A stretch of 45,489 bases of DNA, from contig JAFZUW010000023.1 of assembly GCA_017618195.1 (NCBI GenBank), forward strand, positions 1-45,489, read 5' to 3'. The DNA is from Lachnospiraceae bacterium. Lineage in GTDB: Bacteria; Bacillota; Clostridia; Lachnospirales; Lachnospiraceae. The translations under genes and the position numbers were made by a program. How positions within the stretch are numbered: the first letter of the stretch is position 1; the number at the start of each line of letters is the position of its first letter. Under the pieces are notes generated by a model that saw nothing but the letters and a program-made list of their open reading frames with translations, did no database searches and was not told the DNA's origin. Of the stretch, positions 1 to 45,489 are shown one piece after another.

Positions 1-129
1 GGAAAGAACGCTGCGAAAATAGCAGAGTATGTACGGAATCAACTGAAGGAAGATGAAGAGTATGATCAGATGTCGTTGAAAGAGTACATAGACCCGTTCA
101 CGGGTGAGCCGGTAGTAAAAGGCACATAA
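1..129 (+). CDS. tnpA: IS200/IS605-type transposase TnpA, C-terminal fragment
   Basis: The window opens inside an open frame that ends in TAA at 127-129 and gives 42 residues. The end contains EYVRNQLKEDE, QMSLKEY and DPFTGEPV, which I recognise as the C-terminal tail of the small Y1 transposases of IS200/IS605 elements. These single-strand transposases cut and rejoin DNA at hairpins in the element ends. The catalytic HUH and Tyr residues lie upstream of the window, so activity cannot be judged. A densely structured stretch ending in a 9-bp hairpin follows directly, as expected for the right end of such an element. The family call rests on a short tail. Confidence 0.7.
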   Translation, partial: GKNAAKIAEYVRNQLKEDEEYDQMSLKEYIDPFTGEPVVKGT

Positions 130-265
130 AAAGAGGCTCTTTAGAGCCGGCCCGTGACCGCAGTGCGGTTGGCGATTCTTCAGAGCCTCTTTAGAGGCAA
201 GCAGGGATTAGCGGCTTATAGCCGCAGAGCAAACCACCAGCTAAGCTGGTGGTAATGATTGTGGT
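130..265 (+). mobile_element. Right end of IS200/IS605-like element with nested hairpins
   Basis: Four hairpins follow the transposase stop. GGCTCT-TT-AGAGCC is at 135-148 and GCCTCT-TT-AGAGGC at 185-198; the two can also pair with each other around an ACCGC/GCGGT hairpin. GCGGCT-TAT-AGCCGC is at 211-225. A perfect 9-bp hairpin ACCACCAGC-TAA-GCTGGTGGT is at 233-253. IS200/IS605 elements end in a subterminal hairpin with the cleavage site a few bases 3' of it, so the real boundary is probably within about 15 bases after 253. The exact end is inferred. Confidence 0.6.
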
Positions 266-273
266 TTTTTGGC

Positions 274-309
274 ATAAAAGAAACAGACAACAGGCGTCCC
301 CGTTGTCTG
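274..309 (-). terminator. Terminator of the threonine operon
   Basis: On the minus strand CAGACAAC at 309-302 pairs with GTTGTCTG at 291-284 and is followed by a T-rich run at 283-274. It lies about 50 bases after the ApgM-like gene stop and fits a Rho-independent terminator. Confidence 0.75.
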
Positions 310-356
310 CTTCTTTGCCTCATCCATTGTTGAGGACTCTTTTTCCCTTTTTGGTA

Positions 357-1565
357 CTACTTTATTTCCAGATAATGGTCCATCAGCCGATAGCCCTCAG
401 CAAAGAAATTGCCGGAGGTCTCAGCCTCTTTCTCATTATATCTCTGGCACTTCTTAACATCCCGCTTCGTACTGTCGTAAATCAGATACGGGATGGGCGT
501 CGAGGTGTGGGTCCTCTTCGAGATCGGCGTCGGATGATCCGGCATGACTAACATGCGGTAATCGACTCCGGCCTTATCAAGACCTTCCTTGACGATACGG
601 ATCACTCTCTCGTCCAGGTACTCGATCGCCTGAATCTTGTTCTTCAGGCTCCCCTGGTGTCCCATCTCATCCGGAGCCTCCAGATGGATGTATACGAAAT
701 CGTAACCTTCTTCGGTAAGCGCACGGACCGCAGCCCCTGCCTTGCCTTCGTAATTGGTATGCAGCCCGCCGTTGGCACCTTCCACCTCGATGTTGTGCAT
801 TCCGGTACCGACCGCGATTCCTTTCAGAAGATCGACTGCCGATATCATCGCACCCTTCTTTCCGGTCTTGCCGGCAAATGAGGTGAGGCCCGGTTTGGTT
901 CCGGCTCCCCAGAACCATAACGAGTTGGCTTTATTGAGACCCTTCTTCGCGCGCTCCACGTTAAGCGGATGCTCGTTCAGGATGTCAAAGCTTCTTTTCT
1001 GGATCTCCCGAAGCACATCTTCCTTCGGTAGATAACCACCTATCTTACTACCCAGTATATCATGTGGCGGCGTAAGGTCAACTACTTTTCCGCAATTCCA
1101 TACAAAAAGATGACGATAACTGGTCCCGACATAGAAGTGGAACCCCTGCCATTCGAGTTTTTTTCGTACTGCCTCGATCAAAATTGACGCATCTTCCGTC
1201 GAAATCTCGGAAGAGCTGTGATCGATGATCGTCTTCTCCTCATAAGGGAGTCCGTCATCGGAAACGGTCACCAGATTGCACCGGATCGCGATATCCGTGT
1301 CCGCCAGATCCACACCGATGCTCAGTGCTTCAAGCGGAGAACGCCCCGTATAATACTGTTTCGGATCGTATCCGAGTACCGCGAGGTTCGCCGTGTCGCT
1401 GCCCGGCTTCATTCCTGCGGGGATCGTGCTTGCAAGTCCGATCTCGCCGTACGCGGCCATTTCGTCCATCATAGGCGTTTCCGCATACTCAAGCGGTGTC
1501 TTCCCGCCAAGCTCCTCAATGGGCTCGTCGGCCATGCCGTCGCCCAATACTACTACATATTTCAT
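357..1565 (-). CDS. apgM: ApgM-type phosphoglycerate mutase-like protein, probable homoserine kinase
   Basis: The 402-residue product starts with LGDGMAD, has GSDTANLAVLGYDP near residue 55 and PDHPTP near 345. These are metal-site and phospho-acceptor motifs of the archaeal-type 2,3-bisphosphoglycerate-independent phosphoglycerate mutase branch of the alkaline phosphatase superfamily. The start follows a GGAAAGG site. The gene is 29 bases downstream of hom in the same operon. ApgM-like proteins next to homoserine dehydrogenase have been proposed as homoserine kinases replacing ThrB, and this context favours that role over glycolysis. No ThrB-type kinase is present in the window. The family call is firm; the substrate is inferred. 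Confidence 0.85.
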   Translation of the reverse strand: MKYVVVLGDGMADEPIEELGGKTPLEYAETPMMDEMAAYGEIGLASTIPAGMKPGSDTANLAVLGYDPKQYYTGRSPLEALSIGVDLADTDIAIRCNLVTVSDDGLPYEEKTIIDHSSSEISTEDASILIEAVRKKLEWQGFHFYVGTSYRHLFVWNCGKVVDLTPPHDILGSKIGGYLPKEDVLREIQKRSFDILNEHPLNVERAKKGLNKANSLWFWGAGTKPGLTSFAGKTGKKGAMISAVDLLKGIAVGTGMHNIEVEGANGGLHTNYEGKAGAAVRALTEEGYDFVYIHLEAPDEMGHQGSLKNKIQAIEYLDERVIRIVKEGLDKAGVDYRMLVMPDHPTPISKRTHTSTPIPYLIYDSTKRDVKKCQRYNEKEAETSGNFFAEGYRLMDHYLEIK

Positions 1566-1594
1566 TGTCGGCCTTTCCGGTCATTCCGTTATGA

Positions 1595-2800
1595 TCAGAT
1601 TTCGTAACGGATACGGCCTATAATATCGATCTTCGCCGCTGCTTCCTCGAAATCTCTCTCGGTCATAACTTCGGTGACAAATGCGAACTCGCGTCCTTCA
1701 CACTCGAGAATGGAGATTTCCTTCCGGATCGGGAAGAGTTCCTTTGCCTTATCGGCTTCGGAAAGCGGAACGCGTACGAAGAATTTGCTCTCCATATCGC
1801 CCTTGCTGCCGAGGATCAGCTTCTCCTTTTCCCAAAGGATCGGAATATTTACATGCCGATGTTTTGCGGCATCGATTACGTCGGAAGCCACCGCGCTCGC
1901 AGTGGGAAGTTTGCCTGCGCCCTTACCGTAGCATACTACGTCGTTGAGCATGTTGCCGCGGATCATAATGGCGTTGTATACGCCGTTCACCGGGTAAAGC
2001 GGGTTCGTCTTGCGGACCATATACGGAGCCACGATCGCGTATACGATGCCGTCCTTTAAGTAGCTGCGGCCGAGAAGCTTGATACCGTGCTTCATCGCCT
2101 TTGCGTAAGCTACGTCGATATCGGTGATGGCGGTAATGCCTTCGGTATAAATGTCTTCAAAATCAACCTGGTGACCGTAAGCAAGCGAAGTCAGAATTGC
2201 GATCTTTCTGCAGGCGTCATGACCTTCGATGTCCGCAGCGGGATTCCGCTCGGCGAAGCCGTTGCTCTGCGCGTCCTTCAAAGCATCTTCAAAGCTCAGG
2301 TTCTGCTCGCGCATCAAAGTCATCATATAGTTGGTCGTGCCGTTCAGGATACCGCATACCTCTTCCACTTCGTCGGCGGTAATGGAACGAATCAACTGGC
2401 GGATTACGGGAATACCGCCGCCAACGCTTGCTTCAAACAGATAGTTGATGTTCTTGTTCCGGGCGATCTCGATGAACTCGGCGCCGTGCTTTGCAACGAG
2501 CTCCTTGTTGGAGGTGCAGACACTGCGGCCGGATTCGAGAGCGCGCTTCGTGAACTCATAAGCGGGCTTCAGTCCGCCCATCGTCTCGACAACGATCTCA
2601 ACACTGTCATCCTTTAAAATATCTTCATAATCATGCGTCAGATACGGCTCCACGGGATCTCCCGGAAAATCGCGAAGATCAAGCACGTACTTCACGTCAA
2701 GCGGGAAGCCGACACGCTTTGCTATAATATCACGGTTCTGCGTAAGGACGTCAAATACGCCCGATCCAACCGTTCCGTATCCTAAAATCGCAACATACAT
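1595..2800 (-). CDS. hom: Homoserine dehydrogenase
   Basis: The 401-residue enzyme reduces aspartate semialdehyde to homoserine with NAD(P)H, the branch step to threonine and methionine. It shows the Rossmann motif GYGTVGSG, then NGTTNYMMTLM near 205 and AERNPAADIEGHDACRK near 235, the conserved substrate/catalytic region. The last ~80 residues have the length and pattern of a regulatory ACT domain. I chose ATG at 2800 rather than the TTG at 2809, because the AGGAGA site is about 10 bases before the ATG but almost touches the TTG. It sits second in an operon after an ACT regulator and before the ApgM-like gene. Confidence 0.95.
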   Translation of the reverse strand: MYVAILGYGTVGSGVFDVLTQNRDIIAKRVGFPLDVKYVLDLRDFPGDPVEPYLTHDYEDILKDDSVEIVVETMGGLKPAYEFTKRALESGRSVCTSNKELVAKHGAEFIEIARNKNINYLFEASVGGGIPVIRQLIRSITADEVEEVCGILNGTTNYMMTLMREQNLSFEDALKDAQSNGFAERNPAADIEGHDACRKIAILTSLAYGHQVDFEDIYTEGITAITDIDVAYAKAMKHGIKLLGRSYLKDGIVYAIVAPYMVRKTNPLYPVNGVYNAIMIRGNMLNDVVCYGKGAGKLPTASAVASDVIDAAKHRHVNIPILWEKEKLILGSKGDMESKFFVRVPLSEADKAKELFPIRKEISILECEGREFAFVTEVMTERDFEEAAAKIDIIGRIRYEI

Positions 2801-2870
2801 TTTATTCAATCTCCTTCGGACCGCTGCGGACCCGTTTTGTTCGGATCACCGCAGACCGGATTATTATTCT

Positions 2871-3311
2871 CTACTCGCTTCCGAGTATCTTCAGATAGTG
2901 GACGCCCTTTATATTACGCACGCCGGAAAGAAGGTCCTCCGTCGCTTCGGTTTCCGGAAGGATTTCCACACCGAGTGCAACCGAGGCGATTCCGCCGGTC
3001 GGGATGCTCTGCTGGATGGTCAGCACGTTTGCCTTGCTTCCGGCAATCTTCTGCAGGATCCGCGAGAGAATGCCGGGCTGGTCATCCACCTGAAGCATGA
3101 TGTTTAACGTCTTGCCGCGCGAATTCTCATGAAACGGCAGGATCGCGTCGCGGTACTTGTAAAAAGAACTTCTGCTTAATCCGATCGCGTCCGTTACTTC
3201 CTGAACGGTCAGGGATTCATCACAGGCGAGTCGATGCTTCGCCTCTACCACTTTCAGCAGAACCTCCGGCAAAGCTGACTTAGTTACGATATAGTACTCT
3301 TCCGTTCCCAA
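2871..3311 (-). CDS. ACT-domain regulator of the PheB/ThrR type
   Basis: This 146-residue protein has an N-terminal helix-turn-helix-like part (residues ~25-55, with TVQEVTDAIGLSRSSFYKYR). A C-terminal ACT domain (~70-145) contains the typical DQPGILSRIL start. The length matches the PheB/UPF0735 family. A Bacillus subtilis member is reported to control threonine genes (ThrR); that link is from memory. Start: TTG at 3311, preceded by AGAAGGAGG about 8 bases upstream. The upstream in-frame ATGs lack a site. As first gene before hom, it probably senses threonine or a related amino acid and regulates its own operon. Confidence 0.8.
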   Translation of the reverse strand: MGTEEYYIVTKSALPEVLLKVVEAKHRLACDESLTVQEVTDAIGLSRSSFYKYRDAILPFHENSRGKTLNIMLQVDDQPGILSRILQKIAGSKANVLTIQQSIPTGGIASVALGVEILPETEATEDLLSGVRNIKGVHYLKILGSE

Positions 3312-3395
3312 AAGTGTACCCCTCCTTCTGTCAGGTCCCATTGCTGTCGGCGTTTTTGTATGTCCCACGCAAACATTTGTCCACAAGATAACGCA

Positions 3396-3424
3396 ATTCT
3401 ATCACAAAAGTATCGGAAAAGCAA
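3396..3424 (-). promoter_or_regulatory. SigA-type promoter of the threonine operon
   Basis: On the minus strand TTGCTT (3424-3419) is separated by 17 bases from TAGAAT (3401-3396), about 85 bases before the TTG start. The rest of 3425-3510 is AT-rich and shows nothing I can name. Confidence 0.65.
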
Positions 3425-3510
3425 CCTTTTTTCCTTCAAGATAAAGTGAAAGATTTCCTTGTTTTTCCTGTCGGCGCGGCCGAAAAAGACGGGCGGCGGC
3501 GCCGGTCCGC

Positions 3511-3544
3511 AAAAAAACAGAGCAATCCGCAGACTGCTCTGTTT
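3511..3544 (-). terminator. Terminator of adhesin/peptide cassette 1
   Basis: On the minus strand AAACAGAGCA (3544-3535) pairs with TGCTCTGTTT (3524-3515) and is followed by a T run, 40 bases after the peptide stop. It closes the two-gene unit adhesin 1 plus peptide 1. Confidence 0.8.
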
Positions 3545-3584
3545 GAGGAATACTAAATTGCAGGAATGTCGAACAAAAACCGTA

Positions 3585-3701
3585 TCAGGTTCCCGGCTGA
3601 TCGTCCCCGGTACCGCCCCAATGGTCGCCGGATTCCGTAACCACGTCTGCGTTTACCAGCTCAACAACTTCCAATTCGGCTTCTTCAAAAAACTTCTTCA
3701 T
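3585..3701 (-). CDS. Small acidic peptide, cassette 1
   Basis: This 38-residue frame is too short for usual gene calling. AAGGAGG at 3714-3708 sits 6 bases before ATG. The product starts MKKFFEEAELEV, continues VELVNADVVTES, then has a Trp at 28 and a Gly/Asp-rich tail ending QPGT. It begins 35 bases after the adhesin stop and precedes a terminator, so it is the last gene of the adhesin transcript. The second cassette has a 41-residue paralogue in the same place. The N-terminal 24 residues are well conserved and the tail varies. There is no signal peptide, Cys or membrane segment. It resembles short leader-core peptides, but no modification gene is nearby. Function unknown. Confidence 0.85.
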   Translation of the reverse strand: MKKFFEEAELEVVELVNADVVTESGDHWGGTGDDQPGT

Positions 3702-3736
3702 AGCTTACCTCCTTAGTAATAGCCTGTGCCCCTCAC

Positions 3737-6613
3737 TCAGTCCTGAATCGACCAGAACTTGTTGTCTCTTACATAAAAAGTATAGTAGAACCATACCGAC
3801 TCACGGCCCTCTTCGTCCGTGTAGTAAACCGTCAGATAAAGCGTGTCATCCTCATATTCCGCGGGAACGACAAGACGGAGCACGTTCAGTCCGTCGTAAT
3901 CCTTCACATAGGGATCATGAGAAAGAAGCTTTGCGGTCTCAACTTTTGCGGAAGCCTTACGTCCGGGCATGTCGCAGAAGGCATCCACAAGGTTTTTGTT
4001 GTTCTGCGTCTCATAGAAGATTGCGGCATCATGGCCGAAGCCTTCGTTCGAAATCGTAATGCGGCTGTATTCCGCACGCTTTTCGTCTACGCCGTATACC
4101 ATCGAGATCAGCATGAACTGATCATCCTTGTACTGACCTTCCTTCAGCTCTTCATCGTATGCGTAAGGAGCCGGAGCTGCTTTTCTGAGGCCTGCGTTTC
4201 TCTTCTGAATGAATACGTACTCATCCGCATTCTTGTCGGCCGTCAGACGGCTGTAAACCGCGGAGCCGGGGATCAGGTAGTGATCGTTGAAGGAAATGAT
4301 ATGGCAGTACAGCCAGGGGGTCTTTCCTCTTACAATCTCAACCGGACGGAGAATCGTCTCAAACTCAGCATCCTCGTAGTCAAATGTGTAAACGTCCTCG
4401 CCGGGAGCGTACAATTTGCCGGTGGCAACATCGCGCCAGTAAATCGTATATTCACTGTTGGTCGAGTGCTCGCCGAGGCAGATGTCGATCTCGTCGTCGC
4501 TAAGTTCGGGGAGCTCGCCGGTCGTCTCGGAACCGAGGTATGCGGTATAGTCATCGGCATCCTCATCATAGAAACCGTCCTTGTAAACTTCAATGCGCTC
4601 GCCGTCGGGATCAACCAGATAGAAGGTTGCCTTGTACTGCTTGCGGAGTACGATGTGGTACTGCGCAACAACGCCGTCTGCATCTACAAAACCGTTTGCG
4701 TCTACCTTCGTAACCGTCGTGTCAACGTATCCTTCCGGAACGCTGTAGGAAATATCGAAAAGACCGTTCTCACCGAACCTGTCGGCCGATACGCCGTAAG
4801 AAGCGCCGGTCTTGCTTCCGTTCTGAACCTGACTTCCGAGAACCGGAACGTCGTAGGTATATTTGCTTACAAACTTGTCGTAGCTTACGTTCTTATCAAT
4901 TGCTTCGTCATATACCGAAACAACCGAAGCGGAACCGTTCAAAGGATTAACCTTCTCTCGCGCCGTCACGGAAGTGCTTCCGTTCTTCGTGAATCTCTCA
5001 TTCAGCGTTACGGCAAATGAGGACGCATCCGGCCTCGAGAAATCCTTGTTCTGCTTGTCATCCCACATAACGTCAACCGTTACCTTTGCGGTAGGATAAA
5101 GAACGAAGTATACGTTGGAATTTCCGAAGGTGTACTCGGTCGTCCAGTCGATGTCATCCTTGCGGGTCATGTTCTTATAGTTGCCGGTATTCAGAAGGCC
5201 GCTTCCGCTAAGCGCATCCGCCCACTTCTTTCCGTCCTCGTACACTTCAAACTTAAAGCCGCAGCCGTTCTCAAGAAGCTCCGCGTAGTAGCTCATATCG
5301 GAAGAAGCCATTGCGTTCTTCACTGCTGCCTTGTTGCTTCCTGCCGCATCATTTACGAGTGCTGTTACGGATTCGCCCTTCTTGAAGCCCTTGGAGCTTG
5401 TATCGGGCATCGGAGCCTTTTCCGTTCCGATGAATGCCTTATATACGGAAGCGGGGATCTCATAAAGCTTTCCGTCCGTACCGTAATACATATAATGAAC
5501 GGTGTACTGCGGATCGCAATCCTTCACGTACTCTTTCGGAAGGTTGAATCCGAAGTGTCCCATCTCACATTTGATGTCGATGCTCTTTGCGACAATCTGA
5601 CCTGCATGATGTCCGTAACCGCAGTATTTGTCGGTCACATTTGCCGACGGAGCAAGGATACATCCGCGAAGCGCGTTGTAAAGGTTAACCTGCTCTGCCT
5701 CAAAGAAGTTGAACAAAACGCGGGAATTGTCCGAGCTGCTCTGGCTGATCTGCTTCGATCCGATATAGAAGCAATCGGTCTGGCCGCCCTTGATGTTAAC
5801 GGTCTTACCTTCCACACTGATAACCGCATAAGCGCCGGAAGGAATGTTCAGGGTAATTCCGTTAGCGGACTGGTTCCACTGTGCTTCCGTCAGACGGAAA
5901 TAGTTTACGGTATTGCTGCCGGTCAGAATCAGCTTGCCCTGCGCGGCCTTTACGGTACCGTTAACGGTCTGGGAAGCAAGGTTTGCACTCTTCGTACGAA
6001 GAGCTGCCATTTCATTATTAAAATTGATCAGCTTATTTTCCGGAAGATACACCAGCGTCTTACGGATCGCATCATTAATATAAGAGTTGCCCTGACCGGG
6101 ATCGGACAGGCTCGTTACCTTATCGGAAACGACATAGATGTGCTCAACGCCGTTATAGTTCTGGTTAACGTAACCGAACGTCCTGCTCTTTGCATTGTTG
6201 CAGATAACCGCTGCCGCACCGTTAATATTTGCATTGGCCTGCTGCGGGTTTGAAAGCGAGTCGTTCGTAAGGAAACCCTTGATCGGGAATCCGCCGTTCG
6301 GGCAGGATGCAATCTTGAACTCGTCTGCGGCGATACGGCCGTCCGCATCGGAATAGCATCCGTTGTTCGGGTTGATCACAACGTTCTGTCCGAACAAAGA
6401 AAAATGGCCCGCGATGCCGAGATAGTATTTGTCCTTCTCGTCCTTTTCGGTGCCATACAGCAATTTGTTATAGTCTTTTTGCGTTGTAGGCTTAATCAGT
6501 GCAGCCGTTCTGTTCTGCACGAAAGCCAGTGCCTCCTGGGGTAATACGGCCGAAAAAGCCAGTACAAGTGTCAGTACGGCACAAATCACCCTTTTTCCAA
6601 ATAATTTTTTCAT
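3737..6613 (-). CDS. Secreted adhesin-like protein, choice-of-anchor A plus Cna-B-like domains (copy 1)
   Basis: The 958-residue product has a signal peptide (1-30, basic start, hydrophobic core, ending EALA). Residues ~64-358 match the choice-of-anchor A/pAdhesive pattern: YYLGIAGHFSLFG, DGRIAADEF, then VLFNFFEAEQVNLYNALRG with CILAPSANV and HHAGQIVAKSI. Residues ~510-665 look like a Cna-B-type beta sandwich (VDVMWDDKQNKDFSRPD, then YSVPEGYVDT). The C-terminal ~250 residues are beta-rich and unrecognised, ending DNKFWSIQD. There is no LPXTG or membrane tail, so surface retention is unexplained. The start follows GGAGGAGG. A small peptide gene follows by 35 bases. A paralogue lies upstream (7449-10367). 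Confidence 0.85.
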   Translation of the reverse strand: MKKLFGKRVICAVLTLVLAFSAVLPQEALAFVQNRTAALIKPTTQKDYNKLLYGTEKDEKDKYYLGIAGHFSLFGQNVVINPNNGCYSDADGRIAADEFKIASCPNGGFPIKGFLTNDSLSNPQQANANINGAAAVICNNAKSRTFGYVNQNYNGVEHIYVVSDKVTSLSDPGQGNSYINDAIRKTLVYLPENKLINFNNEMAALRTKSANLASQTVNGTVKAAQGKLILTGSNTVNYFRLTEAQWNQSANGITLNIPSGAYAVISVEGKTVNIKGGQTDCFYIGSKQISQSSSDNSRVLFNFFEAEQVNLYNALRGCILAPSANVTDKYCGYGHHAGQIVAKSIDIKCEMGHFGFNLPKEYVKDCDPQYTVHYMYYGTDGKLYEIPASVYKAFIGTEKAPMPDTSSKGFKKGESVTALVNDAAGSNKAAVKNAMASSDMSYYAELLENGCGFKFEVYEDGKKWADALSGSGLLNTGNYKNMTRKDDIDWTTEYTFGNSNVYFVLYPTAKVTVDVMWDDKQNKDFSRPDASSFAVTLNERFTKNGSTSVTAREKVNPLNGSASVVSVYDEAIDKNVSYDKFVSKYTYDVPVLGSQVQNGSKTGASYGVSADRFGENGLFDISYSVPEGYVDTTVTKVDANGFVDADGVVAQYHIVLRKQYKATFYLVDPDGERIEVYKDGFYDEDADDYTAYLGSETTGELPELSDDEIDICLGEHSTNSEYTIYWRDVATGKLYAPGEDVYTFDYEDAEFETILRPVEIVRGKTPWLYCHIISFNDHYLIPGSAVYSRLTADKNADEYVFIQKRNAGLRKAAPAPYAYDEELKEGQYKDDQFMLISMVYGVDEKRAEYSRITISNEGFGHDAAIFYETQNNKNLVDAFCDMPGRKASAKVETAKLLSHDPYVKDYDGLNVLRLVVPAEYEDDTLYLTVYYTDEEGRESVWFYYTFYVRDNKFWSIQD

Positions 6614-6708
6614 ATAATATAGCCTCCTCCGGGGGTCTCCGGCCCCATCCGCGCTTAGTATTGATAAACTATTATCACGACGCGCGCAAATACAAACACA
6701 ACATTTAG

Positions 6709-6738
6709 ACTATACTACTCTGTAAATAGGAAAGTCAA
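6709..6738 (-). promoter_or_regulatory. Promoter of cassette 1
   Basis: On the minus strand TTGACT (6738-6733), 18 bases, TATAGT (6714-6709). The leader of about 95 bases holds the motif ATACTAAGCG, which also occurs with small changes in the leader of cassette 2. Confidence 0.6.
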
Positions 6739-6785
6739 CCCCAAAATAGGAAAATTTATGAAAAAATCTGCATTTTCCGTTCTAA

Positions 6786-6819
6786 GGATAAGATACTACA
6801 TCGGATAAGAAACTACATG
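6786..6819. repeat. 17-bp tandem direct repeat, two units
   Basis: Two adjacent units (6786-6802, 6803-6819) share GGATAAGAWACTACATS with two mismatches. They lie 48 to 82 bases upstream of the -35 box of cassette 1, where activators usually bind. Function is inferred only from position. The surrounding 6740-7070 is AT-rich and I see no gene in it. Confidence 0.6.
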
Positions 6820-7071
6820 CTATGCCATTTTGCTTTGCACATTTGTGTATAATATGACAAATTCCCCTGTGCTGCTTCCATTGCACAATGTCAGTATTTA
6901 AAATGCTTACAGCGGTTTTTGATAGTAGTAAAATGCACTTTTGTATTCTGCTTCAAACATGTATAAAATATTTCCCATGTAGTTATTTATATACACTTCT
7001 ATGCAACAGGCATCCCACAGGTATTCAGCCGCACATATATAATATGAAGTAATTTAAAATTTTTCACATGC

Positions 7072-7124
7072 AAAAAAAAAGGAGTATGGGCACCACGGCC
7101 GAGCGCCCTATCCGTGCACTCCTT
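7072..7124 (-). terminator. Second, downstream terminator after cassette 2
   Basis: On the minus strand AAGGAGT (7124-7118) pairs with ACTCCTT (7085-7079) with inner GC-rich pairing, and is followed by nine Ts. It lies beyond the tandem repeat array, so any transcript passing the first terminator at 7233-7261 would carry the repeats and end here. Confidence 0.6.
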
Positions 7125-7128
7125 ACAA

Positions 7129-7228
7129 ACGCATAACGAAACAGTCTTCTCACACGCATAGCGAAACCATCTTCTGACACGCATAGTGAAACCATCTTCT
7201 CACACGCATAACGAAACAGTCTTTTCAC
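7129..7228. repeat. 25-bp tandem repeat array, four units
   Basis: Four head-to-tail units of exactly 25 bp start at 7129, 7154, 7179 and 7204 with the pattern ACGCATARYGAAAC followed by MRTCTTYTSAC. A degenerate fifth start (ACGCAAAAACGG) runs into the terminator stem. Units 1 and 4 are nearly the same and units 2 and 3 are nearly the same. The period is not a multiple of three, and I see no convincing reading frame. There are no spacers, so this is not CRISPR. Confidence 0.9.
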
Positions 7229-7232
7229 ACGC

Positions 7233-7261
7233 AAAAACGGAGCAGCCCGAGGACTGCTCCG
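7233..7261 (-). terminator. Terminator of adhesin/peptide cassette 2
   Basis: On the minus strand CGGAGCAG (7261-7254) pairs with CTGCTCCG (7245-7238), followed by TTTTT. It is 32 bases past the peptide stop, the same arrangement as in cassette 1. Confidence 0.8.
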
Positions 7262-7293
7262 CTTTTCGTATTGAATTTTAATTAAATCAGTGA

Positions 7294-7419
7294 CTAAGGT
7301 TCCGGATATCCCGGCTCCGTTCCGCCCTGGCCTGCCCAGTAAGGATCGGACTCCGTAACGACATCGGAAGATACCAGCTCAACAATGCTTAAGTCAACTT
7401 CTTCAAAGAATTCCTTCAT
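7294..7419 (-). CDS. Small acidic peptide, cassette 2
   Basis: This 41-residue frame follows a GGAGGG site about 5 bases before ATG and lies 29 bases after the stop of adhesin copy 2. It starts MKEFFEEVDLSI, continues VELVSSDVVTES, has Trp at position 28 and ends with Gly, Pro and Glu (TEPGYPEP). Compared with peptide 1, MK, FFEE, VELV, DVVTES, W28 and PG at 36-37 are identical, while most changes are in the tail. Conservation of reading frame, length, position and Trp between paralogues argues that the peptide is really made. It has no signal peptide and no Cys. Function unknown. Confidence 0.85.
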   Translation of the reverse strand: MKEFFEEVDLSIVELVSSDVVTESDPYWAGQGGTEPGYPEP

Positions 7420-7448
7420 ATTTTCCCTCCGTAAAACGACCTCATGTA

Positions 7449-10367
7449 TTACTGACCCTGAATCGTCCAGAACTTATTCTCTCTGATATTGAATGAATAA
7501 TAGAACCAAACCGATTCGCGTCCGGCAGCATCCGTATAATATACGGTCATATAGAGATCGTCATCAACATATTCCTCGGGGATGACAAATCTGAGAAGGC
7601 TCACACCGTCATACTCGTTCACATAAGGATCATGAGGAAGCAGCTCCGCCGTGGACATGCTCTGTGACTTCTTGCGCCCGGGCATGTCACAGAAGGAATC
7701 TGCAATCTCCTGATTCTTCTGCGTCTCATAAAAGATTGCATCATTGCTTCCGAATCCCACGTTCGAGATCGTGATGCGGCTGTATTCCGCACGATCCAGA
7801 TCAACGCCGTACGCCATGGAAACGATCATGAAGTTGTCGTCCTTGAACTTGCCTTCCTTCAGTTCGTCATCGTATGCGTAAAGATCCTCGGATGCCTTTG
7901 CACCGGAGTTATCCTTCTTCTGAATGAAGATATACTCATCCGCATTCTTATCGGCCGTCAGACGGCTGTATACCGATGAACCCGGAATCATGAAGTTGTC
8001 AAGGTAAGAGATGATATGGCAGTACAGCCAAGGGGTCTTTCCGTTTACAAGATCGGTAAGACGAAGCACCGTCTCAAATTCCGCATCTTTATAGTCGAAC
8101 ATGTAACCGTCACCGGTTTTGTATACTTTTCCGGTCTCAACATCACGCCAGCTGATCGTATATTTACTGTCGGTTACGTGTTCTCCCATGCAGAGTTCGA
8201 TCTCATCTTCATTCAATTCGGGAAGACCATTGATACCGGCACTGCCGAAATAAGCTACATAATCATCGCTCTCTTCATCATAAAAACCTTCTTTGAAGAT
8301 TTCCGTCCGGCTTCCGTCCGGCAGGACAAGGTAGAAAGCAGCATTATATCTTCTGCGAAGTACGATATGATACTCTGCAACATATCCTTCTTCATCGACA
8401 TAACCGTAAGCGTCAACACTTTTCTCAGTTGCATCAACATATCCATCCGGAACCTGATAAGAAACATAGAATAATCCGTCCGGTCCGAACAATTCCGAAG
8501 AAACACCGTATGCTGCGCCGGTTTCTTCGTCGAAAAGCATCTGCCGTCCGAGAATCGGAACTTCAACATCGAACTGATAGGTATAACATTCATATTCCAC
8601 TTCGGAATCGGTTATATCATCCCATTTTTCGTCAACACTGTGTTTTTTATAACCGTGATCAAGCGATCCGCGTTTTGATTCGTACCACACGTTTTCTTCA
8701 AGTGAACCCCGTTCCATAAGGGATACTTTGCTTTCGAATAGTACGTCATTCGGTCTCAGTCCTTCCTGATTGAACCGGTCATCCCACGAGACATCCAGCT
8801 TAACCTTTGCGGCAGGATACATGATGAAGAACACATTGGAATTCTCGAATTTGTACGAATCGTGCCAATTAATATCTTCCAGCTTGGTCATCTTGAGATA
8901 ATTGCCGTGATCAAGCAGATCACGTCCGAAGATTGAACCGAACCAAAGCTTTCCGTCTTCATATACTTCAAAGCGGATATTGCCGCCCTTACGAAGATGT
9001 TCCGCATAATAGCTCATATTTGAACTGTAAAACGCCTGCTTCAGCTGTTCTCTGCTTTCATCAGATTCATCGAACGCCCGAATCTCATCGCCTGTCTCAT
9101 ATCCGGTTGCATGCTCGCCGGGCATCGGAGAACAGGCTTTGCCGATGAACAGTTCATAAACGGCGGAAGGAACTTCCTTGAGACTTCCGTCCGTATCATA
9201 GTACATATAATGAACGGTATAATTCTTCGACGGATCTTCCGTAACCGCACTTGCCGGAAGTTTGAATCCGTAGCGGCCCATCTGCGCACAAATACTGATC
9301 GTTCTTCCGATGATCTGCGCCGCATGATGTGCGTTATTGGAAGAATCCTTTATGTCCGCCACGGGAGCAAGGATACATCCGCGGGCTCCGACATAAAGAT
9401 TGACCGACTCTGCCTGGAAGAAATTGAACAGCAGCTGCCCGTTTATTTCTTCGCTCTGCATAACCTGGTTTCTTCCCCAGTAAAGCATATCCGACTGTCC
9501 GCCGGTAATATTGATAGTCTTTCCGGGAACGCTGATAACTACGAAAGCATCTCTCGGCAGATCAATCCGGATTCCGCCGCTTGAAGCGGTCCACTGTTCT
9601 TCCGTAAGATTAAAATAGAAAACCTTCTTGGTTCCGGGAGCGCCGGGGCCTCCTGCACCGGGACCGCCCGCACCGGGTTCGGGTTTCTTCTCGCTGAGAA
9701 CAAGCTTGCCTTCCCTAATCTCGACAACGCCGTTCTGTTCCGTATTGGCAAGTCTTCTGCTCTTCTCACGGAGCAGATCCATCTCCTCCTCGAAATTGAT
9801 CACGGAGTTCTCCTCAACCTTTACTACACGCTCATTCAGCATTCTGTAGTATTCTTCACGGCCGTGGAAGTTGTCCGGTACCTCAACAAAAGATTCCGCT
9901 TTATCGGAAACAACAAATACCTTCTTACCGGTAATCTGCTCGTTGTAGTCCGGTTTGATGAAACCAAACTCTTTCGATTCCGCATTATTACAGATAATGC
10001 TTGCCGCCCCCTGAAGCTTGCCTTTATTGCGATCGGTCTCGCACGCCAGGAAACCGGAAACCGGATATCCCCATGTGCCTTCCTGCCAGGAATTCACGTA
10101 GAATTCATCGGCCGCAATCCGGCCCTCGCAGTCCTTGTACTGACCGGTACCGTCCGCATAAATGCCGACACTCGTACCGAATAACGCAAAATGTGACGCC
10201 GTGCCGAGATAGTACTCGGTCCTGTCACTGCCGTAGATCAGAGTTTCTCTGTCCGGCTGCCCCCCTGCTGCCGCAATGGCCGTCACGCCGTTCGGCAACA
10301 CGGATGATACACACATAACCATCGTTAAGACGGTGGTGATCACCCTTTTCACAAACACACTTTTCAT
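7449..10367 (-). CDS. Secreted adhesin-like protein, choice-of-anchor A plus Cna-B-like domains (copy 2)
   Basis: The 972-residue paralogue of 3737-6613 has the same order: signal peptide (1-33), choice-of-anchor A-like domain (~50-370, with YYLGTASHFALFG, EGRIAADEF, LLFNFFQAESVNLYVGARG and CILAPVADI), Cna-B-like domain (VKLDVSWDDRFNQEGLRPND, then YQVPDGYVDAT), and the same beta-rich C-terminus ending ENKFWTIQGQ. The C-terminal third is the most conserved part, for example TPWLYCHIIS and SRLTADKNADEY. A collagen-like GPGAGGPGAGGPGAPG insert is found only here. There is no sortase motif. The start follows GGGAGG. It forms an operon with the 41-residue peptide. Confidence 0.85.
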   Translation of the reverse strand: MKSVFVKRVITTVLTMVMCVSSVLPNGVTAIAAAGGQPDRETLIYGSDRTEYYLGTASHFALFGTSVGIYADGTGQYKDCEGRIAADEFYVNSWQEGTWGYPVSGFLACETDRNKGKLQGAASIICNNAESKEFGFIKPDYNEQITGKKVFVVSDKAESFVEVPDNFHGREEYYRMLNERVVKVEENSVINFEEEMDLLREKSRRLANTEQNGVVEIREGKLVLSEKKPEPGAGGPGAGGPGAPGTKKVFYFNLTEEQWTASSGGIRIDLPRDAFVVISVPGKTINITGGQSDMLYWGRNQVMQSEEINGQLLFNFFQAESVNLYVGARGCILAPVADIKDSSNNAHHAAQIIGRTISICAQMGRYGFKLPASAVTEDPSKNYTVHYMYYDTDGSLKEVPSAVYELFIGKACSPMPGEHATGYETGDEIRAFDESDESREQLKQAFYSSNMSYYAEHLRKGGNIRFEVYEDGKLWFGSIFGRDLLDHGNYLKMTKLEDINWHDSYKFENSNVFFIMYPAAKVKLDVSWDDRFNQEGLRPNDVLFESKVSLMERGSLEENVWYESKRGSLDHGYKKHSVDEKWDDITDSEVEYECYTYQFDVEVPILGRQMLFDEETGAAYGVSSELFGPDGLFYVSYQVPDGYVDATEKSVDAYGYVDEEGYVAEYHIVLRRRYNAAFYLVLPDGSRTEIFKEGFYDEESDDYVAYFGSAGINGLPELNEDEIELCMGEHVTDSKYTISWRDVETGKVYKTGDGYMFDYKDAEFETVLRLTDLVNGKTPWLYCHIISYLDNFMIPGSSVYSRLTADKNADEYIFIQKKDNSGAKASEDLYAYDDELKEGKFKDDNFMIVSMAYGVDLDRAEYSRITISNVGFGSNDAIFYETQKNQEIADSFCDMPGRKKSQSMSTAELLPHDPYVNEYDGVSLLRFVIPEEYVDDDLYMTVYYTDAAGRESVWFYYSFNIRENKFWTIQGQ

Positions 10368-10465
10368 AAAAAATAAGCCTCCCTACACGGTCACTGCCTA
10401 TCCCTGCGTTAGTATCTTTTTGCTTCTTTCTACACGCATAGAATGGCATAAAATCAACCTTTTAT

Positions 10466-10494
10466 ACTTTACGCCTAAAAAAAGGAAAAGTCAA
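10466..10494 (-). promoter_or_regulatory. Promoter of cassette 2
   Basis: On the minus strand TTGACT (10494-10489), 17 bases, TAAAGT (10471-10466). The -35 box and the T-rich spacer start resemble those of the cassette 1 promoter, and the leader again carries an ATACTAACG motif. Confidence 0.6.
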
Positions 10495-10537
10495 TCAAAA
10501 AATGTAATAAATTCCGTATTTTCCGGCTGTTTTTCAA

Positions 10538-10575
10538 TAAAAAAATGAGGAATCCGTGTTTTACGGGTTCCTCAT
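10538..10575 (-). terminator. Terminator after the CAP-domain gene
   Basis: On the minus strand ATGAGGAACCCG (10575-10564) pairs with CGGATTCCTCAT (10556-10545), followed by a run of seven Ts. It is about 75 bases after the stop at 10650; nothing else is seen in that gap. Confidence 0.8.
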
Positions 10576-10649
10576 CGGTTCATTTTCCAAAAAAGCGCTA
10601 AAAAGCATAAATTCCATAGTTCTATTGTTGTCTAACTGCCCGGTCCGCA

Positions 10650-13130
10650 CTACTGCGATACATACGCTTCGAGTGAATCTCCGAGACCGACCAGAGCCCT
10701 CGTCAGCGCGGCTGATCCGAAGCCTCTCTGCTCCGCCAGAGCCGCGTATATTTCCATACTGACCGTCATGGATCCGCTCACTGCCGCTCCGTTCTTTTTG
10801 ATGACAAATCCGACCGGCGTACGGCATTCCTTCAGGGCAATTCCGGAAAGCGTAATGCGGTATTCCTTCTCGCCGGTATTGACCCAATCCGATGCGGGGA
10901 TACGGAAGGTCACGCCGCCGATCGTAATCTCGGCGGACTCATGCAAAGGCTCGCCCTCTCCGTTCACATAGAAGTTAAAGGATATCCGGTTGTTCGCGGA
11001 CAGCGAGAAGCCGGCTGCGTACCAGTCGAACAGTCCCGTGGAAGTGTCCTCGTAAGCGCTTGAAGAAAGCGTTACGGACTGCTGCTGCGTCGCAAAGGAC
11101 GCCAGTGCGGAAGTCAGATGTCCGGAAGCCGGAACGGCCTTATGATAGCTGAAATAATTCTGTGCTTCGGTACCGTACGCAAGCATGTCCGCAAGTACGC
11201 GCTTCAGTCCGGCATCGGCCGTGCCGCTTGCAAGGATCTCGTCAACATACTGTCCGATGCTGTATGTGTCTTCGGCATATTGATAAACCTGACCGTTCTT
11301 CACTCCGGTCAGAGAAGCTTTAATCTCACTCGTCATTTCTTTGGCCGTGATCCCGCGGTAGCAATACACGCGGTAAGCCGCTCCGCCGATTGTTTCGGAC
11401 ACATAAGAGCGAAGGATCTCCGTTTCATAAGAAGCAATCGCATTGCCTTCGTAGTACGGCTTTGTGACGCTCAGATAACACTCGTCATAAGTGCCGCAAA
11501 CCGATTCCGGCACATAATAGTTGATGCCGAACGATTCGCCGATCGCGCAGGCGTGTGTCGCAATCGCGTTGCCTTCCGAAGGCACGGCGCTTCCCTGCAC
11601 CGTAACCGTATAAGTGCACGTCATGAATCCGAGTTTCGCGGTAACCTCCGTCTGCCCGGCCTTTGCGGCGTAAAGGCATCCTCCCTCATCAACCGTGACA
11701 ATCGACCGGTCCGCCGAGGAAAATGTAAGCGTTCCCGTTTCCACAACGCAGGTAGGCTCTCCGTTCCCGAACCACACTATGCTTGGGCAAGGCTTGCCCG
11801 CTTCGCTTACCGGCTCCTCCATGTGAAACAGGGCCGCATCGGAAAGAAGGTATTTTGCATAGCGGATCGGCACCGCTTTCGCAACGCTTCCGCTTTGATA
11901 GCTTGCCAAACTTCCGGCGGCGGTCTTTACTTCGATCACGCAATAGTAAATTCCGCCGGTTTCCGCGATTCCGATACCGATACCCTTGTAACTTGCACTC
12001 TTCAGGGTGTTTCTGCATTTGCCCGAAGCAATGAATCCGTTATAAATTGCAGTCACGTCGGGGTCTTGCTCGTCCGGCCGGTAGATAAAAATATACTCGC
12101 CGGTAGTGGACAGTCTTGTTCCGTCCGGGCGGATCGGGGTACTCTTGTCGCAGTGAACCGAAATCTCGGCAGCACGCGTCATCGCCGTATCGCTGAGAGC
12201 TGCATCGATCATGATCGGAGTGATTCTGCTTCGTATTCCGCCGTTGATCGACGTAAGCAGCAGGTTTGCAAGATCATACCGCTCGGTTAAGGAAACGGAA
12301 ACGGTCTCCATCACCGCATAGCCTTTGTCCGTGATACCGAAATAGTCCGGGATATACGATACAAGCCGCTCCGGAAAGGCGTCCAGATCGATTACCTCAA
12401 CGCTGTCCGGGATTGCCGGGATGCCCTGATAGTTTGCGGGAACGGCTATCAATTCCTTCCCGTCCGCCGTATAAAGAATACCGTCTATACTCTCATACGC
12501 TGTCTGGCCGGCAGCGCAGTAAATCATTGTAAGCTTGGCCGCCCCGGTGAATACCGGGCTGTCAATGCCGCCCGCGGGAACGCTTGCGGGAACGGTAAAT
12601 TCCTTCATTCCGCTTCCCTGAAATACGCAGCGGTCCATTTTCGTAACCGAAGCGCAGGTAACGCTCTGCAGGGCATCGCAGTTTTCAAATGCGAACTCGC
12701 GGATTCTTGTCACCTGATTCAGGTCTACACTCATCAGACTGAGACACCCTTTAAATGCTCCGAAAGGGATTTCCGTAAGGGTACCGGGTATCGAAACAGA
12801 CCGAAGTCCCTCCAGCGAACTGAAGCATCCGTCCGGAAGCTTCGTGATGCCTTCTTCAATCACAACCGAGCGGATCATGGTCCGGTACGTGTTCGTTCCG
12901 TGAAGAGCCTCCTCTGTGTTCCACGGACTGTCCGTAACCTTGCCGGATCCGGAAATCGTCAGCTCATATCCGCCCTGGATCGTCGTAATCATATACGTCA
13001 CGCCGTCTCCGCACGCTCCGCTCTCGATAACGTCGCCGTCCGCGTACGCGCGCCCCGTAAGGCCTGTGAACGCAAGAACGAGCGATAATAAAAGAAGCGG
13101 GATCATCCATTTGCCGATACCATTTTTCAT
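10650..13130 (-). CDS. Secreted protein with BspA-like leucine-rich repeats, CAP domain and Ig-like domain
   Basis: The 826-residue product has a signal peptide (~1-30). Next come a BspA-type start (YELTISGSGKV) and leucine-rich repeats (~90-205: LPDGCFSSLEGLRSVSIPG, AFKGCLSLMSVDL). A CAP/SCP domain follows (~275-410: LLLTSINGG, ALSDTAMTRAAEISVHC, then RPDGTRL), and a BIG2-like domain (~450-515: SADRSIVTVDEGGCLYAAKAGQTEVTAK). The C-terminal ~300 residues are unrecognised. CAP proteins are extracellular and BspA repeats often mediate adhesion. I chose ATG at 13130, preceded by AGAGG, over the in-frame GTG at 13157, which has no site. The gene is monocistronic. Confidence 0.85.
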   Translation of the reverse strand: MKNGIGKWMIPLLLLSLVLAFTGLTGRAYADGDVIESGACGDGVTYMITTIQGGYELTISGSGKVTDSPWNTEEALHGTNTYRTMIRSVVIEEGITKLPDGCFSSLEGLRSVSIPGTLTEIPFGAFKGCLSLMSVDLNQVTRIREFAFENCDALQSVTCASVTKMDRCVFQGSGMKEFTVPASVPAGGIDSPVFTGAAKLTMIYCAAGQTAYESIDGILYTADGKELIAVPANYQGIPAIPDSVEVIDLDAFPERLVSYIPDYFGITDKGYAVMETVSVSLTERYDLANLLLTSINGGIRSRITPIMIDAALSDTAMTRAAEISVHCDKSTPIRPDGTRLSTTGEYIFIYRPDEQDPDVTAIYNGFIASGKCRNTLKSASYKGIGIGIAETGGIYYCVIEVKTAAGSLASYQSGSVAKAVPIRYAKYLLSDAALFHMEEPVSEAGKPCPSIVWFGNGEPTCVVETGTLTFSSADRSIVTVDEGGCLYAAKAGQTEVTAKLGFMTCTYTVTVQGSAVPSEGNAIATHACAIGESFGINYYVPESVCGTYDECYLSVTKPYYEGNAIASYETEILRSYVSETIGGAAYRVYCYRGITAKEMTSEIKASLTGVKNGQVYQYAEDTYSIGQYVDEILASGTADAGLKRVLADMLAYGTEAQNYFSYHKAVPASGHLTSALASFATQQQSVTLSSSAYEDTSTGLFDWYAAGFSLSANNRISFNFYVNGEGEPLHESAEITIGGVTFRIPASDWVNTGEKEYRITLSGIALKECRTPVGFVIKKNGAAVSGSMTVSMEIYAALAEQRGFGSAALTRALVGLGDSLEAYVSQ

Positions 13131-13229
13131 ATCTTCATCCTCTTCATTTTTGTGCACAAATACGATTGCCTCGTATCTGTCCGGGGAACAGCCCCAATGC
13201 TACGTTTCATCTCATAAAACATAACACAA

Positions 13230-13264
13230 TGCGGAAGAAACTGCAACATGCAATTTCTTCCGCA
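13230..13264 (-). terminator. Terminator of the ftsEX-hydrolase-protease operon
   Basis: On the minus strand TGCGGAAGAAA (13264-13254) pairs perfectly with TTTCTTCCGCA (13240-13230), just after the S41 protease stop. The following bases are T-rich but interrupted. Confidence 0.65.
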
Positions 13265-13281
13265 TACTTACTTCTTGTGTA

Positions 13282-14502
13282 CTATTTTATCTGAGTCTTC
13301 AGGAAATCGACAGCCGCCTGAACCTGGTTGTCTTCCGCAGGATCAACGGATGCTTTTCCCTTCAGTTCGGGATCGAGTTCCACTTTGATGTCGGGTTCGA
13401 ATCCGACGCCGTGGATGTTGCGTCCCTTCGGTGAGAAATACTTCGAAGTCGTTATCTTAAGGGCCGATCCGTCTCCGAGAGGGATTAACGATTGAACGAT
13501 TCCTTTGCCGAAACTCTTCGTTCCGATCAGAGTCGCCTTCTCATAATCCTGCAGACATCCGGCAAATACTTCCGATGCGCTCGCGCTGTTGCCGTTGATC
13601 AGTACCGCAATCGGCACGTCCACGGTCTTCTTGGAGTTCGAAAAATGCTCCTCGCGCTTGCCGTCCTTGTCCTCCATGTAGATCAGCAGAAGATCCTTCG
13701 GAAGGATACGGCTCAGCATGGAAACAACCGTGGTAAGCATACCGCCCGGGTTGTCTCTCAGATCTACGATCAGTGCCTTCATGCCCTGATTCGTAAGGTC
13801 GTCGATAGCCTTATTGAACTGGGACTCCGTGACCTTGTCAAACTCCGTTACGATGACATATCCGATTCCGCCGTCGAACATCTGATACTCAACGGTCGGC
13901 GTCTGAACGTTTCCTCTTGTGATGGTAATGTCCAGATATTCCTTGGTCGACTTGCGGTATACCTTGATCTTAACCGTCGTCCCGGCCTCGCCTCTCACCT
14001 TGGATACAACCGTATCCAGATCGACGCCGGCCATATTCTCGCCGTCAATCTCATAAATGATGTCTCCGGGAAGTACTCCTGCATTATATGCGGGGCCGTC
14101 CTTGAACGGCTTTACGAATTCCGCATAGCCTTCCGCATTGGTCGTTACGGTGGATCCGACACCGGCATAATTGCCGTTGGTCGTATCCGAGAACTTCTTA
14201 TACTCTTCTGCGGAGAAATATACCGTGTAAGGATCTCCGAGGCTGTCAATGAATCCTGCGTAAATGCCCTCTGTCGCTTTATCGTAATCGATATCGCCCA
14301 TGTAGTACTTCTCAAGGACTCCGCGGATCATGTCGATTTTAACGTTGTATGCATCCTTGTTCAGTTCTCCGGAAGATCCTCCCGGTGTCTTCGTGATATC
14401 CGAAAGCTGGTTCTCATCGTCCGGCACGGAGCAGGACACGCTGCCGAGCATCAGCACGCAGAGGATTCCGACTGCAAGGATTCGTTTCATTAACTTCTTC
14501 AT
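13282..14502 (-). CDS. S41 C-terminal processing protease, lipoprotein
   Basis: The 406-residue serine protease of the CtpA family has a lipoprotein signal (MLGSVSC, Cys ~25) and a PDZ domain (~95-180, AYNAGVLPGDIIYEIDGE). The S41 catalytic core has NGNSASASEVFAG (nucleophile Ser) and GTKSFGKGIVQS (catalytic Lys). It would act outside the membrane, trimming exported proteins such as wall hydrolases. It ends the operon starting with the PucR-like regulator and ftsE and begins 23 bases after the M23 gene. An S41 protease beside ftsEX and a coiled-coil hydrolase is a common Firmicute arrangement, which suggests the protease limits that hydrolase. Confidence 0.93.
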   Translation of the reverse strand: MKKLMKRILAVGILCVLMLGSVSCSVPDDENQLSDITKTPGGSSGELNKDAYNVKIDMIRGVLEKYYMGDIDYDKATEGIYAGFIDSLGDPYTVYFSAEEYKKFSDTTNGNYAGVGSTVTTNAEGYAEFVKPFKDGPAYNAGVLPGDIIYEIDGENMAGVDLDTVVSKVRGEAGTTVKIKVYRKSTKEYLDITITRGNVQTPTVEYQMFDGGIGYVIVTEFDKVTESQFNKAIDDLTNQGMKALIVDLRDNPGGMLTTVVSMLSRILPKDLLLIYMEDKDGKREEHFSNSKKTVDVPIAVLINGNSASASEVFAGCLQDYEKATLIGTKSFGKGIVQSLIPLGDGSALKITTSKYFSPKGRNIHGVGFEPDIKVELDPELKGKASVDPAEDNQVQAAVDFLKTQIK

Positions 14503-14525
14503 GGAAGCATTATCCCCTAATCATA

Positions 14526-15893
14526 TTACTTAAACTTCTTCAGGTACGGAGCCGGGTCAATCGGGCTGCCGTTCTTTGCAAGCGTAAAATGAAGATGCGG
14601 CGCCGTGGAAATACCGGTGCTGCCGCAGAGTCCGATTACCTGACCCTGTTTCACATGCTGGCCAACCGAAACCTTGATCGCCGAGAGGTGAAGATATCTC
14701 GTCGAGTAACCGTTACCGTGGTCGATATATACATGGTTTCCGCAGGAACTGTTATAGCCTGCTGCGGTAACTTTTCCGGCAAGAGCCGCTACAATCTCTG
14801 CACCGAGCTTTCCGCCGATGTCCCAACCGGAATGGAAGGAGCTGGCGCCCGGACACGGAGGTGTTCGCGGACCGAATAACGAAGCGGTACGATAATCTCC
14901 GGGAAGCGGCCAGATCATGTTGTTGATGTTGGTCTCCTCGGTCTGAGGAACGTCCTTTGCGTTGTTGTAGCTCGTAACGGGAGTCGACTTTGCAGCCTGC
15001 TCCATTGCCTTCCTGCGTGCCTCCTCTTCCTTCTGCTTACGGATACGCTCCTGCTCGGCGATGTATGCCTTCTGGGCGGCTACCGCCTGCTCGTAGGATT
15101 TCTGCGCCGTTGCAAGATCTTCGATGTATTCTTCGAGAAGTTCCTGGTAAGCACCGATCTTCTCTTCGTATTTGCCGAGGGCTTCCTGCTTCGCGGAAAT
15201 GATCTGCTCACAGTACTCCGCATCGATCCGGTACATTTCGGTTGCCACTTCCATGGATTCCTTCTGTACGCCGAGGATCTGCTTGCGGTCCGCAACGTCG
15301 TCCTTCATGTGAACGTAGTTGACAAGAAGGTTGTGGTCATATTCATTGATTCTCTGGATATACTCGGAAGCATTCAGAATATCTGCGATACTCTTCGATT
15401 CGAGATACATCTCAAGCTGTTCCATCTGTCCGTTCTCATAAATGTAACGGATTCTCTTCTTCATTGCCTCGTACTGATCGGCGAGCGCCTGCTCGGCTTC
15501 CGCCAATTCCACGGTTGCCTGATTGTACTCTTCCGTAACGCGGTCCAGCTCGGCCTGTGCGGCTTCCATCTGGAGCATCGTTTCGGACTGTTTTTCATCG
15601 ATTACTTTCAAGTACTCAAGAATGTCGTCCGCTTCACGCTGCAGCTGGTTCGTTTCCTTCTCGAGCGCGTTCTTTCGATCGCGAAGCTCATTCCGTTTCT
15701 TCTCGGTTTCTTTCACCTTGTCGGAGTATTTGTCCTGAAGAACCGGATTTCGAAGTGACAAACCTGCGGTTTGCGCGTCTGCGGTGTTGCCCAACCCCTT
15801 AACGGTAAGTCCGAACGCCGCGGCCGGTAATGCAAGACCGGCGGCAAATATGACGCATACCGCAAGAAGCAGACGGGTTACTCTTTTTTTCAT
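14526..15893 (-). CDS. EnvC/PcsB-like coiled-coil M23 peptidoglycan hydrolase
   Basis: The 455-residue product has a signal peptide (~1-28). A long coiled coil (~50-300) is rich in Glu, Lys, Gln and Leu. The C-terminal M23/LytM domain (~335-450) has zinc-site features SFHSGWDIGG and HLHF and the fold motif GNGYSTRYLHLS. Such proteins cut peptide cross-links during septum splitting and are switched on by FtsEX through the coiled coil. Both zinc motifs are present, so it should be an active hydrolase rather than a degenerate activator. It starts 29 bases after ftsX, which supports FtsEX as partner. Confidence 0.93.
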   Translation of the reverse strand: MKKRVTRLLLAVCVIFAAGLALPAAAFGLTVKGLGNTADAQTAGLSLRNPVLQDKYSDKVKETEKKRNELRDRKNALEKETNQLQREADDILEYLKVIDEKQSETMLQMEAAQAELDRVTEEYNQATVELAEAEQALADQYEAMKKRIRYIYENGQMEQLEMYLESKSIADILNASEYIQRINEYDHNLLVNYVHMKDDVADRKQILGVQKESMEVATEMYRIDAEYCEQIISAKQEALGKYEEKIGAYQELLEEYIEDLATAQKSYEQAVAAQKAYIAEQERIRKQKEEEARRKAMEQAAKSTPVTSYNNAKDVPQTEETNINNMIWPLPGDYRTASLFGPRTPPCPGASSFHSGWDIGGKLGAEIVAALAGKVTAAGYNSSCGNHVYIDHGNGYSTRYLHLSAIKVSVGQHVKQGQVIGLCGSTGISTAPHLHFTLAKNGSPIDPAPYLKKFK

Positions 15894-15922
15894 ACTGCAT
15901 TCCTTTCCTTTGTGAGACGTCT

Positions 15923-16837
15923 TTACAGATGACGGATACGGCGAAGTTCCTTATTCATCGTGAAGTAACTGCCGAAGAATCCGATTCCGATACCGATTGC
16001 CGCGAGAAGCGGTGACAGGCGGGCAAAGATGTCGTTAACCGAAACAACGTCCAGACCCGAACTGAACAGTACCGAGAATTTGGTTCCGAGCAATTCGATC
16101 ACTTTATAATACACCATATAAAGAATTCCGATCGGAAGTGCTGCACCGATAATGCCGAGCGTAATACCTTCCACAATGAACGGGAAGCGGATAAAACGGT
16201 CGGTTGCACCTATCAGGTGCATAATGGAGATCTCGTTCTTACGAACCGATACGCCGACGCTGATCGTCGTACTGATCAGGAAGAGGGAGATCGCAAGGAG
16301 CAGGATAATCAGTACGCTCGAACCGATACTGATGATCCGGTTTGCTCTTGAAAGTGCATTCACGAGCTGTCTCGTGTCATTTACCTGCCGAACCTTCGGC
16401 AGAACAAGAATGTCGGACGCAAGCTTCGCATGGTCTTCCACGTCTTCGAAGAACACTTCGAAGGAGGCGGAGTTCTCAAGCGGGTTGTCATCGCCGAATG
16501 ACTCAAGCAGCGCGGGATCGGTAAGGTAATTCTTCTTGAAGCTTTCCCAGGCGTCGCTGGCCGGAATATATTTAACCGTCTTTACACCCTTCATCTCGAT
16601 GATCTTCAGACGGAGGGAATCGATTTCCTCTTCCGTCGTTCCGTCATAGAAGAATACGGTGATGCCGACGTTGGATTCCGCTTCGCGGATCATGAACCGG
16701 AGGTTGGTTACAACGAAATACATGATTCCGAGAAGGAACAAGCACGTAGTCATTGTCAGGATAGAAGCGATCGAGAACATGCGGTTTCTGCGGATGTTCT
16801 TAAAGCCCTGACCGATGTTATAGAAAAAACTATCCAC
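15923..16837 (-). CDS. ftsX: Cell division ABC transporter permease FtsX
   Basis: The 304-residue membrane protein starts DSFFYNIGQGFKNIRRNRMFS after the initiator, a typical FtsX N-terminus. It has one membrane helix near 30-50, a large extracellular loop (~55-165) and three helices in the C-terminal half. I chose GTG at 16837, preceded by GGGGAGGAT; the longer frame has no site. The start overlaps the end of ftsE by 8 bases, so the two are translationally coupled. With FtsE it passes an ATP-driven signal across the membrane to the hydrolase encoded downstream. Confidence 0.95.
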   Translation of the reverse strand: MDSFFYNIGQGFKNIRRNRMFSIASILTMTTCLFLLGIMYFVVTNLRFMIREAESNVGITVFFYDGTTEEEIDSLRLKIIEMKGVKTVKYIPASDAWESFKKNYLTDPALLESFGDDNPLENSASFEVFFEDVEDHAKLASDILVLPKVRQVNDTRQLVNALSRANRIISIGSSVLIILLLAISLFLISTTISVGVSVRKNEISIMHLIGATDRFIRFPFIVEGITLGIIGAALPIGILYMVYYKVIELLGTKFSVLFSSGLDVVSVNDIFARLSPLLAAIGIGIGFFGSYFTMNKELRRIRHL

Positions 16838-18119
16838 GGTTGTATCCTCCCCTCTTGTCTTCCACGATGGTGCCTTCCTGCAGAACAACGACACGCTTCT
16901 GCATGCGGTTTACCACTTCTCTGTCATGGGTTACGATAACAACCGTCGTTCCGCGGCGGTTAATTTCTTCGAGAAGAGACATGATCTCGTATGAGTTCTG
17001 CGGGTCCAGGTTACCGGTCGGCTCGTCAGCGAGAATGATCATCGGATTGTTGACCAATGCCCGCGCGATTGCCACACGCTGCTGTTCACCGCCCGAGAGC
17101 TCGTTCGGGAAGCTCTTATACTTCTGCGAAAGTCCTACGAGATGAAGCACTTTGGATACTTCCTTCGGGATGTTTCTCTTGGGCGCTCCGACAACTCTCT
17201 GGGCAAATGCCACGTTGTCGTACACGCTCCGGTCCGGCAGAAGCCGGAAATCCTGAAAGACGATTCCGATGTTACGGCGGTATTTGGATACCTGCCGTTT
17301 TCTGAGCTTAGCGAGGTTTTTGCCTGCAATGAGGATCTGCCCTGCCGAAGGAGAAATCTCCCTCATCATCAGACGGATCATCGTGGATTTACCCGATCCG
17401 CTCGGACCGACGATAAATACGAAGTCGCCTTTCCGAATGGAAAAGGAAACATCCGTAAGCGCCACGCTGTCCTCAATCTGACCCTCGTATTCCTTGTGTA
17501 CGTGATCAAAAACGATAACCGGCTTTTCTTCCATCGGTCCCTCGGCTCCCACATTGTAAACCGAGACACTTCCGTCCCCCTCAGCCGTCTTATTCTCTTC
17601 GTCCTTCAATTCGGTTTCGTCGGAAGGCATCTTAAAGAATATATCGTCGAAATTGGCAAGCTTCTGTGAAGTCTTCTCCGCGGAATGCTCCGCTGCGGAG
17701 ATAATGTTCTTAAAGTGGTCCGTCGAAGCTGCTTCGTCTTCCTTGTCCGCTGCTTCGCTTACCTTGTCCGTTACCTCTTCCGCCGCTTCTTCGGCTGCAT
17801 CCGCCGCTTTGTCCGCTACTTCGGTGACTGCCTCGGCCGCCTTGTCCGCTGCATCTGCTGCCGCTTCGCTGACCGTCTCGGCCGCTTCGCTCAATGCTTC
17901 TTCTGCTTTGCTGATTGTCTCTTCCGAGGACTCCGTCACTTCGGCAGCCGCTTCCGCAACCGCTTCCTTCACATCGTCTGCTGCCTGTACCGCAGTCTCC
18001 GTTATGTCACGGGATACCTCTTCCGCTGCCGTTACGGCCGCTTCCGTTACGGCTTCCGCTGCCTTTACCGTTTCCTCTTCTGCCGCTGTTACCGGCAGAT
18101 TGTCTCTTTGTTCCGTCAT
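16830..18119 (-). CDS. ftsE: FtsE ATPase with a ~195-residue Ala/Glu-rich N-terminal extension
   Basis: Residues ~196-429 are a complete FtsE: Walker A GPSGSGKST, signature LSGGEQQRVAIARA, Walker B IILADEPTGNLD and switch THDRE. FtsE is normally ~230 residues; this frame is 429. Residues 1-195 are low-complexity Ala/Glu/Thr/Val/Asp sequence of the form AAEEVTEAAADAADKAAEA, likely one long amphipathic helix, followed by a short linker. The distal ATG at 18119 has a strong GGAGG 4 bases upstream. An internal ATG at 17534 has a weak GAGGGA 3 bases away and would give a normal FtsE, so two isoforms are possible. ftsX overlaps its end. Confidence 0.92.
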   Translation of the reverse strand: MTEQRDNLPVTAAEEETVKAAEAVTEAAVTAAEEVSRDITETAVQAADDVKEAVAEAAAEVTESSEETISKAEEALSEAAETVSEAAADAADKAAEAVTEVADKAADAAEEAAEEVTDKVSEAADKEDEAASTDHFKNIISAAEHSAEKTSQKLANFDDIFFKMPSDETELKDEENKTAEGDGSVSVYNVGAEGPMEEKPVIVFDHVHKEYEGQIEDSVALTDVSFSIRKGDFVFIVGPSGSGKSTMIRLMMREISPSAGQILIAGKNLAKLRKRQVSKYRRNIGIVFQDFRLLPDRSVYDNVAFAQRVVGAPKRNIPKEVSKVLHLVGLSQKYKSFPNELSGGEQQRVAIARALVNNPMIILADEPTGNLDPQNSYEIMSLLEEINRRGTTVVIVTHDREVVNRMQKRVVVLQEGTIVEDKRGGYNRG

Positions 18120-18154
18120 CTTTCCTCCGCAATGCCGCTACCGGCACTGTCTCA

Positions 18155-19243
18155 CTAATTTTCCAGGCTTTCCATATACTTCATGTACTTAACGACCATC
18201 AGCGCGATCTTAAACGTGATGGCGTCGTCAAATACGCGAAGGTTCAGGTTTGTGCTCTTCTGGAGCTTGTCCAGACGATACACAAGCGTATTCCGGTGAA
18301 TATACAATTCTCTGGAAGTTTCCGATACGTTCAGGCTGTTCTCAAAGAATTTGTTGATCGTCACCAATGTTTCATCGTCGAAATCATCGGGGGATTTGCC
18401 GTCGAAGATCTCACGGATAAACATTTTGCAAAGCGGCATCGGAAGCTGGAAGATCAGACGTCCGATTCCGAGGTTGTTGTATGCGACAACCTTCCGCTCA
18501 CTGTAGAAAATCTTGCCGACATCAAGCGCCATCTTCGCTTCCTTGTAAGAACGCGAGATGTCCTTGATCTCGTTTACGATCGTTCCGTAAGCCACATGTA
18601 CCTTGCTCATGGCTTCGGTGTTCAGCATGTCCACGATCACCTTTGCGGTGCTCATCAGGTTATCATAATTGTCAGACTGCTTTAATTCCTTGACAATGAT
18701 GATGTTCCGCTCGTCCACTGCCGTAATGAAATCATGCGGCTTTCCGGCGAACAGCGAGCGTACCGTTTCAAGTGCGTTCGTGTCCTTTTCGTTCTTCGTT
18801 TCGATCAAATATACAACCCTGCGGGTATCGGTTTCGATGTGTAACTTCTTGGCCCGGTTATAGATATCCACCAGAAGCAGGTTATCGAGGAGCAGATTCT
18901 TAATAAAGTTATCCTTATCGAAGCGTTCCTTGTAAGCCACAAGAAGACTCTGCAGCTGGAAGGTCACAATCTTTCCGACCATGTAAACGTCGTCGGACTC
19001 TCCGCGCACAAGCAGAATGTACTCTAACTGATGGTCGTCGTAAACCTTAAAGAACTGGCATTCCGAAATTACCTGGCTGTCCGCCGGGGAATCGGCAAAT
19101 GCGGCCACGGTCGCCTCATATTCGTCCGTATTGTTCATTGTGGATGCCAGGGGCTTGCCCTCCGTATCCATAACGCATAAGTCAACGCGGGTGATCGACT
19201 TCATTCCGTCAATCGTATTCTGAAGGATTTGGTTTGAAATCAT
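18155..19243 (-). CDS. PucR/CdaR-family transcriptional regulator
   Basis: The 362-residue cytoplasmic protein has an N-terminal sensor region (~1-130) resembling the sugar-diacid recognition part of CdaR, a middle GGDEF-like fold (~140-280), and the C-terminal PucR helix-turn-helix (~300-355: NVSETSRELYIHRNTLVYRLDKL). The last motif is diagnostic. It lies 35 bases before ftsE under a shared promoter. The ligand is not evident. The AGGAGA site is unusually far from the ATG (about 17 bases), with a closer AAAGG about 12 away, so translation may be weak or the start differs. Confidence 0.85.
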   Translation of the reverse strand: MISNQILQNTIDGMKSITRVDLCVMDTEGKPLASTMNNTDEYEATVAAFADSPADSQVISECQFFKVYDDHQLEYILLVRGESDDVYMVGKIVTFQLQSLLVAYKERFDKDNFIKNLLLDNLLLVDIYNRAKKLHIETDTRRVVYLIETKNEKDTNALETVRSLFAGKPHDFITAVDERNIIIVKELKQSDNYDNLMSTAKVIVDMLNTEAMSKVHVAYGTIVNEIKDISRSYKEAKMALDVGKIFYSERKVVAYNNLGIGRLIFQLPMPLCKMFIREIFDGKSPDDFDDETLVTINKFFENSLNVSETSRELYIHRNTLVYRLDKLQKSTNLNLRVFDDAITFKIALMVVKYMKYMESLEN

Positions 19244-19346
19244 GAGATTACCGGACCTTTCTCCTGAATCAGGTAAATTTTATTATAAATGCTCGGCTCC
19301 GCGGGCTTTCCGGATATGCCTTTTAAGCCCAAATAAACCTATTGTT

Positions 19347-19375
19347 ATTCTACCATTATAGACCGCCGGACGCAA
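19347..19375 (-). promoter_or_regulatory. Promoter of the regulator-ftsEX operon
   Basis: On the minus strand TTGCGT (19375-19370), 17 bases, TAGAAT (19352-19347), about 100 bases before the regulator start. The rest of 19244-19480 is AT-rich leader and spacer with no gene visible. Confidence 0.55.
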
Positions 19376-19480
19376 GAAAAAATTGGCTCTGAAACACAAT
19401 TATTACAGATTCGTCACGAAATGGACACAGAATGAAAAACAAGGGCAGCGCGTCGCATTTGCCGCGGGAAAATGAGATGC

Positions 19481-19512
19481 AAAAACGGGGCGGAAGAACC
19501 TCTTCCGCCCCG
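19481..19512 (-). terminator. Terminator of the transglutaminase-like pair
   Basis: On the minus strand CGGGGCGGAAGA (19512-19501) pairs perfectly with TCTTCCGCCCCG (19497-19486) with an ACC-size loop, followed by five Ts. It starts 9 bases after the stop at 19522. Confidence 0.9.
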
Positions 19513-19521
19513 CTCAACCGG

Positions 19522-20322
19522 TCATGGTATACGTCTTTTCGGAACCTCCGGATCGTCGAAAGGCCCGACGTCGCCGAGATATCCCATCTTCGCACGCGTT
19601 TCGTAATTTACGGTGTCCGAGGGCGGATAATCCGACTTTTCCCAATAATGCTCCGTCTCCTCGAAAAATGCCGATGTTTCGTTGAAATAATCGAAGTAAA
19701 CTTCTTTCTTTCCGTCCCAGCCCCAGCACGGATCGACATGGTACCAGTACGGTCCGATCTTGACCATGTTCCAGCCGTGCGCGTTGCGTTCGTAGTGTGC
19801 CTGTCCGGTCACTTCAATGCACTCGATCCCTGCCATGGAACAAAGCAGACGGAAGGATGAAGAGTACCCCGTGCAGATGGCGATGCCGTTCACAAGAGCG
19901 CCGTAGGCATTGCAGCTGTCTGGCTTTACGCCTTCCAGCGAATAATACCCCGGATCGTACTTCACATAGCCCGCCACATATTCGTAAATGGCCTTCTCCG
20001 CTTCCGGAAGCGTTAATTCCCTGTCGCCGAGAATTTCCGCAAGGATCACCGCACAGAGGTCATAAAGTTCGAGATCCAGCGGGTCGGTTAACAGCTCGCG
20101 GTTCTTACTGAGGTAAGCCGTGACGATCTCGGGATTGTATCCGCTCTCGTAATTCTCGGTATGATAAACCGGCTCCTGCTGAGTCGGTTTTGCCGTCGGA
20201 ACGGCAGTGTTTTCGGGCGTAACGGAAACCGCCCCGCCTCCCGGCTTATGCGCGCCGCACCCCTGCAGCAGAAACACTGCAAGCAGTATCGGCAGCAGCC
20301 GAAACCTTCTCCTCTTTTTCAT
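19522..20322 (-). CDS. Transglutaminase-like lipoprotein (short paralogue)
   Basis: The 266-residue lipoprotein (lipobox LLQGC, Cys ~22) has a transglutaminase/cysteine-peptidase core: GIAICTGYSSSFRLLC (catalytic Cys), NAHGWNMVKIG (His) and YHVDPCWGWDG (Asp). The triad is complete, so a cross-linking or peptidase activity outside the membrane is possible. The substrate is unknown. Just before the core, LEGVKPDSCNAYGALVNG matches the downstream half of the neighbouring paralogue. It begins 17 bases after that gene and was probably produced by tandem duplication, without the N-terminal DUF4358 part. Confidence 0.85.
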   Translation of the reverse strand: MKKRRRFRLLPILLAVFLLQGCGAHKPGGGAVSVTPENTAVPTAKPTQQEPVYHTENYESGYNPEIVTAYLSKNRELLTDPLDLELYDLCAVILAEILGDRELTLPEAEKAIYEYVAGYVKYDPGYYSLEGVKPDSCNAYGALVNGIAICTGYSSSFRLLCSMAGIECIEVTGQAHYERNAHGWNMVKIGPYWYHVDPCWGWDGKKEVYFDYFNETSAFFEETEHYWEKSDYPPSDTVNYETRAKMGYLGDVGPFDDPEVPKRRIP

Positions 20323-20339
20323 TTTTCTCTCCCCAAATA

Positions 20340-21692
20340 CTAACTTTCAAACCAGATCTTCGGAGTTTCCGGAGATTCATACGATACGTTCGGATCAAGA
20401 TTCAGATCGCCGTAGCCGACATTTTTACGCTGATCGTAGTTCAGCTTGTCCGCCTCGGGAAGTCCCGTCTTGTCCCAATAATGTTCGCTTTTCGTCATCT
20501 TGTCTTCGTTGACGTTGAAATACGTCCAGCTGACTCTTCCGTCGCCGTAGTCGCCCCAGCACGGGTCAATGTAATACCAGCACGGTCCGAGTTTGATCAT
20601 GTTCCAGCCGTGGTCTTCATGCTGGAAATATGCTGTTCCGGTTACATCGATGCACTCGATTCCGATTGAGCTGCACAGAAGACGGAACAAGGTCGAGTAG
20701 CCCGTACAGATGCCCTCTCCGGTGAACAGTGCGCCGTAAGGGTTGTCGGAATTGACCTTCTGGCCTTCCAGGGAATAATGGCCGTAATCGTAATCCACGT
20801 TAAGTACGACATACGAATAAATCTTACGCTCGGCTTCGATCATCGTCATTTCCTTGCCTGCGAACATATCCGAAAGGATTTCGCGGCAGCGGTCGTAAAT
20901 CTGCAGATCCTGCGGGTCGGTAAGCATGTCTCTGCGGCCCGTCCGGATTGCTTCGGGAAGCACCGGATTGAATCCGCTTTCGTATTTGCCGCGGTAATAT
21001 TCGTTCGGATCCGGTTCTGCAGTCGGAGTGATCGGAACGACCACGGGGGTAGGCTCGTCCGTAGGCGTCGGAGTCTCGGTGGGCGCTTCGGTAGGCGTAG
21101 GGGTAGGCGTGGATTCGGCAGGATCCGTGTTCCGCTCCTTCTTCTTACCCTTCTTCAGCAGATATTCGATTGCTTCCACCGCGCCGTCCACATCCTCACA
21201 CACGAGGAAGATCACGTATTTATCGTAGGTCAGGATTCTGCCCTTCTTCAGTTTGGCCGCCTGCTCCGGAGCATATCCGGTAAATGCGTCGATTCTCGAT
21301 TCCAAACGGAACTGAAACATCTCCTTGACCCTATCGCGGTCGGACGCCTTCGGAACGACTGCCGCGGCCACCTCGTCCGCGTTGGCCTGCGTGCATCCGA
21401 CATACAGGAAATCCGAAGCGATGCCGCTTTTTGAGAAGTCTTCCACATTGTAGCAAAGCTCAAAATAGATGTCGCGGTTCTCGGGCTCATAAAGATCGAA
21501 TTTTTCAATCGCGCCTCCCGCAAAGTCGGTCTGGCTTTCCGTTACCGCCTCGCAGATGTCCTGCGCGGATACATTCTTGTATTCCTTTATCTTCTTATCG
21601 TCTTCATCCTGCTTGCCGCAGGCTGTAATGCTCAACATCAAAATCAGTGCCAAGGCATACGCGCATACCTTATAAATGAATCCTCTTTTCAT
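20340..21692 (-). CDS. DUF4358 plus transglutaminase-like lipoprotein
   Basis: The 450-residue lipoprotein (lipobox LSITAC) has an N-terminal DUF4358-like domain (~35-180: DICEAVTESQTD, SGIASDFLYVG), a Thr/Pro/Glu linker (~190-225, TPTPTPTEAPTE) and a C-terminal transglutaminase core (~270-430). The core has GEGICTGYSTLFRLLC (Cys), EDHGWNMIKLG (His) and YYIDPCWGD (Asp). I chose ATG at 21692 rather than the upstream frame opening, because a lipoprotein signal starts there and GAGGGAG precedes it. It would be tethered to the outer membrane face. The role of DUF4358 is unknown. It is first of a two-gene operon with its shorter paralogue. Confidence 0.85.
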   Translation of the reverse strand: MKRGFIYKVCAYALALILMLSITACGKQDEDDKKIKEYKNVSAQDICEAVTESQTDFAGGAIEKFDLYEPENRDIYFELCYNVEDFSKSGIASDFLYVGCTQANADEVAAAVVPKASDRDRVKEMFQFRLESRIDAFTGYAPEQAAKLKKGRILTYDKYVIFLVCEDVDGAVEAIEYLLKKGKKKERNTDPAESTPTPTPTEAPTETPTPTDEPTPVVVPITPTAEPDPNEYYRGKYESGFNPVLPEAIRTGRRDMLTDPQDLQIYDRCREILSDMFAGKEMTMIEAERKIYSYVVLNVDYDYGHYSLEGQKVNSDNPYGALFTGEGICTGYSTLFRLLCSSIGIECIDVTGTAYFQHEDHGWNMIKLGPCWYYIDPCWGDYGDGRVSWTYFNVNEDKMTKSEHYWDKTGLPEADKLNYDQRKNVGYGDLNLDPNVSYESPETPKIWFES

Positions 21693-21726
21693 TCTTTCTT
21701 TTTCTCCCTCACATTCACAAAAGTAC

Positions 21727-21751
21727 AAGCCTGCCGATAATCGGCAGGCTT
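21727..21751 (-). terminator. Terminator after the MsmK-type ATPase gene
   Basis: AAGCCTGCCGA-TAA-TCGGCAGGCTT is a perfect 11-bp hairpin 25 bases after the stop at 21776. The T-rich tract after it is short and interrupted. Confidence 0.75.
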
Positions 21752-21775
21752 GTTAAAAAATTTCCGGTTAATCGA

Positions 21776-22888
21776 TTAGTGGGTAATGATCTGCTCGGTC
21801 TCCTTATCGAAGATGTGCATCTTCGCAAGATCCATAGCAATCGTAATGGTATCGCCCGGTCTTGCAGTCGTACGAGGATCAACACGAGCGGTAATGTCAT
21901 AGTCATCAACGGAGAAGTACAGGAATACTTCGGCACCGAGCAGCTCGTATACACGAACGGTAGCTGCGAAGGAAGCTTCCGGATGAGCCATGATGAAGTC
22001 TTCGTTGTCCTTGATATCCTCAGGACGGATACCGAGTACAACTTCTCTGTCCTCATAACCGCCATCGATGAGCTTCTTAGCTCTCGACTCGGGAACAAGG
22101 ATACGGTTGGAACCGAAGTTAAGGTAAACATCGCCGCCCTCAACGGAAACGATGCAATCCAGGAAGTTCATCTGAGGAGATCCCATGAATCCTGCTACAA
22201 ACAGGTTGCCCGGCTTGTCGTACAGGTTCTGAGGAGTATCAACCTGCTGGATGACACCATCCTTCATAACTACGATTCTGGTACCGAGGGTCATAGCCTC
22301 TGTCTGGTCATGTGTTACGTAGATGATCGTAGCTTCCAGTCTCTGATGGATCTTGGAAATCTCAATTCTCATCTGTACACGGAGCTTAGCATCCAAGTTG
22401 GAAAGCGGCTCGTCCATAAGGAATACCTTAGGATTACGTACGATAGCACGTCCCATGGCTACACGCTGTCTCTGACCACCGGAGAGAGCCTTCGGCTTAC
22501 GGTCAAGGAGCTGTTCGATACCGAGAATCTTAGCAGCCTCGTTAACGAGCTTTTCAATCTGGTCCTTCGGAACCTTACGGAGTTTCAGACCGAATGCCAT
22601 ATTGTCGAATACCGACATATGAGGATACAGAGCGTAGTTCTGGAATACCATTGCGATATCTCTGTCCTTAGGCTCAACGTCGTTCATCAGTCTGTCACCG
22701 ATGTAAAGCTCACCGGCGGTAATTTCTTCCAAACCTGCGATCATACGAAGTGTGGTGGACTTACCACATCCGGAAGGACCTACGAAGATGATGAACTCCT
22801 GATCCTTGATGTCAAGGTTGAAATCCTTAACTGCAACAAATCCGTTCGGATATGTCTTGTTAATGTTAATCAGCTTTAAACTTGCCAT
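21776..22888 (-). CDS. MsmK/UgpC-type sugar ABC transporter ATPase
   Basis: The 370-residue ATPase has Walker [13 protein letters not shown], the Q-loop [13 protein letters not shown], signature [14 protein letters not shown], Walker [13 protein letters not shown] and a TOBE-type C-terminus (~240-365). The start [16 protein letters not shown] follows GGAGG. No permease or binding protein genes adjoin it. In Firmicutes, stand-alone MsmK/MsmX ATPases energise several carbohydrate importers encoded elsewhere, which fits here. Codon use differs somewhat from neighbours (more AAG, CTT and GTA runs), typical of highly expressed genes. Confidence 0.93.
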
Positions 22889-23047
22889 TATTTTGCCTCC
22901 TGATATTATATATGTGCGCAATATTCACACAAAATAGCATAGCATCATGATACACAAGAGTGCCCGAAATTGCCATATCGCAAATTACCAAAGAAGATTT
23001 GCATGTTTTGTTAAAAATGACCAACTATTGCACTTTGCGAAATATTG

Positions 23048-23091
23048 TTGGGAATTTTTCCCAATTTTTCATCCGGAAAACTGTTTATAAT
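23048..23091 (+). promoter_or_regulatory. Probable operator and promoter of the SDR gene
   Basis: TATAAT is at 23086-23091 with only a weak -35 region. TTGGGAA-TTT-TTCCCAA, a perfect 7-bp inverted repeat at 23048-23064, lies just upstream and could be a repressor or activator site. The divergent msmK-type gene starts at 22888. The rest of 22889-23225 is AT-rich with no gene I can support. Confidence 0.4.
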
Positions 23092-23225
23092 TGATAAATA
23101 CTGCTTGGGAATTGCTTTTTTTGTGGCATTTTGCTACACTGAAGCGGGTGCTTTCCGCATGTTTTCAAGGCGGAAATACCCGTATTCCGGTGCGAAATTA
23201 CCGAAAATACCACGGAGAAACCGTT

Positions 23226-23948
23226 ATGAAAACCTATTTAATCACCGGAGCCAGCGGCGGAATCGGCTCCGGTATCGCGAAAAAGCTCGCTTCGGAAGGA
23301 TGCCGTCTCGTACTGTTCGGCAACCGGAACGAAGCCGCTTTAAGAGAACTTGAAGAAACCCTTTCAAAGACCGTTCCGTGCAAAACCTTCCTCGGAGACC
23401 TGTCGGATGAGAAATTTGTCAAGAAGGCCGTGCGCGAATCACTTGCCGAATTCGGAAACATCGACGGTCTCGTACACGCCGCCGGCGTCGCTTCGATCGG
23501 ACTGATGACCGATCTCTCGCTTCCGGACTGGAATCGGCTGTTCGGCGTGAACCTTACCTCTGCGTTTCTGCTCTGCCGGGAGCTTGCTCCGCACATGATC
23601 TCAAAAAAGGACGGCCGCATCCTTCTCGTTTCGTCCGTCTGGGGAGGCCGCGGCGCTTCGTGTGAAGTTGCCTATTCCGCAACCAAGGGAGGCATGAACT
23701 CCTTCACGAAGGCGCTTGCCAAGGAACTTGCGCCGAGCGGCATCGCCGTCAACGCGCTGGCACCCGGTCTTGTCGATACGCCGATGAACAGCACGCTTTC
23801 CGAAGAAGAGCTTGCGGACGTGATCGAGGAAATCCCCGCCTGCCGCATGACCGATCCTGCGGAAGTCGCGGAGATGGTTTCGCTTTTACTGAAAGCACCC
23901 TCCTATCTGACCGGGCAGATCATCGGATTTGACGGCGGCTGGGAATAA
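23226..23948 (+). CDS. Short-chain dehydrogenase/reductase (FabG-like)
   Basis: The 240-residue SDR has the TGASGGIGSGIA cofactor loop, HAAGVA (the NNAG-equivalent), catalytic Ser in VSSVWG, and YSATKGG supplying Tyr and Lys. The C-terminus has NALAPGLVDTPM and ends GQIIGFDGGWE. It uses NAD(P)H to reduce a carbonyl substrate that cannot be named from sequence. FabG is possible but there are no fatty-acid genes nearby. I chose ATG at 23226 because GGAGAA lies just upstream and the SDR motif starts at residue 5; the longer frame is leader sequence. It is the only plus-strand gene for many kilobases on either side. Confidence 0.9.
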   Translation: MKTYLITGASGGIGSGIAKKLASEGCRLVLFGNRNEAALRELEETLSKTVPCKTFLGDLSDEKFVKKAVRESLAEFGNIDGLVHAAGVASIGLMTDLSLPDWNRLFGVNLTSAFLLCRELAPHMISKKDGRILLVSSVWGGRGASCEVAYSATKGGMNSFTKALAKELAPSGIAVNALAPGLVDTPMNSTLSEEELADVIEEIPACRMTDPAEVAEMVSLLLKAPSYLTGQIIGFDGGWE

Positions 23949-24056
23949 AGCCCGGACGCTGCCGGAGTATATCTGCATTGCAAGACTTCCGTAACAGCTC
24001 CGTTTCGGACGCCGCCCGAGTAATACGGTGTCCCAACGCAAACCGCAATCATTCAA

Positions 24057-24089
24057 AAAGCCCCTACGGCCGTGCGCCGCAGGGGCTTT
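24057..24089. terminator. Shared terminator between convergent SDR and amidase genes
   Basis: AAAGCCCCT (24057-24065) pairs with AGGGGCTTT (24081-24089) around a GC-rich loop. T-rich runs follow on the plus strand and shorter ones on the minus strand. It lies 4 bases from the amidase stop and about 110 bases after the SDR stop. Confidence 0.75.
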
Positions 24090-24092
24090 GTT

Positions 24093-24896
24093 TTACTTTG
24101 AATAATGTGAAATCAGGAATTTTGCCATAGCTTCGGCTTCGGCTGCCGCGAGCTTGCGGATTGCCTTATCATCCTTGATGTACTCGTAATCGATTGAGTT
24201 GTCCATGAAGCAGGATTCGAGGATGACTGCCGGAATTCCGAGCGATGAACCGTGACGGCAGATTGCGTAATAGTCAACCGGCACGCCGTTCTCATCGAAC
24301 GTGTCGCCGCTGTTTCTCGTTTCATAGCCGCGTCTCTTAAGTCCGAGCGACTCGGTCGCATCGAGAAGGGCGTTCGCCAATTCGATTGAAATGCCGTTGA
24401 TGTTCGGCTGCTTTGAAATACATACCATCGTGCCGCGCAGGTTGTGCGCATCCGATGCGTTCAGGTGAAGGCTTACAAGAATCTGCGCGCCGTTCTCTTT
24501 GGCAAATTCCACGCGCTTACGGAGATCCGTTCCGAGGTCGCTTGAGAAACAGTCGTTGGTCTCACGCGTCAGATACACTTCGATGTCCGGATAATGCTCA
24601 TTCAGATACGAGCGGATTTCTTTCGCAAGCTGAAGCACCAGGTTTCGTTCTTCGACTCCGTGGTACATGGCTCCGGTCCATTTGCCGCCGTGTCCGGGAT
24701 CCAGACACAAAATGTACGGCTTACGCGGAACCTCGGTCGGTGTCGGCGTCGGTGTCGCACTCGGCGTACCGCCCTGCGTCACGACTTTACTCAGATGATC
24801 GACCGGCTTATAATCTTCCTCTTCGTCCCCTCTTTCGCATGCGGTCGCCAGCATGCAGAGCATCATGATCAAACAAATAAATATATACTTTTTCAT
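24093..24896 (-). CDS. N-acetylmuramoyl-L-alanine amidase (Amidase_3), lipoprotein
   Basis: The 267-residue lipoprotein (lipobox LATAC) has a Thr/Pro linker (~45-55) and an Amidase_3 domain (~58-265). Zinc ligands are visible: LDPGHGG (His), VEERNLVLQL (Glu) and SLHLNAS (His), with catalytic Glu in ILESCFMDN. It cleaves the bond between N-acetylmuramic acid and L-Ala in peptidoglycan outside the membrane. The ATG lacks a Shine-Dalgarno site. A 14-codon frame with a good site ends 3 bases before the ATG, which suggests coupled translation. Confidence 0.92.
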   Translation of the reverse strand: MKKYIFICLIMMLCMLATACERGDEEEDYKPVDHLSKVVTQGGTPSATPTPTPTEVPRKPYILCLDPGHGGKWTGAMYHGVEERNLVLQLAKEIRSYLNEHYPDIEVYLTRETNDCFSSDLGTDLRKRVEFAKENGAQILVSLHLNASDAHNLRGTMVCISKQPNINGISIELANALLDATESLGLKRRGYETRNSGDTFDENGVPVDYYAICRHGSSLGIPAVILESCFMDNSIDYEYIKDDKAIRKLAAAEAEAMAKFLISHYSK

Positions 24897-24899
24897 AAA

Positions 24900-24944
24900 T
24901 CAATATATGGAAAAACGACAGGCTCGAAAGTCTTCGTGATTCAC
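24900..24944 (-). CDS. Possible 14-residue leader peptide ahead of the amidase
   Basis: AAGGGGG lies just upstream of a GTG at 24944 that opens a 14-codon frame (MNHEDFRACRFSIY), ending in TGA at 24902-24900. The amidase ATG follows after three bases and has no site of its own. Such spacing allows a terminating ribosome to restart. An ATG-TGA start-stop pair overlaps the same site, so the exact start is uncertain. No paralogue supports the peptide itself. Confidence 0.35.
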   Translation of the reverse strand: MNHEDFRACRFSIY

Positions 24945-24960
24945 ATTTCCCCCTTACTTA

Positions 24961-25001
24961 AAAACCTCCCCGAGTATAACACCCGGAGAGGATTTTTACA
25001 A
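24961..25001 (-). promoter_or_regulatory. Amidase promoter nested in a terminator hairpin
   Basis: On the minus strand TTGTAA (25001-24996), 17 bases, TATACT (24978-24973). The same bases form a hairpin: CCTCTCCG (24988-24981 region) with CGGGGAGG (24972-24965), followed by TTTTT, which can stop transcription of the preceding sensor-GGDEF-EAL gene. The -10 box lies in the hairpin loop. Confidence 0.55.
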
Positions 25002-25051
25002 TGATTTACATAAAAGATTCACAATTCTTTGACTCGTTTTTCACAACCGTT

Positions 25052-25117
25052 TTTTACGGCCGGCCGGACCGGATCAAGGCCGGATTTTACCGTGAACCGG
25101 ACCGGATCGAAGCCGGA
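25052..25117. repeat. 33-bp tandem direct repeat, two units
   Basis: Units 25052-25084 and 25085-25117 agree at 26 of 33 positions; both start TTTTAC and contain ACCGGACCGGATC and GCCGGA. They lie right after the stop of the sensor-GGDEF-EAL gene. Each unit is GC-rich and could fold, but no T run follows on the minus strand. Confidence 0.75.
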
Positions 25118-25120
25118 TCA

Positions 25121-28100
25121 TCAGACGTTCTTACACATCAAAAAGCTGATGTCCTCGGGCTCGTAGCCGAAGTTCACGCTGTCCGCGGAACTCAATGCCG
25201 CGCTGAAGGACGTTTCCTCAAACTGGCCGCGTCCCTTTCTCGTCTTGCTTCCGATTCCGACGATTTCCGCGCCTTCAAAGCGAAGCACGATGTCGGAAGC
25301 GCTGATGCGAACGTCCGCCGAACCGTCTCTGCAGCCGATACCGATACAGGTCTTGGCTTTCACCGCGGACTGCAGCTCGAGATGATTGGCCGAAACCTTT
25401 GCATTTTTCGCCGCAAGCGTTCCGATCGTCACCTGGCTGTCGCCTGAGGACACGTGGTTCAGCTTTACGTTCCGAAGCGTCACGTCGCAGTCCGAAGCTG
25501 CCGATCCGATTGCCGCCGCCCGGTCCGCATTGATTTCGGTCTTGATACGGGTTTCGGAAATAATGATCGGAGCAATGTTGTTGCATATGCCGATTCCGAG
25601 CGCCCGCTCTCCGCTGATTGTCTGGTACAGGTTCTTACAGCGCGCGATCGTAATGCCCGCCTTGCGGTTCGAGTATCCGCCGCCGATTCCGACACATTCC
25701 TTGCCGTCCAGCTTCAGCGTGATCTCTCCGCCCATATCGATCAGGATTCTTCCGATCGTCTGCGTCGTATCACCGCCGATTCCGTATGCGCGGTCTCCCG
25801 TTCCGTAGATCGTCAGCTTGCCGTCGCCGGTCAGGGTAAGGCGCGAACTCTCCGGCACCCGGATGCCTTTCCGGTTCAGCACCGTCGTTCCTTCAATTAC
25901 AAGCGTTACGTCGCAATTGTTTCCGATTTCGATACACGGATGTCTCTGGTAGGAATCGAGGTTCACGCGCCGCAGATGGATCGTTGTCGTCGTATTGTCC
26001 GGGATGCGGATGATCACGTCCACGGTAATTCTCGGATTGCCGACGATGCTCAGCTCCCTCCGGTTGACCACGATTTCCGTATAATGGTCGGTCGTGACAA
26101 GCGGCATCAGCATGATCTCCTGCTCGCGGTCCACGAGGTATGTCTTCTTCTGGCGGGTTCCGGTCGTCTGCAGGTTCAGCGAAACGATTTCGTCACGGAT
26201 TTCTCTCGGAATCTCATCGATGAAGCCCTCATACGGTCTCGCCGTATAATAGCCCTGGATCAGATCCACGCCGAGACGGATCACGGTATTCATTTCCTCT
26301 CTCGTCTCCACGCCTTCCGCGAGCGACAGGAATCCGTTCTCGCGGGCAAATTCGACGATGTTCGCCACGAAGTACTGCTTCTTACTGTCTTCCTCTATTC
26401 CGGAGATCAGGTTCCGGTCGATCTTCACGTAATCCGGCATGTAATTGAGCAGGTTCGTAACGTTCGAATATCCGGTGCCGTAATCGTCAATCGCAACCTT
26501 GAATCCGTTCTCACGGCTTCTTCTGCGGATTGACTCGAGCTGTTCCTCGTTGGCCTCGGTCTGCTCGGTAAATTCGACTACGACGTGCGTAAAGACGCTC
26601 GGGAAGTCCTTTACGAGCATGCGGAAATCATTTTCCTTTAACGTTACCTTCGGAATGCTGTTGACGAACATCTTCTTGTCCGCAAACAGGTCAAGGTTCC
26701 GGTTGATGATATCGAGTACGTTCCGGAATGTCAGGCGTTCGATGTCATACGTCTTGCCGAGCAGTTCCGCATAATTGAGGATCGCTATCGGTCCGATCTT
26801 CGCGTCGGGGCCGCTCCGCATCAATGCCTCATAGGCGTAAATGGAACCGGTCTTCGCGCTGATGATCGGCTGAAAGCAATACGAGAAGCGGTTCTCGTCA
26901 ATCAGGCTGCGCACGGCTTCGCGCTCCTCGGCGTTGATCTCGCCGGGCTGCTCCGCATCCATCCGCTCGGAGAAGGAGCCCTGTTTGGTCGTCTTCTTCT
27001 GGGCAAGCACCTCGTTCGTGAACTCTTCGATCTGCTCTTCCGAAGTAATCTCGCGCGTCAGCGACGCATAGACAATATCAATCGTATACTGCTTGCCGCC
27101 GAACTGGTTCAGCGTCTTTAAACGGTTCTGGATCTGGCGCATCAAAATGGTCAGGTCCGGCTCGCGGTCATAAATGCCCGCAATGACAAATTCATCATTT
27201 CCGAAACGTGCGCAGATATCACGGTCGTTCACGGAATTCAGAAGAATCTTCGAAAGCGTGAGCAGAGCCACATTTCCCTCCTCACGGCCGAACAGCTCGT
27301 TAATGCTTGAGAATCGGCTGATATCAAGAGACAGCAGGAATATTCTGCGTTCCTTTCCTTCCATATGGCGGAACTGTTCCTTCAGCGCATTCTGGAAACC
27401 CTTGAAGTTATATAGACCGGTCATCGTGTCACGCGTCGCATTTTTCGTATAGAAATCGGCAAATACGGTCCGCTGCCGCTGGCACTCAAGCGAAGTCTCC
27501 AGATTTCGCATCCATCGGTCAAAGGAAGGCGTAATTCCGCACGCCTGGTTTCCGTAGCAGACGGAAACATACCCGAATACGCGGTCCATGAAATGAAGTG
27601 CCGAAAAATAAAACACTCTCGGCGTATCGCTCGGCTCATTGAGGGCGGGCAGCAGATCCTTCCGCGGGAAGAAATCCTCGCTCGACACTCTTCTTACCTG
27701 CGAATGGTTCAGCGCAAGCAGGATGTTGTCCGAAAAATAACCCATCGGCTCGGTCTGATGCAGCGCCCGCTCATTTAAGCAGAGGTAAAATGCGGTACAG
27801 TCTTTTCCGAGATAACGCTCGTAATAATCCAGCTTCCAGAGCCATGTTTCGAAATCCTCGGCTCCCGCGATTTCCTCACCCATAAAGTTGAACGGCGAGT
27901 CGAATTTGCGGTCCTTCACAAGAAGCGTGTCGAGACGGATTCTCGAATAATCGCCGAGCGCATAAAACTCGCAGCCGCACGTCGCCTTCGGCACGAGCAC
28001 GCAGTCCTTATTGTTCGTTACAAGCGGATAGCGTTCCTCGCCGAGGATCGCGTTTACGAGCTTGCGCGCCGCATTGGTCGCCATCGCGGACGGATCGCGG

Positions 28101-28846
28101 AATACCGTCGTGCAGGTCGTACCGCGGAGCATCTCGTCATAATCGAGGTTGTATCCGCAGATCATGATGTCGCGCGGAACGCGGATACCCTGGTCTTCAA
28201 AGGCGCAGATAAAGCCGGAAACGGACTCCGTATTTCCGCAGATGATCGCTTCGGGAAGTCCTCCCTCCTGCTCCATCATCTCGCGGACGATCTGTTCCTC
28301 CTTGCCGACGTCACGGCGGCAGTAATGGATGTTCCGTTCATCGGCCGCAAGGCCGCCCGCCTTCATCGCATCCAGGAAATAGCCTTCAAGCTCTTTGCTG
28401 ATGCCTTCGGCATCGTCCTCATTTGAAATATATTCGATCCGCTTTGCCCCGTGCACCTTGATCAGGTGCTCCACAAGCATCGCGATTCCTTCCTCTTCTT
28501 TAAACGCAACCGTCGGGAAGCCGTACTTCGGGCGCTCCAGACAATAGACCGGTTTGCGGTATTCTTTCTTAATCTTTTCAAGGAACGGGTTCTGCCGTTC
28601 GGGGATCTGGAACGTTCCCGGATACACGATCAGACCGTCAAACATGTCCGGATTGATCAGGTCATAGATTGCCGTCTCGCCCTGAATATACTCTTCCGGC
28701 ATTCCGGAAAGCGCCGTCGCCATGAAGATGCAGACGTCCGCATTCATGGCAAGCAATTCCTCCTGCAGTTTCCTGGAGGTATTGGCAAAGAACTGATGAT
28801 GCATTTCCGAAAGAATGATTCCGACACGTAAACGCTTCTCCATCAT
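25121..28846 (-). CDS. LacI-like sensor, GGDEF, EAL protein with a C-terminal beta-helix-like repeat domain
   Basis: The 1241-residue protein has a periplasmic-binding-protein-like sensor (~1-300: RVGIILSEMHH, EAIICGNTESVSGF) without a helix-turn-helix. An unrecognised region follows to ~490. A GGDEF domain (~500-640) has the degenerate motif FGNDEF. The EAL domain (~670-920) keeps YEALMR, FVNSIP, VVEFTEQ, IDDYGTGYSN, VKIDRN, AEGVET and IQGYYTARP. The last ~250 residues carry about seven repeats centred on GIG (AYGIGGD, VGIGGG, LGIGIC, IGIGCRD, VGIGSK). No signal peptide or membrane helix is visible. The EAL part should cleave c-di-GMP. AAGGAGT precedes ATG 28846; ATG 28843 is possible. Confidence 0.88.
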   Translation of the reverse strand: MMEKRLRVGIILSEMHHQFFANTSRKLQEELLAMNADVCIFMATALSGMPEEYIQGETAIYDLINPDMFDGLIVYPGTFQIPERQNPFLEKIKKEYRKPVYCLERPKYGFPTVAFKEEEGIAMLVEHLIKVHGAKRIEYISNEDDAEGISKELEGYFLDAMKAGGLAADERNIHYCRRDVGKEEQIVREMMEQEGGLPEAIICGNTESVSGFICAFEDQGIRVPRDIMICGYNLDYDEMLRGTTCTTVFRDPSAMATNAARKLVNAILGEERYPLVTNNKDCVLVPKATCGCEFYALGDYSRIRLDTLLVKDRKFDSPFNFMGEEIAGAEDFETWLWKLDYYERYLGKDCTAFYLCLNERALHQTEPMGYFSDNILLALNHSQVRRVSSEDFFPRKDLLPALNEPSDTPRVFYFSALHFMDRVFGYVSVCYGNQACGITPSFDRWMRNLETSLECQRQRTVFADFYTKNATRDTMTGLYNFKGFQNALKEQFRHMEGKERRIFLLSLDISRFSSINELFGREEGNVALLTLSKILLNSVNDRDICARFGNDEFVIAGIYDREPDLTILMRQIQNRLKTLNQFGGKQYTIDIVYASLTREITSEEQIEEFTNEVLAQKKTTKQGSFSERMDAEQPGEINAEEREAVRSLIDENRFSYCFQPIISAKTGSIYAYEALMRSGPDAKIGPIAILNYAELLGKTYDIERLTFRNVLDIINRNLDLFADKKMFVNSIPKVTLKENDFRMLVKDFPSVFTHVVVEFTEQTEANEEQLESIRRRSRENGFKVAIDDYGTGYSNVTNLLNYMPDYVKIDRNLISGIEEDSKKQYFVANIVEFARENGFLSLAEGVETREEMNTVIRLGVDLIQGYYTARPYEGFIDEIPREIRDEIVSLNLQTTGTRQKKTYLVDREQEIMLMPLVTTDHYTEIVVNRRELSIVGNPRITVDVIIRIPDNTTTTIHLRRVNLDSYQRHPCIEIGNNCDVTLVIEGTTVLNRKGIRVPESSRLTLTGDGKLTIYGTGDRAYGIGGDTTQTIGRILIDMGGEITLKLDGKECVGIGGGYSNRKAGITIARCKNLYQTISGERALGIGICNNIAPIIISETRIKTEINADRAAAIGSAASDCDVTLRNVKLNHVSSGDSQVTIGTLAAKNAKVSANHLELQSAVKAKTCIGIGCRDGSADVRISASDIVLRFEGAEIVGIGSKTRKGRGQFEETSFSAALSSADSVNFGYEPEDISFLMCKNV

Positions 28847-28929
28847 ATTACTCCTTATCACTACGCTTCCTGCACGCGGCCGTAACGAAGCACGGACGCA
28901 TACCGCCCCAAAGGATCCCCTTGCATCGA

Positions 28930-29016
28930 AAAAGACCCCTTTTATCCATTTTATCACAAGAAAGAGAAAACGGCACTGCCTTTTTCAGATTCCCGGAAAA
29001 TGCTAAGGGGTCTTTT
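28930..29016. repeat. 12-bp perfect inverted repeat upstream of the c-di-GMP gene
   Basis: AAAAGACCCCTT (28930-28941) and its exact complement AAGGGGTCTTTT (29005-29016) enclose a 63-base AT-rich loop. On the minus strand the second arm is followed by TTTTT-like sequence. The loop contains a possible -10 box (TAAAAT). It may be a terminator/attenuator for read-through from the deacetylase gene or an operator pair. Confidence 0.6.
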
Positions 29017-29069
29017 AAAAATTCGTTTTCAGTTGACAGATTGTATTACATGTTGCTCCGAATGCACGG

Positions 29070-30002
29070 TTAGCGGTAATACCATGAGGAATATCTGTGT
29101 CCCGGACGGAGCTCGTCTCCGATCAGTTCCTGTACCGTGACGAAGATGTATCCTTCCCTGGCAAGCTGGTCGATGGCGATACAGAACGCGTCGTAGCTGT
29201 TGTTGTAAATCTCATGCATCAGTACGATACTGCCGTCCTGCGTCTGGCGCATGATCGTGTCGACGATCTTCTGCACGTTGTTGGCGCGCTCTTCCTCGGT
29301 GTTGTTGCCCTTCAGCTTCCAGTCGTTGGTGTCTACCGACCAGAGGATTACCGGATAAGAAATATCCTGAACCTGCTTGTCCGTGAAGTTTCCTCCCGGC
29401 GGACGGAACAGCGTCGGCTTCCTGCCGGTTGCCTTCTCGATTGCCTCGGAAGTCAGCCGCAGTTCTTCTTCCAATTTGTCCGGATTCTGATCGAAATAAT
29501 AACTGTGTGTCCACGCATGGATCTCAATCGCCATTCCGAGATCGGCCGCTTTTCTGAGTTCCTTGGCATTCTCGTCATTGATGCGGTTACCGACCACGAA
29601 CCATGTTGCTTTGCCGCCGTAGCTTGCAAGCTTCTCGGCAAATTTGAGCGTCAGTCCGTTATAGGAAGGACCGTCGTCAAATGTAAACGCCACACGCTTC
29701 ACTCCGGCCGGAACCGGTGTCGGTGTCGGCGTGCCGGTCGGCGTCGGCGTCGGTGTCGGCGTCGCCGTCGGCGTCATAGTCGGAGTGGCAACTCCGCTCG
29801 GAACAACCGGATCGGGTTCTGCCGGCTCCGGTCCTTTGATGTATTTGTCAAGCAGAATGATTCCGATGATCACGGCCGTGATAAACGCAATCAAAAAAAG
29901 ACCCGCCAGTACCCTGTTAATCATCACCTGACGGTGACGACGCTTCTTGGCCGCTCTGATCCGTTCTGCTTTTCTTTTTCTTTCCAGTTCCGCTGATGTC
30001 AT
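29070..30002 (-). CDS. Membrane-anchored polysaccharide deacetylase
   Basis: The 310-residue protein has a basic N-terminus (1-26), one membrane helix (~28-50), a Thr/Pro linker (~70-98) and a NodB domain (~105-300). The domain has TFDDGP (catalytic Asp and metal Asp), HAWTHSY (metal His pair), RPPGGNF and WSVDTNDW. It removes acetyl groups from a cell-wall or surface glycan, most likely peptidoglycan N-acetylglucosamine; the exact glycan is inferred. AGGAG lies 6 bases before ATG. It starts 64 bases after tRNA-Gly with no terminator visible between them, so read-through from the tRNA promoter is possible. Confidence 0.92.
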   Translation of the reverse strand: MTSAELERKRKAERIRAAKKRRHRQVMINRVLAGLFLIAFITAVIIGIILLDKYIKGPEPAEPDPVVPSGVATPTMTPTATPTPTPTPTGTPTPTPVPAGVKRVAFTFDDGPSYNGLTLKFAEKLASYGGKATWFVVGNRINDENAKELRKAADLGMAIEIHAWTHSYYFDQNPDKLEEELRLTSEAIEKATGRKPTLFRPPGGNFTDKQVQDISYPVILWSVDTNDWKLKGNNTEEERANNVQKIVDTIMRQTQDGSIVLMHEIYNNSYDAFCIAIDQLAREGYIFVTVQELIGDELRPGHRYSSWYYR

Positions 30003-30066
30003 GAAGAACTCCTGATATTATTTCCCCTGTATCCACACCCGAAATCAATAAATCCCCAAAGAAATA

Positions 30067-30136
30067 GCAGGCAACGGGAATCGAACCCGCCTCCTCAGCT
30101 TGGGAAGCTGATATACTACCGATGTACTATGCCTGC
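30067..30136 (-). tRNA. tRNA-Gly (anticodon TCC)
   Basis: The 70-base cloverleaf reads on the minus strand from GCAGGCA (pairs with TGCCTGC at the 3' end, 7 bp). It has D stem GTAC/GTAT, anticodon stem TCAGC/GCTGA with loop TTCCCAA, and T arm GCGGG-TTCGATT-CCCGT. The anticodon TCC reads GGA/GGG glycine codons. The CCA end is not encoded. A sound promoter lies upstream. Confidence 0.97.
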
Positions 30137-30162
30137 GAAAGTCATTCCCGATTAACCGAAAA

Positions 30163-30192
30163 CAACTGCCCCTATATTATAAAGGGCAGTTG
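30163..30192 (-). terminator. Terminator of the DegV/aldo-keto reductase operon
   Basis: CAACTGCCC (30163-30171) and GGGCAGTTG (30184-30192) form a perfect 9-bp stem. On the minus strand it is followed by TTTTCGG. The 12-base loop contains the tRNA-Gly -10 box. Confidence 0.6.
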
Positions 30193-30204
30193 CGGAAAAT
30201 TCAA
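30176..30204 (-). promoter_or_regulatory. Promoter of tRNA-Gly
   Basis: On the minus strand TTGAAT (30204-30199), 17 bases, TATAAT (30181-30176), about 40 bases before the tRNA 5' end. It overlaps the terminator hairpin at 30163-30192. Confidence 0.7.
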
Positions 30205-30248
30205 GTATTTGTTTCGGGGGATGGAACCTCCCGAAAAACCGTTCCTTC

Positions 30249-31373
30249 CTACAGCGATTCCAGTTCCTGATAGCAGGCCTGCAGGCTTTCGATGATCGGA
30301 AGCTGCTGCGGACATGCCGCCTCACAGGCGCCGCAGCCGATACAGTTATCCGGCTTTGCGTCAGCGGAGATCTCATGTCCCCACTGCCATTTGGCGCTGT
30401 TCACATTGCCGTACATACCGTAGTTGTTCCAGATGCGGAAGTTTCTCGGAATGTCAACGCCGTTCGGACAAGGCATACAGTAACGGCATCCCGTACAGCC
30501 GATCCGGACTCTTGCGCGGATTGCGGCGGCGGTAGCCTCGATTGCCTTCTCCTCTTCCTCGGAAAGCGGCTCGAAATTCGTAAACGTATTCAGATTGTCG
30601 GCAAGCTGATCCTCAGCGGACATGCCGGAAAGGATTACATGCACGATCGGACGGGAGCCGACGAAACGGAGTGCCCAGGATGCGGGCGATGCCTCCGGAC
30701 GAAGCTCGCGGAGTCCGGTCATAACCTCTTCGGGAAGTGTCGCAAGCGTGCCGCCCTTGATCGGTTCCATGATGATCATCGGAATTTCCTTCTCGGTGCA
30801 CAGCGCAACGCCGCGCTCACCGGCCTGGTCGTTCCGGTCCATATAGTTATACTGTATCTGGCAGAAGTCCCAATCGCGGTAATTCACGATTTCTTCAAAC
30901 GCATCATAATCATCGTGGAAGGAAAATCCGAGGTAACGGATCTTGCCCGCTTCTTTCATCTCGGCAAGATACTCCGGTACGCCGTAGGAAACCATCTCAC
31001 GGAAGGAGCCTCTGTTCAGGGCATGCAGCAGATAGAAATCGATGTAATCCTTCTGCAGTCTTTCAAGCTGATAATCAAGCATCTTCTTCGCGTCATCCAG
31101 GCTGTGAATCTCCCAGCACGGAAGCTTCGTTGCCAGAAAATACGAGCTGCGGTCGTATTTGTTCAGAATCTCGCCGACCGCAAGTTCCGACTCACCGCCG
31201 TGATAAGGATACGCGGTGTCGTAATAATTCACGCCGGCCTTGTACGCCGTGTCAATCATTGCCGCCGTACGTTCACGGTCAATCTTTCCGTCTTTTACCG
31301 GAAGTCTCATGCAGCCGAAACCGAGTAGGGAAGTTTCGATACCGAGTTTTTTCATGGTACGCTTTTCCATCAT
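30249..31373 (-). CDS. Aldo/keto reductase with C-terminal 4Fe-4S domain
   Basis: The 374-residue enzyme has an aldo/keto reductase barrel (~8-285) with the tetrad region YYDTAYPYHGGESE (Asp, Tyr), ATKLP (Lys) and YLLHALN (His). A ferredoxin-like tail carries two clusters: CTGCRYCMPCP near 300 and CIGCGACEAACP near 345. This type is common in anaerobic clostridia; the substrate is unknown and the iron-sulfur tail suggests an electron donor other than free NADPH. GGAGG lies 8 bases before ATG. It starts 40 bases after the DegV gene, so they are probably co-transcribed. Confidence 0.93.
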   Translation of the reverse strand: MMEKRTMKKLGIETSLLGFGCMRLPVKDGKIDRERTAAMIDTAYKAGVNYYDTAYPYHGGESELAVGEILNKYDRSSYFLATKLPCWEIHSLDDAKKMLDYQLERLQKDYIDFYLLHALNRGSFREMVSYGVPEYLAEMKEAGKIRYLGFSFHDDYDAFEEIVNYRDWDFCQIQYNYMDRNDQAGERGVALCTEKEIPMIIMEPIKGGTLATLPEEVMTGLRELRPEASPASWALRFVGSRPIVHVILSGMSAEDQLADNLNTFTNFEPLSEEEEKAIEATAAAIRARVRIGCTGCRYCMPCPNGVDIPRNFRIWNNYGMYGNVNSAKWQWGHEISADAKPDNCIGCGACEAACPQQLPIIESLQACYQELESL

Positions 31374-31413
31374 GATCGTGTCCTCCTTTGTTCTGTTCCG
31401 GCGGCCTCATTCG

Positions 31414-32259
31414 TTATTTCGAATAGAACAGAATTCCGAGCGTTCCCGGGCCGCAATGGCTCGAGATGACTCCGCCGGCTTTCGTTTCATATACTTTGTC
31501 AAAAATGCTGAGCGACTCGACATATTCGCGGATCTCCGCAGCGACCTCATCGCTCGCGGTATGGGTAACAAATACCCGGTCGGGAATTGCATTCTGCAGT
31601 TCCGGAAGCATATCCTCCGCATACTGCTTCAATACCTTGCGGATCTTTCCGCGGTACTTGCGGGCTACGCCCATCTTTCCGTTACGGACCGCGATCATCG
31701 GCTTTAACATCAGCGCCGCTCCGAGAAGCGCCGCAACACCGCTGCAGCGGCCGCCGCGATGCAGATAGGTAAGCGTGTCGATACAGAACGACGCGCGGAC
31801 CTTGTCCCTCTCCGCTTCGATCTTCTGCGCGATCTCCGAAGCACTGAGCCCTTCTTTCGCGTAATCCGCAGCGCGAAGCACCTGAAGCCCGACTCCGGTC
31901 GAAAGGTTCATGGAGTCCACTACATACAAATCCCTGTACTCAAGATCCTCTGCCGCAAGGCGCATGGTCTGGCAGGTACTCGACATATCCTCCGAGATTC
32001 CGATATAAACCGCCTCATCTCCCGCATCCTGAAACTGCTTCAGGAAATCCTCGGCAAATCCGAGATCCGGTGCCGAAGTTTTGGGGGTCGTCTTGTTCGC
32101 GTCGGCCCATTGAAAAATGTCCTGCTGAGTTGCCTCGATTCCGTCGCGGAAAGACCTGTCTCCCATGATGATGTTCAACGGGATTACATGAATGCCGAAC
32201 TCTTCAATCAATTCAGCGGACAAATCGCATGTGCTGTCCGTAAGAATTCTTACTGCCAT
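31414..32259 (-). CDS. DegV-family fatty acid-binding protein
   Basis: The 281-residue protein starts VRILTDSTCDLSAEL, the DegV signature with the Thr/Ser lipid head-group contacts. It continues DGIEATQQDIFQW, SGMSSTCQT-like SEDMSSTCQTM, YVVDSMNLSTGVGLQVL and LHRGGRCSG. DegV proteins bind a fatty acid and, as FakB-type proteins, can present it to a FakA kinase; no fakA is seen here. I chose ATG at 32259, which has AGGAGA 7 bases upstream, over the in-frame GTG 6 bases earlier. First gene of an operon with the aldo/keto reductase. Confidence 0.93.
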   Translation of the reverse strand: MAVRILTDSTCDLSAELIEEFGIHVIPLNIIMGDRSFRDGIEATQQDIFQWADANKTTPKTSAPDLGFAEDFLKQFQDAGDEAVYIGISEDMSSTCQTMRLAAEDLEYRDLYVVDSMNLSTGVGLQVLRAADYAKEGLSASEIAQKIEAERDKVRASFCIDTLTYLHRGGRCSGVAALLGAALMLKPMIAVRNGKMGVARKYRGKIRKVLKQYAEDMLPELQNAIPDRVFVTHTASDEVAAEIREYVESLSIFDKVYETKAGGVISSHCGPGTLGILFYSK

Positions 32260-32338
32260 AGCCACTCTCCTGCCTTTCTGTCATACACAGCTTCGGCACT
32301 AAAACAAGTATACCTTGCTGCGTTTTTCTATACAATGT

Positions 32339-32367
32339 ATTATACTTTCCTGCTTCGGTTCCGTCAA
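32339..32367 (-). promoter_or_regulatory. Promoter of the DegV operon
   Basis: On the minus strand TTGACG (32367-32362), 17 bases, TATAAT (32344-32339), about 80 bases before the DegV start. This is a near-consensus SigA promoter. Confidence 0.75.
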
Positions 32368-32411
32368 TGCGCTTTCTTGCCGATTTACTCAATAATTGCT
32401 GATAAAAACGA

Positions 32412-32439
32412 TTGTTTTCCTTACGGAAAATGCTATAAT
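32412..32439 (+). promoter_or_regulatory. Promoter of the aquaporin gene
   Basis: TTGTTT (32412-32417), 16 bases, TATAAT (32434-32439) with an extended -10 (TGC before it). The start codon is 60 bases further on; the leader shows no clear structure. Confidence 0.7.
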
Positions 32440-32499
32440 GATATTAGGTTTTCGTACGATCGAAGCCATACACAATAATAGTTACGGAGGTATTCAGTT

Positions 32500-33204
32500 A
32501 TGAAAAAGTATGTCGCTGAATTTGTCGGCACTCTCGTTCTCGTTCTGCTCGGCTGCGGAACCGCCATGCTGGTAGGCTGCGATGCGGCTAACGGCGGCGG
32601 TTATGTTTTGACCGCATTTGCTTTCGGCCTTGTGATTGTTGCGATGGCATACTCCATCGGTAACATCTCCGGTTGTCATATCAATCCCGCCGTTTCCCTC
32701 GGCGTATTCATCTCCGGAGGCATCAAAGCCAAGGAGATGTTCTTCTATTGGATTTCCCAGTGCCTCGGTGCTCTTGCGGGCGCGGGTCTTCTCGCTGCGA
32801 TCTTCGAACTCGGCGGCGTTGAGGACAAGACCCGCGGCTACGGCACCAACGGTCTCGGCGGCGTTAACGGAAGCATCTGCGCGGGTCTCCTCGTCGAGTT
32901 CCTGCTCACATTTGTCTTCGTTCTTGCCATCGTAGGCGTTACCTCAAAGAAGGGCGGTCACGGTTCCTTCGCAGGTCTCGTGATCGGCTTCACGCTTGTA
33001 CTCGTACACATCCTCGGTATCGGTCTTACCGGTACTTCCGTAAACCCGGCTCGTTCCCTCGGTCCCGCTATCGTAAACGCGATCGCAGGCGAGACTCAGG
33101 CTCTGAAGGACGTATGGGTATTCTGGGTAGGACCTCTTGCAGGCGCTGCCTGTGCCGCATTCCTCTATAAGTTCCTTGAGGCTGACGACAAGAAGGCGGA
33201 ATAA
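32500..33204 (+). CDS. Aquaporin / MIP-family channel
   Basis: The 234-residue membrane protein has six predicted helices and both NPA boxes: GCHINPAVSLG near 62 and TSVNPARSLG near 180. The second, with Arg after NPA, and the short loops resemble AqpZ-type water channels more than glycerol facilitators, but selectivity is inferred. GGAGG precedes ATG. It is a single-gene unit with its own promoter and terminator, divergent from DegV. Confidence 0.93.
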   Translation: MKKYVAEFVGTLVLVLLGCGTAMLVGCDAANGGGYVLTAFAFGLVIVAMAYSIGNISGCHINPAVSLGVFISGGIKAKEMFFYWISQCLGALAGAGLLAAIFELGGVEDKTRGYGTNGLGGVNGSICAGLLVEFLLTFVFVLAIVGVTSKKGGHGSFAGLVIGFTLVLVHILGIGLTGTSVNPARSLGPAIVNAIAGETQALKDVWVFWVGPLAGAACAAFLYKFLEADDKKAE

Positions 33205-33229
33205 GCTTTACGGACATGTGAAGCATTTG

Positions 33230-33263
33230 AAAAGGGCGATCCCGACTGGGACCGCCCCTTTTT
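33230..33263. terminator. Terminator between aquaporin and the ABC operon
   Basis: AAAAGGGCG (33230-33238) pairs with the CGCCCCTTTT region (33253-33262), with additional GATCCC/GGGAC pairing and T runs at both sides. It can serve the convergent aquaporin and ABC transporter genes. Confidence 0.8.
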
Positions 33264-33269
33264 ATGCGC

Positions 33270-33938
33270 TTATAAGGTTTCCGAAACTTTACCGTCCGAG
33301 ATATAAAGGATCCGGTCGCATTTGTCCGCGATTTCCTTCTCGTGAGTGACGATAACGATTGTCTTGCCGCTCTTCTGAAGGTCACGGAACAATTCCATCA
33401 CTTCCGCTCCGGTCGAATAATCCAATGCCCCGGTCGGTTCATCGGCAAGGATCAGATTGTTGCCGCCGGCTATGGCTCTTGCGATTGCAGCCCGCTGCTG
33501 CTGTCCTCCCGAAACCCTGGCAGGATTCCGGTCCGCCTTCCCGGTAAGACCAACCGACTTCAGTGCATCCATCGCGATCCTCCGCCGCTCCGCTTTACGG
33601 ACGTCCTTTGCCACCAGCGGAAGTTCCACGTTCTCAAGCAGTGAATACTGCCCCATCAAAGCGAAATTCTGGAAGACAAATCCGACATGGTCTCTGCGGA
33701 ACCGGTTTCTCTCCTTTGCCGACAGCTTATTCACTTCAATACCGTCAAGAGTATAGCTCCCGCCCGTCGGAGTATCCATGCATCCGAGAATATTCAAAAG
33801 CGTACTCTTGCCCGCGCCGGACCGGCCCATAACGGCAACCATCTCCCCGTCATTGACCGTAAAGGAAATCCCGCGAAGGGCATCCACGCGGCTGTCTCCT
33901 TTGCCGTATGTTTTAGTAAGGTTCTCAACTTTCAGCAT
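33270..33938 (-). CDS. MacB/LolD-type ABC transporter ATPase
   Basis: The 222-residue ATPase has Walker A GRSGAGKSTLLN, signature VSGGQQQRAAIARA, Walker B LILADEPTGALD and THEKE. This subgroup works with FtsX-like permeases in peptide or antibiotic export and in envelope mechanotransmission, not import. It is last in an operon after two FtsX-like permeases, 4 bases from the previous stop. Confidence 0.93.
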   Translation of the reverse strand: MLKVENLTKTYGKGDSRVDALRGISFTVNDGEMVAVMGRSGAGKSTLLNILGCMDTPTGGSYTLDGIEVNKLSAKERNRFRRDHVGFVFQNFALMGQYSLLENVELPLVAKDVRKAERRRIAMDALKSVGLTGKADRNPARVSGGQQQRAAIARAIAGGNNLILADEPTGALDYSTGAEVMELFRDLQKSGKTIVIVTHEKEIADKCDRILYISDGKVSETL

Positions 33939-33942
33939 AGTT

Positions 33943-35094
33943 CTATTCCTCCGCCCGAAAATAATCCGTCAGATTGAGTCTTGCGATCCGTATCATCGGT
34001 GCAATCGATGCCAGTGCCCCCACAGCCAATGCGAGAAGAAGCACCAGAAGCCCTGTCTTGCCGAGCTGTTGCGACAGCATGACATCCCGGATGACCGATG
34101 CCCTGCCGCTTCCGTACACGACACCGATCCTGATATTCATTGCTATGACGCCGCAGACCGCCCCGAGAAACAGGCGGAACACATTCTCCGTAACAACCAT
34201 TAAAAAGATGTCCGATACCTGAAATCCGTTCGCGTAATGAACTGCATAATCATATGTGTTACAGGAAATCAGATAAGATGCCAGGACAAATCCCAAAATC
34301 AGAACCGAGCATATGATTACCGCCGACAGCGATTTCAGGATCCGGTTCTCCTCATCATTGCTTTTCTGATAAGACTTTTGCAGATCACCGAAAGAAATAC
34401 GATAACCGGCCAGCCCCTCACCCGCCAGTGTTTTGCCGATTTCGGAATGATCCGGACCGCTTCCCGCAAGCAGGTAAGACGCCTCATAATCTTCCGAAAG
34501 GATCGGTGCGACAAGCACATAATCCGAAAGATATATCGATCCCACGTCCATCTGGGACGGGTCCGGAATGATCCTCCGTGACTGTTGAAGAACTCCCTTC
34601 ACAACATAGTCACAATCATCTATCGTAACAAGACTGCCGACCGGATACTCCTGCCGATATGCCTCTCCGACATAGACCGGAATGTACTGCCCCGGCGTAA
34701 CGGTTAAATCTATCCGTTGCCCCCGGTCGTCCTTAACATCGAACCACTCGACCATCTGTGCATCATAAAATACCGTTACCCGCTCACCGTCAGCATATTC
34801 CCGGTATGCACCGCATGCCTGACACAATCCAAGTTCCGTCAGCTGCTTTCCGAGAACTGCAGACGAAAAAGTTTTCTCCTCTCTTGCCCTGACATCAAGA
34901 AAAAAGACTTTGTCCGCATCCAGTCCCGTTGCTTTTTCGAATGCTTTTCGGTAGAGTTCCGTCCTGTCTGTCTCAAGCAGGAAGTAATTCACAAGAAAAA
35001 ATGCCACTGCCGACATGATCAGACTCAATACAAGCATTCCTTTCCGCTTCAAAACGGCATTCATTCCGTAGTTAATGATATGCAGTTTCTTCAT
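33943..35094 (-). CDS. FtsX-like ABC transporter permease (second)
   Basis: The 383-residue protein has one N-terminal helix (~18-40), a large extracellular domain (~45-245) and three C-terminal helices (~255-370), the MacB/FtsX half-transporter plan. It starts MKKLHIINYGMNAVLKRKG, a normal cytoplasmic N-terminus for this type. It follows the first permease by 3 bases and precedes the ATPase by 4, so the three form one complex. The substrate is not evident. Confidence 0.85.
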   Translation of the reverse strand: MKKLHIINYGMNAVLKRKGMLVLSLIMSAVAFFLVNYFLLETDRTELYRKAFEKATGLDADKVFFLDVRAREEKTFSSAVLGKQLTELGLCQACGAYREYADGERVTVFYDAQMVEWFDVKDDRGQRIDLTVTPGQYIPVYVGEAYRQEYPVGSLVTIDDCDYVVKGVLQQSRRIIPDPSQMDVGSIYLSDYVLVAPILSEDYEASYLLAGSGPDHSEIGKTLAGEGLAGYRISFGDLQKSYQKSNDEENRILKSLSAVIICSVLILGFVLASYLISCNTYDYAVHYANGFQVSDIFLMVVTENVFRLFLGAVCGVIAMNIRIGVVYGSGRASVIRDVMLSQQLGKTGLLVLLLALAVGALASIAPMIRIARLNLTDYFRAEE

Positions 35095-35097
35095 CCT

Positions 35098-36234
35098 TTA
35101 CCCCCGCTTCATTGCCTCCTGAGGAGGAATCGTTCCGATCTTAAGAACGAACATGATTCCGATTCCTGCAAACAGGACCGCCGTCACTCCGAGAAGTGCC
35201 GCTGTATCTTTCAGATGCATCGCATAGATACCGATGTGAGTTCTTTCAAACACCTTGTTCAACAGCACCTGCAGCAAGACGGAAACACCGAAGCCGGCTG
35301 CTGCCCAAAACAGATATTCTTTCGCCAGCTGCTTTAAAATCCTGCCGGCTGAAAATCCAAACAGTCTCCGGATCGCAATCTCCCGCCGGTGCCTCTTCAT
35401 CCACAAAACCGTCATTCCGTATGCACAAAGAAAGAAAAATGCCGCGAACCGGTAAAATGCAACCGCTTGGGATTCGTCTGATTGTTTCAGCCAATCACTA
35501 TAGGTTCCGAGGGTATCTAAACCGTTGTCTTCATAAAATGTTTCGCCGCAGGCATTAAAATCCTCGGAAATGATCAGTCCGTTGTTCGTCCTGTTAGTTA
35601 TCGGCGGTTCTTCTTTCTCATGATAAATGCGTAATAAGAACGTTCCGTAGGTAAACAAAGATTTCACTTCATCGCCTGTCAAAAGGTCGAACGAAGTATA
35701 GATTTCGTTATCATAGCAATCCGAATCCGGAACATCCGCGATTCCGCATATCTCAAATGTAATCTCGCCTATCGTAAGGCATCTCACTCCGCCTTTTGTT
35801 TCACAATAAGGGAGCCATGACCGTCCGATGACGGCTTCAGGACCGTTCTTTCCCCTCTGCTTCGGAAACCGTCCCTCTCGCAACCGGTAATCCTGAAACT
35901 CGTTGCATTGACCGGTGGCAAATGTAATGATGGGATAGTTATCTCCCAGTGTGAATGTCAGTTCGAGCCGGATCACCGCATTGATACCGGGGAACATTTT
36001 CCGGATATTACCGGCCGCCACGGAGAAATCATATTGAATATTGTACTCCGGCCACCCGCCGCCTGAAACCATCCATTGCTCATAATATACAGGACGGTAT
36101 TTTGCGAGATTGGTCAGATTGTCTTTATCATAATTCAGATAAGCCGTTCCGTGCGTAAGGCACACGAAGACAAGCGCCCACGTTACTGCCAGACAGATCC
36201 CGGCCGATAAATATCGAAAAGGTCCGAATTTCAT
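35098..36234 (-). CDS. FtsX-like ABC transporter permease (first), start uncertain
   Basis: The 378-residue frame begins MKFGPFRYLSAG, almost directly in the first helix (~8-30), then an extracellular domain and three C-terminal helices (~270-365). No good ribosome binding site precedes ATG 36234. An overlapping frame on the same strand upstream (about 36319-36230) reads MFIENLFFSAKYTFQIKERN, which resembles the missing cytoplasmic N-terminus of such permeases. A frameshift or sequencing error near 36235-36260 could have split the gene. It pairs with the second permease. Confidence 0.8.
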   Translation of the reverse strand: MKFGPFRYLSAGICLAVTWALVFVCLTHGTAYLNYDKDNLTNLAKYRPVYYEQWMVSGGGWPEYNIQYDFSVAAGNIRKMFPGINAVIRLELTFTLGDNYPIITFATGQCNEFQDYRLREGRFPKQRGKNGPEAVIGRSWLPYCETKGGVRCLTIGEITFEICGIADVPDSDCYDNEIYTSFDLLTGDEVKSLFTYGTFLLRIYHEKEEPPITNRTNNGLIISEDFNACGETFYEDNGLDTLGTYSDWLKQSDESQAVAFYRFAAFFFLCAYGMTVLWMKRHRREIAIRRLFGFSAGRILKQLAKEYLFWAAAGFGVSVLLQVLLNKVFERTHIGIYAMHLKDTAALLGVTAVLFAGIGIMFVLKIGTIPPQEAMKRG

Positions 36235-36347
36235 TTGGGTAATAGATGACGATCCCTAAAGACGTCAGATTCCTTTCTTTGATTTGAAAAGTGTATTTAG
36301 CAGAGAAAAACAGGTTTTCGATGAACATCATCAGAGTGCTCTTTCTG

Positions 36348-36859
36348 AATGGGGTAACATAGAAAAAAGAATTAAATCAATATGGGCGTACGTGGAAATA
36401 AGGGGATGTAAAATTCTTTCCATCCCATCTCACATACCACGCATCAGCCAAACGATGCCAGCCGGTTTGATAAGCAAAAGTACAACCTTTTCCTTTGGAA
36501 ATACCGCTTTTCGACGTAGACGCTATGGAGTATCCGTCGGCATATGCAGCCCCCGAGGGAAATGTATATACATATCCGTCGGTTCCTTTCCAGATTTGAA
36601 CAATAACCCGATATTTCGTGTCCTCAAAAGCTTTTGAAACAGTACCATAAGCGGTACAGGAAGTTGTAATTCCCAGAACTTTATTCTCAGTTACTGAAAA
36701 AGAAACATTATACCTTTGACTGTATTTATCATAAAAACATCCTGTTTTTGCAAATGCTACCGACGTTAGCAGCAACACTGCGGCAAAGATCAAAAATATA
36801 AACCCCTTAACCTTTTTCATGATTGTTCCCTCCATTTGAAATTGCTATGTTACCCCATT
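36348..36859. repeat. 15-bp perfect inverted repeat bracketing the small secreted protein gene
   Basis: AATGGGGTAACATAG at 36348-36362 has its exact reverse complement at 36845-36859. Beyond both arms CTGAAT and its complement also match, offset by a 4-base gap. The pair encloses the whole 147-codon gene, 14 bases past its stop and about 25 bases before its start. It may be terminal repeats of a small cassette, or a 5'-to-3' pairing in the mRNA. Confidence 0.8.
36377..36820 (-). CDS. Small secreted protein of unknown function
   Basis: The 147-residue product has a signal peptide (KKVKGFIFLIFAAVLLLTSVAFA, about 1-24) and a ~120-residue mature part rich in Tyr, Thr and Trp. Mature cysteines are few: one near the N-terminus, one in TTSCTAYG, one in GCTFAY. 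I do not recognise a family. GGAGGGA lies 6 bases before ATG 36820. It is encoded just upstream of, and in line with, a MacB-type exporter, so it could be a substrate or partner. Lactococcin 972-type bacteriocins were considered but the motifs do not match. Confidence 0.75.
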   Translation of the reverse strand: MKKVKGFIFLIFAAVLLLTSVAFAKTGCFYDKYSQRYNVSFSVTENKVLGITTSCTAYGTVSKAFEDTKYRVIVQIWKGTDGYVYTFPSGAAYADGYSIASTSKSGISKGKGCTFAYQTGWHRLADAWYVRWDGKNFTSPYFHVRPY

Positions 36860-36865
36860 AAATTC

Positions 36866-36894
36866 AGGATATCACGCCGGAATGGGAAGTTCAA
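36866..36894 (-). promoter_or_regulatory. Promoter of the small secreted protein gene
   Basis: On the minus strand TTGAAC (36894-36889), 17 bases, TATCCT (36871-36866). The predicted transcript would begin next to or within the right inverted-repeat arm. Confidence 0.5.
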
Positions 36895-36988
36895 TAACAA
36901 TTTAGACTTTTTAACATTCTGTCAGCCGAAAACAGTCCTTTCTTTCGGGCGCCGGCGAACTGAATCCGGTGGTTTTGCCGTCAGGGTT

Positions 36989-37255
36989 CTATGCCGTCTT
37001 TTCTTCTGCATACGGAAGCAGTTCGAGGATGACGGCCGCGGCCAGATAAAATACGATGCAGCACGCGATTGCAAACAGCGGATACATCGTGCGGTTACCG
37101 ATGGTCTCCATGACTCCTGCGAGGTCCCGGATTCCGAGACAGCCCGCTACCGTAGTCCACTGAAGCATCGTAACGGCCGTCCGGCGTGCCGGACGGGATG
37201 CAAGAAAGACAATCCTGACAAAACAATTTTCTTCCCATTTTCCCCCCACAGGCAT
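36989..37255 (-). CDS. Small two-helix membrane protein
   Basis: An 88-residue product starting MPVGGKWEENCF, with two hydrophobic stretches (VTMLQWTTVAGCLGI and MYPLFAIACCIVFYLAAAVILELL). I chose ATG 37255, 13 bases after the preceding gene stop, with GAGAGG upstream; the longer frame overlaps the neighbour. Unrecognised; likely co-transcribed with the membrane protein before it. Confidence 0.55.
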   Translation of the reverse strand: MPVGGKWEENCFVRIVFLASRPARRTAVTMLQWTTVAGCLGIRDLAGVMETIGNRTMYPLFAIACCIVFYLAAAVILELLPYAEEKTA

Positions 37256-37268
37256 AAAGCCTCTCTCT

Positions 37269-37616
37269 TTATCGGCCGGCTTCCTTCCTTTCCAGCATCT
37301 CATCATATTGTTTGTACATCTTCTGCACGCTGTTCTCAAGAAGATAATAGTGGCAGATGTACGGAACCATAAGAATCAGAAGCGCAATGGTCAGAAGCAG
37401 CAGCCCGACACTCGGCGACGCAACCGCGAAGAAGATCGTCCCGACCGTAAGGATGGCAAAGAGCACCGTAACGATCAGGTGGATCAGACGCTCATGCATA
37501 AAGAATCCGATCTGCACAAGATGTTTTTCAATTTCCTTTTCGTAATCGATTCCCTCCGGCGGATCGGCCAGCATTGCGTCAATCTGAGCCAGATAGTTTT
37601 TGATACGTTCTCCCAT
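37269..37616 (-). CDS. Membrane protein of unknown function
   Basis: A 115-residue protein with a charged N-terminus (GERIKNYLAQIDAMLADP), then two membrane helices (HLIVTVLFAILTVGTIFFAV and VGLLLLTIALLILMVPYIC) and a charged C-terminal helix (MYKQYDEMLERKE). ATG 37616 has AAGGA about 9 bases upstream; a GTG immediately before it is also possible. No family recognised. It follows the DHHW gene by about 80 bases on the same strand. Confidence 0.7.
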   Translation of the reverse strand: MGERIKNYLAQIDAMLADPPEGIDYEKEIEKHLVQIGFFMHERLIHLIVTVLFAILTVGTIFFAVASPSVGLLLLTIALLILMVPYICHYYLLENSVQKMYKQYDEMLERKEAGR

Positions 37617-37693
37617 CACTGCACTTCCTTTCTCATGTTTTATCCTTCAAACTGCCTGACGTTCCGGTTTGCGGATGCATATCTTCATGCTGC

Positions 37694-38815
37694 TCAGCGT
37701 TCCAGTTTCCGGATGCTCCGCTCGCAGGCAAATCCGTCCGCCCCGTACAGGACAAGCACCTCGCTGATCGCATTGGCCTTCACATAGTCGCGGACCGGTC
37801 TCCCGAAATAGCGAAGATCCAGCACATGGATTTCCTCATATTCCGTTACGAGAAGCGGCAGGAAACAGTTGGCGTACGAATCCTTGATTACCAGAAGCCT
37901 GCTTCCCTGCGGGCCTGTTCCCGTAATCTTCAACTCACCGTAATTGCCTCCGAGGAAATACGAATACGCGTCGTAGCGGCTGTTCAGCTTGGTCTCGTCA
38001 TATAATCCGGCGAGCGTCTTTCCGTCTGCCGTAACGGTGACCGCAACGCCCTCCGGCTCCAATGCGGTAACGGTATCGCTTTGATACCGGACCGGCTTTG
38101 CCTTTGCATAGAGCGTTCCGAGGAACCGGTCGGAAACCGTCACGCTTCGGAAGCGGTCCTTCGAAACGGGCGTCCTGCCCATGGATCTCTCCCACACTTC
38201 ATATGCCTTATATGCTCCGGACATGGTCCAATGATGGTCCGTCCGGTAATAATCCGATTCTTCCCGAAGGACCGCCCGGGTATCCGTAAACGATCCGCCG
38301 AGCTGCTCCGCCAGGTTATCAAGGTATGCATCCTGATCGTAATACGGCGCGCCTGCCGGAAGCTTGTCCTTAAGCGACAGTCCCGACGAAGGAACGATCA
38401 TGACGCGGTACGGAATCTCCTCTTCCGAAAGGAACTGTCCGAAATGCACAAGCGCGTCCGCGCTTGCCTTGCGGTCTTTCGGATCGATCTCGTCATCCGT
38501 CAGCTTCGTGAACAGGAAATTGTCCTTTCCGAGATACACGCCGCCGATCTCCTTATGCCCGGTCGCCGTCTCATAAAACGAGTATACCGTAACGAACATG
38601 TCGCGGAACGGAAAATGATCCGCGAGATACGTTTCGGTCTCCTCCGCGAGCGTTCCGTTCTTCAGCTTCTCAATGCTTACCTCCGGCTTCTCCGCCAGGT
38701 ACCGCCGCTCCCATTCCGAGTAATTCGACAGTGGTAGAATGATGAATAATACTGACATTCCGATTAACAAGGTGAGGAATGTAACGATTGTTATGATTGC
38801 TTCTTTTCTGCTCAT
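37694..38815 (-). CDS. DHHW/AlgX-like surface glycan acetylation protein
   Basis: The 373-residue protein has an N-terminal membrane helix (~8-30) and a DHHW-family domain. HFPFRDMFV near 65 and YYRTDHHWTMSGAY near 200 are the signature Asp/His motifs, and LLVIKDSYANCFLPLL carries the Ser-containing block. These SGNH-like proteins transfer acetyl groups to polysaccharides outside the cell, receiving them from an MBOAT protein. Its ribosome binding site AGGAGG overlaps the stop of the upstream MBOAT gene, indicating coupling. Confidence 0.9.
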   Translation of the reverse strand: MSRKEAIITIVTFLTLLIGMSVLFIILPLSNYSEWERRYLAEKPEVSIEKLKNGTLAEETETYLADHFPFRDMFVTVYSFYETATGHKEIGGVYLGKDNFLFTKLTDDEIDPKDRKASADALVHFGQFLSEEEIPYRVMIVPSSGLSLKDKLPAGAPYYDQDAYLDNLAEQLGGSFTDTRAVLREESDYYRTDHHWTMSGAYKAYEVWERSMGRTPVSKDRFRSVTVSDRFLGTLYAKAKPVRYQSDTVTALEPEGVAVTVTADGKTLAGLYDETKLNSRYDAYSYFLGGNYGELKITGTGPQGSRLLVIKDSYANCFLPLLVTEYEEIHVLDLRYFGRPVRDYVKANAISEVLVLYGADGFACERSIRKLER

Positions 38816-38824
38816 TCCGCCCTC

Positions 38825-40228
38825 CTAGAATCGAAAATAGAGAAACGGGTTGTAGCTTTCCCGAATCAGACACGCCACACAAAGCAGAAACACAAGCGCC
38901 ATGACCGCCGTCCGGAGAACAGCCGGTGTCAAAGCCTCTTCTTTGGTCTTCTTTTTGAATGCCGCCGCACATCGTCCGGGAAGGGATGTGCTGAACAAAG
39001 CGGCAAGGATGATCATGCCGATGTTTGAACAGAACAGGTACCCGGTCTCCGCGGTGTAAAAGGAACCGCAAAACAGCGAGCGGACATACGAACCGGCTGC
39101 GGAAAGATTCTCATGCGCGAACAAAACCCATCCGAACAGAATGATCAGTAACGCATAAACGTGACGGAGCACGTTCGGAAGTTTCTCCAGGATTTTATCA
39201 AATCCGCATTTTTCAATTGTCAGAAGGACGAACCAATAGAGGCCCCACAGCAGAAAATTCCACTCTGCCCCGTGCCAGAATCCGGTCAGCGCCCATACGA
39301 TCAGCAGGTTGAAGATCGTCCTGACCTTGCCCCTGCGGTTTCCGCCGAGCGGGATATATACGTATTCGCGGAACCAGGTCGAAAGCGTGATGTGCCATCT
39401 GCGCCAGAACTCGGTCGCGCTCTTCGCCTCATACGGATGGTCGAAGTTCTCGGGGAAGGAAAATCCGAACATTTTCCCGAGACCGATCGCCATATCCGAA
39501 TAGCCGGAGAAATCGAAATATATCTGGAATGCGTACAGGAACAGTCCGAGCCAGGAAAGCAGGACGCTCCTCTCCGCATTGCCCGCAATCGTTTCATAAA
39601 CCGCACCTGCGGCATTGGCAAGAAGCACCTTCTTTGCCAGTCCGCATACGAACCGGCGGATTCCTTCCGCGTAATCCGTCAGGCTGCGCGTACGCTCCTG
39701 CAGCTGCTTTTCAATCTCGTTGTAACGGACGATCGGGCCCGCGATCAGCTGCGGGAACAGCATCACATAGGTTGCAAACGAGACGGGATTCTTCTGCGGC
39801 TTCACGGTTCCGCGGTACACATCAATGATGTAAGACATCTGCTGAAACGTATAGAAAGAGATTCCGAGCGGGAGCACGAATGCCGGCACACGGAACGATG
39901 CCCCGAGCGCGTTCATCGAACGGACCAGAAGTCCGCTGTACTTAAACACCACGAGTACCGAAAGGTTGCCGATAACCGTTACGATCAGGGCCGCCTTTGC
40001 GGCGCCCTTCTGCTCCTTTTCACGGAAATAACCGATCAGAAGACCCATTCCGTAATCAAACAGCGTCGACAGAATCAGGATTCCGGCGAACCGCCACTCT
40101 CCCCACAGATAAAAACATAAACTTGCCGCAAGCAGGAGGATATTCTGAAAACGCATCGGGCAGACCAGCGACAGCACAAGGACTGCCGCCAGAAAGACAA
40201 ATAAGAAAACAATGCTGCTGAAAACCAT
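38825..40228 (-). CDS. MBOAT-family O-acyltransferase (AlgI/DltB-like)
   Basis: The 467-residue membrane protein has about ten helices and the MBOAT core: FWRRWHITLSTWFREYVYIPLGG near 290 and WALTGFWHGAEWNFLLWG with the active His. It carries acyl (usually acetyl) groups across the membrane for polymer modification. I chose ATG 40228, with GGAGAA upstream, because hydrophobic sequence starts directly after it; the 40-residue longer frame is basic and promoter-overlapping. It works with the DHHW protein encoded next. No alginate or Dlt genes are nearby, so the glycan is unknown. Confidence 0.92.
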   Translation of the reverse strand: MVFSSIVFLFVFLAAVLVLSLVCPMRFQNILLLAASLCFYLWGEWRFAGILILSTLFDYGMGLLIGYFREKEQKGAAKAALIVTVIGNLSVLVVFKYSGLLVRSMNALGASFRVPAFVLPLGISFYTFQQMSYIIDVYRGTVKPQKNPVSFATYVMLFPQLIAGPIVRYNEIEKQLQERTRSLTDYAEGIRRFVCGLAKKVLLANAAGAVYETIAGNAERSVLLSWLGLFLYAFQIYFDFSGYSDMAIGLGKMFGFSFPENFDHPYEAKSATEFWRRWHITLSTWFREYVYIPLGGNRRGKVRTIFNLLIVWALTGFWHGAEWNFLLWGLYWFVLLTIEKCGFDKILEKLPNVLRHVYALLIILFGWVLFAHENLSAAGSYVRSLFCGSFYTAETGYLFCSNIGMIILAALFSTSLPGRCAAAFKKKTKEEALTPAVLRTAVMALVFLLCVACLIRESYNPFLYFRF

Positions 40229-40277
40229 TTCATTTCTCCCCGTAAAAAGCCGTTTTTCATTTCGGACTTTCCGACTG

Positions 40278-40306
40278 ATTATACCATATGTAAGAAAAGA
40301 AGTAAA
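40278..40306 (-). promoter_or_regulatory. Promoter of the MBOAT-DHHW operon
   Basis: On the minus strand TTTACT (40306-40301), 17 bases, TATAAT (40283-40278), about 50 bases before the chosen MBOAT start, which supports that start. It is divergent from the pflB promoter. Confidence 0.65.
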
Positions 40307-40334
40307 TGGCTCCGGGCCTTTTCTCCTTTTCCGC

Positions 40335-40363
40335 TTGACACTCCCCATATGTTGTGCTATGCT
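40335..40363 (+). promoter_or_regulatory. Strong promoter of pflB
   Basis: TTGACA (40335-40340), 17 bases, TATGCT (40358-40363) with an extended -10 TG one base before it. Transcription should start near 40370, just before the riboswitch. Confidence 0.8.
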
Positions 40364-40377
40364 TGAGACAAATCAAA

Positions 40378-40451
40378 AAGATATTGTTTCTGACGGTTCA
40401 GTGGAGCGCACCACAGGGAAGCAATATCCGTTTTAAGCCGACCGTCTGGGC
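40378..40451 (+). ncRNA. ZTP-type (pfl motif) riboswitch upstream of pflB
   Basis: GATATTG (40380-40386) pairs with CAATATC (40422-40428) as the outer stem. GTGG (40401-40404) pairs with CCAC (40411-40414) as the inner hairpin. The joining GACGGT (40392-40397) can pair with ACCGTC (40441-40446) as the pseudoknot. The end CTGGGC matches the conserved 3' block. The usual G-C pair in the pseudoknot appears replaced by A-U on both sides, which is good covariation support. ZTP riboswitches sense ZMP/ZTP, which build up when 10-formyl-tetrahydrofolate is scarce, and usually turn genes on. A terminator overlaps the 3' end. Confidence 0.85.
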
Positions 40452-40488
40452 AATATTTTCCGAAAGAAAATATTGCCCTTTTATTTTT
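40448..40488 (+). terminator. Riboswitch-controlled terminator
   Basis: GGGCAATATTTTC (40448-40460) pairs perfectly with GAAAATATTGCCC (40466-40478), followed by TTTTATTTTT. Its first bases are the conserved GGGC of the aptamer, so ligand binding would prevent the hairpin and allow read-through to pflB. The 115 bases after it hold only the pflB leader and ribosome binding site. Confidence 0.9.
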
Positions 40489-40603
40489 CTTAAGCCGCCG
40501 TGAGAACACTTCACCGCGGCAAAGCAGACGCGTCCGGGCGACGCGCGGCACACACCGCACACACATCACACACCGCATTTCACACAAAGAGGAGGAACCG
40601 CTT

Positions 40604-42835
40604 ATGAACGCATGGGAAGGATTTAAAGGCCAGACCTGGAAAGACGAAATCAACGTACGCGACTTTATTCAGAACAATTACACTCCTTACGAGGGTGACG
40701 CTTCCTTCCTTGCGGGCGCGACCGACCGCACGAAGGAACTGATGGGCAAGCTCTCCCATCTCTTCGATCTTGAGCAGCAGTTCGGCGGCGTTCTCGACAT
40801 CGACACGCAGCACGTTACCTCGCTTCTCAACTATAAGCCCGGTTACCTCGATAAGGACAGGGAACTGATTGTAGGTCTTCAGACCGACCGGCCGCTCCGC
40901 CGCGGCGTTAACCCGTTCGGCGGCCTCAACATGACGAGAAAGGCATGTCAGGCTTACGGCTACGAACTCTCTGAGAAGGTTGAGGAAGAATTCCTGTACC
41001 GCACCACCCATAACGACGGTGTATTCCGCGTATACAGCGACGAGATCCGTAAGGCACGTCACGTCGGCATCATCACCGGTCTTCCGGATGCTTACGGCCG
41101 CGGACGTATTATCGGCGACTACCGCCGTGTGGCTCTGTACGGTGTGGACCGTCTGATTGCCGAGAAGCAGAAGGACAAAGCGGAACTCGCCGCGACACAG
41201 CCGATGGAGGCCGAAACGATCCGCCGTCTTGAGGAACTGTATCAGCAGATCAACTTTCTCGGAAAGCTCAAGGATATGGCGCTTCTGTACGGCATCGACA
41301 TCAGTAATCCGGCAACCAACTCCAAGGAAGCTATCCAGTGGCTGTACTTCGGCTACCTCGGAGCCATCAAGGAACAGAACGGCGCCGCGATGAGCCTCGG
41401 CCGCACTTCCACTTTCCTTGACATTTACTTTGAACGTGATCTCGCGAACGGCGTTTACACCGAGAGCGAACTGCAGGAGCTGCTTGACGACTTCGTGATG
41501 AAGCTCCGTATGGCAAGACATCTCCGCACGCCCGAGTATAACGAACTCTTCGCAGGCGACCCGATGTGGATCACCGAGTCGGTCGGCGGTATGGGCGAGG
41601 ACGGACGCACGCTCGTTACGAAGAACTCCTTCCGTATCCTCAACACGCTTTACACCTTGGGACCTTCCGCCGAGCCGAACCTGACGGTTCTTTGGTCGAA
41701 GGATCTGCCCGACAACTTCAAGCATTTCGCGACCAAGGTATCGTGCGATACCGACGCGATCCAATATGAAAATGACGACCTGATGCGTCCCATCTACGGC
41801 GACGACTACGGCATCGCCTGCTGCGTATCCGCGATGCGTCTCGGTAAGGATATGCAGTTCTTCGGCGCAAGAGCGAACCTCGCGAAGCTCCTTCTGATGA
41901 GTTTAAACGGCGGACGCGACGAGCGCTACAACCTGCAGGTTGGCCCCGAGATGCCGGTTTATGACGGCGAATACCTCGATTATGACAAGGTTATGGAGCG
42001 CATGGGCATCTACCGCGAGTGGCTCGCCAAGACCTACGTTACCGCGATGAACATGATCCATTACATGCACGACAAATACGCCTACGAAAAGACACAGATG
42101 GCGCTGCATGACACCAATGTACACCGCTATATGGCATTTGGCGTTGCGGGTCTTTCGGTACTGGCCGATTCCCTCTCCGCCATCAAATACGCAAAGGTTA
42201 AGCCGATCCGCGACGCGGAGACCGGCCTCATCAAGGATTTCGAGACCGTAGGCGAGTTCCCTTGCTACGGTAACGATGACGACCGCGTTGACCTGCTCGC
42301 GAAGGAGCAGACCGAGCTCTTCCTTGCGGCACTGAAGAAGATTCCAACCTACCGGAATGCCGAGCATACGCTTTCGATTCTGACCATTACGTCAAATGTT
42401 ATGTACGGCAAGAAGACCGGCAACACGCCCGACGGGCGCCGCGCCGGCGAGCCTTTCGCACCCGGGGCGAACCCGATGCACGGCCGCGATAAGAGCGGCG
42501 CTCTCGCATCGCTCAACTCGGTTGCGAAACTCTCCTACAAGACCTGCAAGGACGGCATCAGCAACACATTTTCCATCATTCCGCAGGCGCTCGGACATAG
42601 CGACGAGGAGCGATATGACAACCTGATCAGCATCCTTGACGGATACTTCGCGCAGAACGCGCATCACCTGAACGTGAACGTACTGAACCGCGAGACGCTG
42701 ATCGACGCAATGAATCATCCGGAGAAGTACCCGACGCTCACGATCCGCGTATCCGGCTATGCCGTAACCTTCAACAAACTGACGCTCGAGCAGAAGAAGG
42801 AAGTTATCTCCAGAACATTCCACGAAGCTGTATAA
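40604..42835 (+). CDS. pflB: Pyruvate formate-lyase (formate C-acetyltransferase)
   Basis: The 743-residue glycyl radical enzyme converts pyruvate and CoA to acetyl-CoA and formate. The catalytic Cys pair is in [11 protein letters not shown] near 405. The glycyl radical loop is [12 protein letters not shown] near 720. The start [20 protein letters not shown] and the NPFGGLNM block are typical of PFL rather than diol dehydratases. GAGGAGG precedes ATG. It is controlled by the strong promoter and ZTP-type riboswitch upstream; its activase is encoded next. Formate feeds 10-formyl-tetrahydrofolate and purine synthesis, which fits the riboswitch ligand. Confidence 0.97.
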
Positions 42836-42871
42836 CCGCTGTTTCTCAGCCGTTTTATGTTGAACCCACAA

Positions 42872-42900
42872 CGGGCGGGACAAGTCCCGCCCGGTTTCTT
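42872..42900 (+). terminator. Hairpin between pflB and pflA
   Basis: CGGGCGGGAC (42872-42881) pairs perfectly with GTCCCGCCCG (42884-42893) around AA, followed by TTTCTTTC. It may reduce read-through into pflA, giving much more PflB than activase, or protect the pflB mRNA end. Confidence 0.75.
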
Positions 42901-42912
42901 TCGGAGGCAGAT

Positions 42913-43725
42913 ATGACCGTTCCCACGAACAATATAACGAAGAACGATGCGGCCGACATGACCGTTAGGGGCCGTATCCACTCATTCCAGTCCCTCGGCG
43001 CCGTTGACGGCCCGGGGCTTCGTTTCGTTGTATTTGTCCAGGGCTGTCCGATGCGGTGTATGTACTGTCATAATCCCGATACCTGGAACGCAGGCGGCGG
43101 CACCGAATACACGGTCGGCGAGGTTGTCAGTAAAGTACTCCGCTACCGCCCCTACTTCGGAAAGGAAGGCGGTGTGACCGTCTCCGGCGGCGAAGCTTTG
43201 ATGCAGGCGGCGTTCGTAACGGAACTGTTCCGCGCCCTGAAGGCGGAAGGCATTCATACGTGCCTCGATACGAGCGGGATCATGCACGCAGGAACTCCGG
43301 CAGACTGTAGCGGCGCAGTTTATTCTACCAATGTAGAATCATTAATATCCAACCTACTCGCCGTAACCGACCTTGTCATCTGCGATATTAAGTTCACAAC
43401 AGAAAAAGACTACCTCGCTTATGCAGGAGGCAGTCTTTCAACCGTACTCTCTTTTCTTTCTCTCACCGAGGCTGCGGGCGTTCCTCTCTGGGTACGCCAC
43501 GTCGTTGTCCCCGGCTTCACCGATTCCGAGGCCGAAGTGCAGACGATGATCGATCTGGCGCGCCGCCGCTTAAATCTCAGCCGCATTGAACTGCTGCCGT
43601 TTCGTAAGCTCTGCGTCACCAAATACGAGAGTCTCGGCATTCCGTTCCGTTGCGCGGATGTTCCGGAATGTGACGAGGCAACGATCAAACGTCTTTCTTC
43701 TCTCATTCCCGAGAATCTTCGGTAA
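42913..43725 (+). CDS. pflA: Pyruvate formate-lyase activating enzyme
   Basis: The 270-residue radical SAM enzyme installs the glycyl radical on PflB. The cluster motif is CPMRCMYC near 50, followed by HNPDTW, and SGGEAL near 95 contacts SAM. The C-terminal half has LVICDIK and WVRHVVVPGFTD. The loop usually holding a conserved HxxLTG-like motif reads YLAYAGG, and a stretch around residues 120-137 (AGTPADCSGAVYSTNVES) looks longer than usual. GGAGG precedes ATG. It follows pflB after a hairpin. Confidence 0.95.
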   Translation: MTVPTNNITKNDAADMTVRGRIHSFQSLGAVDGPGLRFVVFVQGCPMRCMYCHNPDTWNAGGGTEYTVGEVVSKVLRYRPYFGKEGGVTVSGGEALMQAAFVTELFRALKAEGIHTCLDTSGIMHAGTPADCSGAVYSTNVESLISNLLAVTDLVICDIKFTTEKDYLAYAGGSLSTVLSFLSLTEAAGVPLWVRHVVVPGFTDSEAEVQTMIDLARRRLNLSRIELLPFRKLCVTKYESLGIPFRCADVPECDEATIKRLSSLIPENLR

Positions 43726-43780
43726 TCGCATTAAGGCAGCATCCGGCCGCTGATTCTATGCGCCAACGCCACAGCACGAT

Positions 43781-44566
43781 CTACCCGAGCGCCACATCCA
43801 GAGCCATCATCAGCGTGAATCCGAACGAAAACATCAAAACACCGATATTGCTGTGCTCTCCCGACGACATCTCGGGAATAAGCTCCTCCACCACGACATA
43901 CATCATGGCGCCGGCCGCAAAGCTTAACAGGTAAGGCATTGCAGGAACCAGAAGCCCTGCTGCCAGTATCGTAAGAAGCCCGAATACCGGCTCCACAGCA
44001 CCCGACAACGCGCCGTCCCGGAATGCTCCGAGGCGGCTTTTTCCGTTTGCGTGAAGCGGCATCGAAATGATTGCGCCCTCCGGAAAATTCTGAATCGCGA
44101 TACCGACCGAAAGAGCCAGCGCCCCGCCTGCCGTAATCGTCGCATTTTCCGCAAGCAGGCCCGCGTAAACGACACCGACCGCCATGCCCTCGGGGATGTT
44201 GTGAAGCGTCACCGCAAGCACCATCATCGTTGTCTTGCCGAGGCGGCTTTTCACACCTTCGGGCTTGTCGCTGTCCATGTGCAGGTGCGGGATGACCGAG
44301 TCGAGAAACAGCAGCAAAAGCACGCCGAGCCAGAAGCCGACGACGGCCGGGACAAATGCCATCTTTCCCATGCTCTCCGACTGATCCATCGCAGGCATCA
44401 GAAGGCTCCAGATTGAAGCCGCAACCATTACGCCCGCGGCAAAACCCGTGAGCGCTCTCTGCACCTTCTCATTCAGCTGACCGCGCATGAAGAACACGCA
44501 GGCTGCGCCGCCCGCGGTCCCGAGAAACGGAATCAGCAGGCCGATGACTACTTCTTTCGTAAACAT
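43781..44566 (-). CDS. ZIP-family metal transporter
   Basis: The 261-residue membrane protein has eight helices. The metal-site helices carry LHNIPEGMAVG near 142 and NFPEGAIIS near 178, typical of GufA/ZupT-type ZIP importers for zinc or other divalent metals. The His-poor loop contains HLHMDSDKPEG. It begins 22 bases after the glutathione peroxidase gene, and the two are probably co-transcribed. It converges on pflA; no clear terminator is seen in the 55 bases between them. Confidence 0.9.
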   Translation of the reverse strand: MFTKEVVIGLLIPFLGTAGGAACVFFMRGQLNEKVQRALTGFAAGVMVAASIWSLLMPAMDQSESMGKMAFVPAVVGFWLGVLLLLFLDSVIPHLHMDSDKPEGVKSRLGKTTMMVLAVTLHNIPEGMAVGVVYAGLLAENATITAGGALALSVGIAIQNFPEGAIISMPLHANGKSRLGAFRDGALSGAVEPVFGLLTILAAGLLVPAMPYLLSFAAGAMMYVVVEELIPEMSSGEHSNIGVLMFSFGFTLMMALDVALG

Positions 44567-44588
44567 ACCGGTTCCTCCTGCAGGCAGC

Positions 44589-45134
44589 CTAAAGCGCCGC
44601 TACGACGCTTTCCTTTACCTTGTCCATATCAAACGTCGGCTCGAAGCGGGCGATTACCTTGCCCTCGCGGTCAATCAGGAACTTCGTGAAGTTCCACTTG
44701 ATATATGCTTTGTCACCGAATTTCTTATTGTTCATGGCGGCAAAAGTTTCGAGCGCCTTCATCTTAAGTCCCTTGCCGAAGCCCTCAAAAGGCTTCTCCG
44801 TCGCAAGGAAAGCAAACAGCGGGTCCGCCGTTTCTCCGTTCACGTCAAGCTTGGCGAACTGCGGAAACTCCGTGCCGAATTTCAGCGTGCAGAAAGCATG
44901 AATCTCCTCGTCGTCTCCGGGAGCCTGATTGGCAAACTGGTTGCACGGAAAATCAAGAACCTCAAAGCCCTGATCCTTCAGTTCCCGATACATCGCCTCA
45001 AGCGGCTCATAATGCGGCGTAAACCCGCATCCCGTCGCCGTGTTCACAATCAGAAGCACCTTGCCCTGATACTCCGAAAGGCTGACTTCCTTACCCGTTC
45101 TGTCCTTCACCGTAAAATCATAAACCGTGCTCAT
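44589..45134 (-). CDS. Glutathione peroxidase family protein (Cys type)
   Basis: The 181-residue peroxidase has NTATGCGFTPHY near 35, with Cys in place of selenocysteine, then FPCNQFANQAPG near 75 (Gln and resolving-Cys region) and WNFTKFLIDREG near 145 (Trp, Asn). In bacteria this type usually uses thioredoxin and reduces peroxides. An ATG with AAAGGAG-type sequence upstream marks the start. A TATAAT-like box lies at 45187-45192 on the minus strand with a poor -35. It is first of a pair with the ZIP gene. Confidence 0.93.
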   Translation of the reverse strand: MSTVYDFTVKDRTGKEVSLSEYQGKVLLIVNTATGCGFTPHYEPLEAMYRELKDQGFEVLDFPCNQFANQAPGDDEEIHAFCTLKFGTEFPQFAKLDVNGETADPLFAFLATEKPFEGFGKGLKMKALETFAAMNNKKFGDKAYIKWNFTKFLIDREGKVIARFEPTFDMDKVKESVVAAL

Positions 45135-45187
45135 TGTCTTTGCTCCTTTCCCGATTGCAGATTGATTCGCGCAATCCTATATCGGAA

Positions 45188-45346
45188 TTATAACACAGAA
45201 TCCGGCAGAGAAAAATGTGATATAGCCTCTTTTTTCTTCCTTTCCGGTTCCTTCAGACAGTTTGTCATGCAGTCCATTCCAAGAATAACGGTCGAAGTGT
45301 TATGCAATAACGACGATGTCGCAGGCGGTATGACACCGAACGCACC
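45188..45346 (-). pseudogene. C-terminal remnant of a heavy-metal P-type ATPase
   Basis: Just after the stop of the Cys-rich protein, an open frame with no start of its own reads GAFGVIPPATSSLLHNTST, then VILGMDCMTNCLKEPE, and ends in a stop at 45188. The LLHNTST block with a preceding PP is the signature of the last two helices of P1B-type metal ATPases. Only about 30 to 50 codons remain, so the rest was lost by deletion. The last ~20 codons (KEAISHFSLPDSVL) are of unclear origin. Confidence 0.6.
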
Positions 45347-45356
45347 GTGGAACCTG

Positions 45357-45488
45357 CTAGTTCTTTTTATGACACGTCCCGTGCATCGCACAGTTTGCAC
45401 ATCCGCAGCCGCAGGACAGCTTGCCCTTCTTACGGTCACGGATGAGCTTCCATACTGCCATGCCGACGCAGAATGCAACAATCAAAAA
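45357..45488 (-). CDS. FeoB-associated Cys-rich membrane protein (3' part)
   Basis: The frame enters from the window end and stops at TAG 45357, giving 43 residues. It has the end of a membrane helix (FLIVAFCVGMAVWKLI), a basic stretch (RDRKKGK) and a Cys cluster (CGCGCANC, then HGTCHKK). This matches small Cys-rich proteins encoded after feoB, which are linked to ferrous iron uptake. A feoAB operon probably lies beyond the window. Confidence 0.85.
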   Translation of the reverse strand, partial: FLIVAFCVGMAVWKLIRDRKKGKLSCGCGCANCAMHGTCHKKN

Positions 45489-45489
45489 C

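Follow-up and report, generated by a model that had tools for sequence, protein, structure and literature searches.

Two tandem two-gene operons lie on the minus strand of the DNA analysed here, a 45,489-nt stretch (the window) of contig JAFZUW010000023.1 from a Lachnospiraceae bacterium. Mapping confirmed the cassettes reported in the preliminary description: each comprises the gene of a ~960-residue secreted choice-of-anchor A protein, the gene of a 38- or 41-residue peptide and a terminator.

10466..10494, minus strand: unit 2 (upstream) promoter-like site TTGACT-17-TAAAGT, a consensus match
7449..10367, minus strand: unit 2 secreted choice-of-anchor A protein, 972 aa
7294..7419, minus strand: unit 2 peptide, 41 aa; leader-like residues 1–24 MKEFFEEVDLSIVELVSSDVVTES, tail DPYWAGQGGTEPGYPEP (putative boundary)
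about 7233..7267, minus strand: unit 2 intrinsic terminator hairpin, shuffle z -7.1
6709..6738, minus strand: unit 1 promoter-like site TTGACT-18-TATAGT, a consensus match
3737..6613, minus strand: unit 1 secreted choice-of-anchor A protein, 958 aa
3585..3701, minus strand: unit 1 peptide, 38 aa; leader-like residues 1–24 MKKFFEEAELEVVELVNADVVTES, tail GDHWGGTGDDQPGT (putative boundary)
about 3514..3543, minus strand: unit 1 intrinsic terminator hairpin, shuffle z -4.5

The peptide start follows the protein stop by 29 nt in unit 2 and 35 nt in unit 1, and each peptide has one ribosome site (AAGGAGG or GGAGGG) ~6 nt 5′ of its ATG. Both terminator hairpins precede a T run and fold better than 200 of 200 shuffles; of the two, a simple pattern scan picked up that of unit 2 on the plus strand only and did not list that of unit 1. 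Promoter-like matches such as those of the two units barely exceed those in shuffled DNA (13 versus 9.8), but TTGAC and a GTA at the -10 box are invariant across six cassette upstream regions from three genomes. Rfam returned no riboswitch 5′ of the cassettes at gathering score and, between 3300 and 10800, two sub-threshold matches, both to eukaryotic families. No modification gene adjoins the window cassettes.

The large proteins are 50% identical to each other and resemble adhesins. Both N-termini are signal-peptide-like by a crude test, and both proteins match the TIGR04215 choice_anch_A model (107.7 and 70.9 bits; cut-off 29). In unit 2 there is a further match, to PF20597, an ice-binding-like adhesive domain; the unit 1 protein has weak fold similarity to ice-binding proteins and pilins. 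With TIGR04215 above its cut-off, the original choice-of-anchor A label stands, but "Cna-B-like" needs correcting: Pfam gave it no support at E ≤ 1 in the cassette proteins, leaving the weak fold similarity to pilins. An LPXTG anchor signal was found in none of nine adhesins scanned over their last 60 residues. Full-length relatives occur in 6 of 22 genus genomes and, among 397 family genomes, in the source genome alone.

Adhesin and peptide are constantly paired within the genus. All ten adhesin copies found in the six carrier genomes have a peptide gene 10–39 nt downstream, so the pairing noticed in the window recurs in other genomes. Four of the six carry the tandem pair, and in G017 the arrangement is interrupted by a contig end. 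The two partners do not diverge in parallel (Mantel r 0.12, p 0.26, nine pairs). In three of the four tandem genomes the two peptides are at least as alike as any from another genome (with one tie, in G005); the adhesins of these three genomes mostly show the reverse, and in the fourth, G020, the within-genome similarity of the peptides fails. We rejected a peptide private to its adhesin on the negative Mantel test.

As judged by sequence comparison, the peptide is a conserved coding gene. The window peptides have 58% of residues in common, contain no Cys and bear the features first ascribed to them: the MK-FFEE start, VELV (residues 13–16), DVVTES (19–24) and W28. One close pair, from G007 and G017, shows purifying selection (dN 0.10, dS 0.85, dN/dS about 0.12). 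Ten of the 22 genus genomes and 25 of the 397 family genomes encode a member; the source genome holds eight copies at E ≤ 0.1, six of them beyond the window pair. Tested members matched nothing in Pfam or NCBIfam, and literature and model searches found neither a paper nor a family model for these peptides. The earlier statement that no such system has been described is upheld within those literature searches, with lasso clusters carrying PqqD and an HPr kinase as a clear relative.

The family has the form of a RiPP precursor. An alignment of 38 members delimits a common leader of ~24 N-terminal residues, with the consensus MKExYExPExExVxFExxDVITTS, followed by a variable C-terminal tail. To survey neighbourhoods we used 59 peptides: all 28 genus matches and 31 of 42 family matches outside the source genome, leaving out nine peptides and those of G167 and G174. 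Within this set, 30 leaders contain [FY]xxP and 48 end in D[VI][IVM][TVAMC]xS; the window leaders lack the Pro. By eye, Trp occurs in 10 of 10 adhesin-linked tails versus 5 of 15 other members of the same alignment, and these Trp-bearing tails may be tuned to the adhesin. Separately, comparing 57 tails with the C-termini of neighbouring proteins gave seven likenesses above z 2.2. The notable two are both in G028, at L151 (z 7.5, 22 nt away) and L139 (z 4.5, 316 nt away); by judgement we set aside L157 (z 5.0, 1.3 kb away), L146 (z 3.8, opposite strand) and L158, L049 and L160 (z 2.4–2.5).

Family members elsewhere connect the peptide to other secreted proteins and to modification genes. Three of the further copies in the source genome follow unrelated giant secreted proteins. 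At locus C46 the peptide has on one side the gene of a secreted protein of 438 aa and on the other a radical SAM/SPASM gene resembling RiPP maturases (TIGR04463, 2e-36, below cut-off), and the locus also holds HprK-like, TraX and signal-peptidase-like genes. At C26 it lies beside an HprK-like gene and a PqqD frame (PF05402, 43.1 bits, cut-off 23.4), with two further genes that we read by eye as ABC transporters. Similar settings, after unrelated secreted proteins or beside modification genes, recur in other genera, among the neighbourhoods of 18 family genomes that we read. They lend no support to a peptide private to, or carried by, the adhesin.

Neighbourhood counts bear out the first of these connections. 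A signal-peptide-bearing protein of at least 300 aa lies within 200 nt upstream of 28 of 59 peptides versus 37 of 347 control genes (p 3e-10), the controls coming from the same loci and the counts ignoring ancestry; 20 of 49 peptides retain such a neighbour once the ten adhesin rows are removed. By these gene positions, a place directly behind a secreted-protein gene is far commoner among members than among other genes. Downstream there is no enrichment of secreted proteins (9 of 59 versus 41 of 347). Within 7.5 kb, HprK-like genes occur near 16 of 59 peptides, and at least one HprK, PqqD, radical SAM, S26 or NTase gene near 20 of 59, with none near the other 39; both are slight undercounts, as the simple ORF caller missed the HprK-like gene beside two G021:C34 peptides. 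Signal-peptidase-like genes lie near the kinase and within 7.5 kb of nine peptides, ABC genes near 13 of the 59 and NTP_transf_5 genes near some members.

Gene content ties the peptide family genome-wide to an HprK-like kinase; within the genus it shows a further tie, to PqqD. Among 397 family genomes of 334 genera, the kinase is encoded by 25 of 25 peptide genomes versus 57 of 372 others (p 3e-19, not adjusted for ancestry); in 57 of the 82 kinase-bearing genomes no peptide was detected. An earlier profile, which included G167 and G174, had given the kinase in 19 of 21 peptide genomes; a better profile dropped the matches in those two, which lay inside long frames, and added six genomes, all with the kinase. 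Of 22 genus genomes, 12 encode the kinase, the same 12 encode PqqD over cut-off and all ten peptide genomes fall among them (Fisher tests ignoring ancestry: peptide–kinase 1e-4, kinase–PqqD 1.5e-6). Every genus peptide genome thus encodes a RiPP recognition element protein, as expected for a RiPP precursor.

The six adhesin genomes all carry the HprK-like gene, at 56–100% identity, and a PqqD of one kind, with frames of 88–89 aa in G005, G007, G012 and G020 and placement by coordinates only in G000 (the source genome) and G017. We call the kinase, P0006, only HprK-like because its best model match, TIGR04355 (2.5e-5, 23.6 bits), is below the cut-off of 200; a Pfam search gave no match. The signal-peptidase-like gene beside it also matches below cut-off. 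The kinase cluster of these genomes includes TraX; no ABC exporter could be recognised in it, nor any peptide nearby in G007 or G017. Precursors outnumber enzymes: G279 has ten peptides for one HprK-like gene, and the source genome eight for two.

We propose, at somewhat better than an even chance, that the peptides are RiPP-like precursors, that a PqqD encoded in trans binds them and that the HprK homologue modifies them, probably by phosphorylation, with production tied to the secreted proteins. On this view each cassette is an operon of two genes, one for a secreted adhesin-like protein and one for a short precursor of RiPP type. The leader would be bound by a PqqD homologue from elsewhere in the genome, which would act as a RiPP recognition element and present the peptide to the HprK homologue; the latter would phosphorylate one Ser or Thr residue, either in the tail or in the TxS motif. 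A signal-peptidase-like protein encoded with the kinase would remove the leader, and the small acidic product would leave the cell. More speculatively, because both would come from one mRNA, the modified peptide might be made in step with its secreted protein and join in its action at the cell surface, serving as a companion ligand, a decoration or a signal. A single set of modification enzymes would serve many precursors in trans.

A wider generalisation is possible but doubtful: large secreted surface proteins of bacteria may follow an undescribed general strategy in which each has a private RiPP precursor and one genome-wide PqqD/HprK apparatus yields small phosphorylated, perhaps glycosylated, peptides that are released with them and act alongside them. 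The RiPP reading of the cassettes would itself make a new connection between surface adhesion and peptide natural products. It would also establish a peptide family in which no tested member matches Pfam or NCBIfam, and give HprK-like and PqqD proteins a substrate beyond lasso clusters.

Of the alternatives, modification in trans by the C46 radical SAM/SPASM enzyme, making the product a radical-SAM RiPP rather than a phosphopeptide, is marginally ahead, though we consider it unlikely. Family members adjoin such an enzyme at C46, G012:C33 and G020:C32, and its best-scoring models are RiPP maturases. No P0005-like enzyme was found at E ≤ 1e-8, however, in G007 or G017, which carry adhesin and peptide (G017 being 79% complete), or in G006 or G013, which carry other peptides; all four have kinase and PqqD. 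The window peptides also lack Cys.

Alternatively, the peptide may never be exported and may act as an intracellular regulator or secretion sensor that PqqD and the kinase read; to this, too, we assign a low probability. It has no signal peptide, the kinase cluster of the adhesin genomes lacks a recognised ABC transporter, and the operon ties peptide level to secreted-protein level. Against this stand the signal-peptidase-like and ABC genes near family members and the strong variation of the tails, as in RiPP cores.

The idea first advanced for this locus casts the peptide as a dedicated chaperone, cap or cargo that binds the adjoining adhesin directly; it keeps a small share of our confidence. 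The ten-of-ten pairing and the Trp in every adhesin-linked tail favour it. Against it speak the members that follow unrelated secreted proteins or adjoin modification genes, the lack of correlated divergence and the tie to HprK and PqqD. The missing Pro of the window leaders and the Trp in all ten adhesin-linked tails shift a little confidence to this idea from the phosphorylated-RiPP reading.

A lasso peptide precursor is very improbable. Lasso leaders carry an aromatic-x-x-P motif and a Thr near the leader end, which the [FY]xxP motif and the D[VI][IVM][TVAMC]xS end recall; PqqD and an HPr kinase occur together as in paeninodin clusters, and Asp stands at position 9 of the unit 1 tail when counting starts at Gly25. 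Yet the B2 protease family (PF13471) exceeds cut-off in none of six adhesin genomes, its four sub-threshold matches lying within frames of 862–915 aa, and we rejected lasso identity on this negative search. The window leaders lack the Pro, and the unit 2 tail, by eye, has no Asp or Glu at positions 7–9 by either count. Among the ORFs listed at the loci read, we noticed by eye no lasso C macrolactam synthetase. Chance frames without translation have a negligible probability and are already refuted at the level of sequence: short frames are common (159 in 14 kb), but these recur across genus and family, show a dN/dS of about 0.12 in one close pair and have clear ribosome sites.

The system shares parts with several known ones. 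Prochlorosins and Nif11-type peptides are one-maturase, many-precursor systems, and the excess of precursors over enzymes is alike; leader and enzymes differ, and the precursors here are coupled to secreted-protein genes. Radical SAM/SPASM RiPP systems (TIGR04463, geopeptide, Clo7bot) are approached where a member adjoins such an enzyme, as at C46 and its two counterparts, but the enzyme scores far below curated cut-offs and was not found in several peptide genomes, and the window peptides are Cys-free. The large proteins belong with TIGR04215 choice-of-anchor A proteins that have an ice-binding-like adhesive domain, by a domain above cut-off and weak ice-binding-protein fold similarity, and are set apart by narrow distribution, the absence of LPXTG in nine of nine and a constant peptide neighbour.

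Paeninodin-type lasso clusters, with a PqqD-like B1, an HPr kinase homologue and a nucleotidyltransferase, offer a clear parallel in the family consensus leader, with its aromatic-x-x-P and Thr near the end. The paeninodin precursor is phosphorylated by an HPr kinase homologue and its leader is bound by a PqqD-type B1 (PMC8498205, PMC7533575, PMC5067487). Shared with those clusters are a protein of the PqqD family, an HprK homologue and, close to some members here, NTP_transf_5 or ABC genes (PMC8498205, PMC7533575). Unlike those clusters, the adhesin genomes lack a B2 over cut-off and the window leaders lack the Pro, and the precursor genes lie dispersed through the genome, sharing operons with secreted proteins.

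The window holds two tandem units on the minus strand, and the two-gene organisation proposed in the preliminary description was confirmed in both:

6613-3737, minus: large protein of unit 1 (P0003, 958 aa)
3701-3585, minus: peptide of unit 1 (P0001, 38 aa)
10367-7449, minus: large protein of unit 2 (972 aa)
7419-7294, minus: peptide of unit 2 (P0002, 41 aa)

Each unit has a promoter-like TTGACT site, one large protein bearing a signal peptide by a crude test, a peptide gene with a clear ribosome site starting 35 nt (unit 1) or 29 nt (unit 2) past the protein stop, and a closing hairpin terminator. Between units, the proteins are 50% identical and the peptides 58%. Immediately beyond the unit 2 terminator are tandem 25-nt repeats ACGCATAACGAAACAGTCTTCTCAC (7129-7236); by eye, similar short repeats GAGCGTGTCGTTAAGACAGAATTT occur 3' of a peptide on contig C28 (L008, about 10066-10140). 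Elsewhere in the window, a ZMP/ZTP riboswitch (40376-40458; 58.5 bits against a cut-off of 39) lies a short way 5' of a 743-aa frame (40604-42835) whose sequence looks like pyruvate formate-lyase.

Both large proteins match the TIGR04215 choice_anch_A family model. Searching structures with a moderate AlphaFold model of P0003 (pLDDT 73.7, pTM 0.45) returned ice-binding proteins at the top (best E 3e-4) and weak similarity to the pilins SpaC and PitA, fold matches consistent with an adhesin. LPXTG was absent from the last 60 residues of all nine relatives searched. No full-length relative was found at E<=1e-20 in the other 396 family genomes, a set that held one other genus genome. Ahead of the cassettes, at 10650-13157, is a secreted protein that contains a BspA-type LRR region, and four compared genomes (G005, G007, G012, G020) encode a secreted protein of similar length in the same place. 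By eye, the LRR-region protein has a YG-(A/T)(A/E)AQ-YF-Y type segment near its C-terminus that is also present near the C-terminus of a secreted protein on contig C46 (L009:5677-6993); the C46 protein has no match in Pfam or NCBIfam.

The conserved pairing proposed earlier recurs within the genus. The adhesin occurs at 10 places in 6 of 22 genus genomes, and a peptide lies directly 3' in all ten (gap 10-39 nt), the gap in G017 being read from coordinates because a contig end truncates its adhesin. Four of the six genomes carry a tandem pair. The G007 and G017 peptides differ with dN 0.10 against dS 0.85, which shows selection at the protein level. By eye, a tail Trp is present in 10/10 adhesin-linked peptides versus 5/15 other members of the same alignment. 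Adhesin and peptide identities did not correlate (r 0.12, p 0.26, 9 pairs). Same-genome peptides are closest or tied in three of four tandem genomes (0.58, 0.52, 0.55); the exception is G020, whose two peptides (0.33) are not each other's closest.

The peptides belong to a wider family. P0001 as query recovered three further copies in its own genome, and a five-member profile found eight in all (E<=0.1), six of them beyond the window:

C46: peptide adjoining radical SAM/SPASM enzyme (P0005), HprK-like (P0006, putative kinase), TraX and signal-peptidase-like genes
C26: peptide adjoining HprK-like, PqqD (putative leader binder) and ABC-like genes
C28 (two copies) and C35: peptides directly 3' of secreted proteins of 1612, 1668 and 1699 aa
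C71: weakest of the eight, with neither a secreted protein nor modification genes beside it

Neither Pfam nor NCBIfam gave a hit for P0001 or P0002 at E<=1, and four members of other genera drew none from NCBIfam at E<=0.1. In other genera the leader takes a fuller form, MKExYExPExExVxFExxDVITTS, whose Pro is absent from both window peptides, and tails are acidic and variable. The tail of one G020 member beside a radical SAM gene (contig C32, L060:3774-3896) is rich in Cys, which sets it apart from the window peptides. The set is expanded in G279, where ten copies are spread over nine contigs and one HprK-like match was found. In G028, peptide tails echo the C-terminal tails of nearby proteins at two loci (L151:7271-8023, EYELPFIP, z 7.5; L139:6592-7899, LPDD[IV]F, z 4.5).

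The peptides lie directly behind secreted proteins more often than control genes do. We compared 59 peptides (28 genus matches and 31 of 42 other family matches) with 347 control genes drawn from the same loci, in counts that ignore kinship between genomes. A signal-peptide-bearing protein of at least 300 aa lies within 200 nt upstream on the same strand for 28/59 peptides versus 37/347 controls (p 3e-10), and for 20/49 once the ten adhesin rows are removed. Downstream secreted neighbours showed no excess (9/59 versus 41/347).

Modification genes are associated at the genome level. An HprK-like gene lies within 7.5 kb of 16/59 peptides; if PqqD, radical SAM, S26 and NTase genes are counted as well, 20/59 have at least one at that distance, and most members are near none of these. 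Among 22 genus genomes, 12 encode the HprK-like protein, the same 12 encode PqqD, and all 10 peptide genomes are among them. Across 397 family genomes, a first peptide profile matched 21, of which 19 had the kinase; the two others were matches within longer frames. A better profile matched 25, losing those two and gaining six, all with the kinase: a prediction passed, by a profile itself built from kinase-bearing genomes. The kinase is present in 25/25 peptide genomes versus 57/372 others (p 3e-19, again ignoring kinship), these 57 being kinase-bearing without a detected peptide.

In the six adhesin genomes the HprK-like gene adjoins a TraX-like gene (confirmed by Pfam at C46 only), with a signal-peptidase-like gene there in five; in G017 the contig ends before it. 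Kinase and peptidase identities rest on weak model matches, hence these names. PqqD is of one kind in these genomes and encoded away from the kinase. A P0005-like radical SAM enzyme was not found in G007 or G017, which leaves the kinase and PqqD, rather than the radical SAM enzyme, as the partners that stay constant. The window's own genome has a second PqqD on contig C6; by eye, the one beside the C26 peptide (L010, about 9580-9903) seems split over two frames and may be damaged.

The closest biochemistry to this peptide, PqqD and HprK-like set is that of paeninodin, in which leader binding falls to a PqqD-type B1 protein and phosphorylation of the precursor's C-terminal Ser to an HPr kinase homologue; for pseudomycoidin, a nucleotidyltransferase reportedly attaches hexoses (PMC8498205, PMC7533575, PMC5067487). 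Some lasso clusters of anaerobes were noted to include HPr kinase in an earlier survey (PMC4289311). Unlike paeninodin-type lasso systems, the set described here is missing the lasso-specific B2 enzyme, with no match over cut-off in the six adhesin genomes, and we rejected a lasso peptide on that ground. The paeninodin precedent and the missing B2 together lead us to interpret the peptides as non-lasso, RiPP-like precursors whose processing would occur in trans and whose production would be coupled to that of secreted proteins. PqqD would bind the leader, the peptide would be phosphorylated, and leader cleavage would precede export of a product that, more speculatively, might act jointly with the adhesin outside the cell. 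RRE-Finder describes discrete PqqD-like proteins without lasso machinery, which could be of uncharacterised RiPP classes (PMC7470986).
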